Assembly (NCBI RefSeq): GCF_013342145.1
Contig: NZ_JABUQZ010000001.1
Location: 1,426,001 to 1,490,000, forward strand
Origin: Haloterrigena gelatinilytica
GTDB lineage: Archaea > Halobacteriota > Halobacteria > Halobacteriales > Natrialbaceae
Reading direction: 5' to 3'
DNA: 64,000 nucleotides
Position numbers and translations under genes: made by a program. Below the pieces are notes generated by a model. The model made no database searches and was not told the DNA's origin. It was given only the letters and a program-made list of their open reading frames with translations. This document shows positions 1 to 64,000 of this stretch, piece after piece. Every line of letters begins with the position of its first letter. Position 1 is the stretch's first letter.

Positions 1-370
1 GCACCGCGTCGTCGCCCGTCGCGACGTAGAGTTCGTGCATCGCGATCGGCGAGGCGGAGCTGACGTCGTCGCGTTGGGTCATCTCGGCCGACATCGCGTG
101 GGCGTCGACGATCGGGTTCGCCGTGTCGCTGGATTCGGGATCGATCGATTCGCTCGTGACCCAGATGTCCCGGCCGGCGTTCTCGAGGCCGTTCTCTCCC
201 GTTTCGACGACGCCGACGCCGAGACTCGCCAGTAGCGTCACCGACAGCACGGCAAGCGCCACCGCGAGGACGGTCAGCGCGGTCCGACCGGGCGAGCGGC
301 GAAGCTGTGCGAACGCCAACCCGACGACGGCCCGCGTTCGGACCGCCGCGCGGCGCAGTCGCGGGCTCAT
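1..370 (-). CDS. ABC transporter permease, FtsX/MacB-like (partial, C-terminus off the window)
   Basis: Only the first 123 residues are present; the gene runs off the left edge. The start codon at 370 overlaps the stop of the upstream permease by four bases (ATGA), so the two are translationally coupled. The N-terminus is Arg-rich (MSPRLRRAAVRTRA), followed by one hydrophobic segment (about residues 25-50) and then an extracytoplasmic region with a MacB-like periplasmic-domain look. This matches the first transmembrane helix and external core domain of FtsX-type permeases. With the second permease and the ATPase behind it, it forms a three-gene exporter of the MacB/LolCDE type. The substrate cannot be read from sequence. 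Confidence 0.85.
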   Translation of the reverse strand, partial: MSPRLRRAAVRTRAVVGLAFAQLRRSPGRTALTVLAVALAVLSVTLLASLGVGVVETGENGLENAGRDIWVTSESIDPESSDTANPIVDAHAMSAEMTQRDDVSSASPIAMHELYVATGDDAV

Positions 371-1641
371 CGCCCCACCTCCGTCAGGACGGACGTGCGA
401 GCCGCGACGACCAGCGGGTAGGGGACGGCCACCAGTCCCGCGACGAGCGCGACGGCGACCGCGTAGGGAACGAACAGCGGATGGAGTTCGGCGACGGCGC
501 CCGGCGCGACGGTCGCGCTGGCGATCCGGTTGACGGCGTAGATCCCGCCCGCGCCGAGCGCGACTCCCACGAGCGCACCGCCGAGGGTCGTCAACAGCGT
601 CGAGACGGCGACGATGGCGAGCCGACTGCGCGTCGTGAAGCCGACCGACTCGAGGACGGCCAGCGTCCGCCGGTCCTCGTTGACGGTCATCCCCATCGTC
701 GTCGCGACGAACGAGGCGCAGATCGCCACGCCGACGATCAGCGCGAGCAGGCTCGTCGCGAAGGCCAGTTCGTCCTCGAACAGCGTTGCGGGGTTCGTTC
801 GATCGACCGACTGGACCGTCGCCTCGGGATAGGCGTCGGCGGCGGCCGACTCCGCGGCGGCGTCGTCGCCCCACACCAGCACCTGATCGGCCAGTTCGCC
901 GTCGGACGCCCCGGTCAGCGCCTGCAGTTCGCTCAGGTGGATCAGCCCGACCGGCGTCTCGGTCTCGCCGTCGCCGGCCGTCTCGACCGCCGCGACCGTC
1001 GACGACGGCGCCGCGCCGTCGGGCAACTGCTCGCCGCCCGGCGTGAGCTCGTCGCCGGCCTCGGCCTCGAGTCGATCCGCCGCGGCCGCCGAGAGCACGA
1101 TCTCGCCCCGGCGCGGGCCGTCGTACGAGCCGTCGGCGTAGTGGGGATCGCCGGACTCGAGTTCGTCCGTCGGAAGCCCGGCGACGGTGCGGGAGGCGTC
1201 GTCGGGGACGACGCCGACGAGCAGGATGCGCTTCGACTCGCCGTCGGCCGACTCGAGCGCGACCGGTTCGACGAGCACCGGGGAGGCGTGGCCGACGCCG
1301 TCCCGATTCCGGATCCGCTCGGCGCGCGCGTTGGCCTCGCCGAGCTGGGACTTCTCGACGCCGTCGACCGCCGCGAGGGAGTCGCTTTCCGCGGGAGCGA
1401 CGCGGACGTCGGCGTCGTCCTGGTCGACGGTGGCGCCGTCGGCGAGCCCCAGCGCGATCCCGGTGACGACGATCAGGAGAGCGATGGTCAGCGCGACGGC
1501 GGCCGTCGTCGCCGCGAGCCGTCGCGATCTAGTCCCCGTCGCGCGCTTCCAGAGGCGGACGACCGAGACGGTGACGACCCCCCACCAGCGAGCGCGGCGA
1601 CTGCCCGCGGTCGTCGTCTCGAACCGATCGTCACCTGCCAT
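367..1641 (-). CDS. ABC transporter permease, FtsX/MacB-like
   Basis: A 424-residue integral membrane protein. A first helix lies near residues 48-68 (AALTIALLIVVTGIALGLAD region). A long acidic external domain follows (about 70-300), then three hydrophobic helices in the C-terminal 140 residues, including a stretch ending MGMTVNEDRRTLAVLESVGF, which resembles the cytoplasmic loop of the FtsX domain. This is the standard MacB/LolC layout. The gene overlaps the ATPase gene by 11 bp upstream and the second permease by 4 bp downstream, so the three form one operon on the minus strand. It probably works as a heterodimer with the partial permease to export a peptide or lipid-linked substrate, which is inference. 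Confidence 0.88.
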   Translation of the reverse strand: MAGDDRFETTTAGSRRARWWGVVTVSVVRLWKRATGTRSRRLAATTAAVALTIALLIVVTGIALGLADGATVDQDDADVRVAPAESDSLAAVDGVEKSQLGEANARAERIRNRDGVGHASPVLVEPVALESADGESKRILLVGVVPDDASRTVAGLPTDELESGDPHYADGSYDGPRRGEIVLSAAAADRLEAEAGDELTPGGEQLPDGAAPSSTVAAVETAGDGETETPVGLIHLSELQALTGASDGELADQVLVWGDDAAAESAAADAYPEATVQSVDRTNPATLFEDELAFATSLLALIVGVAICASFVATTMGMTVNEDRRTLAVLESVGFTTRSRLAIVAVSTLLTTLGGALVGVALGAGGIYAVNRIASATVAPGAVAELHPLFVPYAVAVALVAGLVAVPYPLVVAARTSVLTEVGR

Positions 1642-2401
1642 CGTCGACCACCCGCCCGTCGCGAAGCGTGACCACGCGGTCGGCGACGGCCAGCGTCGAG
1701 TCGTCGTGGGAGGCGACCAGCACGGTCCGGTCGCGTCCGATGTCCGTCAGGAGGTCGAGCACGTCCGCGCCGGTCGCCGTGTCGAGCTCTCCCGTCGGCT
1801 CGTCGGCGACGATCACGTCCGGATCCGTCACCAGCGCCCGAGCGATCGCGACGCGCTGGCGTTCGCCGCCGCTGAGTTCGCCCGGAGAGTGGTCGATCCG
1901 GTCCCCGAGGCCGACCTGCTCGAGCAGCGACTTGGCCCGCTCGCGTCGCGTCGATCGGCCGATCCCGGCCTGGACGAGGGGGAGGGCGACGTTCGCGCGG
2001 GCCGACAGCGACGGCAGGAGGTGAAACCGCTGGAAGACGATGCCGACGTGGTGGCGTCGCAGCCGCGTTCGCTCGCGGTCCGAAAGCGACGTGAGGTCGG
2101 CCGTGTCGAGCAGCTGGATCCGTCCCGCGGTCGGCACTAACAGCCCGCTGACCGCGTGCAGGATCGTCGACTTGCCGCTGCCGCTCGGTCCCTCGAGACC
2201 GACGGTCTCGCCCGCGCCCACCTCGAGCGTGACGTCTCGAAGCGCCGTCACCGTCCGGTCCTCGCTCGAGCGACCGCGGCCGCCGCTCGAGCCGTACTCG
2301 TGGGTGACGTCCTTGAGGCGAACGGCCGTCGGCGATTCGCGCTCGTCGGTGGTCGTCGGGCCGGCCTGGGGGGTCGTCCGCCGGAGTGCATGGTCGCTCA
2401 T
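1631..2401 (-). CDS. ABC transporter ATP-binding protein, MacB/LolD-like
   Basis: A 256-residue nucleotide-binding subunit from the chosen start (MSDHALRR). It has a Walker A (GPSGSGKST), a Q-loop region (GIVFQRFHLLPSL), the ABC signature LSGGERQRVAIARAL, a Walker B ending VIVADEPTGELD, and the switch His in LVASHDDS. The FQRFHLLPSL and DEPTGELD spellings are typical of the LolD/MacB/SalX branch that pairs with FtsX-type permeases. An in-frame ATG at 2446 would add 15 residues of less conserved sequence; I prefer 2401. It is the first gene of the operon and energises the two downstream permeases. Confidence 0.92.
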   Translation of the reverse strand: MSDHALRRTTPQAGPTTTDERESPTAVRLKDVTHEYGSSGGRGRSSEDRTVTALRDVTLEVGAGETVGLEGPSGSGKSTILHAVSGLLVPTAGRIQLLDTADLTSLSDRERTRLRRHHVGIVFQRFHLLPSLSARANVALPLVQAGIGRSTRRERAKSLLEQVGLGDRIDHSPGELSGGERQRVAIARALVTDPDVIVADEPTGELDTATGADVLDLLTDIGRDRTVLVASHDDSTLAVADRVVTLRDGRVVDDGR

Positions 2402-2454
2402 CGGTCCGTAGGTCAACTCGATCGGACCGACCACGCAGCGGGTCATTGTTTCTC

Positions 2455-2622
2455 TCAGGCTTCCCGAAGCCACGCGGTCGTTAACGGACGTTGTGATCGC
2501 CGCAAGAACGTCTTCGCGAGAGCACCGTTATCGAACCCTGACCGTTCGAGAACGCGAGCGATACGCGCTCGAACCCCGGTCCGGTCGATCGAAACGTGAA
2601 AGTACTGCGGACTGTCGTCCAT
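2455..2622 (-). CDS. possible small protein, 55 aa, unknown
   Basis: This open frame begins MDDSPQYFHVSIDRTG and ends at 2455, just upstream of the ABC exporter operon on the same strand. It fills most of the gap between the rhomboid gene and the exporter. The composition is basic (many Arg) instead of acidic, which is unusual for a haloarchaeal protein and argues against it. I recognise no family. It could be chance open frame in GC-rich DNA. Confidence 0.2.
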   Translation of the reverse strand: MDDSPQYFHVSIDRTGVRARIARVLERSGFDNGALAKTFLRRSQRPLTTAWLREA

Positions 2623-2702
2623 ACGAACCGATTTACGAGAGCGGCGACGCTGCTGCGGCGAGGCGGTCGGGAGAAACGGGCTGATCGCGCGATCTGTCGG
2701 AC

Positions 2703-4532
2703 CTATCTGTACGTCTCTCGGGTCGCGACCGCGACCCTGGTCCCGTCGGCGCTCGCGTAGATCGTGTCGTCGACCCGATCGAACGTGAGTCCGCCCGCCG
2801 TCTCCGTTTCGCCGTCGGCGGGCATCGGCGTCGTCCCGACGGTCTCGCCCGCCTGCGTCTCGATCTCGAGGACGAACTCGCCGTCTCGGGACTCGATCGT
2901 GACGTTGCGGTCGTCGATGCGGACGTCCGCCCGCGACCCCTCGGACTCGTGGGCGAGCCGTCGGTCCTCCCCCTCGGGCCAGATCTCGACCTGATAGACG
3001 GTGTCGTTGCCGACCGGCTCCCAGCCGGTCCGCTCGACGTGGACGGTCTCGCGCCAGCCCGGGCCGCCGACGACGACCTCGGCGTCGCCGGTGAAGGCGA
3101 GCCGGTTGGCCGGCACCTCCTCCACCCAGATCTGGCGCTCCGTGCTCGAGACGATCACCCCGCTGGACTCGAGCGAGACGGCCTCCGCGAGCGGCCCCAC
3201 CTGGACCGGCGAGACCTTCTGGTTCTCGACTCCTTCGGCGTACTGGATCGTGTAGTCCTCGATCTGGACGGCCGACTCGGAGGCCGCGGTCGCGTCGTCG
3301 AGCACGAAGAGGTTGACCGGGACCGCCGCGCCGGCGACGACGGCGAAGACGGCCAACACGGCGAACAGCGCCGTCTTGCGCCGCGTGACCGACGAGAGCC
3401 GCGTCGACCCCCGGTCGGTCGCCGCCGTCGCGATCTCGCCGATCCGCTCGAGGGGCGAGGTCGACGACCGATCGCCGCCGCGGGCGATCTCGAGCGGCCG
3501 AGCGACGGCCGATCCGGAACTCGAGCCGCGGAGTCGAGCGAGGCGACGCTCGAGTCGGTCGGGGACGACCGGGCGCTCCGAGGCCGTTATCGCGATCGTG
3601 ACGACGAGCGCGAGGACGACGACGACGAGGACGCCGGGGCCCTGAAAGAGGTAGTAGACGTTCGCGCTGCCGAACCAGTAGATCTGCCACAGGCCCTGGG
3701 CGAAGCCGAACAGCAGGATCGCGATCCAGACCCGAAGCGCGTCGGGACGGTGGCCCCGTCGCCGGAGGAGTCCGATCGCGAGGACGAGCCCGATGAAGAA
3801 TCCCAGCGCGTGGCCCTGGATGGCGATGCCGGCCCACGAGGGCGCCGACGGGGCCCGCGGCTGGGCGACGTAGACGCCGATCGGCGTCTGGAGCGCGCGA
3901 TAGAGCGTCAGCAGTGCGCCCTGCACGCCGAGCACGCCGACGAGCGTCACGATCGGATAGTGGACGAGCGAGAAGGCCGCGAAGGCGAAGACGACCCCCG
4001 AAAAGCCGATGACCGGGCCGAGCGCGAACAGGCTCGAGCCGATCGTGATCGCGACGACGATCAGCGGGAAGACCACCAGCGCGCGGATCCACGGATCGGT
4101 CCGCCACGACGTCCCCGCCGTCTCGCCCCGTCCATCGGGGTAGTGGCCCCAGGCGTACTCCGCGATCGGCGCGACGACGACGGCGCCGGCGAGGTTCCCG
4201 ATGAGGTGTCCCGGGCCGGCGTGGGAGAACGACGCGGTCAGCATCCCCAGCGGGTAGAAGTACGAATACGCGCGGTAGGGGAGCGTTACCGGGTTCCCGA
4301 ACGCGGTGATTCCGTCCTGGACGAACAGATAGACGCAGTAGACCAGCGCGATCACGAGTAACGACCCCCACGGGACGCCCAGGACGAGTCGCGAGCGGGC
4401 GACGTCGCCCCAGCGGCGGGCGGGGCTGTGGAGTCGGCGGACGACGGCGACGGAGGCGAGCGCCGCCGCCACCACGAACAGCGGGAAGACGACCGACAGG
4501 ACGATCGTCAGGAGGGCCTCCTGCGAGAGCAT
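2703..4532 (-). CDS. rhomboid-family intramembrane protease with extra C-terminal domain
   Basis: A 609-residue polytopic membrane protein. The N-terminal half carries rhomboid signatures: a GHLIGNLAG helix (the H-x3-N of TM2), the catalytic serine motif GFSG in TM4 ([11 protein letters not shown]) and a histidine in the last core helix (GHALGF). Three further hydrophobic segments follow. After the last one (around residues 385-415) comes a roughly 190-residue acidic, presumably extracytoplasmic domain not found in minimal rhomboids. I chose ATG 4532 over 4604 because the protein begins with a hydrophobic helix there ([16 protein letters not shown]), and an A/T-rich promoter-like stretch (4555-4575) lies directly upstream. 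The substrate is unknown. Confidence 0.85.
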
Positions 4533-4690
4533 ATCCAGTGGTTCGGCCGCGGCTGTATATTGGTTTAGGTTATCCCTATCGCGGGTCGCGCGATCGCCGA
4601 TCACGCACGCGCGGTCGACCCCCGTCGCCGACCGCCGCCCCTCGAGCCCGAACAGAAAGCTACAAGCGGCCGACGACCGGAACGGTGGAC

Positions 4691-4975
4691 ATGGAACTGC
4701 GGGTCACCGAGAGCACCGACACCGAACTCTCGATCGAGATCGCCGGCGAGGATCACACCTTCATGAACGTCCTCAAGGGCGCACTGCTCGAGCACGAGAA
4801 CGTCAGCGCGGCCACCTACGACGTCAACCCCGAACAGTCGGGTGGCCAGACCGAACCCATCCTCACGATCAAGACCGAGGGCGGCGTCGAGCCGCTCGAG
4901 GCCCTCGAGGATGCGGCAGTCAACGTCCGCGAGAAGGCCATCTCCTTCCGCGAGGCGTTCGAAGCGGCCGCCTGA
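4691..4975 (+). CDS. rpoL: DNA-directed RNA polymerase subunit L (Rpo11)
   Basis: This is a 94-residue acidic protein matching the archaeal Rpo11/eukaryotic Rpb11 family in length. It has the characteristic [17 protein letters not shown] segment, which forms the alpha-like dimerisation helix pairing with Rpo3 (subunit D) in the polymerase assembly platform. It ends with the long amphipathic helix ([20 protein letters not shown]). The frame is open further upstream, but ATG 4691 gives the family-standard N-terminus MELRVTES. Transcribed alone in plus orientation, divergent from the rhomboid gene. Confidence 0.96.
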
Positions 4976-5143
4976 ACAGGAGCTTCGACACTCGATCTCG
5001 GGGCTCGAGTCCTCGTCTTCTCGCCGGAACTCTCGCTCGAGATAGTCCGCGCTCCGTCCGGACGAGCACGGCGTAGTCGACGGAGCAGCGTGCTCTCGGC
5101 TCCAATCAGTCTGACCGACTACCGTGCCGGATCATCAATGAGT

Positions 5144-6013
5144 CTAGCAGGCCGCGTAGTGGACGTAGACCTCTCCTTCGACGACGTGCAGATCGAGTCC
5201 CTCGCGCTCGAGTTCGGGATCCGTGACCGCGTCGCTGGTCTCGAGTCCGCCGGCGATTTCGTCGGCGAGGGCGGCCTCGTCGTCGTAGTCGTCGATCGAT
5301 AGCGGCGGGGTCAACGGACCGCTGGCGCCTGCGCTCCCGCAATCGACGCCGAAATCGCTCGGCCGGACGCCCTCTGATTCCGTCCCGTCGTGCTCGCTCG
5401 CTACGTACGCTCGGTTGTTGTACTCGGCGTAGGCCGCGAGCCCGTCGTCGTACGAGCGCGAGCTATCGCGTTCGGCCTCGAGTCGGTCGTGAACCTCGAG
5501 TTCGGTCGCCTCGAGGTCGATCCCCGCGGCCTGGCTGCCCTGGCCCGGCGCGTCGGGCGGCGACGGCTCGCCGACGCCCGGGAGGATCGACAGCGGGACG
5601 ACGCCGGTCGCGAACAGCGCGGCGACGACGACGATGGCCGCCAGGATCGGTGCGTACGGCTTGGCCACCTCGAGCCAGCTGGACGTCTCGAGTTCGCCGG
5701 CGACGTCGTCGTAGCGCTGCTCGATCTTCTCCAAGTCGTGGTTACCGCAGCGCGAACACGGCGGGTTGTACTTGACGTGGTCGCGACCGCAGTCCTGACA
5801 GCGCCAGACGTAGGTGGTGCCGGTATCGACCGTTTCCGTCTCGGTCACGCCGGTGTCGACGGCGGGGTCGCTCGAGGACTCGCTTCGCTCGGCCTCTGTC
5901 TCGCCTTCGCCCTCGCGGACGACCGCCTTCTCGAAGGTGTTGTGCCCGCAGTTATCACAGGGAGGGTCGTTTTCCGCGTGAGGTTTGCCACACCACGTGC
6001 ACCGCCACTTCAC
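5144..6013 (-). CDS. double zinc-ribbon, single-TM protein with degenerate CAP/SCP-like domain
   Basis: A 289-residue protein in three parts. First come two zinc ribbons with four cysteines each (C5, C8, C19, C22 and C72, C75, C86, C89). One transmembrane helix follows at about 119-145. The extracytoplasmic C-terminal domain (about 170-289) has segments such as LEAERDSSRSYDDGLAAYA and GLDLHVVEGEVYVHYAAC. These resemble the first helix and last strands of CAP/SCP (PR-1) domains (pattern N-ER-x-L-x-YD-x-L-A-x-A and G-x-x-V-x-G-x-V-Y-V-x-x-x-x-C). The usual CAP histidines are poorly preserved, so I call it degenerate. The zinc ribbons should face the cytoplasm. Function is unknown; the domain reading is from my eye alone. 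Confidence 0.7.
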   Translation of the reverse strand: MKWRCTWCGKPHAENDPPCDNCGHNTFEKAVVREGEGETEAERSESSSDPAVDTGVTETETVDTGTTYVWRCQDCGRDHVKYNPPCSRCGNHDLEKIEQRYDDVAGELETSSWLEVAKPYAPILAAIVVVAALFATGVVPLSILPGVGEPSPPDAPGQGSQAAGIDLEATELEVHDRLEAERDSSRSYDDGLAAYAEYNNRAYVASEHDGTESEGVRPSDFGVDCGSAGASGPLTPPLSIDDYDDEAALADEIAGGLETSDAVTDPELEREGLDLHVVEGEVYVHYAAC

Positions 6014-6186
6014 TGGTCGTAACGCACGACCGTGTCGATATAAGCGTGTTGGAAGTCGAAACGAACGGCCTGAATTGCCACGCTCACTGGCTCACGGCCG
6101 ACTGCCGTTCGCCGTTTCGTTCGCTCGCGGCTCGCGGTTTCACCGCTCGCATTCTCGAGATACTCGCTCCGTCCGGATCTCGCAGC

Positions 6187-6999
6187 TCAGAGTCGCACCG
6201 GAACGTCTCGCTCGTCCAGATACTCCTTGGTCTCCTCGATCGAGTACTCGTCGAAGTGGAAGATCGAGGCCGCGAGGCCGGCGTCGGCGCCGGCTTCAGT
6301 GAACACGTCGTACATGTCCTCGGGACCGCCACAGCCAGAGGAGGCGATGACTGGCGTGTCGACGGTCTCGCAGACCGCCTTCGTCAGCGGCAGGTCGTAA
6401 CCGTCCTTGGTGCCGTCCTTGTCGATCGAGTTGACGAACAGTTCGCCCGCGCCGCGGCGTTCGGCTTCCCGTGCCCACTCGAGGACGTCGATACCGGTTC
6501 CCTCGCGGCCGCCCTTCTTGGTGCACTCGAACCAGCAGGACTCGCCGTCGATCTCGACGTAGTGTTCGCCCTGCTCGTCGAACCGCCGCCTGGCGTCGAC
6601 GCTGATGACGATACACTGGTTGCCGAAGGCTTTCGCGCCCTCGGTGATCAGTTCGGGGCGCTCGAGCGCGCCGGTCGTGATCGAGACCTTGTCGGCGCCG
6701 GCCCGTAGCGTCTCCTTGATGTCGTCGGTGGTGCGGATGCCGCCCCCGACGGTGAGGGGGATGAAGACCTCGTCGGCGACGCGCTCGACGACGTCGAGCA
6801 TCGTCTCGCGGCCCTCCGCGGAGGCGGTGATGTCGAGGAAGACGAACTCGTCGGCGCCGGACTCGTTGTACGCCTTGGCCATCTCCACCGGATCGCCGGT
6901 GTACTTCAGGTCCTCGAAGTTGACGCCGGTGTAGACCGCCGGGTTCCCGTCCTCGTCCAAGTCCACGTCGATACACGGGATGATTCGCTTTGTCAGCAT
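6187..6999 (-). CDS. hisF: imidazole glycerol phosphate synthase cyclase subunit
   Basis: A 270-residue (beta/alpha)8 barrel enzyme of histidine biosynthesis. HisF takes ammonia from HisH and converts PRFAR into imidazole glycerol phosphate and AICAR. Seen in the sequence: N-terminal [13 protein letters not shown] with the catalytic Asp, the phosphate-binding glycine motif [13 protein letters not shown], the second catalytic Asp in ISVDARRR, and the C-terminal phosphate site [13 protein letters not shown]. Length is normal for the family once ATG 6999 is used; upstream in-frame sequence lacks conservation. No other his genes are adjacent, as is common in haloarchaea. Confidence 0.97.
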
Positions 7000-7120
7000 G
7001 TGGTCGTTGTGCGAGCCTTGGAACCCGGGATAGTAAAGTCGTCCCCATCGCTCGTTCGAGCGACGGACGGGGTGCCGTCCCGGTCGGCGAGTCGTCACCG
7101 CGATCGCCGCGACGCCGTCC

Positions 7121-8485
7121 TCAGGCCGACCGCAGTCGCTCCCGGAACGCCTCGACCGCGTCGGGAAGCGCCTCGAGTTGCGCCCGGATGCGCGCGTACT
7201 CGCCGTACTCGGTGAGCAGCGAGACGCCGACCTCGGGATCGTTGTCCGCGGCCCGCCGGACGCCGTCGTCGGTCCACTCGAGCGAGCGGAGCGTCTCCGC
7301 GAGGACGTACGCGCCGATCGACGGCTCGGTCACCGACGCGACGGCCGACGCGGCCGCCTCGATCGCGGCCGTTCGCTCCGCGCGGATCTCCGCGACCGAT
7401 TCGGGGGCCGCCAGCGTCCCGTCGTCGATACGGCCCCGCACCCGCTCGAACGCCCGGTACCGCGCCTCGAACCGGACGGCCTCGGTGAGCGCGATACCTG
7501 CGTGTCCGTCCTCGATCGCCCCGTTCAGGCCGTCCGCCGCCCTCGAGACCGGATCCACCGTCCGCCAGAGCACCTGCCCGAGATGCTGGTCGTCGAGGTC
7601 CGCGTCGACGATTCCCTCGAGCCAGTCGTCGTCGGCCCGATCGGGGATGGTGACGCTCTCGATGCGCTCGGTCGACGTCTCGAGCGCGGCGTCGAAGATC
7701 GGCTTCAGGTCGGTCGACTCGTCGGTCCGCCCGTCGAACCGCGCCGCGAGGTGCTCCCAGACGGTCCGCGTGGCCGTCGCGAACTCGAGCACGCCGGCGC
7801 CGTCGCCGATGTCGATGACGGAGGCGCCGTCGTCGACGTTCCACCGATTCCGACTGAGTTGCTCCGCCGCGCGCCGGAGGTCCGATTCCTGGCGCGCGTA
7901 GAACAGCGCCGCCCGAAGCAGTTCGTCCTCGCCGTCACCGCCGCGGTACGCGACCGAACTGAGTCGGTCGTTGACGCTCGAGCGGACCGCATGTCGCTCC
8001 TCGCGCAGGTCCGCGACGATCGTTCCCTTCTCGCCCTCGATGGCGTCGAGCGTGGTCGACGCTACCCGCGCGGCGTCGCGCGCCTCTCGCGTCGTTCGAA
8101 GCGCGTGGTACCGATCGTCTCCGGTGGCCGCGGCGGCCTCGTCGCGGTAGTCGCGGGCCTCGTCCCGACGCTCGCCGATCGACTGCCGAACGACGCCGTT
8201 GGGGACCGCCTCGGCCTCGAGCGAGTCCGGAACGTCCGCCAGTAGCGTCTCGACGCGCTCGAGGCCGTCGTCGACGGCGTCCGACGTCGGAACCACCGGT
8301 ACCGGCCACTCGATCTCCGGCGGCTCGGTCTCGTCGGCGAGCACGTCGGCCGCGTCGGCCGCGGTGAACGACGATCTCCCGTCGTCGGTCCACGAGAGCG
8401 CGCTACAGCCGGCGAGCGCGGCACTGCCGACCGCGGCGACCCCCGATAAGAACCGTCGGCGATGGCTGCGGCCGCAGTCGCTCAT
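7121..8485 (-). CDS. Tat-exported lipoprotein, unknown function (454 aa)
   Basis: The N-terminus has a twin-arginine motif (HRRRFLSG), a hydrophobic stretch and a lipobox LAGC with Cys27, so it should be exported folded and lipid-anchored outside the cell. The mature part is highly acidic and predicted alpha-helical, rich in Arg/Ala/Glu/Asp heptad-like segments, with no catalytic motif I recognise. Its start codon (8485) overlaps the stop of the upstream Tat lipoprotein gene by four bases, so the pair is one operon and the two proteins probably work together on the outer face of the membrane. I do not know the function. Confidence 0.75.
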   Translation of the reverse strand: MSDCGRSHRRRFLSGVAAVGSAALAGCSALSWTDDGRSSFTAADAADVLADETEPPEIEWPVPVVPTSDAVDDGLERVETLLADVPDSLEAEAVPNGVVRQSIGERRDEARDYRDEAAAATGDDRYHALRTTREARDAARVASTTLDAIEGEKGTIVADLREERHAVRSSVNDRLSSVAYRGGDGEDELLRAALFYARQESDLRRAAEQLSRNRWNVDDGASVIDIGDGAGVLEFATATRTVWEHLAARFDGRTDESTDLKPIFDAALETSTERIESVTIPDRADDDWLEGIVDADLDDQHLGQVLWRTVDPVSRAADGLNGAIEDGHAGIALTEAVRFEARYRAFERVRGRIDDGTLAAPESVAEIRAERTAAIEAAASAVASVTEPSIGAYVLAETLRSLEWTDDGVRRAADNDPEVGVSLLTEYGEYARIRAQLEALPDAVEAFRERLRSA

Positions 8486-9207
8486 CGCGGTTCCTCCGCG
8501 CTCGGAGCGTCAGTGTCGTTGGTCTCGGTTCCGGCAGTTTCGTTCGCGGTGTCGGTTCCGTCCGTCTCGTTCGCCGCGGAGCCGTTCCCACCGCCGGCGC
8601 CGCTCGGACAGGTGGTGCGTTCGGAACTCCCTCGACTCGAGGGGGGATCGTCGTACGGGCGGTGGACGCGGACGAACACCGCTTCCGTGACGGATCTGTC
8701 CGCCTCGCACGGCTCCATCGGGGCTTTCAGCGCTCGACAGTAGTCCGTTCGGAACTCGCCGTCGGCCGCGCGGACGCTCAGCAGCCGTCGGCGATAGCAG
8801 TCGTCGATCGACCGCTGGTCGACGTAGATCGATTCGCCGTCGAAATCGGTCTCTTCGACGAACGCTCGAGCGGCGTCGACGTCGTCGTCCGCGGCGGCGC
8901 CGGTGAACCACAGCGCGGCGGCGTCGTCCTCGTCGGTGACGAAGAAATCCGCCAGATAGCGCGGGGCCCGTTTCTCTTCGGCGTCTTCCGCGGCGTCCTC
9001 GCTCGAGTAGGCGACGGGCGTGTCGTCCGCCGAACGGATCGACAGCGACTCGTACTCGTGGGTCGACTCGAGCGTGCCTCCCTCGGAGGAGGAGTGGCCG
9101 GAGACCGATTCGCCTTCGCTGAACCCGACGCAGCCGGCGAACGCGGCCGAAAGACAGCCGCCGCTCGCTGCGAGCAGCCGCCGGCGAGAGAGCGATGTGG
9201 AGGGCAT
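8482..9207 (-). CDS. Tat-exported lipoprotein, unknown function (241 aa)
   Basis: It carries a Tat signal (LSRRRLLAAS) and a lipobox FAGC. The mature protein is acidic, and its last 50 residues are a Thr/Asn/Glu/Gly-rich low-complexity tail. Five cysteines in the folded part (including DDCYRRR, DYCRALKAPMEPC and ERTTC) could form disulfides outside the cell. ATG 9207 is chosen because a TATA-like A/T block at about 9233-9243 lies roughly 27-35 bp upstream, as expected for a leaderless haloarchaeal transcript; a GTG at 9213 is the alternative. First gene of a two-gene operon with the 454-residue lipoprotein. No family recognised. Confidence 0.72.
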   Translation of the reverse strand: MPSTSLSRRRLLAASGGCLSAAFAGCVGFSEGESVSGHSSSEGGTLESTHEYESLSIRSADDTPVAYSSEDAAEDAEEKRAPRYLADFFVTDEDDAAALWFTGAAADDDVDAARAFVEETDFDGESIYVDQRSIDDCYRRRLLSVRAADGEFRTDYCRALKAPMEPCEADRSVTEAVFVRVHRPYDDPPSSRGSSERTTCPSGAGGGNGSAANETDGTDTANETAGTETNDTDAPSAEEPR

Positions 9208-9403
9208 CGACACCGTATTGGTAGTCTAAGTGTAAATATATAGTGATTGACCGGATTCGGGAGCGCGATTCTCCGACCGACGCTTTTCGTTGCGAGACGC
9301 TGAGTCGCGCCAAACGACCGTTCGACGGCCTCGAGGAACGAGCGAGTCTCCGTTCGTCGACGAGAGAGGTGTCTTTAAGGCGGTGAGTCGGCAACAGGCG
9401 AGT

Positions 9404-9586
9404 ATGGCAGACGACACGAACCAGACGGCAGACGGCGATACGGGCGCCGACGTCGGCCACGATCTCGAGGCCGAGCGGACGACCGCACCGATGAGCGACT
9501 ACGGGATGCGCGAGGTCGGAATCGGCCTCGTCGTCGCACTCCTCGGCCTGGCCGTCGCGTTCGGAATCCCGTTGCTCGCGGTCTAA
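9404..9586 (+). CDS. small single-TM haloarchaeal protein (60 aa)
   Basis: A 60-residue protein. An acidic soluble N-terminal half (MADDTNQTADGDTGADV...) is followed by one transmembrane helix (VGIGLVVALLGLAVAFGIPLLAV) that ends the protein. Such acidic-head, single-helix proteins are common conserved hypotheticals in haloarchaea. ATG 9404 is preferred over upstream in-frame codons because the preceding residues are basic and the segment reads as promoter. It is divergent from the lipoprotein operon. Function unknown. Confidence 0.65.
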   Translation: MADDTNQTADGDTGADVGHDLEAERTTAPMSDYGMREVGIGLVVALLGLAVAFGIPLLAV

Positions 9587-9616
9587 CTGAGTGGTCGAGA
9601 GCGAAAATCGGCGGCG

Positions 9617-9844
9617 TTAGAAGACGTACTCGTCGTCGTGACCCATCATACCGTCGTCTTCGAGGCCGGTTCCACCGCTCGTCCCCTCTTCCTCGTCCAT
9701 CGGTCCGCTGGTCTTGTAGGCTTTGATCCCCGTCGAGAGGAGGTCTTCGATCGCCTCCTCGCGGTTGACGAACTCGCCGCGCTCGACCATCTGGGCGATC
9801 TGCATCTCGAGGTGTTCCGGGATGGTGATCTCTACTTTCGGCAT
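9617..9844 (-). CDS. ribbon-helix-helix (CopG/Arc-type) DNA-binding protein
   Basis: A 75-residue protein. The first 45 residues fit the RHH fold: a strand (KVEITIPEHL), then helix-turn-helix-like segments (EMQIAQMVERGEFVNREEAIEDLLSTGI). RHH proteins dimerise and place paired strands in the major groove. The remaining 30 residues are an acidic, Gly/Met-rich tail ending HDDEYVF. A TATA-like element (about 9866-9874 on the reverse strand) sits about 27 bp before the start. No antitoxin partner is apparent nearby, so I read it as a small stand-alone regulator. Confidence 0.8.
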   Translation of the reverse strand: MPKVEITIPEHLEMQIAQMVERGEFVNREEAIEDLLSTGIKAYKTSGPMDEEEGTSGGTGLEDDGMMGHDDEYVF

Positions 9845-10148
9845 CTGATTCGGCTTTCGGCGAGGGGGTATTTAGGTCTGACGGGGACACTACACGCCGC
9901 GGATCGTCCCCGATCGTCGCACGCGGCGCCGACCGCGAATTGGCGCTACCGCTCGCGGATCGAGGGTCGGTCGCTTCGAGTTCGCTGCGGGCGGTCTCGA
10001 GTCGGGAGAGCAGCTATCTCGGCGCGACCGACCACTCCGCGAGCCGTCGGATCGATGGTCGCTAGTACCCGTCTAGAAAGGACCGCTGACGGCGACGCAG
10101 CGATCGAATCGCGATCGTAACCGCGGGTATCGGTCGCGTTCGATGCCG
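9845..10148. other. intergenic region, 304 bp
   Basis: It holds the promoter of the ribbon-helix-helix gene at its left end (TATA-like block near 9870). I see no coding frame with haloarchaeal composition, no repeat and no clear hairpin in the rest. Confidence 0.5.
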
Positions 10149-10448
10149 TTACCGGTTGCCCATCATGGAGTCGAACGCGTTCTTCAGCGTCGTCCCCGGC
10201 TGGGTGATCGACTGGAGCTGGTTGAGCATCTTCCGCTGGTTGAAGTAGCTCGCGAACGCGAGGATGGTCGGCGGCCAGAGCCCGATGAACGTACCCAACT
10301 CTCGCTCGCCTCGAAGGAAGAAGTAGTACAGCGAGAGGCCGACGGATGCGGCCGACGCGACGAACGCGGGACCCATGGCTTCTTCGCCGACTTGTTCCGC
10401 TGACTGTTCGGTGACTTCTCGTTCGGCTATCTGCTGTCTACTTGCCAT
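10149..10448 (-). CDS. small two-TM membrane protein (99 aa), haloarchaeal conserved
   Basis: A 99-residue protein with a short polar N-terminus (MASRQQIAEREVTEQSAEQV), a first hydrophobic segment (MGPAFVASAASVGLSLYYFF), a short charged loop (LRGERELG) and a second (TFIGLWPPTILAFASYF). It ends in an amphipathic basic tail. ATG 10448 is chosen since the longer in-frame extension is not conserved-looking. No enzyme motif is present and no function can be assigned. Confidence 0.65.
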   Translation of the reverse strand: MASRQQIAEREVTEQSAEQVGEEAMGPAFVASAASVGLSLYYFFLRGERELGTFIGLWPPTILAFASYFNQRKMLNQLQSITQPGTTLKNAFDSMMGNR

Positions 10449-10704
10449 ACAGGTAAGCGTGGTCGAGACTGTACTAAGGGATGGCGAGGGTTTCGAGAGG
10501 AAGCCCCTGAATTGTGATGTCGGACCGACTGTTACAGTTCGTTTCATCCCCGCCACCGGCCCGGAAATACGAGCTTACGTGTCGACGATCGTTTCATTCG
10601 AGCGGTGTGTCTCGGTCACACGCGACACGTCGATGGATGGGTTATCGGCTCAGTCCGTCCGCTGGAGGCGTCACATCTACCCGTGTCGGGACGTACGCAC
10701 GCGT

Positions 10705-11310
10705 ATGACCAACGACGACGCGACCGACGTTACGGAACTCTACCGCGAGTTCGGCGACGAGCGGCTGCCGCCCGGGCAGCGGGAGACTTCAGCGTTTCCG
10801 GTGCTCTCGAAGAGCGGGACGCCCGACTGGGATCCAGAGACGTGGGAGTTCACCGTCACCGGCGCCGTCGACGAGGAACTCTCGCTCTCGTGGGACGAGT
10901 TCCGCGACCTGCCGAGCGAGACCCAACAGCAGGACTTCCACTGCGTCACCGGCTGGAGCAAGTTCGACTGTCAGTTCACGGGCGTTTCCTTCACAGAGAT
11001 CGCCGAGCGCGCGGGAATGCACGACGACGTGGTCCACGTGATGTTCTCCGCGCTCGACGGCTACACCACCGATCTCCCCCTCGAGGACTGCATGCGCGAG
11101 GAGGTCCTGTTCGCGTGGGCCTACGACGGCGAGCCCCTCCCCGAGGACCACGGCGGTCCGCTGCGGGTCGTCACGCCCCACAAGTACGCCTACAAGGGGG
11201 CGAAGTGGGTCGACGGCGTCGAATTCCTCACCGAGCCCCAGCGAGGCTACTGGGAGAAACGCGGCTACTCGGAGACGGCGAATCCGTGGGAAGAAGAACG
11301 GTACAGCTAG
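10705..11310 (+). CDS. YuiH/sulfite-oxidase-type molybdopterin-dependent oxidoreductase
   Basis: A 201-residue soluble protein of the sulfite oxidase/MsrP (YedY) superfamily. Visible landmarks are WEFTVTGAVDEELSLSWDEF, typical of the start of the molybdopterin domain; FHCVTGWSKFDCQFTGV, with the cysteine that ligates molybdenum in this family; and the C-terminal RVVTPHKYAYKGAKWVDGVEF. It lacks a heme domain, a C-terminal dimerisation domain and a Tat signal, so it resembles the short cytoplasmic YuiH-like branch. The physiological substrate is not known. It stands alone, divergent from the two-TM gene; no partner such as MsrQ is next to it. Confidence 0.88.
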   Translation: MTNDDATDVTELYREFGDERLPPGQRETSAFPVLSKSGTPDWDPETWEFTVTGAVDEELSLSWDEFRDLPSETQQQDFHCVTGWSKFDCQFTGVSFTEIAERAGMHDDVVHVMFSALDGYTTDLPLEDCMREEVLFAWAYDGEPLPEDHGGPLRVVTPHKYAYKGAKWVDGVEFLTEPQRGYWEKRGYSETANPWEEERYS

Positions 11311-11395
11311 GCGCGAGCGGGGATCGATAGCGGGGAGCGCGGGCCGGCGCCCGGGATAGTTAGGCTGAAGGCGCGGCGGTCCCGAACTGCGTTCG

Positions 11396-12751
11396 ATGGA
11401 TCGATCGTCGGGTGAGCGTCGGCTCGCGAGTGATTCCGACTCGCTGCTAAGCGCCGACGCGACCCCCCTCGTCAGCGCCAGCCGGAAACTCGAGGACGTG
11501 TCGTTCGGCGCGGTCGTCGACGCCGACGACGAGTCGCGAGTGCTCTGGTCGACGCCCGACGGACTGGAGATCGTCGGCCGAGGCGTCGCCGCTCGCCTCA
11601 CGGCCGACGGAACCGAGCGGTTCGACCGACTCCGGGCCCGCGCGAACCGGGCGTTCGACGACCTCGAACACGACGGCCCGCGCGTCGCCCGACCACGAGC
11701 CTTCGGCGGCCTCTCCTTTCACGACGGCCACGAGCCGACGCTGCCGTGGACCGGATTTCGGGCGGGCGAGTTCGTCGTCCCGCAGGTACTGGTCGTCCGG
11801 AGCGACGCGGACACCTGGCTGACGACCGTCGCGTCGGACCACGAGACGGCGGCGGACCGACTCGAGCGCTGGACCGACCGGCTCCGGGAGCTGCCGTCGA
11901 TGCGACCGAGCGGCGACGGCCCCGGCGTCGAATCGACCCGGAGAACCACGTCGCGCGCGGACTGGACCGCCCAGGTCGAGACCGCCCTCGAGCGGATCGA
12001 ACGGGGCGAACTCACCAAGGTCGTCCTCGCGCAGGCGCTGTCGGTCGACCTCGAGGGACCGGTCGACGTCCCCGAAACGCTCGAGCGGCTGCGCCGCCGG
12101 TACCCGAACTGTTACCGGTTCCTGGTCGGCCGCGAAGACGGCGGCACGTTCTTCGGCGCGCCGCCGGAACGGCTCGTCGCCAAGCGCGGCGACCGCGTCG
12201 AGACGGAGGCGCTCGCGGGGTCGGTCCCCCGCGGCGAAACCCCCGAAGCCGACCGGGCCTACGCCGACGAGATGCGCGACAGCGAGAAGTTCCAGCGCGA
12301 ACACGGCCTCGTCGCCGACGCGATCCGCGAGCAACTCGAGCCGCTCGCGAGCGACCTGACGATCGACGAGCGGACGATCAGGCGGCTGGCGAACATTCAA
12401 CACCTGCAGACGCCGATCGAAGCGACTCTCGAGGGCGATCGCCACGTCCTCGAGATCGTCGAGGCGCTGCACCCGACGCCCGCCGTCGGCGGCGTGCCGC
12501 CCGCGGCGGCCTGGGAGACGATCCGCGACGCCGAGACGTTCGATCGCGGCTGGTACGCGGCGCCCATCGGCTGGTTCGACGCTGCCGGCGACGGCGAGTT
12601 CGCGGTCGGCCTCCGCTCGGGGATCGCGACCGACGAGACGGTCACGCTCTTCGCGGGCAGCGGCATCGTCGCCGACAGCGACCCCGCCGAAGAGTGGGAG
12701 GAGGTACAGCTGAAGTTTCGACCGATCCTCGACGAACTGGACGACCGATGA
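11396..12751 (+). CDS. menF: isochorismate synthase
   Basis: A 451-residue chorismate-binding enzyme making isochorismate from chorismate, the first step of the menaquinone branch. Family motifs are clear: GELTKVVLAQAL, FFGAPPERLV, ETEALAGSVPRGETPEAD, SEKFQREHGLVADAI, IQHLQTPIEATL, LHPTPAVGGVP and WYAAPIGWFDA. The C-terminal 260 residues form the chorismate-binding domain. The stop overlaps the menD start by four bases (ATGA), so the two are coupled. The start follows a short 85-bp spacer after the oxidoreductase gene, with a weak TATA-like GATAGTTAG near 11355. Confidence 0.95.
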   Translation: MDRSSGERRLASDSDSLLSADATPLVSASRKLEDVSFGAVVDADDESRVLWSTPDGLEIVGRGVAARLTADGTERFDRLRARANRAFDDLEHDGPRVARPRAFGGLSFHDGHEPTLPWTGFRAGEFVVPQVLVVRSDADTWLTTVASDHETAADRLERWTDRLRELPSMRPSGDGPGVESTRRTTSRADWTAQVETALERIERGELTKVVLAQALSVDLEGPVDVPETLERLRRRYPNCYRFLVGREDGGTFFGAPPERLVAKRGDRVETEALAGSVPRGETPEADRAYADEMRDSEKFQREHGLVADAIREQLEPLASDLTIDERTIRRLANIQHLQTPIEATLEGDRHVLEIVEALHPTPAVGGVPPAAAWETIRDAETFDRGWYAAPIGWFDAAGDGEFAVGLRSGIATDETVTLFAGSGIVADSDPAEEWEEVQLKFRPILDELDDR

Positions 12752-14550
12752 GCGCACCGAACCGCGCGACGCTGTGGGGCCGCGTGTTGGTCGACGAACT
12801 CGCCAAGGGCGGCCTCGAGGCGGTCTGCATCGCCCCCGGCAGCCGGTCGACGCCGCTGACGGTCGCCTTCGCCGCACACGAGGAGATCGACGTCTACTCC
12901 CACCTCGACGAGCGCTCGGCGGCCTACTTCGCGCTCGGCCGGGCGCGCCGGACCGGCGAGCCGACGGCGATCGTTTCTACCTCCGGGACGGCGACCGCGA
13001 ACTTTCACCCGGCCGTGATGGAGGCCGACCAGGCCCGCGTCCCGCTGCTCGTGCTCACGGCGGACCGCCCGCACGAACTCCGCGACAGCGGCGCGAATCA
13101 GACCGTCGATCAGGTCGAACTCTACGGCGACGCGGTCCGCTGGGACGCCGAACTCCCCGATCCCGAGGCGGACGAGCGCAAGGTGCGGAGCCTCCGAACG
13201 ACCGCCGCCCGGGCGCTGTCCGAGACCGGCGGCGTCGATCCCGGTCCCGTCCACCTGAACTGTCCGTTCCGCAAGCCCCTCGAGCCGATCGAAGTCCCCG
13301 ACGCCGTCCCCGACGCGTTCGCGGAGACGTCCGCCGGACGCGGACGCGACGGCGCGTTCGTCGACACCGAGTTGGGAACGCGATCGCTCGCGGACGCGCA
13401 GTACGAGAAACTCGTCCGCGCACTCGAGGACGCCGACCGGCCGCTGATCGTCGCGGGACCGGCGGATCCCGCCGATCTGTCCGCGCTCGATCCCGACCGC
13501 GTCGCCACCGTCGCCGAGCGCGTCGGCGCGCCGATCCTCGCGGATCCGCTCTCGAACCTGCGGTTCGGCCCGCACGTCGACCGGGAGTCCGTGACGGGGC
13601 CGGTGTACGGCGGTTACGACGCCTACATCGACCTGCTGCCGGCACCCGACGTCGTCGTGCGGTTCGGCGCGTCGCCGACCTCGAAACCCCTGCGGAACGC
13701 GCTGCGGGATTCGGACGCCCGTCAGTTCCTGATCGACCCCGCGGGCGACTGGCGCGAGGCGACGTTCACCGCGACGGATCTGCTGGCCGCGTCGCCGGGG
13801 CCCGTCTTCGAGGGGCTGTGCGAGCGCCTCGAGGCCGACGACGTGGCGCAGCCAGAATCCGAAAACGGGTGGCTGGCCGCCTTCGCCGACGCGGAGCGTC
13901 GCCACTGGGCGGTTCGCGACGCGGCCCTCGAGTCGGCGCCCCTCGAGTCCGAGCCGTTCGAAGGGGCCGTTCTCGCCGACGTCTTCGAGGCCGCGCCCGA
14001 TCCGGCGACGATTTTCGTGTCCAACAGCATGCCGATCCGGGACGCCGACCGGTTCGGCCGGCCCCGCGACGCCGACCTGACGGTGCTGGCGAACCGCGGC
14101 GCCAGCGGGATCGACGGGATCACGAGCGCGGCGCTCGGCGCCGGCAGCACGACCGACGAGCCGCTGGTGCTCGTCACCGGCGATCTGGCCTTCTACCACG
14201 ATTCCAACGGATTGCTCGCCGTCGACCGCTGTGGCGTCGACGCCACCATCGTCCTGCTGGACAACGACGGCGGCGGCATCTTCCACGAACTGCCGATCGA
14301 GGCGTTCGAGCCGCCCTTCACGGACCAGTTCAAGACGCCCCACGGCCTCGAGTTCGACGCGCTGGCCGACTTTTACGACCTCGCGTTCGAGCGCGTCGCC
14401 CCCGTCGACTTCGCGAGCGCGTATCGGCGGTCGCTCGAGTCCGAGGGGACGCAGGTGCTCGCCGTCGAATTCGACTCCGAGGCGAGCCACCGGCGGCGGG
14501 ACGCGCTCGCGGAGCGGATCCATGCGGAGCTTCGAGGGGAGGGCGAGTAG
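12748..14550 (+). CDS. menD: 2-succinyl-5-enolpyruvyl-6-hydroxy-3-cyclohexene-1-carboxylate synthase
   Basis: A 600-residue thiamine-diphosphate enzyme that adds the succinyl semialdehyde unit from 2-oxoglutarate to isochorismate. Seen: the N-terminal PYR domain (CIAPGSRSTPLTVAF, HLDERSAAYFALG with the catalytic-type Glu, STSGTATANFHPAVMEA, LTADRPHELRDSGANQT). The C-terminal PP domain carries a metal/ThDP motif around TGDLAFYHDSNGLLA and LLDNDGGGIFHELP (GDL...N pattern). Length is normal. Directly coupled to menF. Confidence 0.96.
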   Translation: MSAPNRATLWGRVLVDELAKGGLEAVCIAPGSRSTPLTVAFAAHEEIDVYSHLDERSAAYFALGRARRTGEPTAIVSTSGTATANFHPAVMEADQARVPLLVLTADRPHELRDSGANQTVDQVELYGDAVRWDAELPDPEADERKVRSLRTTAARALSETGGVDPGPVHLNCPFRKPLEPIEVPDAVPDAFAETSAGRGRDGAFVDTELGTRSLADAQYEKLVRALEDADRPLIVAGPADPADLSALDPDRVATVAERVGAPILADPLSNLRFGPHVDRESVTGPVYGGYDAYIDLLPAPDVVVRFGASPTSKPLRNALRDSDARQFLIDPAGDWREATFTATDLLAASPGPVFEGLCERLEADDVAQPESENGWLAAFADAERRHWAVRDAALESAPLESEPFEGAVLADVFEAAPDPATIFVSNSMPIRDADRFGRPRDADLTVLANRGASGIDGITSAALGAGSTTDEPLVLVTGDLAFYHDSNGLLAVDRCGVDATIVLLDNDGGGIFHELPIEAFEPPFTDQFKTPHGLEFDALADFYDLAFERVAPVDFASAYRRSLESEGTQVLAVEFDSEASHRRRDALAERIHAELRGEGE

Positions 14551-14570
14551 CGTCGTTATGACTGTTCTGG

Positions 14571-14758
14571 CGTGCGGTGGCGCGCGCTGTCCTGCGCCGA
14601 ACGGAGAGTGTGGCGCAGGTCGAAGCCGTGCGAGGTCTTCGTGAACGGAGTGAACGAAGGCGTGTCAGAACTCGTTCTGACAGTGGATGAGTGAGCGACT
14701 GCAAGGAGCGAACGAATCGGCTGGGGAGGACGTGGGCATCCCTTGCCACCAGCGTGAG
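14571..14758 (+). repeat. dispersed intergenic repeat, copy A
   Basis: This intergenic stretch shares several blocks with the inverted copy at 18634-18775, in the same order: a GTGC-R-GTGGCGCGCGCTG block at one end, a GAACGAATCGG-Y-TGGGGAGG block, and a TTGCCA-x-CAG block. The middle differs. Copy A also contains a perfect palindrome at 14663-14682. No transposase or open frame of normal composition lies inside. It looks like one member of a dispersed, non-coding haloarchaeal repeat family. The family identity is from memory and by eye. Confidence 0.55.
14663..14682. repeat. perfect inverted repeat, 9-bp arms with 2-bp centre
   Basis: The arms are TGTCAGAAC and GTTCTGACA, separated by TC. 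They lie within the intergenic repeat copy A, downstream of menD and convergent with the DnaJ-domain gene. The loop is too short for a stable RNA hairpin tip unless the inner pairs open, so a protein-binding site is as likely as a terminator. Confidence 0.5.
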
Positions 14759-14835
14759 CAGAACACGTTCCGTATTCCGTCTTGTTCGGCAAGTTTTGAT
14801 CGTCCTCGTCCAATACAGACGCCACTACCCGCTAT

Positions 14836-15894
14836 TCAAGGACGAAGCGCCCACCAGAGCGCGAGGGCGTAGCCGAAAGGGATCCAGACGAAGCCGAGCG
14901 CGACCAGCCCGGGCAGCGAGAACTGCGACACGGGGGCCAGCCACTCGATTCCGATCGGGAACAGGACGCTCCAGGAGCCGAACACTACTGCCGCCACCCG
15001 CGGTCTAGTGAGCAGGTAGCCCACGAGGCCGAGCGTGCAGGCGGCGACGACGGCCTTGACCGGCATCGAGAACACCGGCGTCAGCGCCGCCGCGACGAAC
15101 ACCGGATAGAGCAGCCAGCAACAGCCGATCGTCACCGCAGTCGAGTACTCGAGGGACTGGCCCTCCCACTCGAGGTCGACGTCATCCGTCCAGTCGTGGA
15201 CGGCGTACTGGAACTCCGAGGCCTCGGCGTCGCCGTCGGCTCCGGTAGCCGTCGCGGTCGACCCGCCGCGGGTCGAGGTCGCCGACGCCGTCGTCTCGTC
15301 GTCGAACGACAACCCGCCCGTCGCTCGCTGTCGGGCCCGCTGCTGGCGTCGCCGCTTGCGCTGTCGCGCGTGGTGGCTCTCGGTCCGCGCGCCGCGTTGG
15401 GATCCGGAGCGGTCCGAGTCGGTCCGACTCGAGCCGGCAGCGGTTCGGCTACTGCTGCGGTGCCGGCCGCTCTTCGATCCCGTGTTCGAGTTCGTCCGCT
15501 GCGTTGCTCTCGATCCCGTCGCGTTCGCGCTCGCATCGGTGCTCGAGTCGCCGGCCGTCGTCGCGCTTGCTGCGTTCGACGACGATGCGTTCGAGCCAGT
15601 CGCTGACGCGTTCGATCCGTCGGTCGACGCACTCGAGTCGTCCCCGGTCCCCCCAGCGGAGTGGTCGGCGAGACGGACGTAGGACTCGTGGCCCAAGCGG
15701 TCGTACCGGGCCCGCTCGGTGCCGTCGGTCAGCACCGACTTCGCCGTCGAGACGCGCGTGAACTGCTCGGCGGCGTCGGGCGCGTCGTTGTGGTCCGGAT
15801 GGGTCTCGAGGACGCGCTCGCGGTAGGCGGTTTGAATCTCCTCGCGAGTCGCGTCTGGCTCGACCTCGAGGACGTCGTAGTACGTCTCGCCCAT
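14836..15894 (-). CDS. membrane-anchored J-domain (DnaJ-like) protein
   Basis: A 352-residue protein. Residues 1-70 form a J domain (YYDVLEVEPDATREEIQTAYR, with the essential HPD in ETHPDHND), which stimulates the ATPase of an Hsp70 partner. A roughly 150-residue linker follows that is extremely rich in Ser, Thr, Ala, Asn and Gly, then Arg/Gln-rich. The last 120 residues contain about four hydrophobic helices (for example YSTAVTIGCCWLLYPVFVAA). There is no Gly/Phe or Cys-rich domain, so it is not a canonical DnaJ. The substrate site is probably at the inner membrane face. Confidence 0.85.
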   Translation of the reverse strand: MGETYYDVLEVEPDATREEIQTAYRERVLETHPDHNDAPDAAEQFTRVSTAKSVLTDGTERARYDRLGHESYVRLADHSAGGTGDDSSASTDGSNASATGSNASSSNAASATTAGDSSTDASANATGSRATQRTNSNTGSKSGRHRSSSRTAAGSSRTDSDRSGSQRGARTESHHARQRKRRRQQRARQRATGGLSFDDETTASATSTRGGSTATATGADGDAEASEFQYAVHDWTDDVDLEWEGQSLEYSTAVTIGCCWLLYPVFVAAALTPVFSMPVKAVVAACTLGLVGYLLTRPRVAAVVFGSWSVLFPIGIEWLAPVSQFSLPGLVALGFVWIPFGYALALWWALRP

Positions 15895-16342
15895 CGCCTT
15901 CGGTGTCGAACGGCCGGCTGAAAAATCAATCGGCTTAGGTGATCGGCGTCCGAGTCCGGATCGGAAACTGAAAGCGACGTCTCGGTGCGTCGTTTCTCAG
16001 ATCGATATATTGTATAGTGCTATATCAAATGGAGCGTTTGATCGAGACGGAGTATCACCTCTCTGGCGACGATATCGAACGCCTGGGCGTCTGAAAGCGT
16101 CGAACTTGGTTGACGGACGGCGAACCGTGCCGGTCTCGGATCCGGCACTCGATCGAAACGCGACTCGAGATCGGTGACCCGATCGCCTCGATCGCCGCCA
16201 GCGCTCTTCGAATCGGTATACGGCAATCAGACGTGACCGCTATACACTCGTCAGGACCAGTATGTTCCGAACAAGAGGTCATGAAATTCAATAATAGGTG
16301 TATTATAAGAAACTATGGCTGACACATCGACAGTGACGGGTG
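15895..16342. other. intergenic region, 448 bp, locally A/T-rich
   Basis: Next to the J-domain gene start, the DNA is A/T-rich at 16005-16030 (ATATATTGTATAGTGCTATAT), which resembles a promoter. A 21-codon open frame follows (16029-16094, MERLIETEYHLSGDDIERLGV), possibly a relic of a longer gene; I do not call it a gene. The first copy of a 54-bp direct repeat (16280-16333) ends the region and contains the presumed promoter of the beta-helix gene. Confidence 0.5.
16280..16333 (+). repeat. 54-bp direct repeat, copy 1 (promoter-proximal)
   Basis: Identical by eye over 54 bases to 16446-16499. It begins CATGAAATTCAATAAT and ends ACATCGACAG. It contains a TATA-like TATTATAAG about 30 bp ahead of the Tat-signal start codon at 16343, so this copy probably carries the native promoter of the broken beta-helix gene. 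Confidence 0.85.
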
Positions 16343-17511
16343 ATGTCCAACGACACCAACGCCACCAGCGGCCAGCGGTTCGGACAGTCGACGCGACGGA
16401 CGTTCCTCGGCGGCCTCGGAGCGACCGCCGGAATCGGCGCGTTGACATGAAATTCAATAATAGGTGTATTATAAGAAACTATGGCTGACACATCGACAGA
16501 CATATCGACGAACTCGACTCGAGCGGCGGCACCGTCGTCGCGGGCGGCGGCGACTTCCGCTTTGGCGGTCCGGCCACGATCGGTGACGACACCGCGCTGG
16601 TCGGCCAGCAGGGAACGCGGCTCGTCGTCGCCGGCGGAGAAGACGGCGCGACGAGCGACGAACCGTCGGGCCACGACCTGATCCGCGCCCGCGGCGACGA
16701 CGTGACGATCGCCAATATCGAGTTCGACGCGAACGGAACGCAACTCGACAACCACGCGATTCAGGCCGACGGCTGCGACGGTCTGCTGGTGGCGAACAAC
16801 CGCACCGTCGACGGCTTCCAGATGGCGATCTCGTTTTCGCGGTGTACGAACGCACAGCTCGTCGGCAACGAGGTGCTCGACCCCAACTGGTACGGGATCA
16901 CCGCCCGGGCCGCTGACGACGAGCTGGACCTGCGTCGCTCCGAGAACGTCGTCGTCGCGCGCAACTACGTCGCCGGCGTGACCTACAACAACATCGCGAC
17001 CTACAACGTCAGCAACTTCACCGTCTACGGCAACGTCGTCGAGGACGGCGGCCACAGCCTCATCGCCTGCTCGCCCGCCCAGCAGGGCGCGATCGTCGGG
17101 AACGTCTGCCGGAATCTCGAGGAGTATGCCCCCGACCCCGGCGGCGAGGCGGGCATCGAGATCGAGTACAAGGAGACCCACGTCCGCGAAGAGATCGCCG
17201 ACACCCCGCTGGCGCGCTCTTTCGATATCACCATTTCGGGCAATCAGGTCGATAACTGTCCGGTCGGGATCCTCGCTCGGACGGTCCCCGCCGACAGCGA
17301 CAACGAGGCCGCCCGCGAGACGGAGCGTCCCTACAGCTTCACCGTGACCGGGAACGCGATCAGCGACGCCGCGGACGCCGGCATCCGGATCCGCTCCGGC
17401 GAGGCGGGCGTCGTCGCGACGAATACCGTTCGAAACAGTCCCGCGCCGCTCGAGATCGACGAGACCTACGCCGTCGATATTCAGCGGGGACTGAACGCGA
17501 CTCGAGAGTGA
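16343..17511 (+). pseudogene. Tat-exported right-handed beta-helix protein, disrupted
   Basis: The N-terminal part (ATG 16343) encodes a good Tat signal, with STRRTFLGGLGATAGIGALT, and then stops at 16448-16450 inside the second copy of a 54-bp repeat. The body of the protein resumes in a different frame after the repeat (from about 16489: HIDELDSSGGTVVAGGGDF...). It runs to 17511, with repeating strand-turn units such as VTIANIEFDANG, LLVANNRTVDGF, CTNAQLVGNEVL, NVVVARNYVAGV and FTVYGNVVEDGG, typical of parallel beta-helix/pectate-lyase-like folds. In between, the frame is shifted and a stop (16486-16488) is present, and the segment joining signal and helix domain appears lost. An internal GTG at 16702 could start a signal-less fragment. 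Either a recent rearrangement or an assembly error. Confidence 0.75.
16446..16499 (+). repeat. 54-bp direct repeat, copy 2 (intragenic)
   Basis: The second exact copy of the 54-bp sequence, starting 166 bp after the first. It sits inside the reading frame of the beta-helix gene directly after its Tat signal, bringing an in-frame stop and a frame change. The DNA flanking the two copies is not duplicated, so it is not a simple tandem duplication. Confidence 0.85.
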
Positions 17512-17648
17512 CCTGATTCGGATCGCCCGAACGAAACAACGGCTCGAACGCAGCGGACCGGCTGCTCGGACGGCGCATCGAGACCGCGCTCGAGGGACTC
17601 GAGCGCGACGCGAACCTATTTCACGGGCCGCGGACCAACGTCGAGCCA

Positions 17649-18542
17649 ATGGTTTCGGAACTGTTCGACCCCGAGCGCTGGGAGCCGGTCGCGGAGCTGA
17701 ACGACGAGTTCAGCGATATCACCTACCACCGGGCGGTCGACTCCGGCACGGTCCGGATCGCATTCGACCGGCCCGACGTGCGCAACGCCTTCCGGCCGGG
17801 GACCGTCGACGAACTGTACGATGCCCTGGACCACGCCAAACGCCAGACCGACGTCGGCTGCATCCTGCTGACCGGCAACGGCCCCTCCTCGAAGGACGGC
17901 GGCTGGGCGTTCTGTTCGGGCGGCGACCAGACCATCCGCGGCGAGGACGGCTACCAGTACGAAGGGGATGAAGAACGAGCCTCGGAGCAGGGACGGCTGC
18001 ACATCCTCGAGGTCCAGCGTCTCATTCGTCACATCCCGAAGGTGGTCGTAGCCGTCGTCCCGGGGTGGGCCGTCGGCGGCGGCCACTCGCTGCACGTCGT
18101 CTGCGACCTCACGCTCGCGAGCGAGGAGCACGCGAAGTTCCTCCAGACCGATCCCGACGTGGCGAGCTACGACGCCGGCTTCGGCTCGGCCTACCTCGCG
18201 AAACAGATCGGCCAGAAGAAAGCGCGCGAGGTGTTCTTCCTCGGAAAGACCTACGACGCCGACGAGGCCGCGGAGATGGGCATGGTCAACGAAGCGGTCC
18301 CCCACGACGAGCTCGAGGAGACCGCCCTCGAGTGGGGCGAGCGCATCAATTCCAAGAGCCCGACGGCGATGCGGATGCTCAAGTACGCCTTCAACATGAC
18401 CGACGACGGCATGATCGGCCAGCAGGTCTTCGCCGGCGAGGCGACGCGGCTGGGCTACATGACCGACGAGGCGAAGGAGGGTCGAGACGCCTTCGTCGAG
18501 GGCCGCGACCCCGATTTCGACGACTTCCCGTGGCACTACTGA
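17649..18542 (+). CDS. menB: 1,4-dihydroxy-2-naphthoyl-CoA synthase
   Basis: A 297-residue crotonase-fold enzyme that closes the naphthoquinone ring from O-succinylbenzoyl-CoA. Seen: ITYHRAVDSGTVRIAFDRPDVRNAFRP, the oxyanion-hole region FCSGGDQTIRGEDGYQY (MenB-specific SGGDQ), VVPGWAVGGGHSLHVVCDLTLAS, and the MenB C-terminus EGRDPDFDDFPWHY. Length is typical. It lies between two groups of other men genes but is transcribed alone after the disrupted beta-helix gene. Confidence 0.97.
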   Translation: MVSELFDPERWEPVAELNDEFSDITYHRAVDSGTVRIAFDRPDVRNAFRPGTVDELYDALDHAKRQTDVGCILLTGNGPSSKDGGWAFCSGGDQTIRGEDGYQYEGDEERASEQGRLHILEVQRLIRHIPKVVVAVVPGWAVGGGHSLHVVCDLTLASEEHAKFLQTDPDVASYDAGFGSAYLAKQIGQKKAREVFFLGKTYDADEAAEMGMVNEAVPHDELEETALEWGERINSKSPTAMRMLKYAFNMTDDGMIGQQVFAGEATRLGYMTDEAKEGRDAFVEGRDPDFDDFPWHY

Positions 18543-18898
18543 GCGGCTGATCGCGTGATTCGCACCGTCGATAGGCTATCGGCTGTGTGAGTAGACCCGT
18601 TCGTAGCGAGACGTCGCCGCCTCTCGAGCGGACTACTACTGCTGGCAACGGGGAGCACCACGCCCTCCCCAACCGATTCGTTCGGGCCCGAGGGATTCAC
18701 GCCGTTCATCCCTCGCGCAGTATCGACGACTGCCCTCGCTAACGCTCGGTCAGCCGTCAGCGCGCGCCACTGCACGTTGGACCGCCACCACTGGTGAGAA
18801 CAATCCTGTGTTCACTGATAACACTCCTCGAGCACGTTGGTTCGACCCTTCGATCAGGGGAGAAAATCATTTGAGCGTCGGCGCCCGACTTCCGACCA
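18543..18898. other. intergenic region, 356 bp
   Basis: It contains copy B of the dispersed repeat (18634-18775). The remaining right end, with ACAATCCTGTGTTCACTGATAAC-like A/T-richer DNA near 18800-18830, probably holds the promoter of the DyP-like operon. No coding frame is convincing. Confidence 0.5.
18634..18775 (-). repeat. dispersed intergenic repeat, copy B (inverted relative to copy A)
   Basis: Read on the reverse strand, it gives GTGCAGTGGCGCGCGCTG, then GAACGAATCGGTTGGGGAGG, then a TTGCCAGCAG block. These are the same ordered blocks as the plus-strand copy at 14571-14758. The two copies flank the DnaJ, beta-helix and menB segment in opposite orientation, so recombination between them could invert about 4 kb. 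Confidence 0.5.
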
Positions 18899-20164
18899 GT
18901 GACACTTCCCGATCGGTCCGCGCTGTCCCGCCGGGACTACCTCCGGGCGCTGGTGGCCGTCGGCGGCGCGTCGGCGCTCAGCGCTTGCCTCTCCGAGAGC
19001 GGCGACGAGGAGGTCGACGTCCCGTCCGGAACCGACGACCCCGATTCGCTGCCGGCGCGGCAGCACGCCTGGAACGAGTTCCTCTCGACGGACGACGACG
19101 GGAACGTTCAGTTGCCGGAACACCACGTGCTGGTGGCGCTGTCGCTCTCGACCGAGCCGACCGACGAAGCGCGCGAGCAGGTCGAGGACGCGCTTCGGGC
19201 CCTCGAGCGCGCCTACGAGTGGAGCAACGAGGGGCTCGTCTTCACGCTGGGCTACACGCCGGCGTACTTCGACCGATTCGACGGCTCGCTGCCCGACTCG
19301 GTCGACCTCCCCGATCCGGAACCGATCGTCGGTGACGTCGACAGGTTCGACGAGTTCGACGCCGTCCTCCACCTCGCCAGCGATCACCCGGAGGTCACCC
19401 TCGAGGCCGAGCAGGGGCTGTTCGGCGAGCGCGACGAGTACAACGGCCTCGAAATCGAGACGGACCTGACCGGCGTCTTCGAGCGCGTCGACGAGCGGCG
19501 CCGGACCGGCTTCGTCGGGGCGGGACTTCCTGCCAACCACACCGACCTCGACGGCGTTCCGGAGTCGATCCCCGACGAGGCGCCGTCGCTGATGGGCTTT
19601 CGATCGGGATTCGCCGAGAGCCAGGCCCCCGAGGATCGCGTGACGGTCGCGGAGGGGCCGTTCGAGGGGGCGACGACCCAGCACGTCTCCTCGATGGCGC
19701 TCAACCTCCGGCAGTGGTTCGAACAGGACAGCCAACACCAGCGCGTCCAGAAGATGTTCAGCCCGGAACACGCCGACGAGGACGCGGTCGGCGCGACCGG
19801 CGAGAAGCTGACGACGACCAACGGGCTGACCGACGAGCGGATCGCGGCGACCGAAGCCGACGCCAGCGACCGCGGCGTCGTCGGCCACGCCCAGAAGGCC
19901 GCCCGCGGACGCGAGGACGGGAAGCCGCCGCTGTTGCGACGCGACTTCAGCACGGTCGACGACGACCGGCCGGGCGTCCACTTCCTCGCCCTCCAGGAGG
20001 GGATCGAGGATTTCGTTCGCGTGCGCCGGGCGATGGAGGGCACCGACCTCGACGTGACCAACCTCAACAACGGCATCACCGGCTACATCTTCGTCGACCG
20101 ACGCGGGAACTACCTGCTCCCGCCGCGGTCGCTGCGGGCGCTGCCGCCGGCGAATCCCGACTAG
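18899..20164 (+). CDS. Tat lipoprotein, DyP-type peroxidase-like
   Basis: A 421-residue protein with a Tat motif (SRRDYLRAL) and lipobox LSAC (Cys30). The mature part follows the DyP/EfeB fold: GFVGAGLPANH, GFRSG at 233-237 where DyP enzymes have GFxDG, GHAQKAARGREDGKPPLLRRDFS with His330 at the place of the proximal heme ligand, and HFLALQEGIEDFVRVRRAM near the end. The distal Asp of the GxxDG motif appears replaced by Ser, so classic peroxidase chemistry is doubtful. It starts with GTG. It is followed by a Tp34-like lipoprotein, which recalls EfeB-EfeO-type iron systems. Role in heme or iron handling is inference. Confidence 0.75.
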   Translation: MTLPDRSALSRRDYLRALVAVGGASALSACLSESGDEEVDVPSGTDDPDSLPARQHAWNEFLSTDDDGNVQLPEHHVLVALSLSTEPTDEAREQVEDALRALERAYEWSNEGLVFTLGYTPAYFDRFDGSLPDSVDLPDPEPIVGDVDRFDEFDAVLHLASDHPEVTLEAEQGLFGERDEYNGLEIETDLTGVFERVDERRRTGFVGAGLPANHTDLDGVPESIPDEAPSLMGFRSGFAESQAPEDRVTVAEGPFEGATTQHVSSMALNLRQWFEQDSQHQRVQKMFSPEHADEDAVGATGEKLTTTNGLTDERIAATEADASDRGVVGHAQKAARGREDGKPPLLRRDFSTVDDDRPGVHFLALQEGIEDFVRVRRAMEGTDLDVTNLNNGITGYIFVDRRGNYLLPPRSLRALPPANPD

Positions 20165-20207
20165 ACGACTCGAGGACGAAACCGACAGACGACTCACGAC
20201 CATCCAC

Positions 20208-21416
20208 ATGGACCACGAAATCGATCGACGGACGTTCGTCGGCTGGACGGGGGCGGCGACCGGCGCGCTCGCGCTGGCGGGCTGTCTGGGCGAGGACGGC
20301 GACGAAAACGGCGGCGAGCGGAACGAAACCGACGAGGAACCAAACGAGACCGTCGACGTCGCGCCTCCGTTCCCCGAAATCGAGGACAAACCGGACGCGG
20401 TCTACGTGCCGACCCACCGCGAGTCGATGCGCGCTCTCGAGCCGATCGCGGCCGGCGACTACCGTCTCGCGCCGATGCTGTCGTACCCCCACCCGTTCTG
20501 GACCGTGACCGGCGACGGCGAGGACGACGTCCAGCACGTCGTACCCGATCAGATGCGGGGCGTCCACATGATGTTCACCCTCTGGGACGCCGAGACGGGC
20601 GTCGTCCTGCCGGTCGATAGCGGCGCCGTCGTCAGGCTCTCTCGGGACGGCGAGCGGGTCGGGTCTCCGCAGTCGATGTGGCCGATGCTCTCCCAGGAGA
20701 TGGGCTTTCACTTCGGCGACAACGTCCCCCTCGAGGACGACGGCACCTACGCGGCCGAGGTCGAACTGCCGCCGTTATCGGCGCGGACGACCGGCGAGCT
20801 CGCGGGTCGGTTCGACGAGCGCGAGACCGCGACCTTCGAGTTCGACTACGATCAGGAGTTTCGCGAGTCGGTCACGGACATCGAATACTTCGACGAGCAG
20901 CGGTGGGGCGACCGCGGCGCCCTCGAGCCGCCGGGGCAGGGCGAGATGCCCTACTCCCAGCTCCCCGAAGTCGACGCGTTCCCCGGGACGCTCCTCGTCG
21001 ACTCCGACGGCGAACGACCCGACACGACAGCGGACCTGCCTCGGAGCGGCGACGCGGCGTTTCTCGCGACCGTCCTCGAGTCGGACCACCGGCTGGCCGA
21101 CGGCGACGAGTCGTATCTGCTCGTCTCGCCGCGGACGCCGTACAACCGCGTCCCGCTCCCGAACACGGCCCCGACCGTGACGGTCGACCGCGACGGTGGG
21201 GCCGTTACCGACGAGCCCGTTCCCCTCGGGCAGACCATCGACGGCGAGTACGGTCTGCACTACGGGACGTCGCTCGAGGACGTCGCTCTCCGGGCCGGCG
21301 ATACGGTGACGCTGACGATCCGGTCGCCGCCGCAGGTCGCCCGCCACCAGGGGTACGATACGGCCTTCCTCGAGATGCCGCCGATCGAACTGCGGGTGCC
21401 GGAGGACGATGGCTGA
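20208..21416 (+). CDS. Tat lipoprotein with P19/Tp34-like metal-binding domain
   Basis: A 402-residue protein with a Tat signal (DRRTFVGWTG) and lipobox LAGC (Cys26). Residues about 60-190 resemble the P19/Tp34 periplasmic iron- or copper-associated family: a Met/His-rich core with RGVHMMFTLWD, SMWPMLSQEMGFHFGDNV and a final LPPLSART strand. The C-terminal half (about 200-400) is an acidic beta-rich domain not seen in small P19 proteins. It sits 43 bp after the DyP-like gene and overlaps the cohesin-domain gene by 8 bp, so the three are one operon, probably for metal handling on the outer surface. Confidence 0.72.
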   Translation: MDHEIDRRTFVGWTGAATGALALAGCLGEDGDENGGERNETDEEPNETVDVAPPFPEIEDKPDAVYVPTHRESMRALEPIAAGDYRLAPMLSYPHPFWTVTGDGEDDVQHVVPDQMRGVHMMFTLWDAETGVVLPVDSGAVVRLSRDGERVGSPQSMWPMLSQEMGFHFGDNVPLEDDGTYAAEVELPPLSARTTGELAGRFDERETATFEFDYDQEFRESVTDIEYFDEQRWGDRGALEPPGQGEMPYSQLPEVDAFPGTLLVDSDGERPDTTADLPRSGDAAFLATVLESDHRLADGDESYLLVSPRTPYNRVPLPNTAPTVTVDRDGGAVTDEPVPLGQTIDGEYGLHYGTSLEDVALRAGDTVTLTIRSPPQVARHQGYDTAFLEMPPIELRVPEDDG

Positions 21417-22113
21417 GAAGCGGCTTGCGGCCGTCCGCTCGGCCGCGCTGGCGGCCGTCGTCGCCTGCGGGCTCCTCCTCGCCCCGCTCGCGTTCGTCCC
21501 CGCGCCGGCCGGCGCCATCGACAGCGCGACGCTGCTGTACTTCGACTCCGAGGGGTTCAACGACGACACGACCGAGATCGACGTCGCGGCCGGCGAGACC
21601 GTGACGCTCGATCTCGTGGCGAGCACGCACGGCAACCCCGCGGGCAACGGGATCAGCGGGCTCTCCTACGCGATCGAGTACGACCCCGACGTGCTCACCG
21701 TGACCGACGTCCGACAGGGACCGATGCTGGCCGGCGGGGAGGGCGGGAACGCCACGGTCGACGGCGACGTCGAGATCGACGACGAAGCCGGCGTGATTAC
21801 GGTCGAGCAGGAGCGGACCCCGCCGGGGAACGGCGCGACGGGAACCGGACCGACGGCGACGATCACTCTCGAGGTCAGCGAGGACGCGCCGACGACCGAC
21901 GAGCCCCTCGCGATCGCGGACGACTCGGCGATGTTCCCGAGCGGCTATCCGGTCGATCCGGTCGAACGCAACGCGACGCTGGTCGTCGACGGCGCCGCGG
22001 GCGACGAGAGCGACGGCGGCCTCGAGGATCCCGTCCCCGGACTGACGCTGCTGGCCGGGTTGGCCGGGCTGGCCGGTCTCGGCGCGGCGCTCTGGCTGCG
22101 GGCCCGACGGTAG
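21409..22113 (+). CDS. cohesin-domain surface protein with C-terminal anchor
   Basis: A 234-residue exported protein with a Sec-type signal (about 1-36). One cohesin-like beta-sandwich follows (about 38-170: SATLLYFDSEGFND, ETVTLDLVASTHGNPAG, SYAIEYDPDVLTVTDVRQG, TATITLEVSEDAP). Then come an acidic spacer and a C-terminal DPVPGLTLLAGLAGL helix ending in RARR. The tail resembles PGF-CTERM-type archaeosortase signals, except it reads PGL. Overlapping start (21409) with the Tp34-like gene implies coupled translation. Cohesin-like modules bind protein partners; which one is not visible. Confidence 0.75.
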   Translation: MAEKRLAAVRSAALAAVVACGLLLAPLAFVPAPAGAIDSATLLYFDSEGFNDDTTEIDVAAGETVTLDLVASTHGNPAGNGISGLSYAIEYDPDVLTVTDVRQGPMLAGGEGGNATVDGDVEIDDEAGVITVEQERTPPGNGATGTGPTATITLEVSEDAPTTDEPLAIADDSAMFPSGYPVDPVERNATLVVDGAAGDESDGGLEDPVPGLTLLAGLAGLAGLGAALWLRARR

Positions 22114-22229
22114 CGGCGATCGAGACAACGATGGAAGGTTACTCGCGTGGCCGCGGCCCCGGATCGGCCCGGCGTCTCGATCGATCGCAATGCCAACGTT
22201 GACACTTCCGCGAGTGGGACACTCGAGCA

Positions 22230-23171
22230 ATGAGTACGGCCGAGGTCGATATCTCACGAACGAAGGCGTGGTTGATGGCCGCACGCCCGCAGACGCTGCC
22301 CGCGGCCGCGGCGCCGGTGATCGCCGGGACGGGGGTCGCGCTCCACGAGGGCGTGTTCGCCCCGCTGCCGGCGCTGCTGGCGTTCGTCGGCGCGGCGCTG
22401 ATCCAGATCGGGACCAACTTCGCGAACGACTACTACGACGCGATCAAGGGGGCCGACACCGACGACAGGGAGGGGTTCACCCGGGTGACCCAGGCGGGGA
22501 TCATCTCCCCGGAACAGGTGAAGCTGGCGACGTTCGTCACTTTCGCGCTGGCGATCCTGTCGGGGACCTACCTCGTCTACGTCGGCGGCCTGCCGATCCT
22601 CGTCGTCGGACTGGCGAGCGTCGTCTGCGGCTGGGCCTACACCGGCGGCCCCTATCCGCTGGGCTACCACGGCCTCGGGGACCTGTTCGTCTTCATTTTC
22701 TTCGGACTCGTCGCCGTGATGGGGACGTTCTACGTCCAGGCCGCGGCGACGCTCGCCGAACCGCTGACGACGACGATCCCCGAGGGAACCGTCACCCGCG
22801 AGGCGTTCCTCGCGAGCCTCCCGGTCGCCGGCATCTCGACGGCGATCATCGTGGTGAACAACATCCGCGACCTCGAGACCGACGCCGAGACCGGCAAACG
22901 GACGCTGGCGGTTCGGATCGGCTACCGCTGGAGCCGCGTCGAGTACGCCGCGCTGCTCGGGCTCGCCTACCTCGTGCCGCCGTGGCTCTGGCTGGCCGAG
23001 GGGTTCGGCCCGCGCGCGTTGCTGCCCCTCGCCTCGCTGCCCTACGCGGCCGTCGTCGCCCGCACGGTCTGTACGCGGACCGACGGCGAGGCGCTGAACC
23101 CGGCGCTCGAGGGAACCGGCAAACTGCTGGCGATCTACGCGATCCTGTTCGCCGCGGGGGTGGCGACGTAG
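22230..23171 (+). CDS. menA: 1,4-dihydroxy-2-naphthoate polyprenyltransferase
   Basis: A 313-residue UbiA-type membrane prenyltransferase that attaches the isoprenoid tail to dihydroxynaphthoate. It has the first Asp-rich motif NFANDYYDAIKGAD and the second NNIRDLETDAETGKRTLAVRIG, with about nine hydrophobic helices. ATG 22230 gives the family-standard beginning (KAWLMAARPQTLPAAAAPVIAG follows). It is the first gene of a menA-menC-menE operon; menC starts 2 bp after its stop. Confidence 0.95.
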   Translation: MSTAEVDISRTKAWLMAARPQTLPAAAAPVIAGTGVALHEGVFAPLPALLAFVGAALIQIGTNFANDYYDAIKGADTDDREGFTRVTQAGIISPEQVKLATFVTFALAILSGTYLVYVGGLPILVVGLASVVCGWAYTGGPYPLGYHGLGDLFVFIFFGLVAVMGTFYVQAAATLAEPLTTTIPEGTVTREAFLASLPVAGISTAIIVVNNIRDLETDAETGKRTLAVRIGYRWSRVEYAALLGLAYLVPPWLWLAEGFGPRALLPLASLPYAAVVARTVCTRTDGEALNPALEGTGKLLAIYAILFAAGVAT

Positions 23172-23172
23172 C

Positions 23173-24249
23173 ATGTCCGACGACCGAGAGCTCGACCTCG
23201 AGTACCGACCGTTTTCGCTCGATCTCGCGGATCCGCTCGAGACGGCCGACGGGACGATCGACTCGCGCAACGGCTTCCTCGTTCGGATCACCGATCGGGG
23301 GGCCGACGACAGCCCCGTGGGATACGGCGAGGCGACGCCGCTGCCGGGCTGGACGGAGTCCCACGCCGACTGCGAGGCGGCGCTGGCGCGGGCCGCCGAA
23401 GAGATCGAGGCCGGCTCTGCCGCGGCGATCGAGGCGGTCGACGAGCAGGTCGCGGCCAGACACGCGGTCGGGCTCGCGCTGACGGATCTGACAGCGCAGC
23501 GCGAATCGACGCCGCTGTACCGGTACATCGGACAGGGACCGATGGTCGGGCGGGTGCCGGTCAACGCGACGATCGGCGACGGCTCGACGGTCGAGACCGT
23601 CCGGGAGGCCACCGATGCCGTCGACCGCGGGTTCAGTTGTTGCAAGCTGAAAGCCGGCCGGCGGAGCGTCGAGGAGGACATCGAACGGATCCGGCGCGTC
23701 CGCGAGGCCGTCGGGCCCGACGTCGAACTGCGGGTCGACGCCAACGAGGGCTGGACGTACGAGGAGGCGGCGACAGCGCTCGAGGCCGCCGCCGAGTTCG
23801 ACGTGTCGCTGCTCGAGCAGCCGCTTCCCGCGGGGGCCCTCGAGGGGCACGCGGACCTCCGCGCGGACGATCGGGGAGAGGGGGTCGACATCGCGCTCGA
23901 CGAGGGGCTGCTCGAACACGGCGTCGACGCGATCTGCGACGCCGAGGCGGCCGACGCCCTCGTCCTGAAGCCGATGGCGCTGGGCGGCGTCGACGTCGCC
24001 CGAACGGTCTCGGCGTGGGTGAGCGAACTCGACATCGACCCGATCGTGACGACGACGATCGACGCCGTCGTCGCCCGGACGGGGGCGGTCCACCTGGCCG
24101 CGTCGATCCCCGACGTGTCGGCCTGCGGGCTGGCCACCGCGGACCTGCTCGCGAACGACCTCGGCAAGGATCCCGTCCTCCTCGAGAAGGGGTCGGCGGT
24201 CGTCCCACAGGCGAAGGGGCTGGGCGTCGAGGGGGTGTGGGAGGAGTGA
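23173..24249 (+). CDS. menC: o-succinylbenzoate synthase
   Basis: A 358-residue enolase-superfamily dehydratase acting on SHCHC. Seen: the base Lys in SCCKLKAGRR, metal ligands in LRVDANEGWTYEEA, LLEQPLPAG and IALDEGLLEHG, and the second Lys in LVLKPMALGG. N-terminal capping domain about 1-110. The family also contains N-acylamino acid racemases, but its place between menA and menE supports the menaquinone role. The stop overlaps the menE GTG start (GTGA). Confidence 0.93.
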   Translation: MSDDRELDLEYRPFSLDLADPLETADGTIDSRNGFLVRITDRGADDSPVGYGEATPLPGWTESHADCEAALARAAEEIEAGSAAAIEAVDEQVAARHAVGLALTDLTAQRESTPLYRYIGQGPMVGRVPVNATIGDGSTVETVREATDAVDRGFSCCKLKAGRRSVEEDIERIRRVREAVGPDVELRVDANEGWTYEEAATALEAAAEFDVSLLEQPLPAGALEGHADLRADDRGEGVDIALDEGLLEHGVDAICDAEAADALVLKPMALGGVDVARTVSAWVSELDIDPIVTTTIDAVVARTGAVHLAASIPDVSACGLATADLLANDLGKDPVLLEKGSAVVPQAKGLGVEGVWEE

Positions 24250-25823
24250 CGCCCGGGCCGGTCGAGTGGCCGACGAGGGACCTCCTCGCCCACCGCGCGT
24301 CGACGACGCCTGACGCGACGGCCGTGATCGACGCCGACAACGACGAGTCGTGGACGTTCGGCGAGTTCGATCGGCGAGTCGACGCCGTCGCCGCCCGCCT
24401 CGAGTCGCTCCTCGCCGACTCCGACGGTCGACTCGACGACCCCGCCCGACTCGGCGTGTTGATGGAGACGCGCGTCGAGTTCGCCGAACTCTACTTCGCC
24501 GCGATGCGCCGGGGCGTCACGGTCGTCCCGCTGAACGTCCGCGAGACGGCCGCCGAACTCGAGTCGAAGGTTCGACGAACCGATCTCGACGCGCTCGTCT
24601 GCGAGGCCGAGACGGCGGACCTCGCCGCGGAAATCGCGGACTGTCCGATCGCCTCGGTCGACGAGTCCGAAGGCGGGGGCGTGGATTCGCTCCGCTCGAA
24701 TGGCGGGACGACCCCGGATCTGGAGCCGGTCGTTCTCGAGCGCGACCGGACTCACCTGCTCATGTTCACTTCGGGGACCTCGGGCGATCCGAAGATCGTT
24801 CGGCTGACTCTCGGAAACCTCGTCTCGAGCGCGAACGCGTCGGCCTTCCGGCTGGGCGTCACGCCCGACGACCGGTGGCTCTGCTGTCTCCCGATGTACC
24901 ACATGGGCGGGCTGGCCCCGGTCGTCCGCTCGACGCTCTACGGGACGCCCGTCGTGATCCAGCGGTCGTTCGATCCCGAGGCGACCGCGCGGGTCGTCGA
25001 CGAGTACGATATCACGGGCGTCTCGCTCGTCCCGACGATGTGCAAGCGGCTGCTCGACGCCGGCTGGTCGCCGCCGGACTCGCTGCGGTTCGTCCTGCTG
25101 GGCGGCGCGCCCGCCTCGAGCGAGTTGCTCGAGCGCTGTCGCGAGGCCGGCGTGCCGGTCCACCCGACCTACGGGATGACCGAGACGGCCTCCCAGATCG
25201 CGACGGCGACGCCGGAGGAGGTGGCGACCCGTGAGGGAACGGTCGGCCGGCCGCTCGTCTGTACGGACGTGACGGTCGTCGACGAGAGCGGCGAGCCGTG
25301 TCCGGCGGGGGAGTCCGGCGAACTCGTCGTCGCCGGGCCGACGGTGACGCCGGGCTATCTCTCCGACGCTGAGACCGAGGCGGCCTTCGGCGAGCACGGC
25401 CTGCACACCGGCGATATCGGCTACCGCGACGAGGGCGGCCGTCTGTGGATCCTCAACCGGCGGAGCGACCGGATCGTCACCGGCGGCGAGAACGTCGATC
25501 CCGGCGAAGTGATCGCGGCGCTGCGCTCCCACCCGGCGGTCGAGGAGGCGGCGGTCGTCGGCCTCGAGGACCCGGAGTGGGGCGAACGCGTGGCCGCGCT
25601 GGTCGTCCCCGCTAACGGCGCCGCGACCGATGCCAGCGGGACCGACGCGATCGATATCGAGTCGCTGCTCACACACTGCGACGATCGGCTCGCGGGATTC
25701 AAGCGGCCGAAGACGATCGGGATCGCCGACGCCCTCCCCCGGACCGCCTCGGGGACCGTCGATCGGACGGCCGTCCGCGAACGGCTGCTCGAGGGCGGGA
25801 TCGACGCGACCGAATCGGCGTGA
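24246..25823 (+). CDS. menE: o-succinylbenzoate-CoA ligase
   Basis: A 525-residue AMP-forming acyl-CoA synthetase that activates o-succinylbenzoate for MenB. It has the P-loop LMFTSGTSGDPKIV, the A5 motif YGMTETAS, the hinge region LHTGDIGYRDEGG, NRRSDRIVTGGENV, and a C-terminal catalytic Lys region ending GTVDR. The GTG at 24246 gives a four-base overlap with menC. Specificity is inferred from context. Confidence 0.92.
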   Translation: MTPGPVEWPTRDLLAHRASTTPDATAVIDADNDESWTFGEFDRRVDAVAARLESLLADSDGRLDDPARLGVLMETRVEFAELYFAAMRRGVTVVPLNVRETAAELESKVRRTDLDALVCEAETADLAAEIADCPIASVDESEGGGVDSLRSNGGTTPDLEPVVLERDRTHLLMFTSGTSGDPKIVRLTLGNLVSSANASAFRLGVTPDDRWLCCLPMYHMGGLAPVVRSTLYGTPVVIQRSFDPEATARVVDEYDITGVSLVPTMCKRLLDAGWSPPDSLRFVLLGGAPASSELLERCREAGVPVHPTYGMTETASQIATATPEEVATREGTVGRPLVCTDVTVVDESGEPCPAGESGELVVAGPTVTPGYLSDAETEAAFGEHGLHTGDIGYRDEGGRLWILNRRSDRIVTGGENVDPGEVIAALRSHPAVEEAAVVGLEDPEWGERVAALVVPANGAATDASGTDAIDIESLLTHCDDRLAGFKRPKTIGIADALPRTASGTVDRTAVRERLLEGGIDATESA

Positions 25824-25908
25824 CTCCGAAATCGTCTCGAGACGGCAGGAACCCCTCGAGACTGCCGCCGGAACCGGAGTTAAGGCGCTTCGCCCCCTCT
25901 CTCGAGTC

Positions 25909-26703
25909 GTGTGTACACTGACCCTCGCCTGGCAGGTCTTCGAGGACGCGCCGGTCGCGGTCGCCGCTAACCGCGACGAGGCGGTCGGCCGCGAGTCGCT
26001 CCCGCCGGGCGTCTACCGCGAGGATCCGCTTACCGTCGCGCCCAGAGACGCCGAGGCCGGCGGAACGTGGATCGGTTACAACGAGCGCGGCGTCTTCGCG
26101 GGGATCACGAACAAGTGGACCGACGCCGACCTCGCGGGGGAGCGCTCGCGAGGCCTGCTCGTCGCCGACGTTCTCGAGGCGACGTCGGCCGCCGAAGCCG
26201 GTGCGATCGTCGAAGCCCAGACGGACGACGACGAGTACGACGGGTTCTACCTCGTCGTCGCCGACGAGACGGACGCGTACTGTTACTACTGGGACGGCTC
26301 CCTCGAGCGGATCGACTTCGAGCCCGGCGTCCACGTCGTGGTCAACGTCGCGGCCGACGAGACGGTCGACGTGCCCGAGTTCCGGGCGGATGCGGGGCGT
26401 CGGCAGGCCGCGAACGCTCGCAGGGTCCGCGAGGCGTTGGCGGTCGACGGCGACGGCGACGGAGACGGCGGCACCGCTACCGGCGAATCGGTCGACGAGT
26501 GGCTCGAGCGGGCCGGCGAGGTCTTGGGCGACCACGAGTACGGCGTCTGCATCCACCGCAACGGGTTCGGGACGCGGTCGTCGTCGCTGATCGCGCTCGG
26601 TTCCGCGGGGCCGCGCTACGAGTTCGCACCGGGACCACCCTGTGAGACGGCGTACGAACCCGTCTCTCTCGAGACCGATCTCGCCTCGGAGGGGCGGGAA
26701 TAA
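25909..26703 (+). CDS. NRDE (TANGO2-like) family protein
   Basis: A 264-residue protein starting at a GTG that gives the family N-terminus MCTLTLAWQ and then the diagnostic AANRDEAVGRESLPP. Cys2 becomes the N-terminal residue after Met removal, which fits the Ntn-hydrolase-like fold proposed for this family. Other conserved parts are GGTWIGYNERGVFAGITNKW and SRGLLVADVLE. TANGO2 proteins are linked to heme and lipid homeostasis, but their biochemical activity is unsettled. It is monocistronic. Confidence 0.85.
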   Translation: MCTLTLAWQVFEDAPVAVAANRDEAVGRESLPPGVYREDPLTVAPRDAEAGGTWIGYNERGVFAGITNKWTDADLAGERSRGLLVADVLEATSAAEAGAIVEAQTDDDEYDGFYLVVADETDAYCYYWDGSLERIDFEPGVHVVVNVAADETVDVPEFRADAGRRQAANARRVREALAVDGDGDGDGGTATGESVDEWLERAGEVLGDHEYGVCIHRNGFGTRSSSLIALGSAGPRYEFAPGPPCETAYEPVSLETDLASEGRE

Positions 26704-26846
26704 CGCACGCCGGCTCACTGGTTCCCGAGCGGCCGCCGGCGGACCGAACCGGGGAGCGGTAGATTCATGCGCCTCCGTCCATCTCATACGCACATGGACG
26801 CACTCCTGCCGCTAGCGACGAGTACGGAGAGGTGGTCACCGTGAGC

Positions 26847-27191
26847 ATGTCGACGGCCGAAGCGGAACTCTCCGAGGACGAGCGCGCCGGGCTCGAACTC
26901 GTTCGCGAGACCGGCGGCATCCACCAGAGCGACTTCTGGAAGGAACTGGGCGTCTCCTCGCGAAAGGGCAGCCGGATCGTCGAGTCGCTGGTCGAAAAGG
27001 AACTCGTCGACCGAGAGGACACGGTCTACGACGGACACAACACCTACTACATCACGCCGACCGCTCGCGATCTGGATTTCACCCTGCTGATGGCCGGCGA
27101 CATGCTCTCGCCGTTTATCGGCGAGGAGGAGGTCGATCCCAACAGCGACGCCTTCTCGCAGTGGATCATGAACCTCGCTTACGAGGACTAG
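26847..27191 (+). CDS. winged helix-turn-helix regulator (MarR/ArsR-like)
   Basis: A 114-residue protein. The core GLELVRETGGIHQSDFWKELGVSSRKGSRIVESLVEKELVDRE is a winged HTH, followed by a wing (TVYDGHNTYYITPTA) and a C-terminal helix region ending MNLAYED. It resembles the short single-domain haloarchaeal HTH regulators. Starts at GTG 26832 and 26841 are in frame too; I take ATG 26847. A short out-of-frame reading frame (26794-26844) ends just before it. Regulated genes are unknown. Confidence 0.8.
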   Translation: MSTAEAELSEDERAGLELVRETGGIHQSDFWKELGVSSRKGSRIVESLVEKELVDREDTVYDGHNTYYITPTARDLDFTLLMAGDMLSPFIGEEEVDPNSDAFSQWIMNLAYED

Positions 27192-27247
27192 CGACCGACC
27201 GCGACTCGAGCACTCGCTTTTCGACGGACCCGATTGTCAAGCGACGG

Positions 27248-27661
27248 CTACTCGTAGGGATCGAACCGCTCGATGAGGACGAACGGATCCCGCTCGCGGT
27301 TGTAGTAGGGAACGTCACCGTCGATCGCCTCGATGAGCCGACGATGGACCTCGCGTGCGGCCCGTCCCTCGTCCGGCTCTAAGTGGTGTCGACCTCGCAT
27401 GTCGTTCCAGAACCCGCCGTCGAGCCAGAGCAGCGTTTCGTCGTTGGACTGGTAGACGACCTCTCCCTCCTCGGTCAGCCCTTCGATCGCGAGCTGGCGT
27501 CCCGACAGCTGCGCTCGCGCGAGGACGGCCACGAGCTGGCGCCGCGAGACCGGTGCGTGCAGCGCGATATCGTCGATCGTCTCCCCGAAGTAGCCTTCGA
27601 CGAGATCGCACGCTCGAGAGAACTCGTCGAACTCGACCTGTTGATTGTGTGTAATTTGCAT
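27248..27661 (-). CDS. conserved haloarchaeal protein, unknown (137 aa)
   Basis: An acidic, soluble 137-residue protein beginning MQITHNQQVEFDEFSRACDLVEGY. No signal peptide, membrane segment or catalytic motif is visible; it may be mostly helical. A strong TATA-like element on the reverse strand (TTTTTATACT, about 27711-27720) lies upstream, about 50 bp from the ATG. It is convergent with the HTH gene, 56 bp between stops. I do not recognise the family. Confidence 0.65.
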   Translation of the reverse strand: MQITHNQQVEFDEFSRACDLVEGYFGETIDDIALHAPVSRRQLVAVLARAQLSGRQLAIEGLTEEGEVVYQSNDETLLWLDGGFWNDMRGRHHLEPDEGRAAREVHRRLIEAIDGDVPYYNRERDPFVLIERFDPYE

Positions 27662-27752
27662 TGAACGGTCACCGAGCGATCGGTTAGCTATGAGTACTGT
27701 TAGCAAAATTAGTATAAAAAGCTATCCTCCGACTCGAGACGTGAGTCGCGGC

Positions 27753-29027
27753 TCAGGCCAGCGCGCTCGCGGCGCGGATCAGCCGCCGCTCGCCGAACGC
27801 GGGGCCGACCAGCTGGAGCCCGACGGGGAGGCCGTCGGTCTCGCCGGCCGGCACCGAGATCGCGGGGAGGTCGGCCAGATTGACCGGCACCGTGTTCGCG
27901 TCGGCGAGGTACATCTGGAGCGGGTCGTCGAGGCTCTCGCCGAGTTCGAACGGCGGGACGGGCATCGTCGGCGAGGCGAGGACGTCCGCGTCGGAGAGCG
28001 CCTCGTCGAAGTCCCGCTTGACCCACGCGCGGGCGTCCTGAGCCTTCTTGTAGTACTTGTCGTGGTAGCCCGCCGAGAGGGCGTAGGTGCCGAGCAGGAT
28101 CCGACGCTTGACCTCGTCGCCGAACCCTTCCTCGCGGGTCCGGGCGAACGTCTCGTTCCAGTTGCCCTCGGCGTCGGCCGAGTGGCCGTAGCGGACGCCG
28201 TCGAACCGCGCCAGGTTGGAGGAGGCCTCGGACATCGCGATCACGTAGTAGGCCTCGACGGCGTGCTCGACGGAGGGCAGGGAGACCTCGTGGTACTCCG
28301 CGCCGCGGTCCTCCAACTCGGCGATGGCGTCCCAGAAGGTCTCGACGACGCCCTCGTCGGCGCCGTCGAGCAGTTCCGTTGGCACCCCGATCTGCAGGCC
28401 GTCAACGTCCCCGGTCGCGGCGTCGGCGTAGGTCTCGCCCTCCTCGAGAGGCAGTTCGCGGGTCGTCGCGTCCCGCTCGTCGTCGCCGGCGATGACGTCG
28501 AGCAACTGCGCGGCGTCCTCGACGGTCTCGCCGAAGGGACCGATCTGCTCTAAGCTGTTCGCGTAGGCGACCAGGCCGTACCGGGAGACCAGGCCGTAGG
28601 TGGGCTTGATGCCGACGACGCCGCAGAAGGCGGCGGGACAGCGGACCGAGCCGCCGGTGTCCGAGCCCAGCGCGACGTCGGCCTCGCCGGCGGCGACCGC
28701 GGCCGCCGAACCGCCGGAGGAGCCGCCGGGGACGCGACCGGGCGCGGCGGGGTTGTCGACCGAGCCGAAGTGGGAGGTCTCGTTGGTCGTCCCCATCCCG
28801 AACTCGTCCATGTTGGCCTTCCCGACGATGGTCGCGCCGGCCTCCTTGAGACGGGAGACGACCGTCGCGTCGTAGGGCGGGACGTACTCTTCGAGCATCT
28901 TCGAACCGCAGGTCGTCCGGACGCCCTCGGTCGAGATGTTGTCCTTGACCGCGACGGTCGTTCCCGACAGCGGCCCGTCGTCGGCCCCCTCGATTCGCTC
29001 CTCGGTGATGTAGATGTTCTCCGACAT
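27753..29027 (-). CDS. gatA: aspartyl/glutamyl-tRNA amidotransferase subunit A
   Basis: A 424-residue amidase. With GatB and GatC it converts Asp-tRNAAsn or Glu-tRNAGln to the amidated forms; this subunit releases ammonia from glutamine. The catalytic Ser-cisSer-Lys triad is visible in TVAVKDN, GRVPGGSSGGSAAAVA and GSDTGGSVRCPAAF. The C-terminus is slightly shorter than in bacterial GatA (usually about 480), as is usual in haloarchaea. It starts 2 bp after gatC stops, as an operon. gatB is not in the window. Confidence 0.94.
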   Translation of the reverse strand: MSENIYITEERIEGADDGPLSGTTVAVKDNISTEGVRTTCGSKMLEEYVPPYDATVVSRLKEAGATIVGKANMDEFGMGTTNETSHFGSVDNPAAPGRVPGGSSGGSAAAVAAGEADVALGSDTGGSVRCPAAFCGVVGIKPTYGLVSRYGLVAYANSLEQIGPFGETVEDAAQLLDVIAGDDERDATTRELPLEEGETYADAATGDVDGLQIGVPTELLDGADEGVVETFWDAIAELEDRGAEYHEVSLPSVEHAVEAYYVIAMSEASSNLARFDGVRYGHSADAEGNWNETFARTREEGFGDEVKRRILLGTYALSAGYHDKYYKKAQDARAWVKRDFDEALSDADVLASPTMPVPPFELGESLDDPLQMYLADANTVPVNLADLPAISVPAGETDGLPVGLQLVGPAFGERRLIRAASALA

Positions 29028-29029
29028 GC

Positions 29030-29308
29030 TCAGGATACGTTCGGTCCTTTGAAGTAGCCGTCCTCGGTCTCCGAGGCGTTCTCGAGGGCCGCCTCGCGGT
29101 CCAGCGAGTCGCGCTCCTCGTCTGGGCGCATCACGTTCGTGAGGGCGGCCTCGCGGTCGACCTCGGGCACCTCGTCTAGCGTCTCGAAGTACTCGAGGAT
29201 GTCCGCGAACTGTCGCGCGAACCGGTCGACCTCGTCGTCGTCGAGGTCGACGCGAGCGAGTCCCGCGACGTGGCGGACCTCCTCGGGGCTGACGGCGTCG
29301 TCGCTCAT
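29030..29308 (-). CDS. gatC: aspartyl/glutamyl-tRNA amidotransferase subunit C
   Basis: A 92-residue GatC, the scaffold peptide that wraps around the GatA-GatB interface. It shows the family pattern VRHVAGLARVDLDDDEVDRFARQFADILEYFETLDEVP and the C-terminal LRED-equivalent region (MRPDEERDSLDREAALENA) ending with GYFKGPNV, the peptide that packs on GatA. First gene of the gatCA operon. Confidence 0.95.
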   Translation of the reverse strand: MSDDAVSPEEVRHVAGLARVDLDDDEVDRFARQFADILEYFETLDEVPEVDREAALTNVMRPDEERDSLDREAALENASETEDGYFKGPNVS

Positions 29309-29522
29309 GGTTGCTCGAACCGGCGGGCGGAGAGTAAGGGTTTCGATACCGTCGTTGCGGATCGAGGCCGGAGCGCGGGGTCTCGACCCGATCGGGGCTC
29401 CGCCGGCCGTCGATCACGGTCGGTCGTCAATACCGGCTTGACTCGAGTTATTACGCCACTAACCGATCCGAACCGAATATAGTAACTGTATACTGAAACC
29501 CATCAGTACCGACGTGTCGCGT

Positions 29523-29648
29523 ATGAACTGCGACAACTGCCGAGCCGAGGAGGTCGCCTACACGCTGACGACCCACGTCGCGGACGCGCCTGACGAGCGG
29601 GTCGAACTCCACTTCTGCTCGAGCGAGTGCCTCCGCGTCTGGACGTAG
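29523..29648 (+). CDS. small zinc-finger protein (41 aa)
   Basis: A 41-residue protein with four cysteines in two pairs: MNCDNC at the N-terminus and HFCSSECLRVW at the C-terminus. This resembles treble-clef or TRASH-like small zinc proteins, which abound in haloarchaea and are often missed because of length. A TATA-like AATATAGTAACTGTATAC at about 29477-29495 lies 28-45 bp ahead of the ATG. Flanked by gatC (divergent) and an alpha/beta hydrolase gene. Role unknown; RNA-, DNA- or protein-binding are all possible. Confidence 0.75.
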   Translation: MNCDNCRAEEVAYTLTTHVADAPDERVELHFCSSECLRVWT

Positions 29649-29747
29649 CGCGGCGCTACCGGGTCGACCGGCGGATTCCGATCTGACGCGCCGACTCGCG
29701 GCGGTCGCCCCCAAACCGGTATCACGCTCTCCGTCGTCGGTCGAGGT

Positions 29748-30662
29748 ATGGCTACGATGCCGTCGACGCGGACCGGAACGGACGCGGAGCTACTGTCGAC
29801 GGTCGACGCGGAATCGACCGTCCGGGAGGTCAACGGGGTCCGGTTGCACGTCGTCGCCGCGGGCGACGAGAACGACCCGCTCGTCGTCTTGTTGCACGGA
29901 TTCCCCGAGTTCTGGTACGGCTGGCGCCACCAACTCGAGCCGCTCGTCGAGGCCGGTTACCGCGTGCTCGCGCCGGACCAACGAGGGTACAACCTGAGCG
30001 AGAAGCCGGAGGCGCTGCGGGCCTATCGAATCGGCGAGTGCGCGCGGGATATCGCCGCCCTGATCGAGACCGAGGGACGGGACGGCGCGCGCGTCGTCGG
30101 CCACGACTGGGGCGGCATGGCCGCCTGGGATCTCGCGCTTCGGCATCCCTCGGCGGTCGATCGGCTCGCGATCGTCAACGCGCCGCATCCGACGGTCTAC
30201 CGCCAGCACCTGCTGTCGGACCCCGAGCAGTTGCGCCGCAGTTGGTACGCGGCAGCGATCCAGCTCCCGTGGCTGCCCGAACTGGCCTTCCGGCGCAACG
30301 ACTTCCGACTGCTCGAGCGCGCGCTCCGGGGGACGGCCGCTCCGGGGACGTTCACCGACGCGGAACTGGACCGGTACCGCCGCGCCTGGGCTCGACCGGA
30401 CGCGCTGACCGGGATGCTCGACTGGTACCGGGCGGCCGCTCGCGCTCCCTCGCCGCCGCCTCGAGAGCGGGTCGACGCCCCGACGACGATCGTCTGGGGC
30501 GAGGACGACGCCGCGCTGACGCCGTCGCTCGCGGTCGACAGCGACCAGCGGTGTCGCCGGAGCCGCCTCGAACTCCTGTCGGAGACGAGCCACTGGGTGC
30601 AACACGAACGGCCGACCCGACTGACGGAGCTGTTGCTCGAGACGTTCGAAAACGGCGCGTAG
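29748..30662 (+). CDS. alpha/beta hydrolase, epoxide-hydrolase-like
   Basis: A 304-residue soluble hydrolase. It carries the oxyanion motif HGFPEFWYGWRHQ, the nucleophile elbow VVGHDWGGMAAW (Asp nucleophile, as in epoxide hydrolases and haloalkane dehalogenases), an acid region WGEDDAALTP and the catalytic His in SETSHWVQHERP. The HGFPE-W and Asp nucleophile favour epoxide hydrolase over esterase. Lid tyrosines cannot be assigned safely. Monocistronic. Substrate unknown. Confidence 0.85.
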   Translation: MATMPSTRTGTDAELLSTVDAESTVREVNGVRLHVVAAGDENDPLVVLLHGFPEFWYGWRHQLEPLVEAGYRVLAPDQRGYNLSEKPEALRAYRIGECARDIAALIETEGRDGARVVGHDWGGMAAWDLALRHPSAVDRLAIVNAPHPTVYRQHLLSDPEQLRRSWYAAAIQLPWLPELAFRRNDFRLLERALRGTAAPGTFTDAELDRYRRAWARPDALTGMLDWYRAAARAPSPPPRERVDAPTTIVWGEDDAALTPSLAVDSDQRCRRSRLELLSETSHWVQHERPTRLTELLLETFENGA

Positions 30663-30692
30663 TCGCGGTCGCAGTCGCGCCTGCCGAGCCGA

Positions 30693-31013
30693 CTACGGCC
30701 GCCAGATGACGGTCACGACCTCGTCGTCGGACCGCGTCCGACTGTTCGAGGGACCTCGTCCCTCGCCGTCATCGGACGCTTCGCCGCCCTCGACGGTCTC
30801 GTACGCGTAGCCGCGGTCCTCGAGTTTGGGGAAGAGGAACTGCGGGACGCGGTCGTTGCGCTGGACGAGGACGGTCTCGTCGGGCAGTTCGACCAGTTTC
30901 TCGAGGGTGTTTTTCAGCGGCTCCGGCGGGCCGAGCGACCGCACGTCGATCACCGTCCGCGGTCTGTCGCTCGGCGCATCGGTGCTATCGACGACGGTAG
31001 CGGGCGATTGCAT
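30693..31013 (-). CDS. DUF2249 domain protein (106 aa), copy 1
   Basis: One TusA-like DUF2249 domain: TVIDVRSLGPPEPLKNTLEKLVELPDETVLVQRNDRVP, then FLFPKLEDRGYAYETVEGGE and an ending DDEVVTVIWRP. DUF2249 proteins are small and often lie near denitrification, NO or anaerobic respiration genes in haloarchaea; the biochemical role is unsettled. A near-palindrome CGTACGTGTTCG is centred 44.5 bp upstream of the start, matching sites before the neighbouring genes. First of three DUF2249 genes in 1.1 kb, all on the minus strand. Confidence 0.85.
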   Translation of the reverse strand: MQSPATVVDSTDAPSDRPRTVIDVRSLGPPEPLKNTLEKLVELPDETVLVQRNDRVPQFLFPKLEDRGYAYETVEGGEASDDGEGRGPSNSRTRSDDEVVTVIWRP

Positions 31014-31051
31014 ACGTGGTCGTTCGCGACGACGGGACCTCGCTTTCGTCC

Positions 31052-31063
31052 CGTACGTGTTCG
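31052..31063. promoter_or_regulatory. CGAA-N4-TTCG-type operator (one mismatch)
   Basis: CGTACGTGTTCG, one base off the CGAACGTGTTCG seen before the next two genes. It is centred 44.5 bp before the start codon at 31013, which would put it just upstream of the TATA box of a leaderless promoter, a typical archaeal activator position. Confidence 0.6.
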
Positions 31064-31146
31064 GTTAGAGAGGGGAGTCGTGACGACCGGCACCGACGGG
31101 GATCGAGCCGGCCGGGTCGGGACGAGCGACGCGGGTCGGCGGCCGG

Positions 31147-31380
31147 CTACGCCTCGACCTTGGGGAACCGGGCGACGAACTCGTCGGCCTCGACGCGTTC
31201 GACCTCGTAGCCGTCGGCGTCGAACGCGTCGACCTCCGCCTGGAACTCGTAGAACAACGGCTTCGGCTCGTGATCGTTGACGATCGTCAGCGTCTCGCCG
31301 GGCTCGAGTTCCTCGAAGGCGTCGTGGATCTTGGGATGGCGGTTCATCGGCGGCACGTCCCTGACGTCGAGTCGTGTCAT
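31147..31380 (-). CDS. DUF2249 domain protein (77 aa), copy 2
   Basis: This is a minimal single-domain member: MTRLDVRDVPPMNRHPKIHDAFEELEPGETLTIVNDHEPKPLFYEFQAEVDAF in segments typical of the family, with the conserved NDHEPKPLFYEF core. The product is small, acidic and soluble. Own promoter with a perfect CGAACGTGTTCG site upstream. The start at 31380 is chosen over longer in-frame sequence because it begins at the domain boundary and places the palindrome at the same spacing as the neighbouring genes. Confidence 0.88.
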   Translation of the reverse strand: MTRLDVRDVPPMNRHPKIHDAFEELEPGETLTIVNDHEPKPLFYEFQAEVDAFDADGYEVERVEADEFVARFPKVEA

Positions 31381-31420
31381 ACGGATAGTGGTGGGTATCG
31401 CGACCGCATGGGTGTTCGTC

Positions 31421-31432
31421 CGAACGTGTTCG
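31421..31432. promoter_or_regulatory. CGAA-N4-TTCG operator
   Basis: CGAACGTGTTCG, perfect half-sites CGAA and TTCG with N4 CGTG. Centred 46.5 bp before the start codon of the second DUF2249 gene. Confidence 0.72.
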
Positions 31433-31456
31433 CCCGCGAGCGGCGGATCGTCGCGT

Positions 31457-31741
31457 CTAGGCGCGCTCGATGAAGACGTGCCAGACGTCGTCGCGTCGTT
31501 CGGTTTCGCGGCTCGCGGCATCGCCGCTCGCTCCCTCCGAGGTCCCGTTGCGCTCGACCTCGCGCTCGAACCCGCGGGTCTCGAGGACCTCGTAGAGCGG
31601 CTTCGGTTCGAAGGGCGCGATCAGGTGGAGTCGGCCGTCCGCCGGGAGCTCCTCGAGGGCGGCGACGATGTCGTCGAACGGCGGGCCGTCGATCTCGCGG
31701 ACGTCGAGGATCGTCTCGGACGCGGTTGAATCGGTTGCCAT
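31457..31741 (-). CDS. DUF2249 domain protein (94 aa), copy 3
   Basis: A DUF2249 domain with an N-terminal ETILDVREIDGPPFDDIVAALEELPADGRLHLIAPFEPKPLYEVL pattern. It has the same EPKPL core as copy 2, and an insert rich in Gly/Ser/Glu before the last strand DDVWHVFIERA. It is divergent from the Bat-type regulator gene at 31876, sharing a 134-bp intergenic region with two palindromes. Probably co-regulated with the other two copies. Confidence 0.88.
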   Translation of the reverse strand: MATDSTASETILDVREIDGPPFDDIVAALEELPADGRLHLIAPFEPKPLYEVLETRGFEREVERNGTSEGASGDAASRETERRDDVWHVFIERA

Positions 31742-31779
31742 GGGTCGACTGTGGGGCGGAACGAGCGTGGCTATTCGGG

Positions 31780-31791
31780 CGAACGTGTTCG
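31780..31791. promoter_or_regulatory. CGAA-N4-TTCG operator
   Basis: CGAACGTGTTCG, identical to the site at 31421-31432. Centred 44.5 bp before the start of the third DUF2249 gene (31741). Confidence 0.72.
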
Positions 31792-31825
31792 ATTCGCCGG
31801 CGTTCCCACGGCCTGGGAACTACGG

Positions 31826-31837
31826 CGAATATATTCG
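31826..31837. promoter_or_regulatory. CGAA-N4-TTCG operator
   Basis: CGAATATATTCG, a perfect 12-bp palindrome centred 44.5 bp before the ATG (31876) of the Bat-type regulator, the same spacing as at the DUF2249 genes. A TATA-like GGATATACC follows at about 31848-31856, close to 27 bp from the ATG. Confidence 0.72.
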
Positions 31838-31862
31838 ACGGTACGAGGATATACCGTCGAAC

Positions 31863-31874
31863 GGAACACGTTCG
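31863..31874. promoter_or_regulatory. possible second site at the regulator start codon
   Basis: GGAACACGTTCG is one base off CGAACACGTTCG (the reverse complement of the neighbouring sites). It ends two bases before the regulator ATG. If real, binding here would block its own transcription. Confidence 0.4.
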
Positions 31875-31875
31875 T

Positions 31876-32483
31876 ATGGCTCAGGCGACACTCACTATCA
31901 CGCTGCCCGAACAGATCTGGCTCCAGCAGCTCTCGACGTCGTATCCGGAGGCGACCTTCCGGGTGCTGGCCGCCGTCCCGAGCTCCGAGACCGGATTCGC
32001 GCTCGTCCGTATCACCGGCCCCGACGTCGCGGACGTCGTCGAGGACATGCGCGACCACGACCAGATCACCGAACTCTCCCTCGCTCAGTACAGCGACAAC
32101 GAGGTGACGGTCCACTTCGAGACGACGGTCCCGCTGTTGCTGTTCTCCTCGCGGGACTCGGGGATGCCGATCGAACTCCCCGTCGAGATCGTCGACGGCG
32201 AGGCGACCATCGAGGTGACCGGCTCGCGGGATCGGCACGGCTCCACGAGAGCCAACTGCTCTCGGACCGCCAGCTCGAGGTGGTCGTCGCCGCCGTCGAG
32301 GAAGGCTACTACGACACCCCCCGAGAGTCCTCGTTGACGGAACTCGCCGAACAGCTGGATATCGCGAAGTCGACCTGTAGCGAGACCCTCCACCGGGCCG
32401 AAGAGGCGATCATCAAGCGATTCGTCGAGGATCTGCCGGGCGTCGAGGGGGACCCCCTCGAGGAACAGCTCGCGACGCGTTAG
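31876..32483 (+). pseudogene. Bat-type HTH_10 transcription regulator, frameshifted
   Basis: The first 120 codons (MAQATLTITLPEQIWLQQLS ... VEIVDGEATIEVTGSRDR) read in one frame. From about 32238 the sequence RLHESQLLSDRQLEVVVAAV, EEGYYDTPRESSLTELAEQLDIAKSTCSETLHRAEEAI, which is a classic Bat-type HTH_10 domain, continues in another frame to 32483. In this family a linker of roughly 20-30 residues normally joins the two parts, and it seems missing, so a short deletion with frame loss is more likely than a single-base error. As written, the first frame stops at 32337 without an HTH. It lies amid genes with shared palindromes and would be the natural regulator of that set. Could be a sequencing error. 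Confidence 0.75.
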
Positions 32484-32806
32484 TCGCCTCGGGGCGCCAA
32501 CACGAGTAGCGCCGTCGCGTCGGTTCGGGCCTCGGGCGCGATCTCCTGTCGCCCGTCGAACCTGAGTACCTCTCCCGCCTCGAGCGCGTACTTCTCGTCG
32601 CCGAGCCGCATCTCGAGGGTCCCCTCGAGGACGTGACAGACGATCGTGCGTTCGGGATGTCGATGCGCCGGCACGCCCTCGCCGGCGGCGAGTTCGAGTC
32701 GCACCGTCCGCGGCTCGCCGTCGAACACGTTCGCGTGGGGCGTCTCCTCGAACTCGTCGAGGCGTCGGCGTTCCGTCCGCGTCGTCAGTTGATCGGTGTC
32801 GGTCAT
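32480..32806 (-). CDS. cupin-domain protein (108 aa)
   Basis: A small single-domain cupin with the metal-binding motif 1 in GVPAHRHPERTIVCHVLEG (His-x-His...Glu...His) and motif 2 near YALEAGEVLRFDGRQEI, where the expected His is replaced. Such proteins sense small molecules or act as dioxygenase-like enzymes; here a redox or NO-related stress role is suggested only by context. The upstream palindrome CGAACAGGTTCG is at the same spacing as at the DUF2249 genes. Convergent with the Bat-type regulator, with a 4-bp overlap of the ends. Confidence 0.85.
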   Translation of the reverse strand: MTDTDQLTTRTERRRLDEFEETPHANVFDGEPRTVRLELAAGEGVPAHRHPERTIVCHVLEGTLEMRLGDEKYALEAGEVLRFDGRQEIAPEARTDATALLVLAPRGD

Positions 32807-32846
32807 ACGGTTACCGCATCGGGACGGACACCCGTGAGAACTGCCG

Positions 32847-32858
32847 CGAACAGGTTCG
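32847..32858. promoter_or_regulatory. CGAA-N4-TTCG operator
   Basis: CGAACAGGTTCG, centred 46.5 bp before the cupin start codon at 32806, matching the spacing of the sites at the DUF2249 genes. Confidence 0.72.
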
Positions 32859-32913
32859 GTGATCCATATACCGGTCGATATCTCGACTCCGAACTGCGAC
32901 GAACTCGATCGCG

Positions 32914-32940
32914 TTCGAAAAACTCCTGCGGAGTTTTCGA
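32914..32940. repeat. imperfect inverted repeat / hairpin
   Basis: Left arm TTCGAAAAACTCC, loop TGC, right arm GGAGTTTTCGA, with one bulged A. It lies in a divergent promoter region and so is not an obvious terminator for either flanking gene. Confidence 0.5.
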
Positions 32941-33038
32941 GGGAGTTTCACCCCCGTCATATCAGCCGTCTATACTACCGCGCGATTCGGAATGCAGGCC
33001 AGCACAAGTGAAAGCTATTAAGACGCGTATTATACTCA

Positions 33039-33050
33039 CGAACATATTCG
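33039..33050. promoter_or_regulatory. CGAA-N4-TTCG operator, distal to the PsrB/NrfD operon
   Basis: CGAACATATTCG, a palindrome with the same half-sites as upstream. It is 161.5 bp before the start codon at 33206, so it would act on a promoter inside the leader region (TATA-like CTATACTTC near 33080) instead of at the usual 45-bp spacing. Confidence 0.6.
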
Positions 33051-33205
33051 CGTCGATTCTCACGCGATGGAAATCGGCTCTATACTTCAACGTCGTCTAG
33101 TTGTGAGTCCGGTGTAGAGGATCCATATATGACCATATTGACGTGCGTGTCGGCGTGTAATCGCTTTGCATCGTACGGATTCTCGTCCGGAGGTGTTCTC
33201 ACGGC

Positions 33206-34882
33206 ATGAGCACGGACGACGAATCATTCCATCCGCTCGGTCAGGAGTGGGAGGGCGAGCTCGAGGAGATGCTCGACGATACCGAGTACGATACGGATCT
33301 CGGTATGCAGATGGCCCAGGACGCGATGCGGGTCACGAAGGGCGAGCTCTCCGAAGCCGAGTTCCACGAGATGTATCACGAGGACGTGATGGAGGAGTTC
33401 GGCGAGGACCAGCGTCCCACCAAGGAGGCCTTCGAAGCGGCCCAGGAAGAAGCCAAGGGGACGGTCTCCCGCATGCTCTCCGCGTTCGACGGCGACGGCG
33501 AAGAGAGTCGCCGCGACGTCATGAAGAAGATGGGCGTCGGTGCGGCCGCCGTCGGGATGGGTGCGTTCGGTAGCACTATCGACGGACAACCCTCGCTCGC
33601 CGAGGAAGGGGAGGGCCACGGTGGCGGCCACTCCCAAGCCGAGCAGAACGAGGATCTCCAGTGGGGGATGACCATCGACCTCGAGCGCTGTGACGGCTGT
33701 CTCTCCTGTATGGAGGCCTGCGCCAGCGAGAACGACCTGGACCAGGGCGTCAACTGGATGTACGTCATGGCCTTCGAGGACGAGCTCACGTCCGGCGGTT
33801 CTCCGGCACCCGACAACATCGTCGGCGGAACGAGCGACCACAATATGCTCGTCCGGCCGTGTCAGCACTGTACGGACGCCCCTTGTGAGAAGGTGTGTCC
33901 GACCACGGCCCGTCACACCCGCGACAAGGACGGGCTCGTGCTGACCGACTACGACGTCTGTATCGGCTGCCGGTACTGCCAGGTCGCCTGTCCGTACGGC
34001 GTCAACTACTTCCAGTGGGACGAACCCGACGTGGCCCACGAGGATATCAACGGCTACGACGGCGCGGAAGTCGACGACCCCTCGGAGATCACCCACGCCG
34101 ATTACGAGAACGGCACCGAACGGTGGGTCGACAGCCGCTCGCCCCGGGGCACGATGAGCAAGTGTACAATGTGCCCGTCGATGCAGGACGGCCGACAGGG
34201 CGAAGACAGAGTCGGTACGACCGCCTGTGAGCGCGCCTGTCCGCCGGACGCGATTCAGTTCGGGAACGTCAAAGACGAACACAGCGACGCCTACCAGCAC
34301 GGCGAACACCCGAGCAAGAGCCGCGCGATCATCGAGATCAACAACGACGTGCCGGATCCCGAGACGGTCGACGAGCAGCTCAGCGACGGCGACGACTTAG
34401 AGACCGTCCTCGAGAACGAGGAACTCGATCTCGATGCCGAAGTGGTCAGCATCATGAAGGCGATCGGTATCGTCAGCGAGCGCCTCGGGCCCGGCGACGA
34501 GGAGAACAACAGTATCCTCGAGGGCGAAGAGACGATCCTCGAGTCGCTCGACGCGCTCGAACAGTACGTCGATCTCGAGAGCGAGGAGGTGCTGACGGAA
34601 CTGCGACTCGGAGGCGGCGAAGAAGACGACGCCAACGCTCGACTCCGGGAGTTCGCCGGCAACCCCAGCTCGAAGTTCAAGCTGCTCGAGGACATCGGGA
34701 CGCACCCGAACATCACGTACATCGGTCAAGAACCCGGTCCGGAAGCCGAGCAGGTCGAAGGGCCGTCGGAGTACAGTGATATCTCCTACGAGCGCTCGGA
34801 CGGCTCCGAAGTCGATCTGGTCGACAAGCGCCAGGAGATCCTCGACGAGGGGACCGTCGGTGACGTCGGGTGGTCGCTGTGA
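33206..34882 (+). CDS. PsrB/NrfC-type 4x[4Fe-4S] ferredoxin subunit with embedded Tat signal
   Basis: A 558-residue electron-transfer subunit. Residues 1-98 are an acidic helical extension. A Tat motif follows (SRRDVMKKMGVGAAAVGMGAFG, 101-122), so the signal lies inside the chain, as in proteins with an extended Tat signal. The 4Fe-4S part has four cysteine sets: C162/165/168/172, C219/222/227/231, C252/255/258/262 and C320/323/341/345, as in PsrB/NrfC/DmsB-type proteins. The last 200 residues are an acidic helical tail of unknown role. The stop overlaps the nrfD-like start (GTGA). It should sit outside the membrane and pass electrons to or from the NrfD quinone module. Confidence 0.88.
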   Translation: MSTDDESFHPLGQEWEGELEEMLDDTEYDTDLGMQMAQDAMRVTKGELSEAEFHEMYHEDVMEEFGEDQRPTKEAFEAAQEEAKGTVSRMLSAFDGDGEESRRDVMKKMGVGAAAVGMGAFGSTIDGQPSLAEEGEGHGGGHSQAEQNEDLQWGMTIDLERCDGCLSCMEACASENDLDQGVNWMYVMAFEDELTSGGSPAPDNIVGGTSDHNMLVRPCQHCTDAPCEKVCPTTARHTRDKDGLVLTDYDVCIGCRYCQVACPYGVNYFQWDEPDVAHEDINGYDGAEVDDPSEITHADYENGTERWVDSRSPRGTMSKCTMCPSMQDGRQGEDRVGTTACERACPPDAIQFGNVKDEHSDAYQHGEHPSKSRAIIEINNDVPDPETVDEQLSDGDDLETVLENEELDLDAEVVSIMKAIGIVSERLGPGDEENNSILEGEETILESLDALEQYVDLESEEVLTELRLGGGEEDDANARLREFAGNPSSKFKLLEDIGTHPNITYIGQEPGPEAEQVEGPSEYSDISYERSDGSEVDLVDKRQEILDEGTVGDVGWSL

Positions 34883-36240
34883 GCACGAAACTGCCCACGG
34901 AGGAGGACATCCTCCGACCGATCAACACGCTCACGAAGAAGTACTTCATCCTGTACGGCATCGCCTCGCTGGCGCTGCTGGCGTTCCTCGTGGGCTGGGC
35001 GTACCAGCTCCAGAAGGGACTGATCGTCACCGGCCTCGGCGACTGGGGGACCGGCGGCGGTTCGACCTGGGGGCTGTACATCGGCGCGTTCATCTGGTGG
35101 GTCGGTGTGGCACACGGCGGGATCATTCTCTCGGCCGCCGTTCGCCTGCTCGGCATGGATCGGTACATGCCGATCGCCCGACTCGCGGAGATGACCACGA
35201 TCGGCGGCCTCTCGGCCGCCGGGTTCTACATCCTGGTCCACATGGGTCGCCCGGACCGGATGGTCACGAGCGTCCTGGGTCACTACCACATCACGGTCAA
35301 CAACTCGCCACTGGTGTGGGACGTGACCGTCATTACGGCGTACTTCGTGCTGTCGGCGACGTACCTCGGCCTGACGCTTCGCTACGACGTTAGCCGGCTG
35401 CGCGACGACCTTCCGGACATGTTCGAGCCGGTCTACAAGCTGATGACGATCGGCTACACCGAGAAGGAAGACGAGGTCATCGACCGGATGGTCTGGTGGC
35501 TCGCAGCGGCGGTCATCATCATGGCGCCGCTCCTGCTTCACGGCGGCGTCATTCCGTGGCTGTTCGCGCTGCTCCCGGCGATGCCCGGCTGGTCCGGCGG
35601 CATTCAGGGGCCGATGTTCCTCAGCATCGCGCTGATGTCGGCGATCAGCGGCGTGATGATCATCTCCTACGCGTTCCGCCGCGCCTACGACTGGGAGCAC
35701 ATCATCACCGACGACATCTTCCGCGGCCTGCTCCTGTGGCTGGGCTTTTTCACCCTGCTGTTCCTGTGGTTCCAGCTCCAGTCCGTCCTCAACGGCGTGT
35801 TCATGGGGCCGCTCTCGAGCCAACACGCGGCCGAGGCGAAGATGGCACACCCGGCCTATCAGGTCGCGATGGCGATGATGTTCGGCACGCTCGTGTTCAT
35901 CTTCCTGCAGGGGATCCGTCCGGCGCTGTTCAGCAAGAAACGGGCGCTCCTCGCCAGCGGCGTGATCCTGACGGGAACGCTGACCGAGAAGGTCCTGTTC
36001 GTCGTCGAAGGGTTCTTCCATCCGACCTTCGACATCTACGCGGCGACGCCCGGGACGTACTTCCCGAGCCTCATCGAGTGGCTGTCCCTCGCCGGGACGG
36101 CCGGTCTGGTCGCGCTGCTGTTCCTCAACCTCTCGAAGCTCGTTCCCGTGGTCGAACTCCACGCCGTCGAGCACATGCGCGGCGAGCACGGGCACGAGGA
36201 GGGCGATGAACACGCTACGGAACCGGAGGTGAAGGCCTAA
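34879..36240 (+). CDS. NrfD/PsrC-family quinone-interacting membrane subunit
   Basis: A 453-residue polytopic protein with about ten hydrophobic helices, including WGLYIGAFIWWVGVAHGGIILSA and GFYILVHMGRPDRM, hallmarks of NrfD/PsrC proteins that exchange electrons between quinone and a periplasmic iron-sulfur subunit. The GTG at 34879 makes a four-base overlap with the ferredoxin gene. The stop overlaps the next small gene (TAATG), so all are translated together. The menaquinone genes in this window fit its likely partner quinone. No catalytic molybdopterin subunit is adjacent, so the terminal acceptor or donor cannot be named. Confidence 0.9.
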   Translation: MSTKLPTEEDILRPINTLTKKYFILYGIASLALLAFLVGWAYQLQKGLIVTGLGDWGTGGGSTWGLYIGAFIWWVGVAHGGIILSAAVRLLGMDRYMPIARLAEMTTIGGLSAAGFYILVHMGRPDRMVTSVLGHYHITVNNSPLVWDVTVITAYFVLSATYLGLTLRYDVSRLRDDLPDMFEPVYKLMTIGYTEKEDEVIDRMVWWLAAAVIIMAPLLLHGGVIPWLFALLPAMPGWSGGIQGPMFLSIALMSAISGVMIISYAFRRAYDWEHIITDDIFRGLLLWLGFFTLLFLWFQLQSVLNGVFMGPLSSQHAAEAKMAHPAYQVAMAMMFGTLVFIFLQGIRPALFSKKRALLASGVILTGTLTEKVLFVVEGFFHPTFDIYAATPGTYFPSLIEWLSLAGTAGLVALLFLNLSKLVPVVELHAVEHMRGEHGHEEGDEHATEPEVKA

Positions 36241-36542
36241 TGTCACTGCTGAGTCTCTCACAGCAACTCCTCTATCACGGCTACAACGGTACCGAAGGGT
36301 GGACCGGGTTCGTCAACGAGGGGACCTGGGTCATCTTCGCGATCATCCTGGTCCCGGTCTACATCATGCTGGTCGCGTGGTTCACCGGCGAACCCCGCGA
36401 CACGAAGAGCGGACTGCTCGGCGTCTCCTACCTCGTCGGGCTCACCTCGTCGATGTGGATCGGCATGTTCGTGCTGACCGTGATCATCGGGCTGGTCTTC
36501 TACGGCGGCGCGCCGGAACCGATCGGCGCCCCCGGTCCGTAA
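36240..36542 (+). CDS. small two-TM protein of the PsrB/NrfD operon (100 aa), paralog 1
   Basis: A 100-residue membrane protein: an N-terminal amphipathic part with YHGYNGTEGWTGFVNEGTW, a first helix (IFAIILVPVYIMLVAWF), a polar loop GEPRDTKSGLLGVSYLVG and a second helix (SMWIGMFVLTVIIGLVFYG). It overlaps the NrfD stop by one base and is surely co-translated. It is about 70 percent identical by eye to the next gene. Likely an accessory subunit of the NrfD complex; not a family I can name. Confidence 0.8.
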   Translation: MSLLSLSQQLLYHGYNGTEGWTGFVNEGTWVIFAIILVPVYIMLVAWFTGEPRDTKSGLLGVSYLVGLTSSMWIGMFVLTVIIGLVFYGGAPEPIGAPGP

Positions 36543-36569
36543 CGACCGCTCGACGCTCCGTTTCCGCGA

Positions 36570-36584
36570 TTCGCTTTTTTGGTC
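36570..36584 (+). terminator. poly-T stretch downstream of paralog 1
   Basis: A run of six T (GCTTTTTTGG, about 36573-36582) lies 30 bp after the stop codon, in otherwise GC-rich DNA. T-runs of this kind end transcription in archaea. It could separate the operon from the second small paralog, at least partly. Confidence 0.45.
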
Positions 36585-36687
36585 CGGCCGTCATCGACGA
36601 GCGAGAGCGACGGCCGCGTCGCTTGCTCCGTGGCAACCACGCACAAGCAAGGGAAACCACGACGCTGCCGAACGGAAAACCTCACCT

Positions 36688-36972
36688 ATGACGCTCGTCG
36701 ACGCGCTGGCGACGGTCCTCTATCACGGCTACGAGGGGACGCAGGGCTGGACCGGCTTCGCTAACGAGGGGACCTGGATCATCTTCGCGGTCATTCTGGT
36801 CCCGATCTACGTGATGCTCGTCGCGTGGTTCGTCGGCACCCCGCGCGACACCAGGACGGGGCTGCTCGGGGTCTCCTACCTCGTCGGCATCACCACGTCG
36901 ATGTGGGTGTCGATGCTCGTGTTGACGGTGATACTCGGGATCGTCTTCTTCGGCGAACTGCCGGGGCAGTAA
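36688..36972 (+). CDS. small two-TM protein (94 aa), paralog 2
   Basis: A close paralog of the preceding gene: YHGYEGTQGWTGFANEGTW, helix 1 IFAVILVPIYVMLVAWF, loop GTPRDTRTGLLGVSYLVG and helix 2 SMWVSMLVLTVILGIVFFG. The 145-bp gap before it contains a T-run, so it may have its own promoter. Conservation of the GWTGF-NEGTW and PRDT-x2-GLLGVSYLVG blocks in both suggests functional constraint and a shared partner, probably the NrfD-type subunit. Confidence 0.8.
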   Translation: MTLVDALATVLYHGYEGTQGWTGFANEGTWIIFAVILVPIYVMLVAWFVGTPRDTRTGLLGVSYLVGITTSMWVSMLVLTVILGIVFFGELPGQ

Positions 36973-37580
36973 GCGGCCGGCGACACCGTTCGACGGTGTC
37001 GCAACTCCCCTCGATCGACGCGGAAATCGACGCCAGCGGCGGGGCTCGAGTTTCGAACCATCACACGTATCCCGTTCCGATGCCTTACGTGCAGTAACAT
37101 CCGCTATGAGCATCACAGAGCACGAACTCAAGATCAAACTCGAGGACATCGAGGATCCGGATCTCGGCGACGATATCGTCTCGCTCGGCCTGGTCAACGA
37201 CGTCCGTATCGAGGACGAAACGGCGCGGATCGACCTCGCGCTGAACGCGCCCTACGCGCCCTCCGAGATGGAGCTGGGCAACCGGATCCGCGAGGTCTGT
37301 GACGAGGCCGGCCTCGAGGCCGATCTGCGAGCCCACGTCGGCGAGGAGCACGGCTTCGACGACGAGGTCCTCCCGCGGGTCCGCAACGTCATCGCCGTCG
37401 CCTCCGGGAAGGGCGGGGTCGGCAAGACGACGGTCGCCGCCAACATCGCGGCCGGCCTCGAGAAGCGCGGCGCGATGGTCGGTCTGCTCGACGCCGACAT
37501 CCACGGGCCGAACGTCCCGCGGATCCTCCCGCCCGAGAGCGAGCCCGGCGTCACGCCCAACGAGGACATCGTCCCGCCCC

Positions 37581-37825
37581 GCTCGGACGGCGTCCGCGTC
37601 ATCAGCATGGGCATGCTGACCGAAGACGAGGACGACCCCGCAATCTTGCGCGGTCCGATGGTCAACAAGTTCATGCTGAAGTTCCTCGAGGGCGTCGAGT
37701 GGGGTCGCCTCGACTACCTCGTCGTCGACCTGCCGCCGGGGACGGGCGACGCGACGCTGAACCTCCTGCAGTCGATGCCCGTCACCGGTGCGGTCGTCGT
37801 CACGACGCCCCAGGAGATGTCCTTA
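37581..37825 (+). repeat. 245-bp tandem repeat, unit 1, inside mrp
   Basis: Begins GCTCGGACGGCGTCCGCG and ends GGAGATGTCCTTA. Identical by eye to the following unit. The 245-bp length is not a multiple of three. The two units directly abut. Confidence 0.92.
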
Positions 37826-38070
37826 GCTCGGACGGCGTCCGCGTCATCAGCATGGGCATGCTGACCGAAGACGAGGACGACCCCGCAATCTTGCGCGGTC
37901 CGATGGTCAACAAGTTCATGCTGAAGTTCCTCGAGGGCGTCGAGTGGGGTCGCCTCGACTACCTCGTCGTCGACCTGCCGCCGGGGACGGGCGACGCGAC
38001 GCTGAACCTCCTGCAGTCGATGCCCGTCACCGGTGCGGTCGTCGTCACGACGCCCCAGGAGATGTCCTTA
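37826..38070 (+). repeat. 245-bp tandem repeat, unit 2, inside mrp
   Basis: The second copy, with no mismatch seen. The match extends one base past the unit at the right end (G at 38071). Lack of divergence implies the duplication is very young or artificial. Confidence 0.92.
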
Positions 38071-38505
38071 GACGACACCCGAAAGGGGATCCAGATGTTC
38101 CAGAAGCACGACACGCCCGTGCTGGGCGTCGTCGAGAACATGAGCTCGTTCATCTGTCCGTCCTGTGGCGACCAGCACGGCCTGTTCGGCACCGAAGGGG
38201 CACAGACGATCGTCGACAAGTACGACACGCCGCTGCTCGGTCAGATCCCGATCCACCCCGACTTCGGCGCCGAGGGCAGCGAGGGCGCGCTCGTCAAGGA
38301 CGAGACGAGCGAGGTACAGGAGACCCTCGCGGACCTCGTCGCGGACGTCTCCGACCGCGTCGGGATGACCAACCGACAGCGGGTCGCCGACAACACCGAG
38401 GGCGGTCCGGACAACCAGCTCCCGACCGAGACCGAAGACTAACGGCTCGAGGACCGTTCGATCGACGACGCTGTTAGAGCATATGCGATACGTCCGCGCG
38501 CTGCG

Positions 38506-38760
38506 TCACGGCGCGGGTTCTTCTTCGACCTCCCACTCGAGGGTCACCGTAATCTCCTCTCGGGGCCCGCCGAGCATCGGCGAGCGCTCCTGGACTTCGA
38601 TTCCGTACTCGACTTCGGGCGTCGGCGAGAGCGTCAACATCTTGTTCCCGACCCGTACCTCGGCGGGGCCCTCGTCGCGCAGTTCGCGAGCGAGTTCCTG
38701 AACGAGGTCCGCGGCCTCCTCTCGCGTCACGGTCTGTTCGTTGACGGTTTTCTCGGCCAT
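38506..38760 (-). CDS. amphi-Trp domain protein (84 aa)
   Basis: An 84-residue acidic protein. An N-terminal helical half (TVTREEAADLVQELARELRDEG) is followed by a beta half (EVRVGNKMLTLSP, GIEVQERSPMLGG) ending in the strand ITVTLEWEVEEE with the Trp that names the domain. The family is common in haloarchaea; function unknown. Convergent with mrp. The start at 38760 is the only reasonable one. Confidence 0.85.
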   Translation of the reverse strand: MAEKTVNEQTVTREEAADLVQELARELRDEGPAEVRVGNKMLTLSPTPEVEYGIEVQERSPMLGGPREEITVTLEWEVEEEPAP

Positions 38761-38863
38761 GGCTGAACGGCCACCGAGCGGATGTAAATAGATTGGCTGG
38801 GAATCGGCAGGCAGGGCCGCCGTCGAGGGCGTTCGCCCGGCGAGCTATCACCGCCCGAGACCG

Positions 38864-40039
38864 TCAGGAGTCCGCCGGCGGTTCGGGCGCCTCGACGCCC
38901 GGCGTCAGCGAGCGGACGTACTTCGTCACGTGGTCGTCGATGCGGCGCTTGTAGCCGGCCTGCCTGGCGAGGCGGTCGAGTTCGCGGGCGACGAGGCTTC
39001 CGTACTGGACGGCCTTCTTCTCCCTCGAGACGACCTCGTCGGGGAGGGAGTCGGCCGCGACGCGCCGAAGCGCGCGCTTCCGCTCGTCCTCGTCGGCCAG
39101 CAGCGAATCCGGGAGCCGCAGCGCCGCGTCGACGACGGTATCGTGTAAGAGCGGCGCGACCGGCTCGAGCCCGGTCGCCTCGATCGCGCGGACGTCCCGC
39201 GGAAGCTGGTCGGGCAGGGAGGCGATCTGCTCGCGCACCGCGGCCCGCGTCGTCTCGGCGTCGACGCGGTGATCGAGGCGGACGACCTTCTCGTAGCCGC
39301 CGAACAGTTCGTCGGCGCCCTGGCCGACCGCCAGCGCGTCGAAGCCGTCGGCCGCGACGCGCTCGCCGACCAGGTACAGCGGCAGCGCGATCTGGACGTC
39401 CATCGCGTTCGTGCGCCCGGTCGCCGCAGCGACGCGGGGGACGGCTCGCTCCAGATCGGCCGGCTCGAGGTCGACGACGGTCAGCTCCCGCCCCATCGCG
39501 TCGGCGGCGGTCCGGGCGGCCTCGACGTCGTGGCTGTCCGGGAAGCCGACGACGTACAGCGGCGCGTCCAGCAGTTCGGCGACCAGCGCCGAGTCGACGC
39601 CGCCGGAGAAGGCGACGGCGATCTCCCGGTCGGGAGCGAGCGCGTCGGCCGCGGCGGTCTCGATCGCGTCGGAGAGGGCCTCGAGTGCCGCCTCGGGATC
39701 GCTCTCGGGGGTCGGGTCGGGAAGCGTCCAGCGGCGCTCTGGCCCGGCGTCGGGGACCGTGAGATCGAGCGTCGTTCCCGCCGGCAGGAGTTCCGGCGCC
39801 TCGAGGGCGCCGGGTTCGAAGGCCCACTCGCGAGTCTCGCGGACCTCGCCGGCGTCGTTCGCGTCGCTCGCGCTCGGCGTGGCGCGTCCGTCGGTCTCGA
39901 CGTAGACCGGCACGCGGCCGAGGACGTCCCGGACGAGCGTTCCCTCGAGTTCGCCGGCGAAGCCGCTCGTCGCGGGGAGCGGATCGCCGCTCTCGAGGGC
40001 CGCGCGGACGGTGTCCGGGTCGGCGCCGCGCAGCGTCAT
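38864..40039 (-). CDS. asparagine-synthase-related ATP-pyrophosphatase without glutaminase domain
   Basis: A 391-residue protein. The second half matches the synthetase domain of AsnB: the PP-loop IAVAFSGGVDSALVAEL, VGQGADELFGGYEKVV, and LLADEDERKRALRRVAADSLPDEVVSREKKAVQYGS. The first 130 residues do not start with Cys and do not look like a functional class II glutaminase, so it probably uses ammonia or a different acceptor. Its start overlaps the stop of the PHP gene by four bases (ATGA), so the two enzymes are coupled. Whether it makes asparagine is uncertain. Confidence 0.8.
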   Translation of the reverse strand: MTLRGADPDTVRAALESGDPLPATSGFAGELEGTLVRDVLGRVPVYVETDGRATPSASDANDAGEVRETREWAFEPGALEAPELLPAGTTLDLTVPDAGPERRWTLPDPTPESDPEAALEALSDAIETAAADALAPDREIAVAFSGGVDSALVAELLDAPLYVVGFPDSHDVEAARTAADAMGRELTVVDLEPADLERAVPRVAAATGRTNAMDVQIALPLYLVGERVAADGFDALAVGQGADELFGGYEKVVRLDHRVDAETTRAAVREQIASLPDQLPRDVRAIEATGLEPVAPLLHDTVVDAALRLPDSLLADEDERKRALRRVAADSLPDEVVSREKKAVQYGSLVARELDRLARQAGYKRRIDDHVTKYVRSLTPGVEAPEPPADS

Positions 40040-40722
40040 CGGAACAGCCCGAGCATGGTGTTTCTGACGCGGCGGGTGACGCCGCCGGCGGCCTGTCGGA
40101 AGCTGATGTGCCAGGGCGTCCGTTTGCCTTCGACGGTGGTCCGCCCCTCGCGGATCGCCTCGAGGACGGCGTCGACGGATCGTTCCTCGGCGTCGACGCG
40201 GGTGACCGCCTGACCGACCATCTCGCTGATGTGGGCGTCGCTACCGGCGGTCATCGGCAGGTCGCGGGCGCGGGCGAACCGTTCGGCCTGGCGGTTCGCG
40301 CGGCCGGTCAGGAGCCGGGAGTTGTAGACCTCGATGGCGTCTCCCCGAGCGAGTTCCTCGCGGGAGATGCGGGCCATCACGCCGTGGCGCGACTCCTGGA
40401 AGGGGTGGGGGATGACGGCCAGTCCGTCCTGTTCCCAGATCGCTTCGAGCGTCGATTCGTAGGAGAGCCCCGGCGGGACGGCCTCCTCGAGTCCGAAGCC
40501 CAGAATGTGACCGGCCTTGCTCGAGATCTCCATGCCGGGGATCCCGAGCAGCCCGTAGTCGGCGGCGCGTTCGGCGGCCTCGAGGCTCGCGTCGATCTCG
40601 TCGTGGTCGGTGACGGCGATCGCGTCCAACCCGACGGCGTCGGCCTGTTCGAGGATGAGTTCGACCGGGTCGCGGCCGTCGTAGGACAGCGACGAGTGAG
40701 TGTGGAGTTCAACCGACAGCAC
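40036..40722 (-). CDS. PHP-domain metal-dependent phosphoesterase
   Basis: A 228-residue PHP protein with the metal-binding motifs of the polymerase and histidinol phosphatase family: HTHSSLSYDG, AVTDHDE, PGMEISSKAG, VIPHPF and AGSDAHISEMVG. It resembles the TrpH/PhnP-like nucleoside 3',5'-bisphosphate phosphatase branch in length. First gene of a pair with the AsnB-like enzyme. Substrate not deducible. Confidence 0.88.
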   Translation of the reverse strand: MLSVELHTHSSLSYDGRDPVELILEQADAVGLDAIAVTDHDEIDASLEAAERAADYGLLGIPGMEISSKAGHILGFGLEEAVPPGLSYESTLEAIWEQDGLAVIPHPFQESRHGVMARISREELARGDAIEVYNSRLLTGRANRQAERFARARDLPMTAGSDAHISEMVGQAVTRVDAEERSVDAVLEAIREGRTTVEGKRTPWHISFRQAAGGVTRRVRNTMLGLFR

Positions 40723-40818
40723 GTGTCTGTCTCGGCGTTAGGGTGGATCGATCAAAAACACCTCGGTCCGCCCGGACGAGTCGCGGTCGGACTCCGTGGC
40801 TCCGGCGAACCCGCGCTC

Positions 40819-41574
40819 TCACACCTCGAGCGCGACGATTCCTTCCGTCGAGTTGAACCGAACTCGGCGCTCGTCGTCGACGGTGAGGCTCACGCGAGCG
40901 AGATCGAAGCCCTCGGACGGCCGTTCGATCTCGAGGACGGAGAACCGCGAGTCGATATCCGAGTTCCGTTCGTACGGGGCAGTGTCGTATCCGTGGAGGT
41001 GGACGACGGCCCCGTCGGCTTCGACGCGCACCCAGCGGTGGTCGACCGAACTGGAGCCGAAGCCGGACTCGACGATGACCAGCACGGACTCGTCGAAGTC
41101 GACGCCGTCGAGCCTGCTCCGGAGTGATCCATCCATCCGGTCTCTGTAAAACGTCTCCTCGTAGTCGTCCTCGTCGGCCACGACTCTGGCTTCGTACGCC
41201 TCGTCGGCCCGGCGCTCCGTCGCCCCGAGTTCGAGTCCGGTGTCCCGAACCCAGCCGACCCGAACGGAGAGCGGATCGAACGCGAGCGACGGCTCCGTCG
41301 CCATGTGTTCCCCGAGATACCCGTCGTTCCACTCGTCGAACGCTTCGGGGTCGTCCGGCGGCTCCGGCGGCTCGATCTTCTGGGGCGGTTTCGTGACCCG
41401 TCGATCCTCTTCGACCGAGGTTCCATCGTCGTCGGCTTCGGTCCCGGGTCCGGACCCGTCGTCCGCCCCGTTCTCATCGTCGCTGCCGTCGGACAATCGA
41501 CCCCCTCTGAGACAGCCGGCAACTGCGACTGCGACGCTCGGTCCGGACGCAGCGAGGAACCGTCGACGATCCAT
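40819..41574 (-). CDS. Tat lipoprotein, unknown function (251 aa)
   Basis: A Tat motif at the very start (MDRRRFLAASG) and lipobox VAGC. An acidic, Asp/Gly/Ser/Glu-rich linker follows, then a beta-rich domain (about 110-251: SVRVGWVRDTGLELGA, SVLVIVESGFGSSSVDH) ending VRFNSTEGIVALEV. No cysteine pairs and no catalytic motif. An A/T-rich stretch (41587-41612) upstream serves as promoter. It resembles other unclassified haloarchaeal lipoproteins. Confidence 0.7.
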   Translation of the reverse strand: MDRRRFLAASGPSVAVAVAGCLRGGRLSDGSDDENGADDGSGPGTEADDDGTSVEEDRRVTKPPQKIEPPEPPDDPEAFDEWNDGYLGEHMATEPSLAFDPLSVRVGWVRDTGLELGATERRADEAYEARVVADEDDYEETFYRDRMDGSLRSRLDGVDFDESVLVIVESGFGSSSVDHRWVRVEADGAVVHLHGYDTAPYERNSDIDSRFSVLEIERPSEGFDLARVSLTVDDERRVRFNSTEGIVALEV

Positions 41575-41700
41575 ATGTCGGATAGGTAATACTGGAAATA
41601 AATATCTTCTGTAGAATCAGAGACGCTTTGCAGCTAGCGAAATCGTCATCCGACGACAGCGGAGAACGGAGCCCCTCGATCGGTCGGTTCGTCGGGACGG

Positions 41701-42147
41701 TCAGTCGTCGGTGTCCAGTTCGACCAACTCGAGCGCGCGGTCGAGGTGGCAGACGTCGTGTGGCGGGTCGCCGAGGATCTCGCGGATGCGATACTCCGTG
41801 TCGAACTCGGCCCCGTCGGGTTCGCAGTACTCGTGGCTGGGACACTCGACGTAGGGACAGGGGCCGGGGAGGCTGGTCTTGCTGCCGGCGAAGGCGCCCT
41901 TCGACGTGATGTTCGCGCGCACGTCGGCGGGCTCGACTTCGACGGCGCGGACGCCCCCGTCGTGCATGGCGCACTCTAAGGTCTGGGCGTTCTCCCGGAC
42001 GGACGTGATGCGGTACTTGGTGCCGGACTCGAGATTGAGACACTGGCTTCGGTAGGGACAGCCGGCGCAGGCGTCGGCCTCGCCGTGGTAGACGAACTCG
42101 GTTCCCGGTTCGGCCAGCCGGGTTCCGACGAGCGTGACGGTCGACAT
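41701..42147 (-). CDS. UPF0179 family protein
   Basis: A 148-residue archaeal protein of the UPF0179 family. It is rich in cysteines arranged as CAGCPYRSQC, EC, then GPCPYVECPSHEYC and later HDVCHLDRA, suggesting a metal or Fe-S centre. It begins MSTVTLVGTRLAEPGTEFVYHG. ATG 42147 gives the family length; the longer frame adds 12 unconserved residues. Function unknown; the cysteine pattern is what I see. Confidence 0.9.
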   Translation of the reverse strand: MSTVTLVGTRLAEPGTEFVYHGEADACAGCPYRSQCLNLESGTKYRITSVRENAQTLECAMHDGGVRAVEVEPADVRANITSKGAFAGSKTSLPGPCPYVECPSHEYCEPDGAEFDTEYRIREILGDPPHDVCHLDRALELVELDTDD

Positions 42148-42263
42148 AGCACTACGTAGTCGGCGGTAGCGGTTAAGACTCACGCGTTAGCGGATCCGAC
42201 GCCGAACGGAACTGCTCGCCGCTGACGGCCCGCTGCGGTCGATCAACGGTTGCTATCGCGCGT

Positions 42264-42710
42264 TCACCCTCCGGAAGCGGTCTCCGCGTCGCCCCCGCTC
42301 GTCAGCTCGTCCAGCCGCTCGAAGTACGTCTCGCGCGGGACCTGGTAGAGCCCCCGGTAGTCGATCTCGCCGGTGTCGAATTCTCGGGCGAGTTCGGCGA
42401 CCCGCTCGAGGCCCGCCTCCCGCGTCGCGAACCGTTCGGTGTCCGCCGAGACGTCGGGCTCGAGGTAGAGGGTGACGTACCAGTCCTCGTCGTCGGCCGT
42501 ACTGGTAGGGTTGGTTCCGGGCCGGCGCGTCCGCTTCCCGTGTGTCAGGTAGAGCGTGGGGAGACAGGCCGCCGGGAAGTCGTCGCCGTCGAAGACGTCC
42601 GGCCGGTAGGCGAGCACGAGTCGGCCGTCCTCGCTCCGGTTCCAGACGTCCCAACCGTCCGGAAGCGGCGATAGCGCGTCGGAATCGGCGTCGACAGCCG
42701 GGTCGGTCAT
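42264..42710 (-). CDS. conserved haloarchaeal protein (148 aa), DUF5820-like
   Basis: An acidic soluble protein. The core LPDGWDVWNRSEDGRLVLAYRPDVFDGDDFPAACLPTLYLTHG contains a Trp/Tyr-rich beta region, then WYVTLYLEPDV and a helical end IDYRGLYQVPRETYFERLDEL. No membrane or signal segment. The family name is from memory and moderately sure. Function unknown. Confidence 0.65.
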   Translation of the reverse strand: MTDPAVDADSDALSPLPDGWDVWNRSEDGRLVLAYRPDVFDGDDFPAACLPTLYLTHGKRTRRPGTNPTSTADDEDWYVTLYLEPDVSADTERFATREAGLERVAELAREFDTGEIDYRGLYQVPRETYFERLDELTSGGDAETASGG

Positions 42711-43339
42711 GAGCGACGCTACGGGCGGCACTCATAAAGCCTCGTCGTCGGACGCCGATTCGGCGGCGATCGCCCCGATTTCGTGTGAACTCGACGACAG
42801 GACCGTGTCGCGCGAGTCGCGCGGCCGGCGCGCGCGAGCGCGACTGGCCATTGCTGGCCGGTGGTTTATGCCGCTGACCTTCGAAGATGAGGTGTGGTAT
42901 CGAGCATCACAATACGATACTGGTAGAATTTACCCGTAATAAAGTCCCGATAAATACCTTTTGGGGCCAAAGCTAAGTAGATGGATTACTCACTCATTAA
43001 ATACTATCGGTATCCGCTCGCCGGACCGATCCACTCCGCGCCCGTCCCCGGCGCACCGTTGCCCGAGTCCCCGACGCGCTCGATGCGCAACGGAGAGTGG
43101 TACACGATCACACATGACACGACAGACCGCCGCCCGCCGCCGTTCGGTCCGTTCCGGGAGCGCCCCGCTCTCGGAGCGACGCGACGGCGGTAGCGACGTC
43201 GCGCTGTCGGGTGACGCGGTTCGACGGATTCCGACGGTTCGGCCACGACGCCACGGCTGGTCGAACGACGTCCGCGCGACTAACGGTCCGTGTGACAACG
43301 GACGCTGCAGACGGGGGACCCGTAACTGGCAATGATACC
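42711..43339. other. intergenic region / probable prkA leader, 629 bp
   Basis: The left 200 bp hold the promoter of the leftward gene. An inverted repeat (42897-42902 and 42915-42920) and a TATA-like CCCGATAAATACC (about 42946-42958) precede the rightward operon. Transcription from that box would start near 42981, giving a leader of about 360 nt before the prkA start at 43340. A 70-codon frame begins with ATG exactly at 42981 (MDYSLIKYYRYPLAGP...), but it is basic and I do not call it a gene. Confidence 0.5.
42897..42920. promoter_or_regulatory. inverted repeat upstream of the prkA promoter
   Basis: GTATCG and CGATAC arms with a 12-bp spacer, about 30 bp upstream of the TATA-like box at 42946-42958. 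Position fits an activator site for the prkA operon. Confidence 0.45.
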
Positions 43340-45412
43340 ATGACCGGTGACATCGAGACACTCGAGACGCTCAGCACGGATTACAAGGAATCGATGCCCG
43401 CAGACCTGCGGGAGACCAAGTCCTTCGACTGGTACCTAGAAGAGTGCTACGAGGACCCGAAGATCACCCGCAACGCCCACCAGCGCGTCGCGGACATGTT
43501 CGACTACTACGGGACGACCTACGACGAGACCGAGGGCGTCGTCGAGTACCTCCTCGCGAGCGAGGATCCGCTGAACGACGGTGAGAACACCTTCTACGGC
43601 CGGGTGATTCACCAGTCGATCCACGAGTTCGTGAACAAGGTCAAGTCGGGCGCCCGCCGACTCGGCCCCGAGCGCCGTATCAAACTGCTGCTCGGCCCGG
43701 TCGGTTCCGGGAAGTCCCACTTCGACAAGCAGGTCCGCAAGTACTTCGAGGACTACACGCTCCGCGAGGAGGGCCGGATGTACACGTTCCGGTGGACCAA
43801 CCTCTGTGACGTCATCCAGGATCAGGACCCCGCCGACGACACCGTCCGGTCCCCGATGAATCAGGATCCCCTCGTCTTGCTACCGTTGGAGCAGCGCCAG
43901 CGCGTGATCGACGATCTCAACGAGAATCTCGACGCGCCCTACACGATCCAGAACGAGCAGGCGCTGGATCCGGAAAGCGAGTTCTACATGGACAAGCTGC
44001 TGGCCTACTACGACGACGACCTCCAGCAGGTCTTAGAGAACCACATCGAGATCGTCCGGTTCGTCGCCGACGAGAACAAGCGCCAGGGACTGGAGACCTT
44101 CGAGCCAAAGGACAAGAAGAACCAGGACGAGACCGAACTCACGGGCGACGTCAACTACTCGAAGATCGCCATCTACGGCGAGTCGGACCCGCGCGCGTTC
44201 GACTACTCGGGGGCGTTCTGTAACGCCAACCGCGGCATCTTCTCCGGCGAGGAGCTGCTGAAACTCCAGCGGGAGTTCCTCTACGACTTCCTGCACGCGA
44301 CCCAGGAGCAGACGATCAAGCCCAAGAACAACCCGCGGATCGACATCGACCAGGTGATCGTCGGGCGGACGAACATGCCCGAGTACAAGGACAAGAAGGG
44401 CGACGAGAAGATGGAGGCCTTCAACGACCGCACCAAGCGGATCGACTTCCCGTACGTCCTCTCCTACGAGGACGAGGCCCGCATCTACGAGAAGATGCTC
44501 AACAACGCCGACGTCCCCGACATCAACGTTGAGCCCCACACGCTCGAGATGGCGGGGCTGTTCGGCGTCCTCACGCGCGTCGAGGAGCCCGACACCGAGA
44601 CGATCGATCTGCTCTCGAAGGCCAAGGCCTACAACGGCGAGATCGACGAGGGCGACGACATCGACACGAAGAAGCTCCGCGAGGAAGCCGAACAGAAGGC
44701 CGAGATCGGCGAGGGCATGGTCGGCGTCTCGCCCCGGTTCATCGGCGACGAGATCGCCGAGGCCATCATGGACTCGAAACACCGCCAGCGCGGGTTCCTC
44801 TCGCCGCTGACGGTGTTCAACTTCTTCGAGGAGAACCTCGAACACCACGGCTCCATCCCCGAGGACAACTTCGAGAAGTACTACCGCTACCTCGAGACGG
44901 TCCGCGAGGAGTACAAGGAGCGAGCCATCGAGGACGTCCGCCACGCGCTGGCCTACGACATCGACGAGATCCAGCGCCAGGGCGAGAAGTACATGGACCA
45001 CGTGATGGCCTACATCGACGACGACACCATCGAGGACGACCTCACGGGCCGCGAGCAGGAGCCCGACGAGACGTTCCTCCGCAGCGTCGAGGAGAAACTC
45101 GACATCCCCGAGGACCGCAAGGAGGACTTCCGCCAGGAGGTCTCCAACTGGGTCTCCCGCCGGGCCCGCGAGGGCGAGGCGTTCAACCCGCAGGACAACG
45201 AGCGCCTGCGTCGCGCCCTAGAGCGCAAGCTCTGGGAGGACAAGAAGCACAACATCAACTTCTCCGCGCTGGTCAGCGCCAACGAGTTCGACGACGACGA
45301 GCGCTCCGCGTGGATCGACGCCCTGATGGAACAGGGCTACTCCGAGGCGGGCGCCAAGGAGGTCCTGGAGTTCGCCGGCGCGGAGGTCGCCAAAGCGGAG
45401 ATGGACGACTAA
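43340..45412 (+). CDS. prkA: PrkA/YeaG-type serine protein kinase, paralog 1
   Basis: A 690-residue AAA+ -like kinase. The N-terminal AAA part has a P-loop GPVGSGKSH at 119-127; the C-terminal part is the PrkA kinase domain. In bacteria the YeaG-YeaH-YcgB set is induced in stationary phase or nitrogen stress. Here the gene begins an operon of two prkA paralogs, a YeaH-like VWA protein and SpoVR. ATG 43340 gives the family N-terminus (SFDWYLEECYEDPKITRNAHQRVADMF). It ends 20 bp before the second paralog. Confidence 0.93.
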   Translation: MTGDIETLETLSTDYKESMPADLRETKSFDWYLEECYEDPKITRNAHQRVADMFDYYGTTYDETEGVVEYLLASEDPLNDGENTFYGRVIHQSIHEFVNKVKSGARRLGPERRIKLLLGPVGSGKSHFDKQVRKYFEDYTLREEGRMYTFRWTNLCDVIQDQDPADDTVRSPMNQDPLVLLPLEQRQRVIDDLNENLDAPYTIQNEQALDPESEFYMDKLLAYYDDDLQQVLENHIEIVRFVADENKRQGLETFEPKDKKNQDETELTGDVNYSKIAIYGESDPRAFDYSGAFCNANRGIFSGEELLKLQREFLYDFLHATQEQTIKPKNNPRIDIDQVIVGRTNMPEYKDKKGDEKMEAFNDRTKRIDFPYVLSYEDEARIYEKMLNNADVPDINVEPHTLEMAGLFGVLTRVEEPDTETIDLLSKAKAYNGEIDEGDDIDTKKLREEAEQKAEIGEGMVGVSPRFIGDEIAEAIMDSKHRQRGFLSPLTVFNFFEENLEHHGSIPEDNFEKYYRYLETVREEYKERAIEDVRHALAYDIDEIQRQGEKYMDHVMAYIDDDTIEDDLTGREQEPDETFLRSVEEKLDIPEDRKEDFRQEVSNWVSRRAREGEAFNPQDNERLRRALERKLWEDKKHNINFSALVSANEFDDDERSAWIDALMEQGYSEAGAKEVLEFAGAEVAKAEMDD

Positions 45413-45432
45413 CATGATCGGGGTCGACTAAC

Positions 45433-47721
45433 ATGACGGGCGACGACTACGTCACCGAGGCCGATCGGACCTTAGAGGAGACCTACGAGGAGCCGATGGA
45501 CCTCGCGACCTACGTCGATCGGATCTTCGAGAACCCGACGATCGCCTCCCACGCCTCGAAGTACCTGCTCGAGGCGATCGAGGCCGCCGGCACCCGAACC
45601 GTCGTCGAGGAGGGCGAGGAGAAGGAGCGCTACCGCTTCTTCGACGATCCGCACAACGACGGCGAACACGCCATCCTCGGTAACACCGAGGTCCTCAACG
45701 GGTTCGTCGACGACCTCCGCTCGATCGCGGCGGGGCGGGCGAAAGACGAGAAGATCATCTGGTTCGAGGGGCCCACGGCGACGGGCAAGTCCGAACTCAA
45801 GCGCTGTCTGGTCAACGGGCTGCGCGAGTACTCGAAGACCCCCGAGGGACGGCGCTACACGGTCGAGTGGAACGTCACGACCGCCGAGGCCGACGACCGC
45901 GGGCTGAGCTACGGCACCGGCGATCCGACCGCGACGGACGACCAGCACTGGTACGAGAGCCCCGTCCAGACTCACCCGCTGTCGGTGTTCCCCCAGGACG
46001 TCCGCGAGCGGTTGCTCGAGGACTTGAACGCCGAACTCGACGACCACGTCCCCGTCCAGGTCGACGCGGAACTCGACCCCTTCTCCCGAGAGGCCTACGA
46101 TTTCTTAGAAGAGCGCTACCGCCGGGAGGGCGAGGAGGAACTGTTCTCGGCGATCACCGACGACGCCCACCTCCGCGTGAAGAACTACGTCGTCGACGTC
46201 GGCCAGGGCGTCGGCGTCCTCCACTCGGAGGACGAGGGCCGACCGAAGGAACGGCTCGTCGGCTCCTGGATGCACGGCATGCTCCAGGAACTGGACTCGC
46301 GCGGGCGCAAGAACCCGCAGGCGTTCAGCTACGACGGCGTGCTCTCGCAGGGCAACGGCGTCCTCACGATCGTCGAGGACGCGGCCCAACACGCCGACCT
46401 CCTGCAGAAGCTGCTGAACGTCCCCGACGAGCAGTCCGTCAAGCTGGACAAGGGGATCGGCATGGACGTCGACTCCCAGCTGTTGATCATCTCGAACCCC
46501 GACCTCGAGGCCCAGCTCAACCAGCACTCCGACCGCAACGGCATGGACCCCCTGAAAGCCCTCAAACGCCGGCTGGACAAACACCAGTTCGGCTACCTGA
46601 CGAACCTCTCGCTGGAGTGCGAGCTCATCCGGCGCGAACTGACCAACGAGACCTCGGTCTGGGAGGCCGAGAGCTACGACGAACTCGAGGAGCGGATCCG
46701 CGAACCGGTGTCGGTGACGATCAGAGATCAGGACGGCGAGACGCACGCGCGGGAGTTCGCGCCCCACGCGATCGAGGCGGCCGCCCTCTACGCGGTCGTC
46801 ACGCGCCTCGACGAGGAGAACCTCCCCAACGGGCTGGACCTCGTCGACAAGGCCCTGATCTACGACCAGGGCTACCTCCAGGAGGGCGACTCCCGGCGCG
46901 AGAAGGACGACTTCGACTTCGACGGCGAGGCCCACGACGGCGAACACGGCATCCCGGTGACCTACACGCGGGACACCCTCGCCGAACTGCTCCAGGCCGA
47001 GCGGGACCGCCATCACCCCGACCTGCCGGTCGAGAACGTCGTCATGCCCCGGGACGTCCTGAACGCGATGGCCGAAGGACTGGCCGACGCCCCCGTCTTC
47101 TCGACGGGCGAGCGCTCGGAGTTCGAGAACCGAATCGTGCCCGTGAAAAACTACCTCTTCGACCAGCAGGAGAGCGACGTCATCGAGGCGATCATGCACG
47201 ACAAGCGGGTCGACGAGGAGACCGTCGCCGAGTACGTCGAACACGTCTACGCCTGGGAGACCGAGGAGCCGCTGTACAACGACCGCGGCGAGCGCGTCGA
47301 GCCGGATCCGCTGAAGATGAAGCTCTTCGAGATCGAACACCTCGGCCGGTTCTCCGAGGGCGAGTACGAGGGCAACCTCCCCCGCGAGAGCGTCCGGAAC
47401 TTCCGCCGCGAGAAGGTGATCACCTCGCTGAACCGCCACGCGTGGGAACACCGCAACGAGGACTTCTCGGTCGAGGACGTCGACCTCACCGCGATCCCGG
47501 TGATCAAGACCGTCCTCGAGAGCCACGACTGGGAGGACGTCCAGCGGACCTTCGAGGACTTCGATCCGCGCCAGTGGGACGACCCGCCCAGCGGCACGCA
47601 GACGGCGTCGGTCAAGGAGCGAACGATCGAGACGATGGTCGACCTCTTCGACTACTCGGAGGCGTCGGCCGAGCTAACCAGCCGACACGTCATGGGACAG
47701 GTGAGTTACAGATGGGACTGA
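45433..47721 (+). CDS. PrkA/YeaG-type serine protein kinase, paralog 2
   Basis: A 762-residue second PrkA with P-loop GPTATGKSE at 113-121 and a longer C-terminal part. It shares the layout of paralog 1 but is clearly diverged, and acidic insertions (for example [23 protein letters not shown]) are unique to it. A direct neighbour and probable heteromeric partner of the first. The stop overlaps the start of the YeaH-like gene by 10 bp. Keeping two diverged kinases in one operon suggests separate roles. Confidence 0.92.
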
Positions 47722-49040
47722 AAGACGACCTCGAGCGATTCCGCGAAGTGGGCGAACAACGCCGCGAGGATCTGGCCGACTTCATCCAGTACGGCGATCT
47801 GAGCGGCGGCGGCAACAGCGACATCCAGATCCCGGTCAAGATCGTCTCGCTGCCCGAGTTCGAGTACGATCAACGGGATAAGGGCGGCGTCGGCCAGGGC
47901 GAGGACGGCACGCCCCAGCCCGGCCAGCCGGTCGGCCAGCCCCAACCCCAGCCGGGCGACGAGGACGGCGAGGACGGCGAACCCGGCGAGGAGGGCGGCG
48001 ACCACGAGTACTACGAGATGGACCCCGACGAGTTCGCCGAGGAACTCGACGAGGAACTCGGCCTCGATCTGGATCCGAAGGGGAAGAAGGTCGTCGAGGA
48101 GAAGGAAGGTCCCTTCACCGATATGACCCGGACGGGCCCCGACAGCACGCTCGACTTCGAGCGGATGTTCAAGGAGGGGCTCAAGCGCAAGCTCGCGATG
48201 GACTTCGACGAGGAGTTCCTGCGCGAACTCTGCAAGGTCGAGGGGATCGAGCCCCGCGAGGTCTTCGAGTGGGCCCGCGGCGAGAACCTCCCGGTCTCGA
48301 TGGCCTGGGTCGAGGAAGCCTACAAGGACGTTCCCGAAGACGAACGCGGGAAGTGGGCCTCCATCGAGGAGGTCGAGGAGAACGTCGAGCGCGAGAGCGT
48401 CCAGCAGAAGATCCGCCGCGAGGGAATCAAACAGGTGCCCTTCCGCCGTGAGGACGAGCGCTACCGCCACCCCGAGATCATCGAGGAGAAGGAGAAGAAC
48501 GTCGTGGTCGTCAACATCCGCGACGTCTCCGGCTCGATGCGCGAGAAGAAGCGGGAACTCGTCGAGCGGACCTTCACGCCACTGGACTGGTACCTCCAGG
48601 GCAAGTACGACAACGCCGAGTTCGTCTACATCGCCCACGACGCCGACGCCTGGGAGGTCGAACGCGACGACTTCTTCGGCATCCGCAGCGGCGGCGGGAC
48701 GAAGATCTCGAGCGCCTACGAACTCGCCCAGGAGCTGTTAGAGGAGTACCCCTGGAGCGACTGGAACCGCTACGTGTTCGCCGCGGGCGACTCCGAGAAC
48801 TCCTCGAACGACACCGAAGAGCGGGTCATCCCGATGATGGAGCAGATCCCGGCGAACCTCCACGCCTACGTGGAGACCCAACCCAGCGGCAACGCGATCA
48901 ACGCCACCCACGCCGAGGAACTCGAGCGCCACTTCGGCACCGACGCCGACGACGTCGCGGTGGCCTACGTCAACAGCAAGGACGACGTGACCGACGCGAT
49001 CTACGAGATCCTCTCCACGGAAGGTGAAGCAGATGAGTAA
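47712..49040 (+). CDS. YeaH/DUF444 family VWA-domain protein
   Basis: A 442-residue protein. The N-terminal third has a Gly/Gln/Pro/Glu-rich flexible linker (about 55-100). The C-terminal half is a von Willebrand A domain with a MIDAS motif DVSGSM (271-276) and later [11 protein letters not shown]. YeaH proteins always travel with PrkA and SpoVR and are thought to assist them. The start overlaps paralog 2 by 10 bp; the end overlaps SpoVR by 8 bp. Confidence 0.92.
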
Positions 49041-51060
49041 ACGCAACTCCAACGCGGACCGATTCCGCAAGCAGGCGATCGCCGGCGACCTCGAGGAACC
49101 GGTTTCGGAGGCCAGGAACCTGGCCCGGAAGCTCGGCCTCGATCCCTACCCGGTGAAGTACTGGATCATCGACTACGACGAGATGAACGAACTCATCGCC
49201 TACGGGGGGTTCCAGAGCCGGTACCCCCACTGGCGGTGGGGCATGCAGTACGACAAGCAGCAAAAGCAGGGCCAGTACGGCGGCGGGAAGGCCTTCGAAA
49301 TCGTCAACAACGACAACCCGGCCCACGCGTTCCTCCAGGAGTCGAACACGGTCGCCGACCAGAAGGCGGTCATCACCCACGTCGAGGCCCACTCGGACTT
49401 CTTCGCGAACAACGAGTGGTTCGGTATGTTCACCCGCGGGCGCGCCGACGAGGATCAGGTCAACGCCGCCGCCATGCTCGAGCGCCACGCGCGCGCGATC
49501 GACGAGTACATGGCCGACCCCGAGATCGACCGCGCCGAGGTCGAGAAGTGGATCGACCACTGCCTCTCGCTGGAGGACAACATCGACCAGCACCGCGTCT
49601 TCGAGCGCCGCCTCGACGTCGACGGGCCGGCCGACGACTTAGACGACGACCTCGCGGAGAAACTGGACGAACTCGGCCTCTCCGACGAGGTGAAGGGCGA
49701 GGTCTTCGACGACGAGTGGCTCGAGAAACTCGAGGACGCCGACGAGGCCATCAGCTTCCCCGAGGAGCCCCAGAAGGACGTCCTCGCGTTCGTCCGCGAG
49801 CACGGCAAGCGGTACGACGACGAGGCCGGCCGGGCCGTCGAGATGGAGGAGTGGCAACGCGACGTGCTCGACATGATGCGCGCGGAGGCCTACTACTTCG
49901 CCGCCCAGAAGATGACGAAGGTGATGAACGAGGGGTGGGCCGCCTACTGGGAGTCGACGATGATGACCGACGAGGCCTTCGCCGGCGACGACGAGTTCAT
50001 GAACTACGCCGACCACATGGCGAAGGTCCTGGCGTCGGGGGGGCTCAACCCCTACAGCCTCGGGATGGAGCTCTGGGAGTACGTCGAGAACCGGACGAAC
50101 CGCCGCGAGGTCCTCGAGCACCTGCTGCGCGTCGAGGGGATCTCCTGGCGGAACCTGATGGACGTCGTCGACTTCGACGAGGTGCTCGAGACCCTCGAGC
50201 CGCCGGAAGCGATCGACACGATCACGCCGGAGACGCTCGACGCGCTCGAGGAGGTTCCCGACGAGTGGATCGACTGCGAGGCGCTCGAGGCCGCCCGCGA
50301 TGGCGAGATCGACGTCGCGAAGTATCCGTGGAAGGTCCTGACCGAGGAGGGGCTGGCTCGCCGTCACTACTCGCTGGTCAAGCGCCAGAACCGCGGGTTC
50401 CTGACCCGGGTTAGTCAGAACGACCTCGAGCAGATCGGGCGCTACCTCTTCGACGACGCCCGCTACGAGACCGTCGAGGAGGCGCTCGCGGACGTCGACT
50501 TCGCCGCGGGCTGGGACCGCATGTTCGACATCCGCGAGAGCCACAACGACGTGACCTTCTTAGACGAGTTCCTCACCCAGGAGTTCATCACGGAGAACAA
50601 CTACTTCACCTACGAGCACTCGCAGGCGACCGGCCAGTTCCACGTCGCCAGCGACGCCGCCGAGGACGTCAAGAAGAAGTTGCTCCTGCAGTTCACCAAC
50701 TTCGGGAAGCCGACGATCGCGGTCTACGACGGCAACTACAACAACGCCAACGAACTGCTGCTCGGCCACCAGTACAACGGCGTCATGCTCGATCTCGGCC
50801 AGGCCAGGGAGACCCTGAAACGGATCTTCGAGCTCTGGGGTCGGCCGGTGAACCTGCTGACCATCGTCAAGGAGATCGACGACCACGACATCGAGGTCGC
50901 CAAGCGCCGGAACCGCGAGCCCGAACCCGAAGAGCGCGGGAAACTGATCCGGTACGACGGCGACGAGGTGACCGTCGAGGACGTCCCCTGGGAGGAGGTC
51001 GACCATCTCGCCGCCGACGACGTCGATTACGACACGAAACCGGACGAGTGGCTCGCCTGA
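49033..51060 (+). CDS. SpoVR family protein
   Basis: A 675-residue protein of the SpoVR/YcgB family, long for the family (bacterial ones are about 470-510) because of acidic inserted segments around 200-290. Conserved family parts: [70 protein letters not shown] and the C-terminal [19 protein letters not shown]. The His-rich HVEAHSDFF may bind metal. The molecular role is unknown; always linked to PrkA and YeaH. Last gene of the operon; the stop precedes a 76-bp gap. Confidence 0.93.
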
Positions 51061-51136
51061 TATTCGTTTCGTATTTTCGCGCCGGCACGAAACACTCGGA
51101 AGGCTTTTACTCCCCATCGCACATCCTCGGGATACA

Positions 51137-52159
51137 ATGGATGGGGAAGGGGGCCGGACAGTCGGAACGCCGCGGGCCGACGACGCGTTCGAGCTGCCGG
51201 CCGTCCTCGCACGACTCGATACGGACGACCGCGACGAGCAGCGGGCCGCCGTCGCGGCGGTTCGAGACACGCTGGCCGACGACCCGGCGGTCTGTCTCCC
51301 GACCGTCCCGAAACTGCGCCGGCTGCTCGGCGACGCCGATGTCGACTTTCACGGGGAGGTCGCCTACTGTCTGGCCGAACTCGCGACCGAATCGACCGCC
51401 GACGTCGCGCCGTCGACCGACGAGATCGTCGCGTTCACCGTCGAGAACCCCGAACGGCCGGCGACCGCCGAGTTGCTTCGCTGTCTCGCGACGATCGCGG
51501 CCGACCAGCCCTCCGCCGTCGTCGATCACGCCGACGCGATCGCCGACGTGATCGACCGCCGCCCCGGGTACGATCGCCGGGGACTGAAGATCTTCCAGCA
51601 GCTCTCGGCGGCGCAACCGGGCGCGATTCAGTCTGCGGTCCCGGTTCTCACCGCGGCCCTCGAGGACGATCCGGAGCGTCACGGCGTGGTGGTGCTGTCG
51701 GCGGTCGGCCGACTGGCCCGATCGGAGACGCCGCTGCCGACCCTCGAGTTCGTCGACCCGGCGCTGGAACTCGTCGACCACGACGCCGTCCCCCTTCGCC
51801 GAAACGCCGTCGGCTGTCTGGCCGACGTCGCCCGCCGGACGCCCACCGCGGTCGAACCGGCCGTTCCGGAGCTCGCGACCGCGCTCGAGCACGACGACGG
51901 GGAGACCCGGGCCAACGCCGCCGTCGCGATCGCGCGCGTGACGGCGGAGCTCACGTCGGTCCTCGAGCCGGTCCGGGAGCCGTTGCTCGAGCGGTTGGAC
52001 GACGACCACGACCGCGTGCGGGCCAACGCCGCCGTCGCGCTCGGGCACGGCCGCGTCGACGCGGCCGCGGACCGACTCTCGACGCTGGCCCACGAGGATC
52101 CGAACCCGGACGTCCGCGAGCGGGCGAGCTGGGCGCTGGATCGCGTCTCGTCGGCGTAG
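51137..52159 (+). CDS. HEAT/PBS-lyase repeat protein
   Basis: A 340-residue helical-repeat protein made of about eight repeats of 35-40 residues with the HEAT consensus, for example LARLDTDDRDEQRAAVAAVRDTLAD, LLERLDDDHDRVRANAAVALGHG and DPNPDVRERASWALDRV. Such scaffolds bind proteins. It begins 76 bp after SpoVR on the same strand and may belong to the same transcript. A TATA-like region is not obvious. Partner unknown. Confidence 0.82.
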   Translation: MDGEGGRTVGTPRADDAFELPAVLARLDTDDRDEQRAAVAAVRDTLADDPAVCLPTVPKLRRLLGDADVDFHGEVAYCLAELATESTADVAPSTDEIVAFTVENPERPATAELLRCLATIAADQPSAVVDHADAIADVIDRRPGYDRRGLKIFQQLSAAQPGAIQSAVPVLTAALEDDPERHGVVVLSAVGRLARSETPLPTLEFVDPALELVDHDAVPLRRNAVGCLADVARRTPTAVEPAVPELATALEHDDGETRANAAVAIARVTAELTSVLEPVREPLLERLDDDHDRVRANAAVALGHGRVDAAADRLSTLAHEDPNPDVRERASWALDRVSSA

Positions 52160-52205
52160 CCGCGCGACCGCAAGACAGTGGTGGCTGGCCCGCCTCGAGT
52201 CGGGT

Positions 52206-52604
52206 ATGAGCCGGTCGACGTTTTCCGTCGAGACCGACGCGCGCCTGACGACCGTCGACGTGACCGATCGCATCGCTGCAGCCGTTCCCGACGACCTCGA
52301 GTCGGGCACCGCGACGGTCTTCGTTCAGCACACGACCGCCGGACTGGTCGTCCAGGAGAACGAGTCGCGGCTGCGCGGCGACATAGAGACGTTTCTCCGG
52401 GAACTCGTCCCCGACGAGGGCCACGCCCACGATCGGTTAGACGGCAACGCGGACTCGCACCTGCGGGCGACCCTGATCGGGCCCGACGTGACGATTCCCG
52501 TCGAGGACGGCGAGTTAGCGCTCGGGACGTGGCAATCGGTCCTGTTCGTCGAGTGCGACGGACCGCGGTCGCGGACGGTTTCCGTGACGACCGTCGGCGA
52601 GTAG
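52206..52604 (+). CDS. YjbQ (UPF0047) family protein
   Basis: A 132-residue YjbQ-family protein. Conserved: GTATVFVQHTTAGLVVQENE with the metal-binding His, EGHAHDRLDGNADSHLRATLIG with the second His set, and GTWQSVLFVECDGPRSR. E. coli YjbQ shows weak thiamine phosphate synthase activity; the physiological role is unsettled. Length is typical. Confidence 0.93.
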   Translation: MSRSTFSVETDARLTTVDVTDRIAAAVPDDLESGTATVFVQHTTAGLVVQENESRLRGDIETFLRELVPDEGHAHDRLDGNADSHLRATLIGPDVTIPVEDGELALGTWQSVLFVECDGPRSRTVSVTTVGE

Positions 52605-52629
52605 TCGGAGCGGTCTGTGGCCTCCGTCG

Positions 52630-53289
52630 TCACACACGGAGCGGCCGGTCTGCGGAGACGCAGTCGACCCCTCGCGATTCGAGCAGTTTTGCCAGGGGGC
52701 GCCGCTCGATCGTCCAGGCGTGAACCTCGAGACCGACGGACTTCGCCCGGGGCACCACGCCCGTCGCGAGACAGCGCCAGTAGCTCGCGCCGAGGACGTC
52801 GCAGTCGAGTTCGACGGCGGTCGTGACCGGCGTCTCGAGGCGCCGACTGACCAGCAGTCCGATCGGCTGGTCGGGATCGAGCTCGCGGATCGTCCGCAGT
52901 TCGGACGCCAGAAATGACGTCGCGACGACCCGGTTCTCCACGCCGTCGACGGCCTCGAGAACGTCCGCCGCGATGCCGACGTCCTTGAGCTCGAGGTTGA
53001 TCTCGACCGACGGCGGAAGCGCTTCGAGCACCGCCTCGAGGGTCGGGATGCGCTCGCCGGAGTCGAGGACGGTGTGGGATCTAAGCGTAGCGAGGCTGCT
53101 GTCGGCGACCGCGCCGGTTCCGTCGGTCACGCGGTCGATCGTCTCGTCGTGGACGACGACGAGTTCGCCCGAGCCACAGCGGCGGACGTCGAACTCGACG
53201 GCGTCCGCGCGGTCGGCGGCCGACCGGAGCGCCGGGATCGTGTTCTCGGCCGCGGTCGCGGCGAACCCGCGGTGGGCGATCAGACGCAT
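52630..53289 (-). CDS. glycerophosphodiester phosphodiesterase family protein
   Basis: A 219-residue single-domain GDPD. The catalytic motifs are IAHRGFAATAAENT (HR and E), AVEFDVRR and VVVHDETIDRVTDGTG, then VEINLELKD. It is cytoplasmic with no signal. It splits glycerophosphodiesters to glycerol phosphate and an alcohol. Convergent with YjbQ, 25 bp between the stops. Confidence 0.93.
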   Translation of the reverse strand: MRLIAHRGFAATAAENTIPALRSAADRADAVEFDVRRCGSGELVVVHDETIDRVTDGTGAVADSSLATLRSHTVLDSGERIPTLEAVLEALPPSVEINLELKDVGIAADVLEAVDGVENRVVATSFLASELRTIRELDPDQPIGLLVSRRLETPVTTAVELDCDVLGASYWRCLATGVVPRAKSVGLEVHAWTIERRPLAKLLESRGVDCVSADRPLRV

Positions 53290-53531
53290 TCGGTGGGAGA
53301 AAGAGCGGCGAGGGGTTTCAGTCGGTCGCCGATTCTCGCGCGCGTTCCCAACCGGCAGTCGAGCCGATCGCGAGAATCGGGACTTACAGCTCCTGTCGGT
53401 ACGGAATCGGCGAAGGTTCCAAAGCCTTTAGCAAGTACTGTTATACGGGTACTTCCGTTAGGAGCATTCGTTAGTGTCCCGACCGTATTCTCACCGACTG
53501 CGACAAGACCGCTGCTGGAGGTAACCGACCC

Positions 53532-53981
53532 ATGAACGATCGACGCGACGAGCAGATCGACATCCTCCTGGTGGAGGACAATCCCGGCGACGTCCGCCTC
53601 ACCCAGGAAGCGTTCCGGCAACTGTCCACGGAGACGACGATCCACGTCGCGACCGACGGCGACGAGGGAGTCGAGTTCCTCACGGAGCGCTGCGACGACG
53701 GCTCCGCCCCGCTGCCGGACCTCGTGCTCCTCGATCTGAACCTCCCGCGGATGGGCGGCCTCGAGTTCCTCGAATCGATTCAGGAGGAGCCGAAACTCGC
53801 CCGCATTCCCGTCCTCGTCCTCACCAGCTCCGAGGCCATCGAGGACATCCACGAGAGCTACGAACTCGCGGCCAACGCCTACCTGACCAAGCCGACCGAT
53901 CCGATCGAGTACACCGAGATGGTCGAGGCCGTCGCGGACTTCTGGTTCCAGCGGGCCGCGCTGCCGCCGATGTCGGCGTGA
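53532..53981 (+). CDS. response regulator receiver protein (single domain)
   Basis: A 149-residue CheY-like receiver of the Rcp1 branch: LLVEDNPGDVRLTQEAF (acidic pocket), phospho-acceptor Asp in VLLDLNLPRMGGLEFL, conserved Thr/Ser in VLVLTSSEAIED, and Lys in YLTKPTDPIEY. No output domain. A TATA-like GTTATACG at about 53440 is 90 bp upstream. The sensor kinase is not adjacent, so partners are unknown. Confidence 0.93.
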   Translation: MNDRRDEQIDILLVEDNPGDVRLTQEAFRQLSTETTIHVATDGDEGVEFLTERCDDGSAPLPDLVLLDLNLPRMGGLEFLESIQEEPKLARIPVLVLTSSEAIEDIHESYELAANAYLTKPTDPIEYTEMVEAVADFWFQRAALPPMSA

Positions 53982-54065
53982 TCGGACCGACGCCCTCGCC
54001 GCCGCTTCTCGTCTCCGGCCGACGGAGGGCGAGCTATTACGTCGCCCGCCGTCGCACGGTAGGAC

Positions 54066-54788
54066 ATGGCACCGACGACAGCGTACTCCGTCGACTTCGA
54101 CGATACCGTCGCCGTGGTTACGGGCGCGAGCGGCGCGCTCGGCAGCGCCGCCGTCGAGCGGTTCCGGACGGCCGGCGCGACCGTCTGCGCCGTCGACGTC
54201 GTCGCGCCGGACGACGAGGACAGCCTGCTCGAGCCCGATTCGAAGACGCACTTCTACGAGGCCGATCTGACCGACGAGCGCGACGTCGAGGAACTGATGA
54301 CCGCCGTCGTCGACGATCACGGCCGGATCGATCACCTGGTGAACATCGCCGGGACGTGGCGCGGCGGCGACCACATCGAGGAAACCGATCTCGAGGAGTT
54401 CGACCTGCTCGTCGATATCAACCTCAAAACGGCGTTTCTGGCCTCGAAACACGCGCTCCCGCACCTCCAGGACAGCGAGGGCTCGATCGTGAGCGTCAGC
54501 GCGCGCTCCTCGCTCGAGGGCGGCGAGGGCGACGGCCCCTACCGGATCACGAAGGCCGGCATCCGGCTGCTGACGGAGACGCTGGCCGAGGAGAACGAGG
54601 GCACCGTCCGCGCGAACTGCGTGATGCCCAGCGTGATCGATACGCCGACGAACCGCGAGATGATGCCTGACGCGGATCACGACTCGTGGGTCGACCCCGC
54701 CGAGATCGCGGACGTGATGGCCTTCCTCTGTAGCGACGGCGCGTCGGTAACGAGCGGCGCAGCCGTGCCGGTGTACGGCGAGGCCTGA
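54066..54788 (+). CDS. short-chain dehydrogenase/reductase
   Basis: A 240-residue classical SDR. The cofactor motif is VVTGASGALGSAA, with Asp in VCAVDVVAPDD after strand 2 (NAD-type preference). NIAGTW is a variant NNAG, and catalytic residues lie in SVSARSS and YRITKAG (Y-x3-K). Reduces or oxidises a hydroxyl/carbonyl; substrate unknown. Convergent with the Na+-symporter gene, with only 28 bp between stops, including a run of A (54788-54793) that could act as a terminator on the opposite strand. Confidence 0.9.
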   Translation: MAPTTAYSVDFDDTVAVVTGASGALGSAAVERFRTAGATVCAVDVVAPDDEDSLLEPDSKTHFYEADLTDERDVEELMTAVVDDHGRIDHLVNIAGTWRGGDHIEETDLEEFDLLVDINLKTAFLASKHALPHLQDSEGSIVSVSARSSLEGGEGDGPYRITKAGIRLLTETLAEENEGTVRANCVMPSVIDTPTNREMMPDADHDSWVDPAEIADVMAFLCSDGASVTSGAAVPVYGEA

Positions 54789-54816
54789 AAAAACGGAACG
54801 GACGATCGACGCCTCG

Positions 54817-56190
54817 TTACAGGTTCGCGCTGACCCACTCCGAGAACGGACCGGTGAGGAAGTCGACGTAGTCGACGATCCCCAGGTACAGGGAGACGGC
54901 GAGGACGGCGATGATCGGGACGCGAACCGCCCAGATCCACGCCTGTCCGAGCGATCCGAGATCGCCGATTCCCTTCGAGAGTTCCTCGACGGCGAATTGC
55001 GGGGCGACCCAGCCGACGAGCAGCATCAATACGAGCGCGCCAAACACCAGCAGAATGCCGTCGGCGAACAGGTCCAGCAGGTCGAGGAAGATCAGGTCGT
55101 ACGTGACCGGAATACCGAGCAGGTAGATGACGCCGCCCATCCCGAGGGCCGCCTTCCACCGTTCGACACCCTTCTCGTCGATGACGTACGCCGTCACGAC
55201 CTCGAGCAGCGAAATCGCGCTCGAGAGCGCCGCGATGGCGACGGTGCCGAAGAAGAGGAGGCCGAGCAGTCGCCCGCCGGAGAGGTCGGCGAACGCTTGA
55301 GTCATCGAGACGAAGATCGCACCGGGACCGCCCTCGCCCGGATCGGTGATGCCGGCCGCGAAGAAGATGGGGAAGACGACTAGACCGGTCAGGAACGCGA
55401 TTCCGGTGTCGAACCCGATGATCGTCGCGGCGTCTTTAGTCAGGTTCCGATCTTCGCCGAGGTAGGACGCGTAGGTGATCATCACACCCATCCCGAGCGA
55501 GAGGGTGAAGAACGCCTGTCCGGCCGCCGCCGGCAGGAGGTTCGTCCAGTTCGACGTGATGGTGCTGAAGTCCGGAGAGAGGTAGTACTCGTAGCCGGCA
55601 CCGGACCCGGAGAGGGTGAACGCCCAGACGGCCAGCCCGGCGAGCAGGACGACGATCGCCGGCACCATCGCCTTCGTCGCGACCTCGATGCCGCGTCGGA
55701 TCCCGAGCGCGACGACGCCGATCGTCACGGCCATGAAGACCGTGTGCAGAACGAACGCGTCCATTCCCGTGGATACTTCGCCGAACATCGCGCCCGCTTC
55801 GCCGCCGTGTGTGGCGAGGCGGTCCGCGTAGCTTCCGCGGAAGCCCTCGAAAAAGTAGCGGATGAACCAGCCGGCGACGACGCTGTAGTACGACAGGATC
55901 ACGAAGCCGGTGACGATGAACACGCCGCCGACGTACTTCCAGGCGTTACCGCCGAGTTCGAGCAGCGCTCCGACCGGGTTCCGTTCGGTTCGGCGCCCGA
56001 CGACGAACTCGACCAGAATCGCCGGGAAGCCGATGAACGCGACGAACAGCAGATAGACGACGAGAAACGCCGCCCCGCCCCCGTCTGCCGTAATGAACGG
56101 GAACCGCCAGATATTCCCTAGCCCGACTGCGCTGCCGACGGCAGCCAGGATGAAGCCTGTTCTCGTTGCCCATGTTTCGCGTTGTGCCAT
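54817..56190 (-). CDS. sodium-dependent transporter, SNF/NSS family
   Basis: A 457-residue, about 12-helix transporter of the neurotransmitter:sodium symporter family. TM1 carries AAVGSAVGLGNIWRFPFITADGGGAAFLVVYL with the unwound helix motif of the Na+ and substrate sites. Charged loops EFVVGRRTERNPVGALL and LGEDRNLTKDAATIIGFD are typical. It probably imports an amino acid. It is divergent from the liv operon, with a shared 298-bp promoter region. Confidence 0.93.
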   Translation of the reverse strand: MAQRETWATRTGFILAAVGSAVGLGNIWRFPFITADGGGAAFLVVYLLFVAFIGFPAILVEFVVGRRTERNPVGALLELGGNAWKYVGGVFIVTGFVILSYYSVVAGWFIRYFFEGFRGSYADRLATHGGEAGAMFGEVSTGMDAFVLHTVFMAVTIGVVALGIRRGIEVATKAMVPAIVVLLAGLAVWAFTLSGSGAGYEYYLSPDFSTITSNWTNLLPAAAGQAFFTLSLGMGVMITYASYLGEDRNLTKDAATIIGFDTGIAFLTGLVVFPIFFAAGITDPGEGGPGAIFVSMTQAFADLSGGRLLGLLFFGTVAIAALSSAISLLEVVTAYVIDEKGVERWKAALGMGGVIYLLGIPVTYDLIFLDLLDLFADGILLVFGALVLMLLVGWVAPQFAVEELSKGIGDLGSLGQAWIWAVRVPIIAVLAVSLYLGIVDYVDFLTGPFSEWVSANL

Positions 56191-56488
56191 ACGTTATGCG
56201 ACTGCCCCCCGGGGTCCTAAAGCCTTACATTCGCAGTCCGAGTTTATCATCGCTGATAACGAGTAACTATCCTGTAATAAATCGTGGGGCGGTCGGTGAA
56301 CACTTCGACAGTCCTGCATCTGGGGCAGTCGCGGGGAACACCGACCGCGGTCCTTTTCGGACGTTTTCTCACGCACATCTATGTGAGAAAATTGCCTTGC
56401 TTGCCGCCTGGATGACATACATTATCAAGGTCCTCCATAACATATAACACGGCACGCTGAAAGTATCGACTCGTACGGAGGCCTGTGC
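56191..56488. other. divergent promoter region, 298 bp
   Basis: Lies between the SNF transporter and the liv operon. It contains a perfect inverted repeat at 56364-56391 and A/T-rich promoter-like stretches (56240-56285, and CATAACATATAACA near 56434-56448), the latter about 45 bp ahead of livH. Confidence 0.6.
56364..56391. promoter_or_regulatory. inverted repeat, 9-bp arms with 10-bp spacer
   Basis: TTTTCTCAC and GTGAGAAAA around a 10-base spacer. Centre about 112 bp before the livH start codon and about 50 bp upstream of its TATA-like block. Looks like a dimeric-regulator site controlling liv expression, the SNF gene, or both. Confidence 0.55.
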
Positions 56489-57601
56489 ATGTCCACAGTA
56501 GATGAGGCGGTCAACCGGGGTCGAAATCTCTCGTCCGAGCAGCTCCTGTTACTGATCGTGGGGATCGGTGCCGTGGCGTTGCTGGGAGACCTGATTCTCG
56601 GCCTCGCGAGCGGGACGTACAGCATCTCACGTGTCGCCCGATACGTGACGGAAGGGATCCTCTACGGGCTGATTATCGGGCTCGCCGGGATCGGGCTCTC
56701 GATGACCTACAGCATCCTCAACTTCGCGAACTTCGCTCACGGGGACTACGTGACGACGGGGGCGTTTTTCGGGTGGGGAGTCACGTACCTCGTCGCCGGT
56801 TGGGGCGTCGCGAGCGTCGGCCCGCTCGTCCTCGTCGCACCTCAGCGCGAGGTCTCCGGAGCGCAACTTGACGTCGCGATCACCGCGACGCCGGTCGCCG
56901 TCCTCGCCGGCCTCCTCGTGGCCGGCGTCGCGACGGCGCTTTTCGTGTTGCTGATCGACCGCGTGGCTTTCAAACCGGTCCGCGGTTCGGGCGGTATTCC
57001 GCTGCTGATCACGAGCGTCGGCGTGGCGTTCGCGCTCCGGTACGTTCTCGTGTTCGTCTACTCGAGCAGCACGCGCGGCACGACCGCGAGCGTACCGTCC
57101 GTCGATTTCCTCCTGGTCGACGGCTACGTGTCGATCGGCGCCCACGACGCGACGTTGATCGTCGCCGCGGTCGCGCTGATGCTCGGCGTTCACTTCCTGC
57201 TCCAGCGGACGAAACTCGGGAAAGCGATGCGAGCGATGTCGGACAACCGAGACCTGGCCCTCGTCACCGGCATCCCGACCGAACGGGTGATCCGGTGGAC
57301 CTGGATGATCGGCGGCGGCCTCGCCGGCACCGCGGGCTATCTCATGGTGTTGTGGACGGGGACCATCGACTGGCAGTTCGGGTGGTTGCTGTTGTTGCTG
57401 ATCTTCGCGGCCGTGATCCTCGGCGGGATCGGCTCGATCTACGGGGCCATCTTCGGCGGCCTGGTCATCGGCGTCGGCATGCACATGTCGATGATCTGGC
57501 TCCCCGGCGGCGACTTCACGACGATCACCGCGTTCCTGCTGATGATCCTCGTCCTGCTGATCAGACCGTCCGGACTCTTCGGAGGGAAGACGACGGCATG
57601 A
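56489..57601 (+). CDS. livH: branched-chain amino acid ABC transporter permease LivH-like
   Basis: A 370-residue permease with about nine hydrophobic helices and the LivH signatures GLIIGLAGIGLSMTYSILNFANFAHGDYVTTGAFF and QRTKLGKAMRAMSDNRDLALVTGI. The stop overlaps the livM start (ATGA). First gene of livHMGF. The transported amino acid is not sure; liv-type systems in archaea also carry other amides or organic acids. Confidence 0.93.
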   Translation: MSTVDEAVNRGRNLSSEQLLLLIVGIGAVALLGDLILGLASGTYSISRVARYVTEGILYGLIIGLAGIGLSMTYSILNFANFAHGDYVTTGAFFGWGVTYLVAGWGVASVGPLVLVAPQREVSGAQLDVAITATPVAVLAGLLVAGVATALFVLLIDRVAFKPVRGSGGIPLLITSVGVAFALRYVLVFVYSSSTRGTTASVPSVDFLLVDGYVSIGAHDATLIVAAVALMLGVHFLLQRTKLGKAMRAMSDNRDLALVTGIPTERVIRWTWMIGGGLAGTAGYLMVLWTGTIDWQFGWLLLLLIFAAVILGGIGSIYGAIFGGLVIGVGMHMSMIWLPGGDFTTITAFLLMILVLLIRPSGLFGGKTTA

Positions 57602-58950
57602 GCGCGAATACGACCGCGAACGCGGCGGACGAACGGACTCGATTGGAAGCGCTCTGGGAACGGGACGCCGTGAAGATCCTCGCGGCCTTCGCGGCGATCT
57701 ATCTCGTCTACGCGGCGATCGGTCTCGCGCTCGGCTACTCCCTCGACGGGATCGTCAACACCTTGCGGCGGATGACCTACCTGATCGCCGTCTACGGGAT
57801 GGTCACGCTGGCGCTGAACCTCCACTGGGGGTACACCGGCCTGTTCAACATCGGTGTCGCGGGATTCATGGCGATCGGGCTGTACGTGACGATGATGCTG
57901 GCGAAACCGGTCGACCCGACCGGCGCCGCACAGTACCCGGGGCTCGGGCTCCCGATGCCGATCGCGATCGCCGGCGGCGTCGTCGCCGCCGGCCTGGCGG
58001 GCCTCGTCGTCGCGATCCCCGCGTTGCGCCTCCGGGCCGACTACTTCGCGATCACGACGATCGCCTTCGCGGAGATCGTCCGGTTGGGGCTCACCTCTGG
58101 TGCGGCCCAGCAGTTCAGCGTCCTCGGGGCCGAACTGGGGACCGGCGGCGGTCGCGGTCTCACTCGAAACTACGCCGATCCGATGAACGTCATCTTCGAG
58201 CTCGAGGCGTTCTCCTCGTTCGTCGACCTCACGAACGCCCTGTTCGGCTTCGGGCCGACGCAGGCGCGGTCGCTGGCCTATTCGATCGTGCTCGTGCTCG
58301 TCCTGATCGGGTTCTACTGGCTCATCCAGCGGACCAGTCGATCGCCGTTCGGACGCGTCCTCAAAGCGATCCGCGAGGACGAGGAGGCCGCCCAATCGCT
58401 CGGGAAGAACACGAACCGATTCAAGATCAAGGTGTTCGTGCTCGGCTGTGCCCTGATGGGCCTGGCCGGCATCCTCTGGCGGTTCCGTCGCACCGGCGTG
58501 ACGCCGACGGCGTTCCGACCGCACGTCACGTTCTACATCTGGATCGCGCTGATAATCGGTGGCGCCGGTTCGAACACCGGCAGCGTCCTCGGCTCCGGGC
58601 TCTTCGTCGCGGTGCTGTTCGAGGGGCCACGCTACGTGCGCCGCCTGATCGAGGAGGTCATCACGGTCGGCGACGCGCCGAACACGTTCGCCGGTGCCGT
58701 GGGGCCGCTGCTCTCGGCGAACCCGGCGCCGTTCCTGCGGTACACCTTCGACGAGTTCCTGACGCTGCAGTTCGTGTTGATGGGCGTCGCGCTCGTCCTC
58801 CTCATGCATCGACGGCCCGACGGGCTGCTCGGCCATCGGGAGGAGACGGCGGCGGCGATCCCCCTGACGGATCGACCCGCCGCCGAGACCGGAGGCGAGA
58901 CCGCAGCCGGACCTGGAACTGATTCCGATCACGGGGGTGATTCCCAGTGA
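57598..58950 (+). CDS. livM: branched-chain amino acid ABC transporter permease LivM-like
   Basis: A 450-residue permease, partner of LivH, with about ten hydrophobic helices: GYTGLFNIGVAGFMAIGLYV, RLRADYFAITTIAFAEIVRLGLT and SRSPFGRVLKAIREDEEAAQSLGKNTNRFKIKVFVLG (EAA-like loop that contacts the ATPase). The last 50 residues are an acidic Thr/Gly-rich tail. Overlaps livG by 4 bp (GTGA). Confidence 0.93.
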   Translation: MSANTTANAADERTRLEALWERDAVKILAAFAAIYLVYAAIGLALGYSLDGIVNTLRRMTYLIAVYGMVTLALNLHWGYTGLFNIGVAGFMAIGLYVTMMLAKPVDPTGAAQYPGLGLPMPIAIAGGVVAAGLAGLVVAIPALRLRADYFAITTIAFAEIVRLGLTSGAAQQFSVLGAELGTGGGRGLTRNYADPMNVIFELEAFSSFVDLTNALFGFGPTQARSLAYSIVLVLVLIGFYWLIQRTSRSPFGRVLKAIREDEEAAQSLGKNTNRFKIKVFVLGCALMGLAGILWRFRRTGVTPTAFRPHVTFYIWIALIIGGAGSNTGSVLGSGLFVAVLFEGPRYVRRLIEEVITVGDAPNTFAGAVGPLLSANPAPFLRYTFDEFLTLQFVLMGVALVLLMHRRPDGLLGHREETAAAIPLTDRPAAETGGETAAGPGTDSDHGGDSQ

Positions 58951-59780
58951 GCGATACGACCACCGAACCGACCGACTCCCTGACGAGCGAGCGCCCGGAT
59001 CGACCGACGGACGGCGTCGAGTTGGCCGTCGACGGTCTGGTCAAGCGCTTCGGCGGGATCACGGCCGTCGACGGCGCGACGTTCGCGGTCGAGTCGGGAT
59101 CGATGACCGGACTGATCGGTCCCAACGGCGCGGGGAAGTCGACGACGTTCAACTGCATCACGGGGATCCACGAACCCGACGCCGGAACGGTGACGTTTCA
59201 GGGGGAGGACATCACGGGCATCAGGCCCTACCAGTGCGCCGAACACGGGCTCGTCCGGACGTTCCAGATCGCTCGGGAGATGGCGAATATGACGGTCCTC
59301 GAGAACCTGATGCTGCCGGCGAAACGCCAGCGGGGCGAAGCGCTCTGGCGATCGGTGTTGCCGGTCACCCGCCGGGACGTCGTCCGAGAGGAGCGCGAAC
59401 TCCTAGAGCGCGTGTGGGACACCCTCGAGTTCTTCGAGATTCAGCACCTCGCGGCGGAGAAAGCGGGAACCCTCTCGGGCGGCCAGCGGAAGCTCCTCGA
59501 ACTGGCGCGCGCGTTGATGACCGACCCGGAGATGCTCCTGCTCGACGAGCCGTTCGCGGGCGTCAACCCCACGCTCGAGAAGAAGTTGCTCGAACACGTC
59601 CACGACCTCCGCGAGGAGGGGTACACGTTCCTGATCGTCGAACACGACATGGACCTCATCATGGAGAACTGCGAGCGGGTCATCGTCATGCACCAGGGGT
59701 CGGTGCTGGCCGAGGGCGCCCCGGAAGCGATCACCTCGAACGAGCGGGTCATCGAGGCCTATCTCGGAGGTGAGGTCTGA
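58947..59780 (+). CDS. livG: branched-chain amino acid ABC transporter ATPase LivG-like
   Basis: A 277-residue ATPase. Walker A GPNGAGKST, FQIAREMANMTVLENLM (Q-loop), signature GTLSGGQRKLLELARALM, Walker B MLLLDEPFAGVNP, and switch His in IVEHDMDLIMENC. The GVNP and DMDLIM spelling is typical for LivG. GTG start with a 4-bp overlap with livM. The stop shares a base with the livF start (TGATG). Confidence 0.95.
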   Translation: MSDTTTEPTDSLTSERPDRPTDGVELAVDGLVKRFGGITAVDGATFAVESGSMTGLIGPNGAGKSTTFNCITGIHEPDAGTVTFQGEDITGIRPYQCAEHGLVRTFQIAREMANMTVLENLMLPAKRQRGEALWRSVLPVTRRDVVREERELLERVWDTLEFFEIQHLAAEKAGTLSGGQRKLLELARALMTDPEMLLLDEPFAGVNPTLEKKLLEHVHDLREEGYTFLIVEHDMDLIMENCERVIVMHQGSVLAEGAPEAITSNERVIEAYLGGEV

Positions 59781-60484
59781 TGGCGATGCTCGACGTCAGG
59801 GACCTCGACGCCGGCTACGGGGACCTGCAGATCCTGCACGGCGTCGATCTCGAGGTGACCGAAGACGAGTACGTGGTCATCGTCGGCCCCAACGGCGCCG
59901 GGAAGTCGACGGCCATGAAGTCCGTCTTCGGACTGACGACGTACATGGGGGGGACGGTCGAGTTCAAAGGAGCGGACATCACCGGCCGCTCGCCCGACGA
60001 GATCATCCACGAGGGAATCGGCTACGTTCCCCAGAACGACAACGTCTTCCCGTCGCTGACGGTCCGCGAGAACCTCGAGATGGGCGCGTACATCCTCGAC
60101 GAGGTGCCGGAGGCGGCGCTCGAGAGCGTGTTCGCTCAGTTCCCCGTACTCCGCGAGCGACAGGAGCAGAAGGCGGGCTCGATGAGCGGCGGCCAACAGC
60201 AGATGGTCGCGATGGGGCGCGCGCTGATGCTCGATCCCGACCTGTTGTTGCTCGACGAACCCAGCGCGGGCCTGGCCCCCGACCTCGTCGACGAGATGTT
60301 CGATCACGTCGACGCGATCAACGCCAGCGGTACCGCCGTCTTGGTCGTCGAACAGAACGCGAAGGAGGCCTTGCACCGCTGCGACCGGGGCTACGTCCTC
60401 GTTCAGGGCTCGAACCGATACGAGGACGCCGGCGAGGCCCTGCTGAACGACGACGAGGTCCGCCAGCAGTTCCTCGGCGGTTAG
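59780..60484 (+). CDS. livF: branched-chain amino acid ABC transporter ATPase LivF-like
   Basis: A 234-residue ATPase. Walker A GPNGAGKST, GIGYVPQNDNVFPSLTVRENL, signature GSMSGGQQQMVAMGRALM, Walker B LLLLDEPSAGLAPDLVDEMF, and VVEQNAKEALHRCDRGYVL, a LivF hallmark. Last gene of livHMGF, convergent with the substrate-binding protein gene 105 bp beyond. Confidence 0.95.
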   Translation: MAMLDVRDLDAGYGDLQILHGVDLEVTEDEYVVIVGPNGAGKSTAMKSVFGLTTYMGGTVEFKGADITGRSPDEIIHEGIGYVPQNDNVFPSLTVRENLEMGAYILDEVPEAALESVFAQFPVLRERQEQKAGSMSGGQQQMVAMGRALMLDPDLLLLDEPSAGLAPDLVDEMFDHVDAINASGTAVLVVEQNAKEALHRCDRGYVLVQGSNRYEDAGEALLNDDEVRQQFLGG

Positions 60485-60589
60485 CTCGCGATCCGCGCGC
60501 GACTCGGCGGTCGTCGGGTGGTATCGACGCGTGTCGGCGGGCGACGAAAGCGGAGTCCGGTCGCGACCGGCCACCGCGGCGCCGCGGTA

Positions 60590-61867
60590 CTACTCGGCCA
60601 GTGCGGACTCGAGTTCGCCGGTGTACGAGCCCTGTTCGGGCTCGAACGAGACCTCGTTGAGCGCCTCGCCGCCCTGATCGTTCTCGACGGACTCGACGTA
60701 CTGCTCCGAGAGCTGCTGTCCGTAGTCGTTGTTGACGTACAGCGTGGCCACCTGGTCCGCGTCGAGGCGATTCGCGGAGACCTCCGCCATCACCTGCCCT
60801 TGCAGCAGGTCGCTCGGCGCGGTCCGGAAGAAGTAGCCGTCGTCCTCGACGTTCGACAGGGACAGCGCCGTACTGGCCGGCGAACACTGGACGACGCTCG
60901 CGCTGCTGGTCTCGCCGACCAGCGGGACGGAGTTGCCGGACGACGCGGCGCCGACGATCGCGGGATACCCCGCGTCGATGAGCGCGCCGCCGTTGCTGAG
61001 GGTCGTGTCCTCGTCGGTCTCCGTGTCCTCGACCTGCAGATCGAACGTGAGGTCGACCCCTTCCATCCGTCGAATGGCCAGGCGGCCGGCGTCGATCATC
61101 GGGGTGCCGAGTTCGCCGAGGTCTCCCGTCTCGGGGAGCAACATCGCGACCATCACGTCGCGTCCGGTCCCGCCGGGCGACTCGTCGGCCGTCTCGCCGC
61201 CGGGACCGTCTCCCTCGAACGTGATCGTATCGACCGTTTCGATGTCACCGTCGCTGAACTCCCAGACGTCGTAGGCGGCCTCCGCGGGGTCACCGACGTC
61301 GTCGAAGTCGACCGCGCTCGAAGCGCCCTGATAGGCGATCTCGTTGCCGGCCGCGGCGGCTTCGGCGGCCGCCTGGAGTTCGCCGGGGCCGTACTCGTCG
61401 CCGCCGGGGTTCGCGACCCGGCGCATCTGATCTCGGATCGCCTGGCCGTCGTTCTCGCCGGCCGCGACGTTCGCGAGGGTACACACCGCGACGGCGTCGA
61501 ACGTGTGCGAGGTGAACACGCCCGGTGATTCGCCGAACTCGTCCTCGTAGAGCTCTGCGAAGGCGTCTTCGTGCGGGCCCTGGGACGCCGGCGCGGTGCC
61601 GGTGACGTTCGTCATGTCGTTCCCGACTTCGTCGGGGAGATCGCCGTCCTGTAGGCCGTCGGGGACGATGATCTCCGTCCCGGTGTCGAAGTCGGCGTAG
61701 AAGTCCCGAAAGATCTGAATGCCGCTCTCCGGGTAGCCGATGACGTTCAGGACGTCCGGGCCGCCTCCTTCGACGGCCCCTTCGTCGCCGATACATCCGG
61801 CGAGACCGATCGCACCTGCACCACTGATCCCACTGAGTACCCACCTCCGATTGACTTGCCTTACCAT
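60590..61867 (-). CDS. ABC transporter substrate-binding lipoprotein (LivK-like), circularly permuted
   Basis: A 425-residue lipoprotein with a lipobox LAGC (Cys25) and a Tat-like NRRWVLSG start. In ordinary LivK-type proteins the lobe with VAMLLPETGDLGELG...GYFFRTAPSDLLQGQ...YVNNDYGQQLSEQY...SYTGELESALAE comes first, and the lobe starting GPDVLNVIGYPESGIQIFRDFY and ending WEFSDGDIETVDTITFEG comes second. Here the order is reversed: residues 36-218 are the usual C-terminal half and 237-425 the usual N-terminal half, joined by a Gly/Pro/Glu-rich linker (219-236). No part seems lost. A TATA-like CTATATAGG at about 61888-61898 is 26 bp before ATG 61867. It faces livHMGF and probably supplies it. 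Confidence 0.8.
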   Translation of the reverse strand: MVRQVNRRWVLSGISGAGAIGLAGCIGDEGAVEGGGPDVLNVIGYPESGIQIFRDFYADFDTGTEIIVPDGLQDGDLPDEVGNDMTNVTGTAPASQGPHEDAFAELYEDEFGESPGVFTSHTFDAVAVCTLANVAAGENDGQAIRDQMRRVANPGGDEYGPGELQAAAEAAAAGNEIAYQGASSAVDFDDVGDPAEAAYDVWEFSDGDIETVDTITFEGDGPGGETADESPGGTGRDVMVAMLLPETGDLGELGTPMIDAGRLAIRRMEGVDLTFDLQVEDTETDEDTTLSNGGALIDAGYPAIVGAASSGNSVPLVGETSSASVVQCSPASTALSLSNVEDDGYFFRTAPSDLLQGQVMAEVSANRLDADQVATLYVNNDYGQQLSEQYVESVENDQGGEALNEVSFEPEQGSYTGELESALAE

Positions 61868-62086
61868 GGGTAATAGTGACAAGGTATCCTATATAGATGT
61901 TTGTGCTGCAACGAGTCCGCGGCGACGATCGCGTCCGTTCACGGGTCACCGAAGCCGACGGTACGCGTAACCGAACAATCATGGTATAATTTCGCACACC
62001 ATCGGCGGGATATCACTCAGATTTACCGAACGTTTTTGGGGGATGTGGTCGTTTCCTCGGGCAATGAGCGGGAGGGTTCATCAACA

Positions 62087-63637
62087 ATGACGATGGAAGA
62101 CCGTATCGACGAACTCCAGGACCTCCGCGAGGAAGCCGAGCTAGGCGGCGGCGAGGACCGCATCGAAAAGCAACACGACAAGGGGAAGATGACCGCCCGG
62201 GAGCGGATCGACTACTTCCTCGACGAGGGCACCTTCACGGAGTTCGATCAGCTCCGGACCCACCAGACGAGCCAGTTCGGGATGGAGGAGAAGAAGATTC
62301 CCGGCGACGGCGTCGTCACGGGCTACGGCGAGGTCAACGGACGTACCGTCTTCGTCTTCGCCCACGACTTCACCGTCTTCGGCGGCTCGCTCGGGGAGGT
62401 CTTCGCCGAGAAGATCTGCAAGGTCATGGACATGGCCATGGAGGTCGGCGCTCCCGTCGTCGGGCTCAACGACTCCGCAGGCGCCCGCATTCAGGAGGGC
62501 GTCAAGAGTCTGGCCGGGTTCACCGAAATCTTCCGGCGCAATCAGGAAGCCAGCGGCGTCGTTCCCCAGATCTCCTCTATCATGGGCCCCTGCGCCGGCG
62601 GCGCGGTCTACTCGCCGTCGATTACCGACTTCATCTTCATGGTCAAGGACACGAGCCACATGTACATCACCGGGCCCGGGGTCACCAAGACCGTCACCGG
62701 CGAGGAGGTCACCCACGAGGAGCTCGGTGGCGCGATGACCCACGCCGGCAAGACCGGCGTCGCCCAGTTCGCCTGCGAGAGCGAAGAGCAGGCCTTAGAC
62801 GACATCAAGCGACTGCTCTCTTATCTCCCGCAGAACAACATGGAAGATCCGCCGCGCGTCGAGCCGTGGGACGACCCCGACCGCCGGGACGAGGAGCTGA
62901 AGTCGATCGTCCCGCCGAGCCCCCAGAAGCCCTACGACATGGTCGACGTCATCGACAGCGTCGTCGACGAGGGTTCGTTCTTCGAGGTCGCGGAGAACTT
63001 CGCCAAGGAACTGGTCGTCGGCTTCGGCCGCCTCGACGGGCGCTCGGTCGGCCTCGTCGCCAACCAGCCCCGCGTCAACGCCGGCACGCTCACCGTCGAC
63101 TCCTCGATGAAGGGGTCGCGGTTCGTCCGCTTCTGTGACTCCTTTAACATCCCCATCGTCACCTTCGTCGACGTCCCCGGCTACATGCCCGGCACCGATC
63201 AGGAACACCGCGGGATCATCCGCCACGGCGCGAAACTGCTCTACGCGTACGCGGAAGCCACCGTCCCCCTGCTGACGGTCATCACTCGGAAGGCCTACGG
63301 CGGCGCCTACTGCGTCATGGCCTCGAAGAACCTCGGCGCCGACGTCAACTACGCCTGGCCGACCGCCGAGATCGCAGTCATGGGACCACAGGGCGCGGTC
63401 AACATCCTCTATCGGGAGGAACTCGCGGAGTCCGACAACCCCGACGAGCTCCGGGACGAACTCATCGAGGAGTACCGCGAGGAGTTCGCCAACCCGTACA
63501 CTGCAACGGACAAAGGCTTCCTCGACGACGTGATCGTCCCCACGGAGACGCGGCCGCGGCTGATCGACGACCTCGAGATGCTCGAGACGAAACGCGAACA
63601 GAATCCCGACAAGAAACACGGCAACATCCCGCTGTAA
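62087..63637 (+). CDS. pccB: acyl-CoA (propionyl-CoA) carboxylase carboxyltransferase subunit
   Basis: A 516-residue biotin-dependent carboxyltransferase of the PccB/AccD type. The N-terminal crotonase-like domain has the acyl-CoA site (VVGLNDSAGARIQEGVKSLAGF, GPCAGGAVYSP) and the C-terminal domain the biotin site (VDVPGYMPGTDQEHRGIIRHGAKLLYAYAEATVP, RKAYGGAYCVMASK, PTAEIAVMGPQGAVNI). Found in haloarchaea as the beta subunit of propionyl-CoA carboxylase, which works with PccA and the small PccX. ATG 62087 is preferred; 62093 is possible. Followed 3 bp later by the pccX-like gene. Confidence 0.93.
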   Translation: MTMEDRIDELQDLREEAELGGGEDRIEKQHDKGKMTARERIDYFLDEGTFTEFDQLRTHQTSQFGMEEKKIPGDGVVTGYGEVNGRTVFVFAHDFTVFGGSLGEVFAEKICKVMDMAMEVGAPVVGLNDSAGARIQEGVKSLAGFTEIFRRNQEASGVVPQISSIMGPCAGGAVYSPSITDFIFMVKDTSHMYITGPGVTKTVTGEEVTHEELGGAMTHAGKTGVAQFACESEEQALDDIKRLLSYLPQNNMEDPPRVEPWDDPDRRDEELKSIVPPSPQKPYDMVDVIDSVVDEGSFFEVAENFAKELVVGFGRLDGRSVGLVANQPRVNAGTLTVDSSMKGSRFVRFCDSFNIPIVTFVDVPGYMPGTDQEHRGIIRHGAKLLYAYAEATVPLLTVITRKAYGGAYCVMASKNLGADVNYAWPTAEIAVMGPQGAVNILYREELAESDNPDELRDELIEEYREEFANPYTATDKGFLDDVIVPTETRPRLIDDLEMLETKREQNPDKKHGNIPL

Positions 63638-63997
<360 letters not shown>

Positions 63998-64000
63998 TCG

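Follow-up and report, generated by a model that had tools for sequence, protein, structure and literature searches.

A gene for a Tat-exported right-handed beta-helix protein in Haloterrigena gelatinilytica lacks 227-242 bp that its orthologs carry between the signal and the helix domain, and holds in their place an exact 54-base copy of the region just upstream of the gene, followed by five further bases. The locus lies in a stretch of 64,000 nucleotides, here called the window, from contig NZ_JABUQZ010000001.1. We favour, with a probability of roughly one half, a mutational reading: a recent deletion with a templated insertion at the break, or tandem duplication of 166 bp and then deletion of 354 bp. 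Its elements, in window coordinates, are as follows.

16280..16333, + strand: copy 1 (native) of the 54-base block, in the upstream region of the gene; the block is at the same place in the window and in the congeners G001-G004
16343..16450, + strand: 5' remnant of the gene, a 35-codon frame that includes a twin-arginine signal (STRRTFLGG) and ends in a TGA made by the junction (open reading frame; Pfam TAT_signal)
16446..16499, + strand: copy 2 (inserted), identical to copy 1 and without counterpart at this place in G001-G004
16500..16504, + strand: filler of five bases (ACATA) that separates copy 2 from the continuation of the gene (alignment, string search)
16505..17511, + strand: remaining gene, right-handed beta-helix (PF13229, E 1.5e-14)

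The interrupted gene

The ancestral form of the gene is provided by four of five congeners (G001-G004), in which it is one open frame of 447-452 codons, with a single copy of the 54-mer, and encodes a Tat-exported beta-helix protein; the fifth congener (G005) gave no match to the locus. The G001 protein combines a twin-arginine signal motif with a right-handed beta-helix (PF13229, E 1.7e-14). Relatives at 50-63% identity (70% for one partial match) were found in Haloarcula, Haloquadratum, Halorubrum and an uncultured archaeon.

Within the window, the signal reading frame ends after codon 35 at a TGA (16448-16450). The signal remnant scores below the curated cut-off of the TAT_signal family (PF10518, E 0.0022, 18.3 bits against 22.7) and still has the twin-arginine motif and a hydrophobic stretch. 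The helix remnant matches Beta_helix as well as the G001 ortholog does (54.4 and 54.2 bits, cut-off 25.9). It lies in a different frame from the signal, and this frame has its own TGA at 16486-16488, inside copy 2, so that the stop and frame change that a preliminary description of this DNA attributed to the copy are both confirmed. The helix frame is open from 16489 and holds no ATG, GTG or TTG start before the GTG at 16702. As read from the sequence, the exported protein cannot be made, and the gene is dead as a source of secreted protein, because the signal peptide is severed 35 codons in, and the helix part lacks both a signal and, for about 200 bases, a usual start. The relocated promoter in copy 2 could still drive a headless transcript.

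The copied block and the missing segment

The two 54-base copies are identical at all 54 positions, with starts 166 bp apart and a gap of 112 bp between them, and the second begins just past codon 35, exactly the recurrence after the signal-coding part that had been described. The 40-base flanks agree at only 9 positions on the left and 7 on the right; therefore the flanks are not duplicated, as was also noted at the outset. Ten first-order Markov sequences of 64 kb each had longest exact repeats of 16-21 bases, which excludes a chance origin for a repeat of 54 bases. Even with up to three mismatches allowed, the 54-mer occurs in just these two places in the genome of 4,552,005 bases, and its exact sequence is absent from the genome_contigs collection, which may omit genomes very near that of the window.

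The block is AT-rich (GC 0.33, against 0.67 for the window) and ends abruptly. Within it, TATTATAAG (16301-16309) is invariant across the five aligned genomes, namely the window and G001-G004. We take this element to be a TATA box, on the basis of haloarchaeal promoter geometry, and transcription would then start near 16332. Copy 1 ends approximately at this presumed start and shortly before the Tat-signal ATG (16343); the copied block would therefore be a core promoter.

Comparison with intact orthologs, which had been proposed as a way to define what is missing, bears out the loss of a piece between signal and helix domain: the window lacks 242, 242, 242 and 227 bp that are present in G001, G002, G003 and G004, respectively. 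In the orthologs these bases sit between GCGTTGAC and TCGACGAACT, where the window has copy 2 and ACATA. The missing piece is GC-rich (0.71-0.75) and in three of the four orthologs contains a 12-base palindrome. When it was sought elsewhere in the genome, only its two flanks matched well, and the best other match (72% over about 106 bp) is too weak for the piece to have moved to another location. The left join has one base of homology (C). At the right join no template was found for the five filler bases, the longest string containing ACATA elsewhere in the window being a 7-mer, and a 20-mer spanning this join occurs once in the genome. ACATA resembles the ACACA that precedes TCGAC in the copy; another brief round of copying might account for it, but the string is too short to be counted. 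Downstream, positions 16505-17509 align without gaps to G001. Among the six genomes of the genus that were searched (one genome per species), no other has this junction.

Five small indels are private to the window, and none lies near the junction. Four of them fall within 3.1 kb (55783, 56094, 56339 and 58898), in and after a reading frame that reads like a transporter (54817-56190) and near the end of a later one. A comparison of coding deletions over about 101 kb of alignment gave 20 breaks, seven of which were inspected. At one of them (L058, about 18883), in a gene resembling a chemotaxis transducer, 2 codons stand in place of 76 in G002 and the frame is kept; since G002 alone was compared, this may be a loss here or a gain there. 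A further break (L152, 13189-13199), with 11 bases at the join, was judged intergenic. Relative to the window, G001 and G002 carry about 1.1-1.2 kb more at 17509-17598, and G001, G002 and G004 about 1.8 kb more at 25821-25860; the remaining congeners do not, and these differences would be lineage insertions or losses.

Identical copies in a gene that is about 5% different from its nearest relative argue that the event is young. With the rate per lineage set at half of the dS of 0.136 between G001 and the window, the probability of no difference in 54 bp is 0.0006 if the event dates back to the split from G001, and 0.05 if it is 0.4 times as old. Private changes in the helix remnant (7 nonsynonymous and 9 synonymous, against 21 and 48 summed over the four orthologs) gave no significant signal of relaxed selection (p 0.38, or 0.55 without the junction codon), a result that would fit either a very young event or none at all. 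The event is thus young, or it is not real.

End-to-end duplications in the assembly

A survey for exact repeats (28 bases or longer, no more than 2 kb apart) covered 864 kb of this genome, 480 kb each of G002, G003 and G004, and 60 kb of G001; selection of the tandem and non-tandem cases was by eye. In this genome it gave seven end-to-end duplications of 94-353 bp, one at 37581 in the window and six at other loci (L066, L069, L149, L152, L153 and L155). The controls gave one in G002-G004 (64 bp, G003 L130) and one in G001 (110 bp, L127). The excess has p 0.006 against G002-G004 (1 in 1440 kb) and 0.015 with G001 added (2 in 1500 kb). An 84-bp repeat in G002 (L166), made of shorter units, was left out of the main count; including it gives p 0.017. 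Both window cases were known beforehand, and omission of the window leaves 6 in 800 kb and p 0.010, while both changes together with G001 give 0.052. Repeats excluded as paralogous or coding were L059, L141, L146 and L054 13125, which have similar flanks, and L054 17446, which was aligned; L054 881-1642, L148, G003 L106 and repeats in G002 L166 and L176 were assigned to this class without alignment. L064, L139 1991 and G004 L088 were set aside for half-alike flanks.

All of the seven except L149 were compared copy by copy with relatives, and four have copies that differ from one another. The duplications are these.

L069:11342-11850 (G000:C1 about 4101342): copies differ, errors on the junction side
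L066:16722-17110: copies differ, errors on the junction side
L153:14012-14720: copies differ, errors on the junction side
L155:4340-4900: copies differ, errors on the junction side
L149:5865-6066: further end-to-end duplication, 94 bp
L152:9119-9417: further end-to-end duplication, 149 bp, copies identical
37581..38070 of the window, + strand: tandem duplication of 245 bp, copies exact, with one base shared at the join (repeat search, congener alignment)

In the four differing cases, 17 of 18 difference events fall in the junction-facing half of the deviating copy (p 0.00014), the exception being at position 158 of 352 in L153. Eleven events are single-base indels, and the remainder are substitutions, mixed changes and one 4-base gap. 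Neighbouring columns were scored as one event; an ambiguous substitution in L069 and the outermost columns of the four alignments (2, 3, 5 and 5) are not in the count. To judge from the aligned copies, this polarity looks like the signature of unmerged, error-prone contig ends rather than a genuine duplication that has decayed. A gene that we take for dnaG from its G001 protein contains one of these duplications, and another duplication is in the 5' part of what is presumably a gene for a rhodanese-metallohydrolase fusion, as its G001 ortholog reads.

The duplication at 37581-38070 frameshifts the gene for an Mrp/NBP35-type iron-sulfur carrier ATPase (PF10609, E 3e-61), and all five congeners have the 245-bp unit once at this place. 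It is probably an unmerged assembly join; the two copies are identical, and hence an origin shared with the error-bearing duplications is only probable.

Abrupt non-tandem local copies, again judged by eye, are no more frequent here than in the controls: one in 864 kb, or two with the case in L139 described below, against two in 1440 kb of G002-G004 (p 1.0 or 0.63, respectively). The two control copies (47 bp in G004 L136, 42 bp in G003 L102) lie at gene 3' ends; they differ in kind from the 54-base event and are not true twins of it. The L139 case (13484-13610) consists of two 30-base copies, 97 bp apart, that read like a tRNA 3' end (GGTTCGAATCCCTGACGGAGCA), and may be the scar of an integrated element. 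A repeat at L102:5510-5590 has many similar places: a query that includes it gave 47-62 matches per genome in G000, G001, G002 and G004, most of those listed falling in this stretch, which seems to belong to an intergenic repeat family present in high copy number in the genus.

Mutation or assembly error

On the mutational reading, a lineage-recent mutation would have removed 227-242 bp of the beta-helix gene, and the gap would have received five bases and a 54-base copy of the promoter region that lies 112 bp upstream in the same gene. A broken or stalled 3' end at GCGTTGAC would most likely have re-primed on the AT-rich upstream promoter through one shared base, copied 54 bases, left this template, and joined the far side at TCGACGAAC (TCGAC) after five untemplated bases. 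The loss, copy, filler and frame are seen as differences from the relatives, while the order, strand and enzymes of the process are what we infer. A 166-bp tandem duplication followed by a 354-bp deletion yields exactly the same sequence and is indistinguishable from templated filling. The single-copy open genes of four of five congeners, the lack of a close match to the lost piece elsewhere in the genome, the gap-free helix alignment to G001 and the freedom of the junction from private small indels would all argue for mutation. Counting against it are the weak junction homology, the apparently false end-to-end joins elsewhere in the assembly, and the GC-rich, palindromic character of the lost piece, which a sequencing dropout might also give. 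The preliminary description had suggested a deletion mended with DNA copied from close by; comparison with four orthologs shows the deletion and how large it is, and copying still competes with assembly error as its cause.

Assembly error is a serious possibility, to which we give somewhat less than even odds. A contig ending at GCGTTGAC could have been placed, unmerged, directly before one that starts at CATGAAATTC and whose beginning was either chimeric or derived from a deletion allele. Up to 20 chromosome copies are described in Haloferax volcanii (PMC2700283), and since haloarchaeal cells may hold many chromosome copies, two alleles of one culture could end up side by side as a false duplication. 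In vertebrate assemblies, false duplications have been described that stem from under-collapsed sequence or from two haplotypes (PMC9516828). The seven end-to-end duplications in this assembly, and the junction-facing errors in four of the six compared, favour such a cause. The 166-bp spacing of the 54-base copies lies inside the size range of these duplications. A tandem duplication of 166 bp together with loss of 354 bp amounts to this arrangement, and its source could be two alleles, or a faulty contig, placed end to end. The seven duplications are adjacent, however, whereas the 54-base copies are separated by 112 bp and would be end to end only if the 354 bp after copy 2 had been lost separately; an assembly error thus requires a faulty contig end in addition to a missed merge. 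Nor does the locus have junction-side errors, its copies being identical and private small indels being absent nearby, although two of the six compared duplications are also without copy differences, and the tandem excess itself is weaker under other choices of what to count (p 0.010 to 0.052). With copies neither end to end nor bearing such errors, the locus is therefore not proved false. The assembly join originally envisaged ran through a repeat, and this does not fit: an ancestral repeat is ruled out by the single 54-mer of G001-G004, where the second copy is absent. Other assembly errors, involving unmerged contig ends or two alleles, are a live rival because the same assembly has several such joins elsewhere.

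A gene that stays functional after rearrangement is very unlikely. The copied promoter would drive a shortened cytoplasmic beta-helix protein of 269 aa from the GTG at 16702, and the helix frame is indeed open to its normal end and still close to the orthologs; but young age also accounts for an intact frame, the start is about 200 bases past the expected transcript start, and the product would have neither a signal nor the first part of the helix. Less credible still is insertion of the 54-mer by its own machinery as a small mobile or regulatory element, a reading to which the AT-rich composition and abrupt ends might point. The block has two copies in the genome and no exact match in genome_contigs, a collection that may lack very near genomes, which speaks against this reading; furthermore, in the five aligned genomes the native block is what precedes this gene, neither terminal repeats nor a target duplication were seen at its ends, and the insertion point lost 227-242 bp.

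The junction is like those of polymerase theta-mediated end joining and microhomology-mediated break-induced replication in that a deletion is accompanied by nearby copied sequence with little homology at the joins. It differs from known templated-insertion deletions in that the host is an archaeon, not known to have a polymerase theta, the 54 bases were apparently copied from 112 bp away, and it is a single case, seen in an assembly. The 54-base insert is longer than typical templated inserts. Haloferax volcanii is described as using microhomology-mediated end joining (PMC7776575), and patchwork templated insertions and tandem duplications rise in worms without HELQ, a HEL308-family helicase (PMC8654963). 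We consider it improbable that fresh tandem duplications and templated deletion junctions have arisen in a burst in the present strain, through an end-joining habit like that of animals lacking HELQ/Hel308, with this locus as one scar among them. Among the open-access papers listed, no title or abstract opening describes a deletion junction with a templated insertion in an archaeon. The locus resembles assembly false duplications (homotype or heterotype) in its local identical repeat; other local repeats of the assembly carry junction-side errors, whereas here the edges are free of them, the copies are not end to end, and 227-242 bp are lost.

The 54-base finding is ordinary in kind, and the warning about the assembly may matter more. 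If the junction is false, it would be one more broken gene in a public assembly whose joins also interrupt the sequences of the iron-sulfur carrier gene and the gene taken for dnaG, and would mislead counts of pseudogenes and gene losses. Haloarchaeal Tat-exported right-handed beta-helix proteins (PF13229) have orthologs within the genus, and the copy in this genome is interrupted and cannot yield an exported protein. If the junction is real, it would be a clear archaeal example of neighbouring DNA copied into the gap of a deletion, for which intact relatives fix the ancestral state.

Follow-up and report, generated by a model that had tools for sequence, protein, structure and literature searches.

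The DNA analysed here (the window) is a stretch of 64,000 nucleotides from Haloterrigena gelatinilytica. On its reverse strand, at 60590-61867, translation gives a single open frame of 425 amino acids, with its ATG at 61867 and its stop codon at 60590-60592, that encodes a substrate-binding protein (SBP). The adjacent genes encode a LivHMGF transporter, the partner expected of LivK-type SBPs, and convergence of the SBP gene with livF-livG-livM-livH is the usual arrangement among the loci compared (80 named loci, 37 regions). The features are collected in Table 1. Further out, a gene for an NSS-family symporter lies beyond livH at 54817-56190; in several Natrialba and Natronorubrum genomes the same gene is found between pccB and the SBP gene, and it moves around the locus. 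A small acidic Ala-rich ORF of 118 amino acids (63641-63997) directly follows pccB, with which it is conserved in Natrialbaceae, and is possibly a small carboxylase subunit.

Table 1. Genes and protein segments at the SBP locus, in window positions.
Feature	Position	Strand	Basis
livH, permease of the branched-chain amino-acid type, convergent with the SBP gene	56489..57601	+	PF02653, 129.8 bits; synteny
livM, permease	57598..58950	+	PF02653, 154.9 bits; synteny
livG, ATPase	58947..59780	+	PF00005 and PF12399
livF, ATPase	59780..60484	+	PF00005
N-terminal half of LivK-type protein, residues 237-425, and stop codon; placed last	60590..61159	-	PF13458, 3td9, profiles, model
Linker EGDGPGGETADESPGGTGR, 19 residues, 218-236; P1-type	61160..61216	-	Half-profile and linker comparison
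C-terminal half of LivK-type binding protein, residues 36-217; placed first	61217..61762	-	Mapping to 3td9 204-328; C-half profile
Short Gly/Glu/Asp-rich spacer after the lipobox, residues 26-35	61763..61792	-	Translation; spacer lengths in relatives
Signal sequence with twin-arginine motif NRRWVL and lipobox LAGC	61793..61867	-	Translation; motifs of relatives
Carboxyltransferase subunit, which we take to be pccB-like	62087..63637	+	Synteny

The preliminary description of this gene proposed that the two halves of the binding protein are swapped behind a normal lipoprotein signal, and the open frame, the Pfam match and the alignment to a known structure bear this out. Cys25 of the lipobox LAGC is presumed to be the lipid-modified residue, and a Tat-like motif with a lipobox is present in most relatives of either half order. 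Pfam family PF13458 (Peripla_BP_6) matches the protein in two stretches with 75.3 bits, above the curated cut-off of 31.7 and as expected of a Peripla_BP_6/LivK-type Type I SBP; the best stretch aligns protein residues 238-423 with profile positions 2-187. The canonical N-to-C strand order of this family is absent: against Thermotoga LivK (3td9), residues 238-420 correspond to 17-198 and residues 36-157 to 204-328, i.e. in swapped order. The Gly/Pro/Asp-rich linker bridges the ancestral termini, running from the former C-terminus to the former N-terminus, and the N-terminal half closes with the helix that, in the usual order, would lead into the first C-half strand. Positions 61170-61220, singled out earlier, fall on the boundary between the C-terminal half and the linker, the linker itself occupying 61160-61216. 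The protein had also been said to stop exactly where the halves normally join, and this agrees with its relatives, since in 60 of 61 normal-order proteins the gap between the half-profiles is exactly 3 residues. In intact permuted proteins (124 of 129 ORFs) the chain runs on for 1-5 residues past the N-half profile; the other five ORFs are broken, masked or run off the locus.

AlphaFold models were obtained for the mature permuted protein (pLDDT 92, pTM 0.90, from an 83-sequence alignment) and for the normal-order homologue L134 (pLDDT 92, pTM 0.85). The order of elements in the two models is an exact rotation, the first 14 elements of the normal protein being the last of the permuted one. With 13 + 14 predicted secondary-structure elements in place of the normal 14 + 13, the earlier statement that nothing has been lost is upheld. 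The cut comes after the 14th of the 27 elements; in the numbering of the normal protein it separates helix 186-192 from strand 199-203, both of which we take to belong to lobe 2 by homology with the LIV-binding protein fold. The new termini are accordingly placed by the models in a 3-residue helix-strand surface loop of lobe 2. In sequential Foldseek alignment, about half of the permuted model aligned to LivK 3td9 (186 columns, TMt 0.46), whereas the normal-order model gave a full match (377 columns, TMt 0.82). The confident model, together with the sequential match of half of it to LIVBP/LivK, points to the bilobed Type I fold, and sequence, half-profiles, models and Foldseek fully support the proposed circular permutation with the signal kept at the front. 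At the level of sequence patterns, 125-128 of the 129 permuted ORFs have motifs around the sites expected to contact the ligand in LIV-BP. There is thus a high likelihood that the window protein is a functional, circularly permuted SBP of Type I (LivJ/LivK-type, Peripla_BP_6).

In the proposed rearrangement, the ancestral ends would have been joined by a linker of 18-24 residues and new ends opened in the 3-residue surface loop of lobe 2. The lipid-anchored N-terminus would then enter lobe 2 instead of lobe 1, a move of the anchor that would follow from the geometry. With the bilobed fold and the binding motifs apparently kept, the permuted protein has most likely remained a flytrap binding protein, closing in the usual way on branched-chain or similar amino acids, and it would serve the facing LivHMGF importer. 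The propionyl-CoA-carboxylase-like neighbour would fit uptake of amino acids that are degraded to propionyl-CoA. Relocation of the anchor is weakened as the sole selective reason for the permutation, and cannot be the full explanation, since 13 of the 104 main-lineage (P1-type) sequences lack the lipobox Cys. Type I folds also act as receptors, and the permuted protein could have become a cell-surface sensor or decoy that is no longer a transport component; the 13 main-lineage copies without the Cys and the genomes with two tandem copies would suit such a role. We consider it very improbable, as the permuted protein is usually the SBP beside one livHMGF cassette and the SBP tree and the permease tree recover the same groups. 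Two tandem permuted SBP genes per liv cassette are found in Haladaptatus-type genomes (loci L067, L064, L069, L070, L078 and L189), in which several of the second copies have no lipobox Cys.

Single full-length alignments over both halves were found in 18 of 61 genomes of relatives, the window's own included. In the order Halobacteriales, approximately 161 of 392 sampled genomes contain a continuous permuted match, a manual tally at a best E <= 1e-76 that includes three broken or rearranged copies (G375, frameshifted; G188, interrupted; G318, type 2). In most other genomes of the order that gave matches, each half matched separately and the order was normal. Among the 80 named loci, the permuted protein occurs in Natrialba, Natronorubrum, Haladaptatus, Halorussus, Halorubrum, Haloferax, Haloquadratum and Haloarcula, among others, and in Haloterrigena salina at 96% identity. 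No permuted match was found outside the order across 148 genomes sampled from the phylum, and none among the best plasmid matches, all of which were two-piece. Values of dN/dS among four close permuted sequences range from 0.11 to 0.29 and are similar for the two halves; the permuted gene is under purifying selection. A swapped order within one gene is unusual a priori, and an assembly artefact or misread frames might be suspected; this has next to no probability and is ruled out by conservation in orthologues, the same order being present in about 161 of 392 genomes, complete ones included, with open frames at 46-96% identity and selection acting on the gene. Two damaged copies were seen. In one, a P2-lineage permuted SBP gene (L197/L248, G188:C2:2081228-2083864) is interrupted by an insertion of about 1.4 kb; the other (L195/L249, G375:C13:22714-23497) is a frame-broken copy in a Natrialba-like genome, where a pseudogene or a draft error is possible.

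The permutation is therefore old and conserved across Halobacteriales. Because the order is common to so many relatives, the swap is a widespread ancient variant that is not private to the H. gelatinilytica genome, and confirmation at the level of reads is unneeded. The rarity claimed in the preliminary description holds for binding proteins generally but not for this clade. The same order in ordinary relatives, named there as evidence against a swap, was found in part: many relatives are themselves permuted, and others have the normal order at the same locus. In Natrialbaceae and some others the SBP gene also adjoins pccB and an SDR gene, and pccB is a kept neighbour of both permuted and normal-order SBP genes in Natrialbaceae. 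The same locus thus carries a permuted SBP in some genomes and a normal-order SBP in others, and in some genomes (G040, G055) both kinds of copy coexist. Normal-order haloarchaeal homologues (for example L134, L176 and L179) have livFGMH, pccB and SDR as neighbours and share approximately 45-61% identity per half with the permuted protein, from which they differ in the order of their own halves.

Linkers of the permuted proteins are 18-24 residues long and fall into three classes, exemplified by EGDNPDGAGPSADDSPGGLGR (P1, the window protein and most others), GNELSDEDRNATAADPVGVDSF (P2, Halorubrum type) and GASGDVPQPEPAGSGSGSDR (P3, Haloarcula type). Likeness within each class is strong (median z 7.4, 10.8 and 8.3), whereas linkers of different classes are unrelated (median z -0.15 to 0.16). 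Each permutation makes its own linker, so unrelated linkers argue for separate events. The cut site is identical in all permuted lineages (P1-P3), which in turn argues for a strong constraint or bias at this loop. One speculative idea is that the DNA of the Asp/Gly-rich spacer after the lipobox resembles that of the Asp-Asp-Pro-Asp loop, so that illegitimate recombination might favour this cut.

Trees of the SBP, built from the joined halves and from each half, contain three permuted groups, of which the two smaller lie among normal-order proteins; P2 is placed with the normal-order sequences L023 and L198, and P2 and P3 lie among different normal-order relatives. When all permuted SBPs were constrained to one clade, AU tests gave p-AU values of 0.118, 0.191 and 0.187, which are compatible with a single origin. 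The LivHM permease tree provides independent data; it contains the same three groups and rejects monophyly of all permuted loci (p-AU 1.2e-4), in a setting where the groups had been named after viewing the SBP trees, so that the tests are not fully blind. With SBP and permease concatenated, a single clade was rejected at p-AU 1.8e-42, a value not to be taken literally as the constrained search was short. A divergent permuted SBP with a partly main-lineage-like linker and an unsure tree position (L228, G395:C1:1636770-1638077) may be a fourth permuted lineage or a divergent member of P1.

Recurrent permutation at one loop is the best reading of these data, the SBP data by themselves being compatible with one origin, and we regard three or more independent origins as likely. 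A single permutation in early haloarchaea, after which the P2 and P3 halves were overwritten by gene conversion or recombination with normal-order cassettes and the linkers diverged, would account for exactly the same cut in every lineage and for the SBP-only AU tests that leave one clade unrejected, and permuted and normal copies such as those that coexist in G040 and G055 would supply templates. It is a minority possibility in our view, because the permease genes of the three groups also separate, because linker sequences have held over deep divergences inside each lineage yet show no relation from one lineage to another, and because each non-main group sits among different normal-order relatives. 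The whole course of events preferred here, which on balance is probable, comprises at least three independent permutations at the identical 3-residue loop, each with a new and then conserved linker, and one lineage re-permuted at another loop.

The re-permuted branch consists of a type-2 permutant in three genomes, G318 (L196/L247, G318:C7:20398-21735, reverse strand), G401 and G405, the latter two being 98% and 90% identical. Type 2 begins at the second strand of the N-terminal half, continues into the C-terminal half through the restored normal junction SALSGDPDGLFIVGYPE, and then has the P1 linker followed by the first strand and helix of the N-terminal half. It is nested in P1 (support 99/98) and its linker is P1-like (z 5.4), from which it follows that type 2 arose by a further permutation of a P1 permutant, which shifted the cut to lobe 1 and kept the old linker. 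The type-2 loci of the three genomes are L196 and L247, L256 and L257.

The second permutation fits repeated tandem duplication and trimming, and tandem duplication followed by trimming would most simply explain the permutation route as a whole; the tandem pair of permuted SBPs in Haladaptatus and relatives can be cited alongside this route. Trees of the N-terminal and C-terminal halves place the main lineage identically, as expected if one gene supplied both. The preliminary description had proposed tandem duplication with loss of one half from each copy, which is compatible with the data but unproven as a route, no fused tandem intermediate having been found among the 190 ORFs with both halves (CN or NC). 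The sole match with an N-C-N arrangement proved to be a complete type-2 permutant whose parts complement one another, and was rejected as an intermediate. Fission and fusion, a recognised route to circular permutants (PMC3320104), would instead have joined two half-proteins in reverse, perhaps from different paralogues, and the position of the cut between compact segments would suit it. This route appears improbable: the half trees agree on the placement of the main lineage, leaving fusion of two different paralogues unsupported, no stand-alone C-half gene was seen, and stand-alone N-half matches are remote paralogues or a split copy.

Several known systems can be compared with the permuted family. 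LivJ/LivK-type SBPs (PF13458; Thermotoga LivK 3td9, E. coli LIVBP) share with it homologous halves, the livHMGF cassette and the motifs at ligand positions, whereas the window protein has swapped halves, a new linker between the ancestral ends and termini in lobe 2. Natural circular permutants of Type I binding proteins are represented by TpMglB-2 (Tp0684) of Treponema pallidum, founder of the "Type Ic / Cluster Bc" proteins, an MglB-type protein in which the first three strands of the N-lobe have moved to the end, and which has been shown experimentally to bind glucose and change conformation (PMC4990184). Its Type Ic relatives occur in Gram-positive bacteria (PMC4990184). Like TpMglB-2, the window protein is a Type I binding protein that has been circularly permuted in nature and carries a lipoprotein signal at the front. 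It differs in that the cut lies in lobe 2 and the first three N-lobe strands do not form the C-terminus, in its archaeal host, in having normal-order homologues at the same locus, and in being LivK-type; its Pfam and PDB matches are those of the LivK/Peripla_BP_6 group rather than of MglB-like glucose/galactose-binding proteins. Permutation by duplication has been described for saposin/swaposin and for DNA methyltransferases (PMC3320104). These resemble the present case in the route proposed and in the notion that permutations may be repeated or intermediate. They are unrelated protein families, and here one re-permuted branch is present and no fused intermediate was found.

A search of the literature, with subscription literature outside its reach, found no report of permuted archaeal or LivK-type binding proteins. 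What is new here is a permuted LivK-type archaeal family; natural permuted Type I binding proteins were already known, and recurrence is the unusual part. To our knowledge, a natural circular permutation usually goes back to one ancient event and is documented only by distant pairs of proteins. A probable several-fold origin at the same loop would be unusual for any protein family. The permuted order is invisible in databases, in which standard annotation gives two partial domain matches and names an ordinary SBP. If true, recurrent permutation would be a natural experiment in which the locus still houses normal-order homologues. Permuted and normal proteins share this locus and its transporter in related species, in several probably independent lineages and with a re-permuted branch, which makes the steps and consequences of permutation testable, including the route, the choice of the cut site, and the effects on binding and docking.
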